Source: a virus
Strand: one strand, 5' to 3'
Length of the DNA stretch: 22,508 nt
Virus record (IMG/VR): IMGVR_UViG_3300033141_004526
Coordinates: 1-22,508 of that record
The position numbers and the translations under genes are program-made. Shown here piece after piece: positions 1 through 22,508 of this stretch (the first letter of the stretch is position 1; the number at the start of each line of letters is the position of its first letter). The notes beneath the pieces are model-generated. The model was given only the letters and a program-made list of their open reading frames with translations. It was not told where the DNA came from and searched no databases.

Positions 1-40
1 TTAATCTCCAACAAATATTGAGGCAGAGACAACCTAACAT
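1..40 (-). CDS. Possible partial small ORF at left edge
   Basis: An ATG at 40 on the minus strand follows GGAG with only three bases between and opens a frame of 13 codons rich in Cys and Leu (starting MLGCLCLNIC) that runs off the window. The spacing is poor. The last bases of the window on this strand read TTGGAGATTAA, very like the ribosome binding site TTGGAGATTAG of the gene starting at 265, so another small gene may begin just beyond the edge. It is likely part of the same leftward series of small genes, with unknown function. Confidence 0.25.
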   Translation of the reverse strand, partial: MLGCLCLNICWRL

Positions 41-85
41 CTTCTCCGTGACTGTGGCTGTCCCGCCCAAATACTTGTCGGGCTG

Positions 86-265
86 TTATGCTGGGACATA
101 GGCATTGACACCTATGGTGACGGCTTTGCCCCCAATCTCAAGAGCCGTTAGTTTGTTGCCGTGGGAGCTTGCAACAATGTTCGTTTTGCCCGATTTGCTC
201 GGCGTGGGCTTTGTGTTGACTGGTAACGATACGACCAACATCCCATTCTTGATTTCTGCTTTCAT
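86..265 (-). CDS. Conserved-type small protein, 59 aa, function unknown
   Basis: The ATG at 265 is preceded by GGAGATTAGAAA, an ideal ribosome binding site, and lies about 45 bases downstream of a clear leftward promoter (309-336). The 59-residue product begins MKAEIKNGMLVVSLPV, has a Ser/Thr-rich middle (SGKTNIVASSHGN) and ends GGKAVTIGVNAYVPA. The pattern of a short beta-hairpin start, then SGKTxxVASSHGN, then a G-K-x-V-T-I-G-V-N-A-Y ending resembles a widespread family of very small unknown proteins that I recall from many bacteria and phages. That is from memory, not a search. The overlapping longer frame at 138-329 has no comparable start signal. Confidence 0.8.
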   Translation of the reverse strand: MKAEIKNGMLVVSLPVNTKPTPSKSGKTNIVASSHGNKLTALEIGGKAVTIGVNAYVPA

Positions 266-308
266 TTTCTAATCTCCAAAAAGTTTTCGATTTTCCTTTT
301 CTACATAT

Positions 309-336
309 AGTATAACACACTTTTTGCATAATGCAA
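309..336 (-). promoter_or_regulatory. Leftward sigma70-like promoter P1
   Basis: On the minus strand, -35 TTGCAT (331-336) and -10 TATACT (309-314) are separated by exactly 16 bases. Two more copies with the same spacer length lie at 1056-1083 and 1568-1595. P1 and P2 also share the bases after the -10 (ATATGTAGA). P1 drives the 59-residue gene starting at 265. Confidence 0.8.
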
Positions 337-360
337 ATCTTTTTTTTAATTTTGTGAAAA

Positions 361-374
361 CTCTGTTATCGGAC
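361..374 (-). promoter_or_regulatory. Conserved upstream element, copy A
   Basis: The plus-strand block CTCTGTTATCGGAC lies 25 bases upstream of the -35 of P1 and is preceded by a T-rich/AAAA stretch. Related blocks lie at 1110-1123 (CTCTGTTTTTAGAC) and 8392-8405 (TTCTGTTATCGGAC), each upstream of a leftward promoter and in the same orientation. It may be a regulator site or an upstream promoter element. It also touches the stop codon of the small gene ending at 374. Confidence 0.5.
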
Positions 375-586
375 TACCATACATTTTTTGTCCTAAATAC
401 ACGCAAAAACCATCGGGCTATCTTTCCCGGCAGTTTGCCATTATCTCTCCTCAAAATGATCCAGCCAAAAAAGCACGTTTTTCCGTGATTGGTACACCCT
501 ATCGCAAACGGTCTTGATAGCCAAAGGGTTGTATCACCAATGCAGAACAGAGGGCTGTTCGGCCATTTTCGCCATACTATTCTCAT
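374..586 (-). CDS. Small basic protein, 70 aa, unknown
   Basis: Three ATG codons in a row (592, 589, 586) follow AAAGAGGT. The third gives the usual seven-base spacing, so 586 is preferred, giving 70 residues starting MRIVWRKWPNSPLF. The protein is rich in Trp, Arg and Lys, with three Cys residues and a possible hydrophobic segment around CFFGWIIL. It follows the 57-residue gene ending at 599 in the P2 transcription unit. No family is recognised. Codon content is not strongly protein-like, so a spurious frame is possible. The other frames here are broken by stops. Confidence 0.5.
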   Translation of the reverse strand: MRIVWRKWPNSPLFCIGDTTLWLSRPFAIGCTNHGKTCFFGWIILRRDNGKLPGKIARWFLRVFRTKNVW

Positions 587-598
587 CATCATACCTCT

Positions 599-772
599 TT
601 ATTGAGCAGCCCAGCCACCCGGTCTATGTTTCTGTCCTGTATTGAACCTATCCCCGTCTATCTTGTATGTTTTCCTGATATGCGAGGTATGGCATCGACT
701 TTGTTTTGACCGAATAATGGCTTTGGCCTCTCTCTCGGCCTGTATATCGTTTTCGTCTATTTGCTTGTGCAT
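599..772 (-). CDS. Small charged protein, 57 aa, unknown
   Basis: The ATG at 772 follows TCGGAGAATCAATT (good ribosome binding site, eight-base spacing). It overlaps the end of the upstream Cys-rich gene by 16 bases, typical of coupled phage genes. The 57-residue product starts MHKQIDENDIQAEREAKAII, an amphipathic helix, and has a basic His/Arg/Lys-rich second half ending in PGGWAAQ. This frame and the upstream Cys-rich gene together explain the stretch better than the longer frame at 648-908. Function is unknown. Confidence 0.65.
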   Translation of the reverse strand: MHKQIDENDIQAEREAKAIIRSKQSRCHTSHIRKTYKIDGDRFNTGQKHRPGGWAAQ

Positions 773-936
773 AATTGATTCTCCGATAGATACTGTTCCC
801 AGTAACCATAATCTCCTGTAGTCGGCTCAACAGGTTCTGGCTTTGGTGCATATCCCGGACAAGACCGCTGGTTATCTGCTGTAATTGGACAAAACCACTT
901 GGTCTCAAAATAGCACGTTTTGCATTGTTTTGTCAT
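757..936 (-). CDS. Small Cys-rich protein, 59 aa, possible zinc binding
   Basis: The ATG at 936 follows GTGGAGCAAAACT (seven-base spacing). The 59-residue product begins MTKQCKTCYFETKWFCP and has Cys at 5, 8, 16, 26 and 56. CxxC followed by C at +8 and +10 is compatible with a small zinc knuckle, and the C-terminal half is acidic and aromatic (GDYGYWEQYL). It lies between a 24-residue hydrophobic peptide gene and a charged 57-residue gene in the P2 unit. No named family is recognised. It is one of several Cys-motif small proteins in this phage. Confidence 0.7.
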   Translation of the reverse strand: MTKQCKTCYFETKWFCPITADNQRSCPGYAPKPEPVEPTTGDYGYWEQYLSENQLCTSK

Positions 937-952
937 AGTTTTGCTCCACTAT

Positions 953-1027
953 TTAGCACAAAGTGGCATAGGCCAATACCATACCAAGCCACAAATACCA
1001 ACAGGTTATGAGATTTTGTTTCAACAT
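953..1027 (-). CDS. Tiny hydrophobic peptide, 24 aa
   Basis: The ATG at 1027 lies directly after AAGGAGAAATAAA, one of the best ribosome binding sites in the window, and about 30 bases after the -10 of promoter P2. The 24-residue product (starting MLKQNLITCWYLWLGM) has a charged start and then a single hydrophobic stretch, as in a small membrane peptide. It ends 16 bases before the next gene starts. As the first frame after a strong promoter it could act as a membrane peptide or as a leader that couples translation. The strong start signal is the main evidence that it is expressed. Confidence 0.6.
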   Translation of the reverse strand: MLKQNLITCWYLWLGMVLAYATLC

Positions 1028-1055
1028 TTTATTTCTCCTTAATTGCTCTACATAT

Positions 1056-1083
1056 AGTATAACCTATAATTTTCGTTTTGCAA
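1056..1083 (-). promoter_or_regulatory. Leftward sigma70-like promoter P2
   Basis: The minus strand has -35 TTGCAA (1078-1083), a 16-base spacer and -10 TATACT (1056-1061), followed by ATATGTAGAGC as in P1. It drives the 24-, 59- and 57-residue genes and probably the 70-residue gene, between 1027 and 374. Confidence 0.8.
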
Positions 1084-1109
1084 ATAGTTTTTGAAGTTTT
1101 TTTTCAAAG

Positions 1110-1123
1110 CTCTGTTTTTAGAC
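1110..1123 (-). promoter_or_regulatory. Conserved upstream element, copy B
   Basis: CTCTGTTTTTAGAC on the plus strand matches copy A at 11 of 14 positions, sits 27 bases upstream of the P2 -35 and is preceded by the same kind of T-run/AAA stretch. It is in the same place relative to its promoter as copy A. Confidence 0.4.
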
Positions 1124-1146
1124 CAATAAGCGAATAGTCACCTCAT

Positions 1147-1169
1147 ATAATCGTTATAATCGTTACGAT
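1147..1169. repeat. Tandem 9-base repeat with palindromic end
   Basis: ATAATCGTT occurs twice head to tail (1147-1155, 1156-1164) and is followed by ACGAT, so the second unit forms the palindrome ATCGT-T-ACGAT (1159-1169). It lies upstream of P2 and could be a regulator-binding site. Confidence 0.45.
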
Positions 1170-1304
1170 GCAAGGCTACACTATGCTGCGAAATCACTAA
1201 GAGAGAGTATATATAAGTATGTTGTTGAGTAATAGAGAGAGACGGAGAGAATCTCGGAGTTGTTATCATCCGCCGCCAACAGGTAATCTCGCCCGCCCGC
1301 GTGG

Positions 1305-1344
1305 TTGTACATTTGTACAAGGTATATCTCGTACAGTTGTACAA
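1305..1344. promoter_or_regulatory. Two tandem TACANNTGTA palindromes (operator-like)
   Basis: TTGTACA-TT-TGTACAA (1305-1320) is a perfect 7+7 inverted repeat. A second copy, TCGTACA-GT-TGTACAA (1329-1344), has one mismatch. Their centres are 24 bases apart and both cores fit TACANNTGTA, the known operator core of CopY/BlaI-type repressors. No such repressor is seen in the window. Which promoter they control is not clear, since they lie between the terminator of the P3 unit and P2. Confidence 0.55.
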
Positions 1345-1393
1345 GACATAACCGGGTTTATTATATATTGTGGCGCGTATTGGTCGTATTAGC

Positions 1394-1428
1394 AGACAAA
1401 AGAAAAGACCGACGATGTTTTGTCGGCC
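1394..1428 (-). terminator. Leftward Rho-independent terminator
   Basis: On the minus strand a 7-bp stem (1422-1428 with 1407-1413, one G-U pair) and an 8-base loop are followed by TTTTCTTTT. It closes the unit begun by P3 and the 25-residue peptide gene, 28 bases after that gene's stop codon. Confidence 0.75.
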
Positions 1429-1455
1429 TGGGTTTGTTGTGGTCAATGGCAGTCT

Positions 1456-1533
1456 TTAGTCGTATTTGTGCCAACCACGTCGGAATGCTCTGGACGTACA
1501 GTACCACCACAATATGTATAGTCTATTTCGCAT
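1456..1533 (-). CDS. Tiny Trp/Arg-rich peptide, 25 aa
   Basis: The ATG at 1533 follows TAGGAGATAAGACT (strong ribosome binding site) and lies about 35 bases downstream of the P3 -10. The frame codes for 25 residues beginning MRNRLYILWWYCTSR, with an aromatic middle and a basic tail. A clear terminator follows, so promoter, ribosome site, peptide and terminator form a complete mini-gene. No family is recognised. It could be a membrane-active or inhibitory peptide, or the transcript could act mainly as RNA. Confidence 0.55.
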   Translation of the reverse strand: MRNRLYILWWYCTSRAFRRGWHKYD

Positions 1534-1567
1534 AGTCTTATCTCCTATAGGCACTATCGCCTCTTAT

Positions 1568-1595
1568 AGTATAACATACTATTGAGGTTATGCAA
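1568..1595 (-). promoter_or_regulatory. Leftward sigma70-like promoter P3
   Basis: On the minus strand, -35 TTGCAT (1590-1595), a 16-base spacer and -10 TATACT (1568-1573) are followed by ATAAGAGGC. That downstream stretch (CTATAAGAGG) is shared with the two divergent promoter blocks at 8323 and 8497. P3 overlaps the stop codon of the 32-residue gene ending at 1588. Confidence 0.8.
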
Positions 1596-1686
1596 AAGAT
1601 TCTTCAATAATTTTTTCTGCCTCGGCAATAGTCAATTCCTCGTCGAGCACCATTACTGCCAATGCTATGAGCTGTTCGTCTGTCAT
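1588..1686 (-). CDS. Tiny acidic helical peptide, 32 aa
   Basis: The ATG at 1686 follows AAGGGATCAGACC. The 32-residue product begins MTDEQLIALAVMVLDEE and is strongly acidic and predicted to be almost wholly helical, ending AEKIIEESFA. Regular hydrophobic spacing suggests a real amphipathic peptide, which fits coding better than the overlapping 73-codon frame. Its stop codon lies inside the -35 of P3. Function is unknown; small acidic peptides are common phage inhibitors of host proteins, but nothing here shows that directly. Confidence 0.55.
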   Translation of the reverse strand: MTDEQLIALAVMVLDEELTIAEAEKIIEESFA

Positions 1687-1825
1687 GGTCTGATCCCTTA
1701 ATTAGAGTTTCTACTTGCAAATCCCGGAAATAGTCCGGCTGGTTAGATTTAGTGGGAGATAGTGAGACACCTCTTAAAATAGCCTGTGCCGCCTGCTCTA
1801 TCAAGTTTTCAGTTATCTTGTGCAT
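1604..1825 (-). CDS. Doubtful ORF, 73 aa
   Basis: The frame opens at ATG 1825 with no ribosome binding site; instead a CCAGC/GCTGG hairpin (1828-1844) sits just upstream. The first half (MHKITENLIEQAAQAILRG...) looks like a plausible helix, but the second half overlaps the 32-residue gene out of frame and is Arg-rich and shadow-like. It could be a decayed gene or chance. Confidence 0.25.
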   Translation of the reverse strand: MHKITENLIEQAAQAILRGVSLSPTKSNQPDYFRDLQVETLIKGSDHDRRTAHSIGSNGARRGIDYCRGRKNY

Positions 1826-1885
1826 ACCAGCTATATCGGCTGGGTTTGTTGGGAGCTTTAGTAGTATTTGAGATTTATTTGGCAG

Positions 1886-1930
1886 GGGCCTATTGTGGGT
1901 CTATTGTATGGCCTATTGTAGAGCCATTGT
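1886..1930 (+). repeat. Phased iteron-like repeats, consensus GGGCCTATTGT
   Basis: Units carrying CCTATTGT or a close variant begin at 1889, 1900, 1912 and 1923 (CCTATTGT, TCTATTGT, CCTATTGT, GCCATTGT), spaced 11, 12 and 11 bases, which is one helical turn. Further GGGCCTAT copies lie at 1958 and 2006. Confidence 0.6.
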
Positions 1931-2028
1931 GGGTACAGTGTGTCTTATTATAAGGCAGGGCCTATTGCCTTGAGAGTGTGGTTTTATCAGACTGTAGATA
2001 GATATGGGCCTATAATATGTGGACGTAT

Positions 2029-2049
2029 GGGGTACGGGGTAGGGGGTGG
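2029..2049 (+). other. G-run cluster, possible quadruplex
   Basis: GGGG-TAC-GGGG-TA-GGGGG-T-GG on the plus strand gives three runs of four or more G with short loops and a fourth GG. A three-layer quadruplex would need the 5-G run or a later GG to supply the fourth strand, so only a weak or two-layer form is certain. Confidence 0.35.
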
Positions 2050-2186
2050 TAGGCAACGCGTATCAATCGGTATCGTAGGGGAAGTATCACCAAAAAAAAA
2101 ATATACAATATTTGGCAAAAACGAAGGTCTATAGAGTGACATCTGCGTTATTGGCTCAATAATCGCCTAAGATGGTACTCCATCAC

Positions 2187-2200
2187 CTACACAGTTAATT
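2187..2200 (+). repeat. Left copy of 14-base inverted repeat around the GIY-YIG gene
   Basis: CTACACAGTTAATT (2187-2200) recurs as its exact reverse complement at 2657-2670. The pair encloses the GIY-YIG-like gene (2308-2631). Confidence 0.5.
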
Positions 2201-2229
2201 AAGAAAATTGCTATATTGGTAGGATAGCA
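2200..2229 (-). terminator. Weak leftward terminator for the replication operon
   Basis: On the minus strand a TGCTAT/ATAGCA stem (2224-2229 with 2209-2214) is followed by AATTTTCTT. It lies about 80 bases after the stop of the last operon gene (2308). The stem is AT-rich and short, so efficiency is doubtful. Confidence 0.4.
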
Positions 2230-2307
2230 TTAACTTGTGGGTGTGAGAGGAAAATAGGGGCATCTCCGGGGCTAATTTGGGGGTTCTGTGTGAAGCAGCA
2301 AAGGGTT

Positions 2308-2631
2308 TTACAACGTCATTTCAAGCTCACCAGACCATACTATTCTACCACCATGTCGATTTACCAGCCTATCCATCTTTCTGAGGTCAAGTATGGTCAA
2401 TTTATACCACTCATTCAAAATACATTTGGCTGCAAATATCTTATGGAAATGTTGCTCCACCCCAACTGCATCATCCACAAAGTAGATTTTCTCAAAGAAC
2501 AGAGGATTAGGATTTCCACCCTGCAAACTCTGTAGACGACTTCGCACTCCATCACCATCAGTGGACAGACCGATTTTATAGAATTTGGTCTTGAGTTGAT
2601 TTATCACATAGACACAATATTGGGTTCTCAT
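2308..2631 (-). CDS. GIY-YIG nuclease-like protein (T5orf172/Mug113 type)
   Basis: A 107-residue protein starting after GAAGGGAATAAG (good ribosome site), one base after the preceding stop. The N-terminus has VYVIN (residues 7-11) and FYKIGLS (17-23), the GIY and YIG strands. A conserved Arg (32) follows in SRLQSLQGGNP, then a Glu (59) in VEQHFHKIF and NEWYKL (73-78). This order matches the compact GIY-YIG domains of the T5orf172/Mug113 kind, which may cut or bind branched or unmodified DNA. It lacks the DNA-binding module of intron homing enzymes. It is the last gene of the replication operon and is enclosed by a 14-base inverted repeat, which hints that it was acquired separately. Confidence 0.75.
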   Translation of the reverse strand: MRTQYCVYVINQLKTKFYKIGLSTDGDGVRSRLQSLQGGNPNPLFFEKIYFVDDAVGVEQHFHKIFAAKCILNEWYKLTILDLRKMDRLVNRHGGRIVWSGELEMTL

Positions 2632-2632
2632 C

Positions 2633-2797
2633 TTATTCCCTTCTTAGTATTTTATCAATTAACTGTGTAGTTAATTTCTTTCTCAACTCCCACTCCGCTT
2701 TAATTATAGCCACACACATATTCCAAATTGGACCATCTTTTCTGCAAGCCTCTCTTTGCATTATTCTTGCTCGATGTATTGTTGTTGGATTTCTCAT
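2633..2797 (-). CDS. Small basic helical protein, 54 aa, unknown
   Basis: The ATG at 2797 follows GAAGGAGATGAGTTG (eight-base spacing from GGAG); a nearer ATG would stop at once. The 54-residue product starts MRNPTTIHRARIMQREACRK and is mostly helical and basic, with Trp at 25 and 36. The spacing to both neighbours is tight: 13 bases after the preceding stop and one base before the next start. The 3' part of the gene contains the right copy of the 14-base inverted repeat. No family is recognised. Confidence 0.7.
   Translation of the reverse strand: MRNPTTIHRARIMQREACRKDGPIWNMCVAIIKAEWELRKKLTTQLIDKILRRE
2657..2670 (-). repeat. Right copy of 14-base inverted repeat
   Basis: This is the exact reverse complement of 2187-2200. 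It lies inside the last codons of the 54-residue gene, so its sequence is also under coding constraint. Confidence 0.5.
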
Positions 2798-2810
2798 CAA
2801 CTCATCTCCT

Positions 2811-3023
2811 TCAGTCCCAGTATTGGAATATGCTATAAAATGTTTCGGTGGGTATAGTTATTTCTCTCATAGGCCAATCGGTTCTAAACGTAGTCATACC
2901 CTTCTCTTCTTTAACAAATGAGACTTTACTCACAGGCTTACCTCGGTACTTGGTTGGTGGGATAGCTATATACAAACAATGACCATATTTATCAAGAGTT
3001 GGATAAAACTTTTTCTTACTCAT
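2811..3023 (-). CDS. Small beta-rich protein, 70 aa, unknown
   Basis: The chosen start is the ATG at 3023 (MSKKKFYPTLDKYGHCLYIAI), preceded by AAGGAAATGGG. The open frame reaches 3062 but those codons belong to the zinc-ribbon gene in another frame. Overlap with the zinc-ribbon gene is eight bases (ATGAGTAA), typical of coupled translation. Predicted short strands alternate with basic turns (PPTKYRGKPVSKVSF). No family is recognised; the compact beta layout would suit a small nucleic-acid-binding or inhibitor fold, but that is only a guess. Confidence 0.7.
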   Translation of the reverse strand: MSKKKFYPTLDKYGHCLYIAIPPTKYRGKPVSKVSFVKEEKGMTTFRTDWPMREITIPTETFYSIFQYWD

Positions 3024-3165
3024 CCCATTTCCTTCTTGGTATTTTGAAAGTTTTATGTCCACACTTCGGGCAACCTCTCGATGCTATTGTATACCCAGTA
3101 CGAATGCCTTGCCAGGAACACCGGGAGCATTTACATTTATACTTAGGACGCCACTCACGAACCAT
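3016..3165 (-). CDS. Small zinc-ribbon protein, 49 aa
   Basis: The ATG at 3165 follows GGAGAGGAATCA (strong ribosome site), 15 bases after the preceding stop. The 49-residue product has Cys at 11, 13, 16, 32 and 35: KCKCSRCSW followed by RGCPKCGH, the two knuckles of a zinc ribbon, then a basic tail (KIPRRKWDE). Such proteins usually bind nucleic acid or act as accessory subunits. It overlaps the next gene by eight bases. It is short enough to be missed by ordinary gene calling, but the start signal, spacing and Cys pattern together make it convincing. Confidence 0.8.
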   Translation of the reverse strand: MVREWRPKYKCKCSRCSWQGIRTGYTIASRGCPKCGHKTFKIPRRKWDE

Positions 3166-3180
3166 TGATTCCTCTCCAGT

Positions 3181-3768
3181 TTATTCAGCAAGTCTTTTGA
3201 ACATATCATCATACTCAGCAATATCTTTTTTCAACCCATCTACAACGGACTGATGATAATAATTGACTGGAGGTCTCCAGCCGTCCTTATACTGCACTAC
3301 CTTATATGCTTCCTCAAGCTCGGCTTCGAGTCGGTCAATGTTATTGACTGCATGAAGTACAAATGCACAATTAGACGATAAATTTGCCGGGGGATTACCA
3401 TAAATTGAAGCCAATACATTTCCTTTGGTATCTTCAATATAGGGGCGGTTAACTCCTTCTTGCAATCTATACTTCTGTGACCCTCTCGTCTTGGTCTTTA
3501 TCTGATTCAATTCTCTTGCTTCCATTTCTCCAATTGTTTTTGTCAACCCAACAATACTACAAAGAGCCTCTTCAAGTTGTTTTTCCCAAACAGTTATCTT
3601 ATCTATCAACTTGTCAATTATCTTTGAAGCAAAATTTGCAATCTCTTTTGGAGTATCAACAGGTTCAGGATACTTCTCTCGCATTGGTACAACGTGTCCA
3701 GGCTTGGTATAGACAAGCATCTCACCTGCTTGGCATAAAGTTTTACCTACATATTTTAGCTGTTTCAT
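3181..3768 (-). CDS. Coiled-coil protein, 195 aa, unknown
   Basis: Starts after GGAGAAGGGAA and overlaps the end of recA by 26 bases. The first 45 residues look globular. Residues about 45-90 (SKIIDKLIDKITVWEKQLEEAL...) and 145-160 (NNIDRLEAELEEAY) are long helices with heptad-like hydrophobic spacing, and the middle contains a small beta segment (PYIEDTKGNVLASIYGNPPANL). The C-terminus is acidic. The NxxLIDRLEAE-type tail resembles many unknown phage early proteins. Position after recA suggests a role in replication or recombination, but the sequence itself does not show one. Confidence 0.75.
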   Translation of the reverse strand: MKQLKYVGKTLCQAGEMLVYTKPGHVVPMREKYPEPVDTPKEIANFASKIIDKLIDKITVWEKQLEEALCSIVGLTKTIGEMEARELNQIKTKTRGSQKYRLQEGVNRPYIEDTKGNVLASIYGNPPANLSSNCAFVLHAVNNIDRLEAELEEAYKVVQYKDGWRPPVNYYHQSVVDGLKKDIAEYDDMFKRLAE

Positions 3769-4729
3769 TTCCCTTCTCCAGTTTCAAAATCAACTCAGCC
3801 ACTATTTCTGGGCTATTTTCCATAAACTCTATTGCTTTTATCCTACCCTGACCTAACCGGCCACCGCAGTAATTATACCATGCACCAGACTTATCTATAA
3901 TGCCACGACTTACACACATATCCAACAAATTGCCGGTGCGGTCTACACCCTTATCAAAAACAATATCAAACTCAGTGTCTTTGAATGGGGGAGCCACCTT
4001 GTTCTTAACTATCCTTGCACGGACCCTGGAACCTATAGGACCACTATTGTCCTTTATAGTCATTATCTTTCGCAAGTCAATACGCACAGAAGCATAGAAC
4101 CTCAAGGCCCTGCCGCCACAAGTAGTTTCGGGATTGCCAAACATGACTCCAATTTTCATGCGTATCTGGTTAATAAAGATAATAATAGTGTTGCTGGTGT
4201 GGATAAGAGCGGCCATCTTCCTCATACCCTGTGACATTAGACGTGCCTGCAAACCTATATGTCTGTCACCCATATCCCCCTCAAGCTCAATTTTAGGTGT
4301 TAGAGCAGCTACAGAGTCGATTATGATAATATCTGCACCACCTTTTTCAGCAAGAGTCTCAGCAACTCCAAGAGCCTGCTCACCACAATTAGGCTGACAC
4401 AACAATAAATCCTTGGTCCTGACACCGATTTGTTTAGCCCATTCGAGATTAAGAGCATGTTCGGCGTCTATGTAAGCCGCTACGCCTCCGGCTTTTTGTG
4501 TTGAGGCAACAATAGCAAGAGCCAAAGTTGTTTTGCCGGATGATTCAGGACCATATATTTCACTGATACGGCCTTTAGGAATACCGCCACACCCCAATAT
4601 CTCATCGAGTGTCATAATTCCTGTAGAGATACTGTCAACTTTCGGCAGCTTTTTTCCAAGTTGCATGACAGCATTGGCTCCGAATTTGTCATTCACGTTA
4701 TTAACTATGTTCTTTATATTCTTTTTCAT
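3743..4729 (-). CDS. recA: RecA recombinase
   Basis: A 328-residue homologous-recombination ATPase that forms filaments on single-stranded DNA. Visible motifs are Walker A GPESSGKTT (60-68), the catalytic Glu in YIDAEHA (90), Walker B IIIIDSVAAL (134-143), loop L1 around EGDMGD (150-155), and FINQIR followed by the L2 loop and CGGRALRFYASVR (185-216). The C-terminal lobe (KSGAWYNYCGGRLGQGRIKAIEFM) is present, but the acidic tail of E. coli RecA is short here. It is closer to bacterial RecA than to phage UvsX. It starts inside the end of the membrane-protein gene (29-base overlap) with a weak ribosome site, so its translation may be coupled. Together with the polymerase it suggests recombination-dependent replication or repair. 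Confidence 0.95.
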   Translation of the reverse strand: MKKNIKNIVNNVNDKFGANAVMQLGKKLPKVDSISTGIMTLDEILGCGGIPKGRISEIYGPESSGKTTLALAIVASTQKAGGVAAYIDAEHALNLEWAKQIGVRTKDLLLCQPNCGEQALGVAETLAEKGGADIIIIDSVAALTPKIELEGDMGDRHIGLQARLMSQGMRKMAALIHTSNTIIIFINQIRMKIGVMFGNPETTCGGRALRFYASVRIDLRKIMTIKDNSGPIGSRVRARIVKNKVAPPFKDTEFDIVFDKGVDRTGNLLDMCVSRGIIDKSGAWYNYCGGRLGQGRIKAIEFMENSPEIVAELILKLEKGNETAKICR

Positions 4730-5000
4730 TTTTATCCCAATAATCTTGACCTATATAATGCAAACTCTCTGGCTGTTTCGGATGTCTATATAACCCAGTA
4801 CACCAAGCTACTGCATACAAGAAACACAACACAACCATAAGGGGAAGTCCTTGATGTATAAACAAACCCAACCACAGAAACTCTGAGACTATCCCCACCA
4901 TGTAGCCCCGCCGCCTACGCCCATACCCCCTGGAGCCTACCAATAACTTAGCAGATACTCCGGCTATTATGATTAGAATTTGTAGAATTATCAAATACAT
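4701..5000 (-). CDS. Small integral membrane protein, 99 aa
   Basis: Starts after AAGGGAGCAAG. Three hydrophobic segments are visible: 2-17 (YLIILQILIIIAGVSA), about 32-48 (GYMVGIVSEFLWLGLFI) and 52-69 (LPLMVVLCFLYAVAWC), with a strongly basic loop (GRRRRG) between the first two that should lie in the cytoplasm. The GIVSEFLWLGLF...LYAVAWCTGLYR pattern resembles small phage membrane proteins often labelled PnuC-like or transporter-like, although one three-helix protein alone is not a full transporter. The tail is hydrophilic and acidic. It is placed between replication genes in the same operon. Confidence 0.7.
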   Translation of the reverse strand: MYLIILQILIIIAGVSAKLLVGSRGYGRRRRGYMVGIVSEFLWLGLFIHQGLPLMVVLCFLYAVAWCTGLYRHPKQPESLHYIGQDYWDKNEKEYKEHS

Positions 5001-5009
5001 CTTGCTCCC

Positions 5010-5255
5010 TTAAATTTCTTGACATTGACTGCATTTGTCTTTGTCTGGACAATCACAACAAGGAATTTCTGGACTTTCTTCAGAAGTTAAAATGAGCTTT
5101 TTTGACTTAAAATTATTTACATCTTGTAATACCATGTTTTTAATTGGAGCTATTATCTCTTCCGGCATAATATTTCCAATAAGTTTGGTGTGAAACTGGA
5201 CTTCAAAATCATCATCATAACCTTGTAATTTTTTAATCAATTCAGAAATCTTCAT
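5010..5255 (-). CDS. Small protein with Cys-rich tail, 81 aa
   Basis: Starts after AAGGGGATAAG. The N-terminal part (MKISELIKKLQGYDDDFEVQF) resembles a common phage early-protein start: a short helix, then an acidic turn and a strand. The C-terminus carries CCDCPDKDKCSQC (residues 66-78), five Cys within 13 residues, suggesting bound metal. It ends nine bases before the membrane-protein start and begins one base after the preceding stop. Function is unknown. Confidence 0.7.
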   Translation of the reverse strand: MKISELIKKLQGYDDDFEVQFHTKLIGNIMPEEIIAPIKNMVLQDVNNFKSKKLILTSEESPEIPCCDCPDKDKCSQCQEI

Positions 5256-5256
5256 C

Positions 5257-5559
5257 TTATCCCCTTATGGATAATATTCTATCCCGGTCAAGAAAAAATC
5301 TATCATTATTATTTTCGTAAAAAATCTCAGCGACTTTTTCATCCTCTATTTCATTGTTAACTGGGCTTCCTTCAATACGATCATGAAAACGATGTACTCG
5401 CTTAAACTCTACATCTGCCATTTTGGGATACCACCTGCCTTGAAGGTTTGAATAATGACGTACAGGGATTGTAATGGTGTATCCTGGCAAATCTTCAGCA
5501 AAAAGCCAATCCCAAACTTTACCACAAATTAAAAATGGTACAAGTGATCTTGTTTTCAT
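5257..5559 (-). CDS. Hypothetical protein, 100 aa
   Basis: Overlaps the preceding gene by four bases (ATGA), so translation is probably coupled; no strong ribosome site of its own is needed. The 100-residue protein starts MKTRSLVPFLICGKVWDWLF, then has beta-rich sequence (GYTITIPVRHYSNLQGRWYPKMADVEFKR split by turns) and an acidic, Asn-rich C-terminal third. No family is recognised. The overlaps on both sides make it a real operon member. Confidence 0.65.
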   Translation of the reverse strand: MKTRSLVPFLICGKVWDWLFAEDLPGYTITIPVRHYSNLQGRWYPKMADVEFKRVHRFHDRIEGSPVNNEIEDEKVAEIFYENNNDRFFLDRDRILSIRG

Positions 5560-5783
5560 TTTGCCAACCCCACCATCCCAAGAATAGTTTCAAGGCTTTC
5601 TTCAATTACTATATTTCCACCAGGACCCATGAGAGCTACTTTTTCTACAGGTATTGGTTGATTGTCCGGCCCAACCATATCACTTGGAGTAAGTACAGTT
5701 TTGATTACAGTAAAATTTTCAAGATTAACTGCCACATCTTGAAGAATACCATCATTCTTTGTTGTCACATTTATCCAAAGCAT
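5556..5783 (-). CDS. Hypothetical beta-rich protein, 75 aa
   Basis: The ATG at 5783 follows AAAGGAGACAAG, a strong ribosome site. The 75-residue protein is predicted to be mostly strands (MLWINVTTKNDGILQDVAVN, then VALMGPGGNIVIE) with a short C-terminal helix (SLETILGMVGLAK). It overlaps the preceding gene by 32 bases. No family is recognised. Confidence 0.7.
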   Translation of the reverse strand: MLWINVTTKNDGILQDVAVNLENFTVIKTVLTPSDMVGPDNQPIPVEKVALMGPGGNIVIEESLETILGMVGLAK

Positions 5784-6009
5784 CTTGTCTCCTTTTCAAT
5801 GTCTCTATTTCATAATACAATAAATCTTTTAACTCTTCCAAAGAACCAATAGCTTTTTCACGCATAGCTTGTCCACATATTTCGCCACGCCATCGAAAAT
5901 TCGTGGCATAGTGAAATGTCACCATATAACAATTAAGCCCCACCCGATGAACAGAAAATTTATCTGTGCCAAGACACTCAATTATTTTTTTGTTGGACAG
6001 GTGTGGCAT
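5752..6009 (-). CDS. Hypothetical protein, 85 aa
   Basis: The ATG at 6009 follows AGGAGACTCAAG, which lies inside the end of the SEC-C gene (32-base overlap). The 85-residue product has a beta-rich first half (FSVHRVGLNCYMVTFHYA) and a helical acidic second half (SLEELKDLLYYEIETLKRR), a layout seen in many small phage regulators. No named family is recognised. Confidence 0.7.
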   Translation of the reverse strand: MPHLSNKKIIECLGTDKFSVHRVGLNCYMVTFHYATNFRWRGEICGQAMREKAIGSLEELKDLLYYEIETLKRRQDALDKCDNKE

Positions 6010-6244
6010 CTTGAGTCTCCTGAAGTTTTTTTAAGCGTATTCGTTCTTTTTTGTAGTATTTGTCTGCTTCAACTGAAGCTGTTGAAGCCATGATAGCAAC
6101 CTGTTTACTCCAACAACAATGCTTAAACTTCTTTTTAGACCCACAATAACAGGGGTCATTGCGACCCAACACAATCTGATTACGGTGTGTTTTTGTGTTA
6201 ATAGGTCTACGATTTAGCCATTGTATTGTTTCTACTTGATTCAT
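5978..6244 (-). CDS. SEC-C motif protein, 88 aa
   Basis: Residues 27-44 read GRNDPCYCGSKKKFKHCC, the SEC-C zinc motif CxCx8CC (Cys 32, 34, 43, 44) named for its presence in SecA, where it binds zinc and partner proteins. The flanks are basic, and a helical tail (EADKYYKKERIRLKKLQE) follows. The start codon overlaps the polymerase stop by one base (TAATG). In phages such isolated SEC-C proteins have no fixed role; protein-protein binding or nucleic-acid contact is possible. Confidence 0.85.
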   Translation of the reverse strand: MNQVETIQWLNRRPINTKTHRNQIVLGRNDPCYCGSKKKFKHCCWSKQVAIMASTASVEADKYYKKERIRLKKLQETQDATPVQQKNN

Positions 6245-8109
6245 TATTTTGCTTCCGAATACACTTTGCCACTTGAAACCTTTGCCTCAAGTGGGATGTC
6301 AAGTTTAACCGCTGTCACCATACACTTTTCAATAGCTTTCATTGCAGGGACAAGGAACGCATCTTTGACTTCGTATACCAATTCATCGTGAACAGTCAGT
6401 ACAAATTGTAGTCCCCACTTCTTATTTTTCAAACCAACTTCACGAACCTTTGTAGCAGCAAGTTTAAGCATGTCTGCTGAGTAACCCTGTATCTTAAAGT
6501 TAAACGCTTGACGAATAACAGCTTTACTAATATGCTCCCACCGACGTTTACGACCGGCCATATTTCTGACCCATCCTTGAACCTCTAATTCACGAATACA
6601 TCTGTCAATACCTTGCTTAATGCCAGGATACACAGATAAAAACTTATCAAGCAAACGCTGTGCTTCTTTTTCTGTTACTCCAATATTACGTGCAATACCA
6701 ACAGCAGTTGACCCGTAGACTACTGGGAAGTTAAAGCCATTCTTTCCTTTGTGGCGCTCATCTTTATACTTCTTTTTTATATCGTCATATCCTTTGTGGC
6801 GTGTGCACATTTCTTTATTTGATAAACCTAAATCAAAGAGAAGATTCCCTGTTACAAGATGCAAGTCCAAATACTCGCGGAAAGCCTCAAGCAATTTGGC
6901 GTCTTGGGTTTCTTGGGCCAACACTCTTAATTCCTGCCCGGCATAATCAGCAACTATAAAAGTCTTGCCTTTTGAAGAAATGAAACAACCTCTACAGTCA
7001 ATACCCAAATCTTTATTTAACCGTCTCAGGTTTTGTAGGTTTGGTTCAGAGGAAGTAAGTCTCCCGGTTCGTGCAATGCAGTTATTAAAATTAGCTCGAA
7101 CCCTGCCATCTTTGCCAGTTGCCTTGAGGATAGGGACAGTAAAATTACTATGGATATGTTTTGCAGTACGAAACTTACGCAATTCATAGATAAAAGGATG
7201 GGCACTAAACTTTTCAAGAACCTCTTTGTCCAACTTTAATTGTCCTTTCGGATACATTTTGGAGGGTGATGTTCTATCAGTAAGTTTTATGCCCAATTCG
7301 TCAACAATGATTGGTATTACCTGTGTGTTACTGCTAAACTTAATTGGTGACTTAACAACATCCAAATCTTCCCAAAAAGCCTTTTGAACACTATAATCTC
7401 TACCAGTTAATCTCAGAAGCTCTACTTCAGAATCCTGCTCAATACCAACAACAGAATCTTCTATATCTTCAACAGCTTCTTTATCAACCAAAATACCGTT
7501 CACAGCAAGGTCCATCAAACAAAATTGGAATGGCATCTCTTCTTTGAAGAATAGATGTTGAAGTCTTTCTTGGTGTAACTCTTTGTAAAATATCTCATGC
7601 AATCCCCAAGTCCATATTGGGTCGTTCATTGCATAGGAATAAAACTCTTCAGTATTAGTACCACACTTAGAAGCTACATCATATTTTTTAATCTCATCAA
7701 ATGGCACTCCAAGTTTGGTCATTGCTAAATCTTTTAACCCCTTCAATCCACACTCATCAAGAAGGTGGGCTGCTGTCATGGTACAGAAAATATCCTTCGT
7801 GACATTTCTTATACCAATCTTCCACAAAACCATCAAGTCAAAAGGAGCATTATGAAATATCAATCTATGAATTTTATCTTTGAACATCATCTTCAAATAT
7901 TTGAGAGTGTCTTTCCAACCCACTTTAGAAAATGCTCCATGGTCAATATAGCAAGCACACTTGCCATCGCAAAAACCCATACCGTCAAGTTTAAGAATAG
8001 AGTAATCCAAACTCGTTGTCTCTGTGTCACAAGCTAATTTGTCCGTATTGGCTATTACATCAAACCAGTGTGCGACATCAGAGTACGATTTAAGAACCTG
8101 CTTTTTCAT
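6244..8109 (-). CDS. Family A DNA polymerase with 3'-5' exonuclease
   Basis: The frame opens with TTG at 8121, but the ATG at 8109 is preferred, giving 621 residues. The exonuclease half has CDTETT (metal-binding Asp28 and Glu30), HNAPFD (86-91) and YAMND (159-163). The polymerase half has RTGRLTSSEPNLQNL (347-361), motif A VADYAGQELR (386-395, Asp388), motif B RHKGKNGFNFPVVYG (452-466) and motif C VHDE (573-576). No 5'-3' nuclease domain is present, as in T7-type replicative enzymes. Motif B has one extra residue between its Lys and Phe relative to E. coli Pol I. It is the second gene of the operon and overlaps the preceding one by 20 bases. No helicase or primase is seen in the window. Confidence 0.97.
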   Translation of the reverse strand: MKKQVLKSYSDVAHWFDVIANTDKLACDTETTSLDYSILKLDGMGFCDGKCACYIDHGAFSKVGWKDTLKYLKMMFKDKIHRLIFHNAPFDLMVLWKIGIRNVTKDIFCTMTAAHLLDECGLKGLKDLAMTKLGVPFDEIKKYDVASKCGTNTEEFYSYAMNDPIWTWGLHEIFYKELHQERLQHLFFKEEMPFQFCLMDLAVNGILVDKEAVEDIEDSVVGIEQDSEVELLRLTGRDYSVQKAFWEDLDVVKSPIKFSSNTQVIPIIVDELGIKLTDRTSPSKMYPKGQLKLDKEVLEKFSAHPFIYELRKFRTAKHIHSNFTVPILKATGKDGRVRANFNNCIARTGRLTSSEPNLQNLRRLNKDLGIDCRGCFISSKGKTFIVADYAGQELRVLAQETQDAKLLEAFREYLDLHLVTGNLLFDLGLSNKEMCTRHKGYDDIKKKYKDERHKGKNGFNFPVVYGSTAVGIARNIGVTEKEAQRLLDKFLSVYPGIKQGIDRCIRELEVQGWVRNMAGRKRRWEHISKAVIRQAFNFKIQGYSADMLKLAATKVREVGLKNKKWGLQFVLTVHDELVYEVKDAFLVPAMKAIEKCMVTAVKLDIPLEAKVSSGKVYSEAK

Positions 8110-8287
8110 TATGCCTACCAATACCGTCCCACATATTTATCCAACATTCATCACAAATATAACCTGGAAATTGTAACATTATGCTATAGTCAACATAAGG
8201 TTTAAGACTATAATATCGTGAAGTTGGTGGGTGTAATTTACAAATTCTACGCTTAAAACATTTGGTACATTTACGTCGTTTTTTCAT
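8090..8287 (-). CDS. Small Cys-rich basic protein, 65 aa
   Basis: First gene of the leftward operon. The ATG at 8287 is chosen because GAGGTG lies nine bases upstream; the frame is open to 8317 but without a signal there. The 65-residue protein begins MKKRRKCTKCFKRRICKL and has CxxC at 7-10, Cys 16 and a second CxxC (CDEC, about 45-48), fitting a zinc finger with a very basic first knuckle. Nucleic-acid binding is likely, perhaps as an early regulator, but no family is recognised. It overlaps the polymerase start by 20 bases. Confidence 0.7.
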   Translation of the reverse strand: MKKRRKCTKCFKRRICKLHPPTSRYYSLKPYVDYSIMLQFPGYICDECWINMWDGIGRHNEKAGS

Positions 8288-8322
8288 ATTCCATAACACC
8301 TCAAAAATAAAAAACATACGCT

Positions 8323-8353
8323 TCCTCTTATAGCCAATTTACTGAATGTTTTT
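8323..8353 (-). promoter_or_regulatory. Leftward copy of 31-base divergent promoter block
   Basis: On the minus strand it reads AAAAACATTCAG, eight variable bases, then CTATAAGAGGA. The same 12-base and 11-base blocks with the same eight-base gap occur at 8497-8527 on the plus strand. It lies 36 bases upstream of the first gene of the replication operon. Confidence 0.7.
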
Positions 8354-8391
8354 GGCCATTTTATTGAGATTTTCCAAATTTTTATTGAAAA

Positions 8392-8405
8392 TTCTGTTAT
8401 CGGAC
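8392..8405 (-). promoter_or_regulatory. Conserved upstream element, copy C
   Basis: TTCTGTTATCGGAC on the plus strand matches copy A (361-374) at 13 of 14 positions and shares the preceding TTTT-AAAA stretch. It is in the same orientation relative to leftward transcription. Confidence 0.5.
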
Positions 8406-8449
8406 GCAAATGTCAAGTAGGTTTTCAGAAAAAAAATAAAATTTTTATC

Positions 8450-8466
8450 TCCTTATATCATAAGGA
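8450..8466. promoter_or_regulatory. Perfect palindrome, operator-like
   Basis: TCCTTAT-ATC-ATAAGGA has seven-base arms around a three-base centre. It lies between the two divergent promoter blocks, where a repressor could act on one or both. No repressor gene is recognised nearby. Confidence 0.45.
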
Positions 8467-8493
8467 CTTACGATTTTCTCTTTCAAATTTTTT

Positions 8494-8527
8494 TTGAAAA
8501 ACATTCAGGAAAAAGACTATAAGAGGA
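8494..8527 (+). promoter_or_regulatory. Rightward copy of divergent promoter block
   Basis: AAAAACATTCAG (8497-8508), eight bases, CTATAAGAGGA (8517-8527). It also contains a sigma70-like TTGAAA (8494-8499), 17 bases and CTATAA (8517-8522). It lies just before the first rightward gene and probably starts the transcript that carries the structured stretch and tRNA. Confidence 0.7.
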
Positions 8528-8548
8528 CGGGTCTTTTATTTTGGAGAC

Positions 8549-8743
8549 ATGGTGGAACAAAAAAAAGAATTAGACAGAATTTTCTTCAGGAAGATACCTC
8601 TACGCACAATTGGAGCAGAAATTTTTGATAGGTCGCTGTCCCTTGAAGAATATGAAAAACTGAGAGATACTTATAGTGAATTTTATGAGTCAATCTCAGA
8701 GCGAAAAGCAAAAGAGATAAAACGATTACTTTATCTCCACTAA
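8549..8743 (+). CDS. Small charged helical protein, 64 aa, unknown
   Basis: First rightward gene after the promoter block. The ATG at 8549 is only two bases after GGAG, so the in-frame GTG at 8552 (five-base spacing) may be the true start. The 64-residue product is highly charged and helical, with an internal SLEEYEKLRDTYSEFYESIS segment and a basic end (ERKAKEIKRLLYLH). No family is recognised. Well-balanced composition and amphipathic spacing favour a real gene. Confidence 0.6.
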   Translation: MVEQKKELDRIFFRKIPLRTIGAEIFDRSLSLEEYEKLRDTYSEFYESISERKAKEIKRLLYLH

Positions 8744-8749
8744 AATAAA

Positions 8750-9224
8750 TTCGTGTTGTATTTGAACCAAAGATGTCAGGAAGGCAGATGCAGATACTTT
8801 TGGAAACTACAATGAAACGGTGGTTGGCTACTTCGTGGCTGTGCGTCCAGAACCTTGCACAAAGGATTAGTGTTAAGGGGGGTAATGCTGAAAGGCGGAA
8901 CGCAGTCCTCACCTCTCGGAACCGGACTACGGTCAGATACGGGATATTGTGTAGTGAAAGATTGAGGAAGCATATTCAAATAAGCAAGGCCATCATCTAT
9001 TTTTTATTGTCAAGACTTTCCCCTGAGAGTGTTGTCTAAAAACTTTCAAAAAGTGAATGTCTGACAATATAATCTTTTATAAAAATAGATAACTGGTTAA
9101 AAGTAGCGTTACGTCTACTAAGTATGACTAAAACAATCTTACATAGCTTTTCAGATGTAGATGGGGCAAGAGCAAAAATCGGAAAAGTAGCCTTTACCTG
9201 ATTCTTTGCCCCATCATTTTTATT
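8750..9224 (+). ncRNA. Candidate structured non-coding RNA next to tRNA
   Basis: No convincing gene lies between 8743 and 9290. The 88-codon frame at 8773 lacks a ribosome site and is Arg/Ser-rich with few acids. Many local stems fit: 8826-8831/8835-8840; CCTT/AAGG (8853-8856/8862-8865), whose loop GCACA is complementary to TGTGC at 8840-8844 (pseudoknot-like); AGTCC/GGACT (8904-8908/8924-8928); 8970-8985; a 7-bp closing stem ATTGTCA/TGACAAT (9006-9012/9062-9068) enclosing two hairpins (9015-9030, 9042-9054); 9102-9119; and a final long hairpin with T-tract. Large ornate phage RNAs (GOLLD, ROOL) often lie beside tRNA genes, so this is a possible relative, but stems were found by eye without folding statistics. 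Confidence 0.35.
9160..9224 (+). terminator. Long hairpin with T-tract
   Basis: A perfect 10-bp stem GATGGGGCAA/TTGCCCCATC (9160-9169/9206-9215) encloses further pairs AATC/GATT (9177-9180/9200-9203), GG/CC and AAAG/CTTT with loop TAGC, and is followed by ATTTTTATT. It would end the transcript begun near 8527 before the tRNA gene, or be a stable 3' end for the RNA upstream. Confidence 0.75.
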
Positions 9225-9289
9225 GATACCACGATGGTAAGCCAACCAAAAAGTTTTGTCTTGAGGCGCTGCTTACTTGGGTTAACGAT

Positions 9290-9362
9290 GTTGGCTGTAG
9301 CCTAATGGTTAAGGCATTGGCCTGTGACGCCGAGGATATGGGTTCGACTCCCATCAGCCACC
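9290..9362 (+). tRNA. tRNA-His(GUG)
   Basis: All arms fold: the D stem is GCCT/AGGC with loop AATGGTTA; the anticodon stem is TTGGC/GCCGA with loop CTGTGAC, giving anticodon GTG; the T stem is ATGGG/CCCAT with loop TTCGACT. The acceptor has T2-G7 paired with C66-A71 and the His identity pair G-1 (9290) with C73 (9362). Position 1 is T opposite C72, a mismatch where other His tRNAs usually have G-C. CCA is not encoded. It lies 35 bases before the terminase small-subunit gene and after a hairpin-rich stretch. Confidence 0.9.
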
Positions 9363-9396
9363 TTGATTAGTAGTCAGATGTTTTTTTGGATATGAT

Positions 9397-10086
9397 ATGG
9401 ACCCTTTAGATTTAATACCAGTTGAAAGCAAAATGCTCGGAGAAAAAGTGCAAACCTCCGGGAAGGTTGTCAAGTGGGACGTTTCTTTTCTTGAAACAGC
9501 TACCCGATTAGTTGCTGCTGGTATGACTGAAAAAGAAGTTGGTTATTTTTTGGGGGTTAAATTAAAAGATATACGGTCTTGGAAACGAAAGTACCCACTT
9601 TTCAAAAAGGCTTGTTTGAAGGGTCGAGAGCTTGCAAAGAATTACTTGATTGCAAGAATGATTAAGACGGCTGCTGGTTATGATTATGTTGAGAAGAATG
9701 TTAAGATTAAATACAAAAAGGATAAAGAAACGGGGAAGATGATTGAGCAACCTGCGGAGGTTAGTGAGTTTCATAAACACCAGAAAGCAGACCCGGCTTT
9801 GCTTGTGTTTGCTTTAACAAATATGTCGAGACAGTTAAAAGATGAAATCCCCTGGTTAAGTCAGCACCGAATACAGGTTGATGAGAATAAGACTGTTAAT
9901 ATTAAATTAAGTGGTAAGGTTATATCAGAACAGATAGATAGATTGGCTGGGGCTTTGGGACAGGAGACCATTATTGATGCTGAATTTGAGAAAGATAAAA
10001 AGTCCAAAGCAATTCTTCCAGGAGTTTCCAAAAGACGTAAGAAAAAATCTAAAGTGGAGAAAGAAACTCCACACACTTTGTCTTAA
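9397..10086 (+). CDS. Terminase small subunit
   Basis: A 229-residue DNA-recognition subunit of the packaging motor. After an N-terminal extension, residues 31-97 hold the usual helix-turn-helix and helical core: LETATRLVAAGMTEKEVGYF, then LGVKLKDIRSWKRKYPLFKK, then LAKNYLIARMIKTAAGYDY. The middle contains HKHQKADPALLVFALTNM, a pattern common in terminase small subunits, and the tail is very basic (KRRKKKSKVEK). The start ATG at 9397 follows GGATATGAT, a modest ribosome site. The last 110 bases overlap the large-subunit gene. Confidence 0.88.
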   Translation: MDPLDLIPVESKMLGEKVQTSGKVVKWDVSFLETATRLVAAGMTEKEVGYFLGVKLKDIRSWKRKYPLFKKACLKGRELAKNYLIARMIKTAAGYDYVEKNVKIKYKKDKETGKMIEQPAEVSEFHKHQKADPALLVFALTNMSRQLKDEIPWLSQHRIQVDENKTVNIKLSGKVISEQIDRLAGALGQETIIDAEFEKDKKSKAILPGVSKRRKKKSKVEKETPHTLS

Positions 10087-12019
10087 AGACGAAGGGTATA
10101 GAAAGACTTATTTTGAGTGTTGTTTGTTAGAGCCTCGACTAATGTTCAACACGGCTTTTTGGGTTTACGATGCAGAGGCTCCAGTGGGCAGGAAGCATGT
10201 GCCTTTTATTTTGTGGCCACATCAAGAAGTAGGTATTGCTGAATTACATTACGCTGCCGAGCACGGCAATAATCTGATATTCGATAAGAGTCGTAAAGAA
10301 GGTGCAACTGAAATAATCATTAAATACCTTGCTTCACGATTTTTGTTGATACCAGATGAGAGCTTTCTTGTTGGCTCCCGCAAGGAAGATTTAGTAGACC
10401 AATCAACCGAGATTAAGGGTGATAGGGTGACAGGCCCACACCAAACTTTGTTTCATAAGATTTTGTATGCTTTGGTTAATTTGCCTCCGTATATGCAGCC
10501 CAATATTTTGAAGAGGCACAGATTTGTTGAGAATTTGTGGAATGGGTCAAAGATAGAAGGGGAGGCAACTACAGATAATTTTGGTGCTGGTAACAGAGCA
10601 AAGATTGTTCTTGTCGATGAGTGTGCTCGCATAGAGCCTGCTGTTGCTCAATACATTATTGATAATATACACGATACATCTCCTTGTTGTGTATACAATT
10701 CAACACATTTTCGTTGGGGAGCGGCCCATCCATATAATCGTTTAATAGCCGGTGGAAAAGTAAAAGTAGTGACGCTGGGTTATGAAGAAAATCCCACAAA
10801 GAATATGGGTTTATACACATCCCCCGAACCTGACATAATTGAAATATCTGATATTGACTATTATAGGAGAATTTGTCCTGAGATATTTAATAAGATAGAC
10901 AAACATAAGCCCTTTTCCAACAGTGACTTAGTGCTTCAGATAGAAGAATCATCTCTCGAAATTCAAGAGAAAATGGCGGAGGTCAAATTTGTTGCTGATG
11001 GTGGGATGGGGACATTCAACCGCCCTCGCAGTATTTGGTTCGACGCCGAAGAGGCGAGTGGGCGTAGGTTGCAAGACCTTGCTATAAATGTACTTAGGAT
11101 TCCACAAGGCTCAGCAGACCAGTTTTTCGACCACAACTCTCTTGAGCTTATTCGTGGGAAGTATGTGCGTGACCCAGATATTATTGGGAAGTTATCTTAT
11201 GATACAATTAAAGGTAAATTGTGTAATATAGAATTTACTCCTGGTCGCAGTAAGGATGGTCTCAAATGGTGGGGCAAACTGGTAGATGGTAAGCCAGACC
11301 CAACACACAATTATATAGTATCATGTGACATATCCAGAGGGACCGGGGCTTCTAATTCTGTATTGACAATAGCAGATGTAAACTTGCATGAAGTTGTAGG
11401 GCTATATGTTGACCCGTTTATTGATGTCCCTGACTTTGCTGAATACGCCATAGCAATATGTAAATGGTGTAAGGGCGGAACCAGGGGGGCTTTTCTAATA
11501 TGGGAAGGAAACGGGCCAGGAGACACTTTCGCATCGAGGGTGAAAAAGTTAGGGTATCCATTCATTTATTATCGGGTAAATGAGAGTACCAGGGCAAGGA
11601 AGAAAGCAACCAACCCTCTTCCTGGTTGGTGGTCAACTACAGGTATGAATGGAACAAAGAACAAACTTCTTGGAGAGTTTGATGCAGCATTAGCTGAATC
11701 ACTTAAAGACGAGAGGATGTATCCATATTTAATTATCCACGATAATCAAACAGTCAATGAATTAAATGACTATATTTTCTTAGGTGACAGGGTTGATGTT
11801 GGTTTAGCATCTCAGGCTTTAGAAACAAGTGGAGCCAAGTTTGCTCATGGTGACAGAGTAATATCTGCTGCTTTGGTTATGTTGGCTTTGAAGGAGCAAC
11901 CAAAAGCCATTAGAAAGCAAGTGAAAGCTGTTCGTAAGAATTGTATGCAAGCCAGGATAGATGAGCGTAGAGCAGCAAAAAGGAAAAAGAAAGTAGCCAG
12001 AAAATTTTTGAATGATTGA
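9977..12019 (+). CDS. Terminase large subunit
   Basis: 680 residues from the ATG at 9977, chosen because AGGAGA (9962-9967) lies nine bases upstream; a TTG one codon earlier is less likely. The ATPase half has a Walker A-like DKSRKEGAT (103-111), Walker B KIVLVDECARIE (209-220) and a coupling motif YNSTHF (240-245). The nuclease half has Asp451 (SCDISRG), Glu510 (LIWEGNGPGD) and Asp626 (AHGDRVISAAL), the RNase H-like triad that cuts concatemers. The Walker A is the degenerate type seen in many terminases. It overlaps the small-subunit gene by 110 bases, longer than usual, and the next gene by eight. Confidence 0.93.
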   Translation: MLNLRKIKSPKQFFQEFPKDVRKNLKWRKKLHTLCLKDEGYRKTYFECCLLEPRLMFNTAFWVYDAEAPVGRKHVPFILWPHQEVGIAELHYAAEHGNNLIFDKSRKEGATEIIIKYLASRFLLIPDESFLVGSRKEDLVDQSTEIKGDRVTGPHQTLFHKILYALVNLPPYMQPNILKRHRFVENLWNGSKIEGEATTDNFGAGNRAKIVLVDECARIEPAVAQYIIDNIHDTSPCCVYNSTHFRWGAAHPYNRLIAGGKVKVVTLGYEENPTKNMGLYTSPEPDIIEISDIDYYRRICPEIFNKIDKHKPFSNSDLVLQIEESSLEIQEKMAEVKFVADGGMGTFNRPRSIWFDAEEASGRRLQDLAINVLRIPQGSADQFFDHNSLELIRGKYVRDPDIIGKLSYDTIKGKLCNIEFTPGRSKDGLKWWGKLVDGKPDPTHNYIVSCDISRGTGASNSVLTIADVNLHEVVGLYVDPFIDVPDFAEYAIAICKWCKGGTRGAFLIWEGNGPGDTFASRVKKLGYPFIYYRVNESTRARKKATNPLPGWWSTTGMNGTKNKLLGEFDAALAESLKDERMYPYLIIHDNQTVNELNDYIFLGDRVDVGLASQALETSGAKFAHGDRVISAALVMLALKEQPKAIRKQVKAVRKNCMQARIDERRAAKRKKKVARKFLND

Positions 12020-12569
12020 GAGACAGGTGGAATTTCTAAATAAGATTTTTGATAAGTTATTGTCTTTGTTGCCACGCAGGATTTTTGTTGATCCGTTTGA
12101 GAGAGGTATAAGGATAACTTATTTGTGGAAGCAGAGGATTACGGACCTTGAACCTGGTGTTTATTTTATTTGGCCTTTGTTGCAGCAAGTTATCAGAATT
12201 GGTGTAAAGACGCAAACAATGGATTTGAGAAGCCAGTCAATTTTTACAAAAGACCACAAGGATATAATTATTTCTGGCTCTCTTATATACAAAATAAGAG
12301 ATGCCAGAAAAGCTATTTGTGAGGTGATGGATTTTGATAAGGGTATGTGTGTTCTTTCTCTTGGGATTATAAAGAGATACGTGTCACAACATACACTTAA
12401 TGAATTAGTAAATACAGATGATTTAACAAAAGAAATAAAGAGGGAAATTTCTACCACTTGTTCTAAATGGGGTATTTATTTACAGAGTGTTGAGATAACA
12501 GATACTGGCAGAGGTAGAAATATTCGATTATTGACAAACAATGAAAATCCTATGATGGAAGTTGTGTAA
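12012..12569 (+). CDS. SPFH/band-7 domain protein
   Basis: A 185-residue protein whose residues about 27-165 match the stomatin/prohibitin/flotillin/HflK-C (band 7) core: VDPFERGIRITYL, then LEPGVYFIWPL, TMDLRSQSIFTKDHKDIIISGSL with the typical change to YKIRDARKAI, and a helical end with WGIYLQSVEIT. These proteins usually scaffold membrane microdomains and regulate proteases. Here no transmembrane segment is evident, though the N-terminal helix (LNKIFDKLLSLLP) is amphipathic. The start overlaps the terminase stop by eight bases without a clear ribosome site, so translation is likely coupled. Its place between terminase and portal is unusual. Confidence 0.85.
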   Translation: MIERQVEFLNKIFDKLLSLLPRRIFVDPFERGIRITYLWKQRITDLEPGVYFIWPLLQQVIRIGVKTQTMDLRSQSIFTKDHKDIIISGSLIYKIRDARKAICEVMDFDKGMCVLSLGIIKRYVSQHTLNELVNTDDLTKEIKREISTTCSKWGIYLQSVEITDTGRGRNIRLLTNNENPMMEVV

Positions 12570-14317
12570 TGGGTATCACAAAAGAAAAAAATGTTTCCAT
12601 GACATTTCCGGCTCGTTTGCAGAGGGCGGCAAAGATGTGGTTAAAGTATTCACAACCTATGTTGAAGAAGCGTGCCAGAATGGTTCGTGCTTGGTTATCA
12701 AATTATCATTCTGATAGTGCGGATGTTCCTACGCATACGATGAATCTTTTAGATAGGGGTCTTGGTATTATTGTTCCTTATTTGTCGATGTCAAATCCTA
12801 AGATACATTGTGAAGCAAGAATCCCCGACCTAAAACCTTGGGCCTATACAACCCAGTTGGCAATGAACCATTTGATTGAAGAGATAAAGTTTTCAACTAC
12901 AGTGATGAGGCCATTGATTTTTAATTCTATGTTTGGTGCTGGAATTATCAAATCTGGAATTATGGGCGAGGGCCATATCAATTATTTTGGAAATCAACTT
13001 GAGGTAGGTCAACCATACGCAGCAGTTATAGACGACGAAGATTATATTGGCGATGTGTCTGCTACTGCCAGAGAAGGTTTTGACATGGAAGGTCATGTGT
13101 ATCGCTTACCAACAGAGTTTGCAAAGGAGTTTTTTGGTCGTAAATACGCGGACCATATTAAGCCTGATTTCAAATTATGGGGCGATGATGATATGCAAAG
13201 GATTGCAAAACATGGGATGTCACTTACTGAGCAGTATACTCTAAAGGGCTGGTCACAGTTTATGGATATATATTTGCCAGATGAAGGTATCACTTTGACT
13301 ATAATGCCAGAGGGCAAACTTGCAAAGATTCTACGTACAGTAGAGTGGGATGGTCCTGAAGATGGTCCATTTGATTTTCTTGGATATAAGTTTGCACCAA
13401 AATCCCCGATGCCAGTCCCCCCATGTTGGGGCTGGATTGATATGGATACGACAATAAATATTCTCATCAACAAAATGCGAGAGCAAGCTGAGGCTCAGAA
13501 GAGCGTGTTGGTTTATGAAGCTGCTGCTGCTGATGATGCGGAGCGGATTGCAAAAACAGGAAATCAAGGCTCTTGTAGAGTTGATAATATCAATATGTTG
13601 GATGTTAAGGAATTTGGTGGGGTTAATCCTCAGAATTATGACTATGTCAATTACATTGAAAATCAGTTTTCTGTTCAAGGTGGCAATCTTTATACAGTGG
13701 GCGGTCGTGCATCCGGGGCTAAAACACTTGGACAAGAGCAGATGTTGCAGAACAATGCAACGAGAATAATTGATGATATGGTCAATAGTGTTTATAATAT
13801 AGCTACATCAGTATTTAAGAAAATGGCTTGGCATATCTGGAGCGACCCATTGATTCAGATACCTATGATTAAACGTATACCCGGTGCTGGTAGTGTTGAT
13901 GTGGTGTTTGACCAATATGCTAAAGAGGGTGACTTTTACGATTTTAATTTTAAGATTCAGCCGTATTCAATGCAGAGGTTTAATCCAAATATTCAACATC
14001 AGAAGTTGATACAGCTTTTAACCGCTTGGATTGTTCCTATGGCGGGTATGGCTGCACAACAGGGCGTTACTATTGATATTGATGCTGCTACCAAAAAGAT
14101 TGCAGAGTATATGCAAATTGATATAGGGGACATTTGGAAAACGGCTGTGCCTGATGCGGTAGGTATGGGTCCTTACCAACCTATGCAGGGGTCCACCAAG
14201 GGTGGGTTTGGACAATCTGACGACCGATTTGGTGGTAGTGGTGGTTCTTCAGAATCTAACTTGATACAACATCAATCGTCACCAAGGGCGGGGCAACCTT
14301 CGCCCCCACAGAAATAG
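12569..14317 (+). CDS. Portal protein
   Basis: A 582-residue protein right after the packaging genes, starting one base inside the SPFH stop (TAATG). Recognition rests on position, length and sequence type: an N-terminal helical part (LQRAAKMWLKYSQPMLKKRA), a long alpha/beta middle with PVPPCWGWIDMDTTINILI, and a central helix region (GRASGAKTLGQEQMLQNNAT, IIDDMVNSVYNIATSVFKKM) typical of portal stems, followed by a Gly/Ser/Pro-rich tail. Portals form a twelve-subunit ring through which DNA enters the head and to which the tail attaches. No head-maturation or fusion domain is seen within it. Confidence 0.8.
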   Translation: MGITKEKNVSMTFPARLQRAAKMWLKYSQPMLKKRARMVRAWLSNYHSDSADVPTHTMNLLDRGLGIIVPYLSMSNPKIHCEARIPDLKPWAYTTQLAMNHLIEEIKFSTTVMRPLIFNSMFGAGIIKSGIMGEGHINYFGNQLEVGQPYAAVIDDEDYIGDVSATAREGFDMEGHVYRLPTEFAKEFFGRKYADHIKPDFKLWGDDDMQRIAKHGMSLTEQYTLKGWSQFMDIYLPDEGITLTIMPEGKLAKILRTVEWDGPEDGPFDFLGYKFAPKSPMPVPPCWGWIDMDTTINILINKMREQAEAQKSVLVYEAAAADDAERIAKTGNQGSCRVDNINMLDVKEFGGVNPQNYDYVNYIENQFSVQGGNLYTVGGRASGAKTLGQEQMLQNNATRIIDDMVNSVYNIATSVFKKMAWHIWSDPLIQIPMIKRIPGAGSVDVVFDQYAKEGDFYDFNFKIQPYSMQRFNPNIQHQKLIQLLTAWIVPMAGMAAQQGVTIDIDAATKKIAEYMQIDIGDIWKTAVPDAVGMGPYQPMQGSTKGGFGQSDDRFGGSGGSSESNLIQHQSSPRAGQPSPPQK

Positions 14318-14327
14318 GAGATAGAAA

Positions 14328-15020
14328 ATGTGGACAAGATTTGATAAGAGGTTTTATCCGGCTTTGTTAGTGTTGATAATTGTCGTGGTTTGTTTGTGTG
14401 TATGTATGCAGCTCAAACAGACACAGCGAATTAATTTTGCCAACGTAATGGAGTCTGTCGTTCACATTTCTGTCGATGCTGAGTATGGTGGTTGGCAAGG
14501 GTCTGGTGTTTACATCGGCGATGGTTTAATACTTACGGCAGGCCATGTTGTAGATGGTGCTGAGAGCTTTACTGTGACATTTGAAAATGGGTGTGTCTAT
14601 GATTCAAATGATTTTTACCAAGAAGAAATGAGTGACGTAGGTTTTATACTTATCGAAGATGTTGATTGTCACACGCCCATACCATTTGACAATAGAAGTC
14701 TTGACCGAGGTGAGGCGGCTTGGGTTTTTGGAAGCCCTTACGGAACAGAATTTTTATTCACGGTATCCGAGGGTATAGTTTCAAACAATACACTGACTTG
14801 TGGTGGATTTTTTGGTGAGAAGTCAATCTTCATGGTTGATGCTGCTTCCTACCCCGGAAACTCTGGAGGACCTGTCGTTGATTCCGAGGGTGAAATCATA
14901 GGAATTTTAGTTGGGGGTTATGGTTATTCAGATAATTTGAGTATTTGTATTCGAGTAGATGTAATTGTACTTTCACTTGATAAATATTTGGCCAAGTTAG
15001 CTCTTGAAAGGTTGAAATAA
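14328..15020 (+). CDS. Membrane-anchored trypsin-like serine protease
   Basis: A 230-residue protein after AGGAGATAGAAA. Residues 11-28 (PALLVLIIVVVCLCVCMQ) form a signal anchor. The rest is a chymotrypsin/DegP-type fold with the full triad: His73 in LTAGHVVD, Asp103 in SDVGFILI and Ser179 in GNSGGPVVD, plus the oxyanion loop YPGNSG. No PDZ domain follows. Tailed phages normally encode S78, S14, S49 or T4-type maturation proteases between portal and capsid, and none of these is present here. This enzyme may therefore process capsid or scaffold, or act at the envelope; the membrane anchor argues for the latter. It overlaps the next gene by one base. Confidence 0.9.
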   Translation: MWTRFDKRFYPALLVLIIVVVCLCVCMQLKQTQRINFANVMESVVHISVDAEYGGWQGSGVYIGDGLILTAGHVVDGAESFTVTFENGCVYDSNDFYQEEMSDVGFILIEDVDCHTPIPFDNRSLDRGEAAWVFGSPYGTEFLFTVSEGIVSNNTLTCGGFFGEKSIFMVDAASYPGNSGGPVVDSEGEIIGILVGGYGYSDNLSICIRVDVIVLSLDKYLAKLALERLK

Positions 15021-15388
15021 TGGCAGCTTCAGTGTCGATACGTATAGCGGCTTTCCTCGAAGGTCTTGGGGTTGAGCAGGCTTTTCTAAAGAAATTTACA
15101 TTGGCACAGACACCCACTGCTGCGGTGTATCAATATCGTGTTCAAGCAACTGCTGATTCAGATGAAGTGCTTGATGTTGGTGATGTAGCAATAGTGGATT
15201 TGGTTGTAATTAAGTGCGTAGCAAATGATATGGATATTGATACTACCTATGTAGATGCTTTTAATGCAGAGATTACTGTGAATGAAGGTGAGGTTGCTGC
15301 ATTTACCCCATCTGGGACGGTGAGAATTAAGAACAATGGTGCGGGTGAAACTGTAACTTACGAATATATTGTTGTAGGTCGTACATAG
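15020..15388 (+). CDS. Small beta-rich protein, 122 aa, probably virion-associated
   Basis: Starts at TAATG overlapping the protease stop, with AAAGG upstream. The product has a short N-terminal helix (MAASVSIRIAAFLEGLGVE), then a series of beta strands rich in Val, Thr and Asp (VLDVGDVAIVDLVVIKCV; GTVRIKNNGAGETVTYEYIV), like a small immunoglobulin- or jelly-roll-type virion subunit. Position in the head cluster supports a structural role such as decoration or minor head protein. No named family is recognised. Confidence 0.65.
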   Translation: MAASVSIRIAAFLEGLGVEQAFLKKFTLAQTPTAAVYQYRVQATADSDEVLDVGDVAIVDLVVIKCVANDMDIDTTYVDAFNAEITVNEGEVAAFTPSGTVRIKNNGAGETVTYEYIVVGRT

Positions 15389-15405
15389 CAGATATTGGAG
15401 ACAAT

Positions 15406-15723
15406 ATGCCGATTTTCAATTACTTATGTTCCCATTGTGGACATAAATGGGAAGAGATTGGTAGTGCAAAAGATTTCACAAGATATATGAGTTGTCCTGG
15501 GTGTGGTAAACAAGCCGAAAAGAATTTTGGTGGTGCAAAGGTTGTTGTGTTCAGTGAAAAAGAAAGGTTTTCAATTGCTATGGGTGTCCATCCTTCACAG
15601 ATACCAGCGGCTATGAGAGCATATCCGGGGTCAGAGTATAACGAGAAAGGTTATTTGAGAGTGCGGGGTCGAACAGATAAGAAAAAGAAAATGAAACAAA
15701 GAGGTTATATTGAATATGATTAG
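15406..15723 (+). CDS. FmdB-type zinc-ribbon protein, 105 aa
   Basis: The ATG at 15406 follows GGAGACAAT. Residues 1-45 match the FmdB/CxxC_CxxC_SSSS putative regulatory zinc ribbon: MPIFNYLCSHCGHKWEE, then MSCPGCGKQAEKNF (Cys 8, 11, 30, 33). The remaining 60 residues are basic, with a tyrosine- and lysine-rich tail (TDKKKKMKQRGY). FmdB-like ribbons are common in phage head regions, where their role is not known; they are thought to act as metal-binding modules. It lies between the small beta-rich gene and the co-chaperonin gene. Confidence 0.8.
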   Translation: MPIFNYLCSHCGHKWEEIGSAKDFTRYMSCPGCGKQAEKNFGGAKVVVFSEKERFSIAMGVHPSQIPAAMRAYPGSEYNEKGYLRVRGRTDKKKKMKQRGYIEYD

Positions 15724-15733
15724 GGGATAGAAG

Positions 15734-16000
15734 ATGAGAATTGAGCCATTAAATGATATAGTGTTGTTGACGGCAGTTAAGGCAGAAAGCAAATCGGAAG
15801 GTGGTATTGCATTTCCTGATACTTACAAGAAAGAGAATGATAAATTGGTAGAGGTTGTTGATGTTGGTCCTGATGTTAAGTTGATAAAGAAAGGGATGCG
15901 AGTAATATGTAATGCTTATGGGGCGAATGTTGCTGAGTTGGGTGGTGTTCGTTATCTTTTGCAAAAAGAAGAGATGATTCTCGGTATAGTTAAAAATTAG
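15734..16000 (+). CDS. GroES-like co-chaperonin
   Basis: An 88-residue protein after GGGGATAGAAG. Its sequence follows the Cpn10 pattern: IEPLNDIVLL (3-12), ESKSEGGIAFPDTYKKE with the mobile loop (18-34), VVDVGPDVKLIKKGMRVICNAYGANV, then GGVRYLLQKEEMILGIV at the end. GroES caps GroEL and sets its folding chamber. Phages that carry a version (T4 gp31 is the known example) use it to fold the major capsid protein with the host GroEL. Its position just upstream of the scaffold and capsid genes supports that role. No GroEL gene is seen, so host GroEL must be used. Confidence 0.9.
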   Translation: MRIEPLNDIVLLTAVKAESKSEGGIAFPDTYKKENDKLVEVVDVGPDVKLIKKGMRVICNAYGANVAELGGVRYLLQKEEMILGIVKN

Positions 16001-16011
16001 GAGACAAAATA

Positions 16012-16374
16012 ATGAGTTTGTGGTACGAGCATGTTTTCAGAGATGGGACGGGCATTAAGTTAGTTGACCGGCCTTTTGAGTTGGTAAAGAAAGAAGTGCC
16101 AACTTTGATTTTCAAACTTTCGGCAGACGGGGAAGAGCAAAAAGTAATATCCTGCCCTTTGTATGATGCGGATACGGGTGAGGATTTGTTTCCAGGATTA
16201 TTGGCAGGGATGAAGAAGAGACAATTTCTAAAGAAGAAAATTTGCAAAGTATGTAATAATGAGTTTACACCAAACTCGGCAAACCAACAGACTTGTGATA
16301 AATGTCGAGCAGAGATGAAGGCCGCAAGAGAGGTTGAGAAAATAGCAAAGGCTGATAAGGAGACAAAAGAATAA
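16012..16374 (+). CDS. Zinc-ribbon protein, 120 aa
   Basis: Starts after AGGAGACAAAATA. The first 75 residues are a mixed alpha/beta part with no recognised match (EHVFRDGTGIKLVDRPFELV). Residues 77-100 form a zinc ribbon, ICKVCNNEFTPNSANQQTCD followed by KCRAE (Cys 78, 81, 96, 99), and the tail is a highly charged helix. It ends exactly where the scaffold-like gene begins. It could bind the scaffold, co-chaperonin or DNA. Two zinc ribbons in a row around the co-chaperonin gene suggest a local assembly-factor block. Confidence 0.7.
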   Translation: MSLWYEHVFRDGTGIKLVDRPFELVKKEVPTLIFKLSADGEEQKVISCPLYDADTGEDLFPGLLAGMKKRQFLKKKICKVCNNEFTPNSANQQTCDKCRAEMKAAREVEKIAKADKETKE

Positions 16375-17417
16375 TGAATATTGAAGAAGAGAAAAAAGAC
16401 CATGATGAGGGTAAGGATGTAGAGTCCAAAAGTCACTCCGTTGTGGGTACAGTTTTAAGTTTGCCGCAAAAGATGAAAGATGTTCTCAATAAGATTCGCG
16501 GCGAGAACGCAGACGAGCCTAAAGAAGTCGAGGTCACAGAAGATGATAGCGACGAGGCTGGTGAAGGAGATGTTAGTGTTAAGGATGATGAAGAGGATGA
16601 AACTTTTGACAGCGATGATGAGTCCAGTGACAAAGATGCTTCTGAGTCTGAGGATGAAGAGCGGCTGACCATCGAGGGTGTTGACCCTAAATTGATTGCT
16701 GCTGGAAGAGAGCTTGGCTGGAGCGATGATAAGATTCTCGCTATAGTTGAGACAGATGAATCTGTGCTTACTGATTTAGCTGATTTGCAAGCATCAAGAA
16801 AGAAAGATGAATCTGATGGCAAGGATGAGCAGGAAGGAGCCGAAAGTGCGGTTTTGACAGATGAGCAGAAAGTCTCTTTGCGTGAGAAGATGGGTGATGA
16901 AGTTGCTGACATACTTATAAAGCAGCAAGAAGATTTACGATCTGTCTCGGAAGAGTTGGCTGATGTTCGTAAGTTTAGGGCGAGTAGTGAGGAAGATGCT
17001 GCCAGAGCAGTTTCTATGCGAAAGTTAGAGACTGCTAACGAGATTTTTGACCGGGCTTTTGATACATTCCCCGAAATAGGTAAGACGGATGAATTACCCC
17101 GAACACCGGATGGTAGCATCCGCACTATGTCGAATGAGTGTAAAGTAAGGTCAGAAATATATAGTGTTGCCGAGATGTTTTTTCAGACAAATGGTGGCTC
17201 ATTTGAGTCTGCTATGGATGAAGCCTTATCTTGGTATGGTGGTAGGGATGGAAAGAAGTCAGTGGTTCGCACTGTTGTAAAGGATTTGAATAGGCGTAAA
17301 AGGAAATTTTCCCCGAAGCCTACAAAGAAGAAAACGAAGCTGGTCTTTAAGGATGCTAACCAAAAAGCAGGTTACATTGTAAAGCAGGCTAAGCGAAAGG
17401 CAGGTTTTGATGTATAA
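16374..17417 (+). CDS. Acidic scaffold-like protein
   Basis: A 347-residue protein directly upstream of the major capsid gene. The first 130 residues are extremely acidic (runs of Asp, Glu and Ser), then a folded segment (LTIEGVDPKLIAAGRELGWS) and a coiled-coil stretch (IKQQEDLRSVSEELADVRKF), and the C-terminal 60 residues are strongly basic (KDLNRRKRKFSPKPTKKKTK). Acidic start, coiled middle and basic capsid-binding end is the usual plan of phage scaffolds, which guide prohead assembly and are then removed. The start uses AAGGAG at 16358. Identification rests on position and composition, not on a named domain. Confidence 0.75.
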   Translation: MNIEEEKKDHDEGKDVESKSHSVVGTVLSLPQKMKDVLNKIRGENADEPKEVEVTEDDSDEAGEGDVSVKDDEEDETFDSDDESSDKDASESEDEERLTIEGVDPKLIAAGRELGWSDDKILAIVETDESVLTDLADLQASRKKDESDGKDEQEGAESAVLTDEQKVSLREKMGDEVADILIKQQEDLRSVSEELADVRKFRASSEEDAARAVSMRKLETANEIFDRAFDTFPEIGKTDELPRTPDGSIRTMSNECKVRSEIYSVAEMFFQTNGGSFESAMDEALSWYGGRDGKKSVVRTVVKDLNRRKRKFSPKPTKKKTKLVFKDANQKAGYIVKQAKRKAGFDV

Positions 17418-17490
17418 GGGCTTGCCTTCAGTGTAAGGTGGTAATGGGGATTATTACCTAATAGAGTAATGGGATAAAAAGGGGTTACAA
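17418..17490 (+). promoter_or_regulatory. Capsid-gene leader with two exclusive hairpins
   Basis: GGTAAT/ATTACC (17440-17445/17453-17458, loop 7) and ATTAC/GTAAT (17453-17457/17466-17470) share the same arm, so only one can form. GTAATGGG occurs twice (17441, 17466). The second form lies just ahead of the AAGGGG ribosome site at 17479-17484. It may act as an RNA stabiliser or tune capsid translation. Confidence 0.4.
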
Positions 17491-18591
17491 ATGGAAATTA
17501 CAATCGAGCAGGCCATTGACCTCGGCTATGCTACGCTTGAGAATTATGCTAAGGATTCTGATAGACTGGTTATTACTTTCAAAGAGGCTTGTTATACGCC
17601 GGTAAACGATTGGTTTGGTAAGGATAAAGTTGTTGTTACTGGTGGTGATAGAATTGAAGGATTTATCACCCTTGGCGACACCGGTAATGCCAAGCATGTT
17701 TCACTTTGGGAAGAGGATAGTGATAATGTAGTTAATACCGACAAGCAATGGTCGGTTAATTGGACTCATGCTGCAACTAATATGACTTATAATCGTATTG
17801 AGTTGGGTATGAATATGGGCGATGATGTCAAGGTGTATAATTATTTTGACGGTAAGCGGAAGAATATGTTCCGTGAATTTGCAGAGCTTTTGCAGAATGC
17901 TATTTTCCAGACGCCAGTGAGCGCTACTGATAAAAAGAATCCACATGGAATCTTTTCTTGGCTTAGTTGGGATGCAACCGATACGGATGGAAGTTCTGGT
18001 GGTTTTACTGGGTATAATGGTCACTACAACGATGGTAGTGCAACTGAGTACAATGTTGGTGGATTGAGTGCGACCTCTACGAGCAATGCTCGTTGGGCGA
18101 GTTACGCTGCTGACCATGAGGGCAACTTTGGTGACAATCTGATTTCACTTTTAGATGAAGCTACTTTGTGTACTAATTTCATCCCTCCGGTTGTTCCTGA
18201 AAATATAGGTAAGAATCAGGGTTGGGGCAACTTCCGTTATTACACGAACAAGAATATCATCCTTAACTTGAACCAGCTTCTCCTGAAGTCTGATGATAGT
18301 GTTGGTCCTGACCTTGGTAAGTATCATGGTTTGACCGTCTACAAGGGTGTTCCGTTTGTGTACGTGCAGAAGTTAGATACTGCAAATACGAGCACTTATG
18401 GCACGGACCCGCTACTTGGTGTTAATATGGATTATATCAATGTGTCTGTTCTCAGTGAGAATAATTTTGTTCTCGGCAAACCTCGTCCGAGAGATAACCA
18501 CCACAACGTTCTCAAGGTTGATCTTGACTTGTCGTATTGCATCAACTGCCCCGACAGGCGTCGAGCGGGTTTCTTGATTACAAACATCTAA
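17491..18591 (+). CDS. Major capsid protein (HK97-fold type)
   Basis: A 366-residue protein after AAGGGGTTACAA. It lacks an N-terminal HK97 delta domain, in agreement with a separate scaffold gene. The order of a helical start (TIEQAIDLGYATLENYAKDS), a beta-rich centre (GDRIEGFITL), a long spine-like helix (GKRKNMFREFAELLQNAIFQ), Gly/Ser/Asp-rich loop insertions (DATDTDGSSGGFTGYNGHYN), and an end of FRYYTNKNIILNLNQLLLK, GLTVYKGVPFVYV and CPDRRRAGF matches capsid proteins of related uncultured phages I recall, made from an HK97-like fold. The gene sits behind the scaffold, as expected, and is flanked on both sides by structured leaders or terminators. Confidence 0.9.
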   Translation: MEITIEQAIDLGYATLENYAKDSDRLVITFKEACYTPVNDWFGKDKVVVTGGDRIEGFITLGDTGNAKHVSLWEEDSDNVVNTDKQWSVNWTHAATNMTYNRIELGMNMGDDVKVYNYFDGKRKNMFREFAELLQNAIFQTPVSATDKKNPHGIFSWLSWDATDTDGSSGGFTGYNGHYNDGSATEYNVGGLSATSTSNARWASYAADHEGNFGDNLISLLDEATLCTNFIPPVVPENIGKNQGWGNFRYYTNKNIILNLNQLLLKSDDSVGPDLGKYHGLTVYKGVPFVYVQKLDTANTSTYGTDPLLGVNMDYINVSVLSENNFVLGKPRPRDNHHNVLKVDLDLSYCINCPDRRRAGFLITNI

Positions 18592-18742
18592 TCTACATTT
18601 GTGTAGACTATATGTGTTTTTTATCTACAATTATGTAGATTGTCGTGGTGCGAGGGCGGATGCCTTGAGCACTGTAATTGAGCGGGGTGAGAAAAACGTA
18701 ATCGCTCCGCCAACGAATTTTTGTTTGGAAGGATGTTATAAA
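18592..18742 (+). terminator. Tandem hairpins after the capsid gene
   Basis: Two almost identical hairpins follow the stop codon at once: TCTACA-TTTG-TGTAGA (18592-18607), then CTATATGTG and six T, then ATCTACA-ATTA-TGTAGAT (18623-18640). Arms of the first could also pair with the second. Further on GGCGGA/TCCGCC (18655-18660/18706-18711) competes with GAGCG/CGCTC (18680-18684/18703-18707). The first hairpin plus T-run looks like a partial terminator that would lower expression of later genes. No gene is seen in the 151 bases; the open frame from 18599 is too early. Confidence 0.55.
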
Positions 18743-19873
18743 ATGGGACCCAATTTTGGTGCTAATACTAATGCTGTACGTAAGCGTGTATATTACACGG
18801 AAACAAGCACGATATACGAGGGTATGCCGGTTTGTTATGAGTTTGACGCGACTACAAATGTGTACGGCTATGATAAGGGTGCGGGCGGTTTGGTAAATTG
18901 TCAGAGCACCCCTAATACGACTGCTGAAGGTAATCAGAACGAAGGTAAATGGCTTCGTGTTGAGGACCCCGATGCAGATAATATTCATGCGTTTGCTGGC
19001 GTTGTTGCTGGAACATCTGAGGCGGGCAAGATCGGTCCTCGATGGTTAGATATTTATATTCCTAATGGAGCAATTGTTCCTGTTAGAACAGACCAGAATT
19101 GTACGGCTGGTAAAACGATTCTTGCTGTCCATACAGCAGAGCAGTTTTTAACCGCCCCGTTTGAAGTTGCTGGTCGTGCTGTGGCTGTTGCATGGGAAAC
19201 CGCACGAAGAGATACCACAACGGGCATTGTTCTTGCAAAGTTAGATGACACCTTATTCATATATCAAAAGGGTGATGGTGTTCGTCTTGAAGTAGATGAT
19301 GAGGATGCCGGTAATATGATGGTCAATCAGATTATTGTTGGCACATCACAAGCATCTGGTTTGTTTTCTGCTTTGCAGATTAAATCTTATGTCACGGATG
19401 GAAATCCTGAATCGTGGGATTATGGTTTGGCATTAAACGTTAGTGCCGATATAGCTGGTGGGACTATTACCAATGGATTTAATGGCTCAGGTCATTGGTT
19501 GAATCTTGGTGATGCTACTCTTAATGGTGGACATTATTCTGCTTTACGAGCGGGTATTTATGAGGGTGGCGATACTACTATGACATCACTTGCTACCCTC
19601 GCTCCATTGTCTTTGGCAGTACAGGTTGCCACTGACCCCGGTACTGGTTTTTGTCAGATTTATTGTCGTAATGACGGGGCACAGGCGTTGGATGCTTTTA
19701 TTATTGCTGAGTCTGCTGGTGCAATGTTAGCTACTGCTTGTGGTGCAGATGAGGCTGGTCATGTTATTGGTTTTGATGGGGATTCTACTACACTTAAATT
19801 CCCGGTGATAATTGGTGGAACCACTTATTACGTTCTTGCAGGCGAAGCCATTCAGGGCGTTGCTGATGCTTAA
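18743..19873 (+). CDS. Capsid-associated structural protein, 376 aa
   Basis: The chosen start is the ATG at 18743 (MGPNFGANTNAVRKRVYYTE), preceded by GGAAGGATGTTATAA; the frame is open from 18599 but that part lies in hairpins. Residues 1-165 have the short-strand pattern of capsid cement/decoration proteins (VYYTETSTIYEGMPVCYEF, then WLDIYIPNGAIVPVR and AVAWETARR). Residues about 185-376 are Gly/Ala/Thr-rich with repeated short strands, resembling a beta-solenoid or head-fibre domain (SADIAGGTITNGFNGSGHWL). It is next to the capsid gene, so a decoration or head-fibre role is likely. A strong terminator follows. Confidence 0.7.
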   Translation: MGPNFGANTNAVRKRVYYTETSTIYEGMPVCYEFDATTNVYGYDKGAGGLVNCQSTPNTTAEGNQNEGKWLRVEDPDADNIHAFAGVVAGTSEAGKIGPRWLDIYIPNGAIVPVRTDQNCTAGKTILAVHTAEQFLTAPFEVAGRAVAVAWETARRDTTTGIVLAKLDDTLFIYQKGDGVRLEVDDEDAGNMMVNQIIVGTSQASGLFSALQIKSYVTDGNPESWDYGLALNVSADIAGGTITNGFNGSGHWLNLGDATLNGGHYSALRAGIYEGGDTTMTSLATLAPLSLAVQVATDPGTGFCQIYCRNDGAQALDAFIIAESAGAMLATACGADEAGHVIGFDGDSTTLKFPVIIGGTTYYVLAGEAIQGVADA

Positions 19874-19882
19874 AATGTATTT

Positions 19883-19922
19883 GGGGTGGGGGGCATTGTG
19901 TTCCTCACCTCACCTTTTTTTT
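19883..19922 (+). terminator. Rho-independent terminator
   Basis: A nine-pair stem with two G-U pairs, GGGGTGGGG (19883-19891) with CCTCACCTC (19903-19911), loop 11, is followed by ACC and nine T. It ends the capsid/decoration transcript ten bases after the stop. Confidence 0.8.
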
Positions 19923-19936
19923 AGGAGATAGATAAT

Positions 19937-20242
19937 ATGAAATTGGACGTAACAATTAAGATGTTAAATGTTGATGGTGTTGTATTGCAAGAGCCAGACG
20001 AAAAGGGCGAGGTTAGGGATGTTATATTGCGTAGTATTCTTATCAATGCTTTGATGATTCCGGCAAAGGATGATACTGGTGAGCAGAAGGTAAAGAAGTA
20101 TATTCTTGCGGTGGACATTCAAAAGAACGATGAAGTTGAGATTACCCCAGAGCAAGCTGTGCTCTTGAAGAAGGCGGTTGGTCCTAATTTTGGTCCAGTT
20201 GTTGTAGGACCAATATTCGCTTTGTTGGATGGGGGCGAGTAA
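19937..20242 (+). CDS. Hypothetical protein, 101 aa
   Basis: The ATG at 19937 follows AGGAGATAGATAAT, immediately after a terminator. The 101-residue product begins MKLDVTIKMLNVDGVVLQEP, has a conserved-looking middle (RDVILRSILINALMIP; EQKVKKYILAVDIQ) and a helical end (TPEQAVLLKKAVGPNF) finishing VVVGPIFALLDGGE. Similar small proteins recur in phage late regions, and the pattern of a strand-rich start with a YxLAxxI-type helix is compatible with a tail assembly chaperone-like or virion-associated part. I cannot name a family with certainty. It is isolated between two terminators, so it may be expressed at reduced level. Confidence 0.65.
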   Translation: MKLDVTIKMLNVDGVVLQEPDEKGEVRDVILRSILINALMIPAKDDTGEQKVKKYILAVDIQKNDEVEITPEQAVLLKKAVGPNFGPVVVGPIFALLDGGE

Positions 20243-20271
20243 TATTTAAGTGACAAATTTTTTCTGTCTCC

Positions 20272-20315
20272 GGTGACAAGCCCATGAACATAAGTTTGTG
20301 GACTTGTCGCTTTTT
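20272..20315 (+). terminator. Rho-independent terminator
   Basis: GTGACAAG (20273-20280) pairs with CTTGTCGC (20303-20310), with one G-U pair. Inner pairs CCA/TGG and AAC/GTT extend it, and TTTTT follows (20311-20315). It lies 30 bases after the preceding stop and just ahead of the next ribosome site. Confidence 0.75.
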
Positions 20316-20325
20316 GAGGTAAGCA

Positions 20326-21093
20326 ATGGCAAGTTTGGATTTAACATACGGTGAAGTTTACAGCCAGGTATCTGATTTTCTTGGGATGGGTTTGACACCG
20401 GCAGGTGCAAATTTAACCAGGGTGCAAGCAATAACTTTGCGAGCATATCGTAAATTTTTGATGCCAATAAACCCGGCAACTGGTAAGCTGCATGTGTGGA
20501 GTTTCTTAAAGCAGGAGCAAACACTTACGACTTCATCTGGGCAGTATGAATATGAATTGCCACATGACTTTGGCTATTTTGTTTTTGGACCGAAGTATGG
20601 TGCGGATTCACAATATCCGAATCCAATCCCTGTGAGTTTACAGCAGATACGTACAATGAGAAGTGCGTATACATCAAGCTCGTATCCAATTTACTGGTCA
20701 TTAAAGACAATGAGATATTCTTTAGAGACAGGAACACAGTATGGATTTGTATTCCATCCTCCGGCAGATAGTGATTATGATTTGCATTACAGTTATGTGA
20801 TTGTCCCAGACAAGCCAATAGTGACGGGAGATTATTTTATAGGTGGTCCGTTAGCATCAGAAGTAATTCTTCAAACCGCTCTTGGAGAGGCAGAGCTTCA
20901 AGAGGATGATACACCAGGGCCTAATGCAAATGAAGCAAATATTGTATTGAATAAGTTAATTCAGATGGATTTGCAAAAAGTCCCGGATTCAGTTGGAAAA
21001 AATTTAGACCACCAGTTTATGTTGAATAGTCCTGCACTTGCAAGAGAGTTGAGATACTATGGTGCTCCCAGTGAAGTGTACGGAGTGAGTTAG
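20326..21093 (+). CDS. Head-tail connector-like protein, 255 aa
   Basis: Starts after GAGGTAAGCA. The sequence has an N-terminal helical part (YGEVYSQVSDFLGMG; ITLRAYRKFLMP) followed by HVWSFLKQEQTLTTSSGQYE, YELPHDFGYFVFG, an IRTMRSAYTSSSYPIYWSLK segment, then strands and a C-terminal helical stretch (SEVILQTALGEAELQED). The WSFL...T..G...YELP.DFG order recurs in phage adaptor or connector proteins that join portal and tail, found by position after the capsid genes. I assign it on pattern and place; tail tube or minor head protein remains possible. Confidence 0.6.
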   Translation: MASLDLTYGEVYSQVSDFLGMGLTPAGANLTRVQAITLRAYRKFLMPINPATGKLHVWSFLKQEQTLTTSSGQYEYELPHDFGYFVFGPKYGADSQYPNPIPVSLQQIRTMRSAYTSSSYPIYWSLKTMRYSLETGTQYGFVFHPPADSDYDLHYSYVIVPDKPIVTGDYFIGGPLASEVILQTALGEAELQEDDTPGPNANEANIVLNKLIQMDLQKVPDSVGKNLDHQFMLNSPALARELRYYGAPSEVYGVS

Positions 21094-21131
21094 TGAGTTT
21101 AATGGACATTAAAGAATATTTGGAAAGGTAA
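21093..21131 (+). CDS. Possible 12-codon coupling peptide
   Basis: A GTG at 21093 overlaps the preceding TAG stop (TAGTG), has GGAG seven bases upstream and opens 12 codons ending TAA three bases before the next start. It may help pass ribosomes to the next gene; the peptide itself (MSLMDIKEYLER) has no recognised role. Confidence 0.3.
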   Translation: MSLMDIKEYLER

Positions 21132-21134
21132 GAT

Positions 21135-21632
21135 ATGTCAAGTGAAAATGTGATGGTTGAGATGGAGCGTAGTAATACGGGAATGGGAATTAGGAAAGTT
21201 GCTCAGTGGGTAAAGCCTGCCGATTTTACAGATGGTGGCGGTGCATCGGGGACTCTTGTTCTTCGCAAAAAAATCCCCGCTGGGAGTTTTGTTATTGGCT
21301 CCAAGGTTACAGTTAAGAAGGCTTGGTCTGGTGATACATCTTGTGTTATGGATATTGGTGATGGTAGTGATGCGGATATTTTTTCATATACTACACACAA
21401 TTTATTCACGGCGGCTACAAATTTAGTTGAAGCTGCTGATGCTGGCAATGCTGGTACTGAATCTGGTCTTGTTCCAATTTCAAGCGAGACTACAGTAACC
21501 CTGACAGTGACAAGTGATTCTGATTTTGGTGCTATTTCAACTGCTGCCAGAGCTTATGTTGAGGTGTTTTATCTGAGTACAAATGTTGAGCTTACTGACA
21601 AATCTGAGAATAAATATAAGAGTATGGAGTAA
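21135..21632 (+). CDS. Beta-rich virion protein, 165 aa
   Basis: The ATG at 21135 follows GGAAAGGTAAGAT. The 165-residue product starts MSSENVMVEMERSNTGMGIR, then shows a long series of short strands: VAQWVKPADFTDGGGASGTL, KIPAGSFVIGSKVTVKKAW, SGDTSCVMDIGDGSDADIFS and a C-terminal TVTLTVTSDSDFGAIS segment. The composition is rich in Gly, Ser, Thr and Asp with little Cys, typical of virion surface or tail proteins. Many phages carry similar sequence among tail or head completion genes. Exact role is unknown. Confidence 0.7.
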   Translation: MSSENVMVEMERSNTGMGIRKVAQWVKPADFTDGGGASGTLVLRKKIPAGSFVIGSKVTVKKAWSGDTSCVMDIGDGSDADIFSYTTHNLFTAATNLVEAADAGNAGTESGLVPISSETTVTLTVTSDSDFGAISTAARAYVEVFYLSTNVELTDKSENKYKSME

Positions 21633-21635
21633 ACA

Positions 21636-21983
21636 ATGGGTACACCAACAAGTTATGCTAATGCTGTGCCTCGAATTGTATCTGGTGGTGGTTCTGTTAG
21701 AGTGACTTGCTCTACCAAAGTAGGTCAAGGAAACGGCGGAACCAGCCTGTCATGTAGAGGTTGTTGGGTAAGTCCGGCTATAGGAAATACTGAAGTAGTG
21801 AGGATGAATATTGACGCTGCTGCAAGCGCTACTCTTGGGATTGATTTGCAACGTCAATATGTTTCCGGTACAACCGCAGGTGGGGCATCAACTCCTCTGT
21901 GGGTCCCGGTTGACGATGTGAGCAAATTGTACTTCTATTCTGAAGATGCGGATGCTATAGTAGATATACTTTATCTTAAATAG
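21636..21983 (+). CDS. Beta-rich virion protein, 115 aa
   Basis: Starts after GGAGTAAACA, three bases after the preceding stop. The 115-residue product is Gly/Ser/Thr-rich with short strands (RIVSGGGSVRVTCSTKVGQG; SLSCRGCWVSPAIGNTEVVR) and an aromatic end (VSKLYFYSEDADAIVDILYL). Three Cys are present. The ending resembles that of compact virion subunits with the last strand closing a barrel. It is adjacent to another beta-rich protein, so both probably form part of the same particle. No family is recognised. Confidence 0.65.
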   Translation: MGTPTSYANAVPRIVSGGGSVRVTCSTKVGQGNGGTSLSCRGCWVSPAIGNTEVVRMNIDAAASATLGIDLQRQYVSGTTAGGASTPLWVPVDDVSKLYFYSEDADAIVDILYLK

Positions 21984-21992
21984 GGGGTCGTT

Positions 21993-22211
21993 GTGGCAGA
22001 GAATAAAACCATACTTACAGCTTATAAAGCCTATAAAAAGAGACTCGGCAAAGTCCCTAAGAAAAGTATAATGTCTTTTGCTCAGTTTAAGAAAAACTAT
22101 TATAAGACTGTTGCCAAAAGACCTGCTAAGGGACGTACTGGAGTTATTGGCAGAGGTTTGAAGCAGGCTGGTGTGTCTTATGCAGAAATGTTGAAGTTGC
22201 AAGGTAAGTAG
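21993..22211 (+). CDS. Small basic protein, 72 aa, unknown
   Basis: The GTG at 21993 is chosen because GGGGG lies five bases upstream. The 72-residue product (starting MAENKTILTAYKAYKKRLGK) is very basic with many Lys and Tyr residues, has a helix-turn-helix-like middle (KSIMSFAQFKKNYYKT) and a Gly-rich linker (GRTGVIGRG) before a final helix. It could bind DNA or an acidic partner in the virion, but no family is recognised. Confidence 0.65.
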   Translation: MAENKTILTAYKAYKKRLGKVPKKSIMSFAQFKKNYYKTVAKRPAKGRTGVIGRGLKQAGVSYAEMLKLQGK

Positions 22212-22245
22212 GGAGTAGTGATAGTATTTTTGAAGAGGTTGCATA

Positions 22246-22479
22246 ATGGCAAATGCTGGGTTTAACTTGCCGGTTCGAGGATTTAGTGAAGGTATGCCTG
22301 TAGATAAATCGGACCCATCAACAAGTGGTCATATTTGTAATGTCCGGGTTCGTGGGACATTGGGTAAGCGGATTAGAATAAGTCAACGCCCTGGCGTCAC
22401 ACATTGGGGGGCGGGAACACAAGTGGGTGCAGCAGAGCAGCCGGTTGTGGCGATGATTGCTGTGAGTACGGTGATATAA
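22246..22479 (+). CDS. Tail-protein-like N-terminal fragment, 77 aa
   Basis: Starts at ATG 22246, preceded by GAAGAGGTTGCATA. The 77-residue frame begins MANAGFNLPVRGFSEGMPVD and contains CNVRVRGTLGKRIRISQRPG and QVGAAEQPVVAMIAVSTVI. The RIRISQRPG...WG.GTQ.GAA.QPV pattern resembles the N-terminus of much longer tail proteins in related phages, as I recall, yet here a TAA comes after 77 codons and overlaps the next start (TAATG). It may be a truly separate small protein or a split gene. Confidence 0.6.
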   Translation: MANAGFNLPVRGFSEGMPVDKSDPSTSGHICNVRVRGTLGKRIRISQRPGVTHWGAGTQVGAAEQPVVAMIAVSTVI

Positions 22480-22508
22480 TGGCTATATTGTTGGCAGAAT
22501 ATGACGAA
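22479..22508 (+). CDS. Start of next gene, cut by window edge
   Basis: An ATG at 22479 overlaps the TAA of the previous gene and opens MAILLAEYDE, running off the window. Translational coupling is likely. It may be the continuation of the tail protein whose first part ends at 22479. Confidence 0.5.
   Translation, partial: MAILLAEYDE

Follow-up and report, generated by a model that had tools for sequence, protein, structure and literature searches.

A large structured RNA encoded between a small conserved gene and terS in five related phage contigs

The window, that is, the whole stretch of DNA that was analyzed, is a 22.5-kb virus fragment in which a leftward replication block faces a rightward block. 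The rightward genes are arranged in the order g8549, a gap, tRNA-His, terS, terL, portal and further genes. The question raised by this locus is what the gap contains, as a preliminary description found no credible protein there and proposed instead a large, structured non-coding phage RNA. The flanking genes and those of the leftward block are as follows:

3743–4729, leftward block: UvsX/RecA-like gene
6244–8121, leftward block: polA
8549–8743, plus strand: g8549, a small conserved gene (64 aa) upstream of the RNA, its order kept in the homologues
9290–9363, plus strand: tRNA-His (GTG), outside the conserved element and absent from the homologues
9397–10086, plus strand: terS, the terminase small subunit gene, downstream of the RNA (phrog_309, synteny)

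Further along, the window encodes an SPFH/Band 7 domain protein between terL and portal (12012–12569; Pfam E 8e-21). This is unusual cargo for a phage head module, and tblastn matches to it lie beside the portal gene in contigs L012 and L020. The head gene block also includes a trypsin-like serine protease (14328–15020) and a GroES-like co-chaperonin, Cpn10 (15734–16000).

Single-protein scans with TerS and TerL returned no relatives and an alignment-guided TerL scan was needed. Here, an alignment of distant TerL proteins was used to reach the relatives, and a second alignment was then built from the true ones. Four related phage contigs, L007, L018, L088 and L091, were found via their terminase and DNA polymerase genes, with terminases that are 57–60% identical. 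Duplicates were merged (L007 = L090 = L160; L018 = L116 = L170; L088 = L171; L091 is single). The order polA (leftward), g8549, RNA, terS and terL (all rightward) is common to all five contigs, and a related element occupies the g8549–terS gap of each of the four relatives. In six other contigs (L019, L020, L021, L124, L126 and L128) the TerL matches break at approximately residues 263–297, the additional sequence reaching ~600 nt in L021 (1719–2317); terL in these contigs may contain an insertion, intron or intein.

Searches beyond these contigs added no members. A scan of bacterial and archaeal genomes produced no TerL relative, and BLAST against named phages gave no usable DNA match, what it returned being tRNA-His, low-complexity sequence or marginal matches attributable to chance. 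Viral contigs were also scanned with the polymerase and, three times, with DNA patterns, which yielded zero additional members. The sole new viral pattern match, L172, falls within coding sequence of an unrelated phage and was discarded, as were 11 matches of the same pattern in genome contigs, where helix P1 (see below) is broken in every case and none is near related genes. Overall, the P1-based scans recovered three true members with P1 intact, and the 12 chance matches in unrelated sequence are all P1-broken. When the same architecture was sought elsewhere in the terminase family, none was convincing. One region, L109 4821–5260, is G-rich and hairpin-rich, lies upstream of terS and has an architecture score above that of its own shuffles; its hairpin is inside a small gene. 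Since the RNA was found in just five contigs of the collections searched, the class is either narrow or undersampled.

Does the gap encode a protein? The three open frames in the window gap (8773–9039, and 8776–8979 and 9036–9245 on the minus strand) had no tblastn match in any relative, so that no frame is common to the homologues. The frame at 8773–9039, whose conservation had been named in advance as one observation that would overturn an RNA, also lacked any PHROGs or Pfam match. As for folding, the 8744–9289 segment has a better predicted fold than 99 of its 100 shuffled versions (z = −2.46); taken alone, this single-sequence statistic would be weak evidence. The compensatory changes that had been suggested as a check were found in the homologous regions, with both long-range helices, P0 and P1, supported by covariation in all five members. 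With compensatory changes across the homologues and no conserved protein frame, the proposal of a large, structured non-coding phage RNA is upheld. The best-supported part of the gap is 8770–9222, leaving 9223–9289, which precedes tRNA-His, outside. Its features, all on the plus strand, are:

8770–9222: conserved structured RNA, which begins with the AAAGA-P0 element and runs as far as the T-tract that follows the terminal hairpin (homologues in place, anchor spacing, covariation)
8776–8785: P0 5′ strand, TCAGG-AAGGC, whose partner is the terminal-hairpin loop (homologues pair over 9–13 bp with different sequences)
8827–8833: P1 5′ strand, GCTACTT, after a conserved GTTG (compensatory changes in L007/L018, L088 and L091)
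8842–8904: P2, TGCGTCC (8842–8848) with GG-A-ACGCA (8897–8904), tentative in the window; an alternative to a pseudoknot at 8840–8865
8995–9090: P5, an A+T-rich hairpin, 8995–9012 with 9062–9090 (A+T-rich hairpin at the same place in L018/L088)
9101–9107: P1 3′ strand, AAGTAGC, after a conserved TAAAAG (covariation)
9140–9159: P6, a TACAT/ATGTA hairpin that abuts the terminal hairpin on its 5′ side (small hairpin whose stem differs in each member)
9160–9215: terminal hairpin, 11-bp stem, its loop holding the P0 3′ strand (all five members have a hairpin here)
9190–9201: P0 3′ strand, GCCTT-TA-CCTGA, inside the terminal-hairpin loop, bulged by 2 nt in the window (p = 0.003 when pairing is restricted to the conserved position)
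9216–9224: T-tract, ATTTTTATT, terminator-like (present in the window, L007 and L091; absent from L018 and L088)

P0 joins the 5′ element, which is preceded by a conserved AAAGA, to the loop of the 3′ hairpin approximately 420 nt away. It is a pseudoknot, since the 3′ strand sits in the terminal-hairpin loop in all five members. The P0 strands are GGAATGGACCC/GGGTCCATTCC in L007, GGAACGGCG/CGCCGTTCC in L091, GGAACGGAT/ATCCGTTCC in L018 and GACAAAATGGA/TCCATTTTGTC in L088. P1 closes a multi-helix domain of ~280 nt and reads GCTACTT/AAGTAGC in the window, GCCACTT/AAGTGGC in both L007 and L018, CCGACTT/AAGTCGG in L088 and GTGGCTT/AAGCCAC in L091. The spacing is similar throughout: in the order window, L007, L091, L018 and L088, P0 and P1 are separated by 36, 37, 40, 41 and 39 nt, and the P1 interior spans 267, 269, 273, 258 and 251 nt. 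The window is the most diverged member: its P0 has a bulge and does not rank first among ungapped stems, and its P2–P4 are uncertain.

The two helices were evaluated in several ways. When the P0 and P1 strands are joined, 75 of 75 cells are paired (100%) and 10 of the 15 pairs are changed on both sides, giving a covariation score of 0.733 versus 0.201 that was reached in 0 of 500 shuffles, with slid partners 31–48% paired; the register for this count was chosen by hand and the 2-nt bulge of the window removed, so these shuffle figures are optimistic. For the same reason, the fairer tests are a cross-matrix, position-restricted P0 pairing and unsupervised consensus folding. In the cross-matrix, the best partner of the P0 5′ segment is, for all four homologues, the loop of the same contig, and every P1 sequence variant is best paired with itself. 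Restricted to its position, with a bulge allowed, P0 pairing against shuffled segments gave p = 0.003 for the window, L007 and L018, 0.008 for L091 and 0.001 for L088. Further support came from the unsupervised consensus fold of the closest pair, L018 and L088, whose P1 domain reached −61.7 versus −16.8 ± 3.6 kcal/mol for shuffled columns. This corresponds to z = −12.4 on the plus strand and −5.4 on the minus strand, with 0 of 200 shuffles as good in each case. The whole element gave z = −8.2 and −2.9, respectively. The consensus contains 68 pairs, of which 13 are changed on both sides and 0 are broken. The L007/L091 pair is weaker (z = −1.7 for the P1 domain and −2.9 for the whole element), its minus strand scoring no weaker. 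Comparison of the homologues thus shows the predicted fold, strand and place of the RNA. Its existence and fold are close to certain, and that the predicted fold is conserved across 8770–9222 is very highly probable.

The preliminary description listed several stems, and P0, P1 and P6, which make up much of what matters, were absent from that list. A stem drawn around 9006–9068 was correctly seen: TATTGTCA and TGACAATA are present at 9005–9012 and 9062–9069 and form part of the A+T-rich hairpin with counterparts in L018 and L088. A small pseudoknot had also been drawn between TGTGC (8840–8844) and the loop GCACA (8857–8861) of a CCTT/AAGG hairpin (8853–8865). These elements exist and can be drawn; that they are shared is unsupported. 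The pairing is counted as unproven because L018 and L088 have P2, a long, nested and covarying stem, at this position, and a similar stem can be formed by the window sequence. P6 has stems of TGCAA/TTGCA in L007, TACAAA/TTTGTA in L091 and TTTGC/GCAAA in L018, with only 3 bp in L088. The minimum-energy pairing of TGGTTGGCT (8821) with AGCCAACCA (9240) was rejected as due to chance, because it is incompatible with P1 and falls beyond the conserved part.

The final stem with its T-tract, in turn, proved real. Its strands, GATGGGGCAAG and TTTGCCCCATC, lie at 9160–9170 and 9205–9215 and are followed by ATTTTTATT. Of the features of an intrinsic terminator, the hairpin is present in five of five members and the T-tract in three of five. 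The RNA fills the space between g8549 and terS, with P0 starting 15–85 nt past the g8549 stop codon. In L091, L018 and L088, the hairpin ends 14–28 nt before the terS start codon, and other genes intervene in the window (tRNA-His) and in L007 (HNH-type). The latter we take to be of the HNH family from a reading of its sequence rather than from a database match. HNH-type small proteins are encoded near the RNA in L007, L018 and L088. In L018 (2858–3208) and L088 (4460–4825), a g8549-like protein follows, as a fusion, an N-terminal part that contains Cys and resembles the one in these nearby HNH-type proteins.

To which class does the RNA belong? GOLLD and ROOL, the comparison made at the outset, are large ornate phage RNAs often found near tRNA genes, and their RNA multimers form through kissing loops; GOLLD is raised during lysis and is sometimes beside tRNA genes (PMC12286853). 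The window RNA resembles ROOL as a large, phage-encoded RNA with pseudoknots, ROOL often being near tRNA genes, and GOLLD as a large, structured phage RNA (PMC12286853). Unlike both, it has no Rfam match. Its fold of P0, P1, P6 and terminal hairpin, with a tRNA neighbor only in the window, sets it apart from ROOL, and it differs from GOLLD in being approximately half the size (GOLLD is often >800 nt) and in lying between g8549 and terS. No Rfam 15 family, including GOLLD and ROOL, matched the element of the window or of the homologues at the gathering threshold, the only Rfam matches in the window being to tRNA. When the threshold was relaxed to E ≤ 10 for the window, L088 and L007 elements, the GOLLD and ROOL models still gave no match. 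As no Rfam family fits, the RNA is neither of the two. They are the nearest in kind to it, yet their models do not recognize it. The suggestion of "a new class or a diverged member" therefore stands for its first half by the Rfam test, and a diverged GOLLD or ROOL is not what was found. Adjacency to a tRNA gene, noted earlier for this comparison, did not hold as a property of the RNA: tRNA-His is present in the window only, with no tRNA in L007, L018, L088 or L091, so the regular tRNA neighbors of GOLLD and ROOL are missing and the adjacency is incidental. We rate the RNA as a new class of large phage RNA whose known distribution is narrow.

Regarding function, the best explanation, held at slightly better than even strength, is a stable, stand-alone RNA of ~450 nt, made in the late phase from the plus strand at 8770–9222. 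As the RNA fills the space from the g8549 stop to the hairpin, it is probably transcribed with g8549, and it would be made as the segment of the rightward (late) transcript that separates g8549 from terS. In the predicted fold, the ~280-nt domain closed by P1 is the core and P6 abuts the terminal hairpin, whose loop pairs with the 5′ element so that the start is tied to the end. The 3′ end would be set at this hairpin, by termination in the three members with a T-tract and by processing in the other two. By analogy to the large ornate phage RNAs, the released molecule may serve as a late-phase scaffold or regulator. A stand-alone RNA is favored by its size, its separation from terS in two of five members and its terminator-like ends in three.

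The main rival is a cis-acting leader or attenuator in the late mRNA ahead of terS, which is a real contender that we consider rather less probable. Here, the terminal hairpin would be a conditional terminator or gate, and pairing of the early-made 5′ element with its loop would set polymerase or ribosome entry into the terminase/structural operon. The filled gap with P0 close behind the g8549 stop, the location where the late rightward genes begin and the T-tract of three members all suit this reading. In addition, the short distance to terS in L091, L018 and L088 and the missing T-tract of L018 and L088 count against a stand-alone RNA, and suit a leader equally. The tRNA gene in the window and the HNH-type gene in L007, both between the RNA and terS, argue against an obligatory terS leader. 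The absent T-tracts also weaken a conditional terminator, P0 pairs with the loop and so does not compete with a hairpin arm, and the RNA is far bigger than attenuators usually are. Like leaders of the HK022 put RNA type, it is folded, has a terminator-like hairpin and lies close to where a phage operon starts; unlike these, it is much larger, has a loop-to-5′-end pseudoknot and lacks the T-tract in two of five. The choice of a stand-alone RNA over a cis leader is an evenly balanced one.

The remaining explanations have far less weight. It is improbable that the RNA belongs to the DNA-packaging machine, or assembles itself into an RNA particle, and is encoded beside the terminase genes that it serves. 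Synteny with terS and terL in five of five members and a large, closed fold are consistent with it, and P0 could in principle be intermolecular, as in the kissing-loop multimers of GOLLD and ROOL (PMC12286853). The phi29 pRNA is likewise linked with DNA packaging, as the window RNA adjoins terminase genes; that RNA is 174 nt, whereas the window RNA is ~450 nt and, with its homologues, has no Rfam match to phi29-type pRNA or to any other family. Three more distant contigs of the same terminase family, L012, L103 and L165, have no comparable gap or RNA between g8549 and terS, so the RNA is dispensable for packaging by this terminase type; a packaging role is possible but not supported. A search of the literature on terminase-linked structured RNAs found nothing relevant. 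A DNA-level site, such as cos/pac or an attachment region, whose inverted repeats mimic RNA stems is very improbable: cos/pac sites often adjoin terS, yet compensatory changes preserve pairings over 280 and 420 nt, and L018 and L088 fold much better on the plus than on the minus strand. Finally, the HNH-type small proteins nearby and the clade restriction might suggest a mobile or self-splicing RNA, i.e., a group I/II intron remnant or HNH-associated element. This is the least probable of all, as no Rfam intron model matched the window, L088 and L007 elements even at E ≤ 10, the RNA always occupies one locus, and g8549 and terS are complete, separate genes rather than a split host gene, leaving no exon to join. 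The sequence GTGCGTCCAGA near 8841, considered as the possible start of a group II intron, was set aside as no intron match was obtained.

A bolder form of the stand-alone reading is that this is a new class of large phage RNA whose two ends are locked together by a pseudoknot, and that it arose in one clade of a phage family beside the terminase genes and acts in trans late in infection as a multimer, packaging aid or host-takeover scaffold; this is offered tentatively. Classes of large structured phage RNA are few and their functions open. With its covariation-backed fold, fixed place at the terminase genes and restricted clade, the RNA is a tractable test case, for which the RNA-less relatives in the same phage family (L012, L103 and L165) are a natural comparison.

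Two other elements were observed in these contigs. Hairpins at L007 3106–3135 and L018 3225–3262 lie on opposite sides of the RNA, one downstream and the other upstream, and have different stems and an identical loop, GTGAACGCTTTGTGCCTGTA; they are not in the window and possibly represent a separate small structured element. In addition, a TTTTTAGYCYRAWAA-type sequence recurs near the divergent polA/late gene boundary (L007 2250, L018 2767, L088 4362, L017 3818 and L105 4183) and is possibly a promoter or operator.
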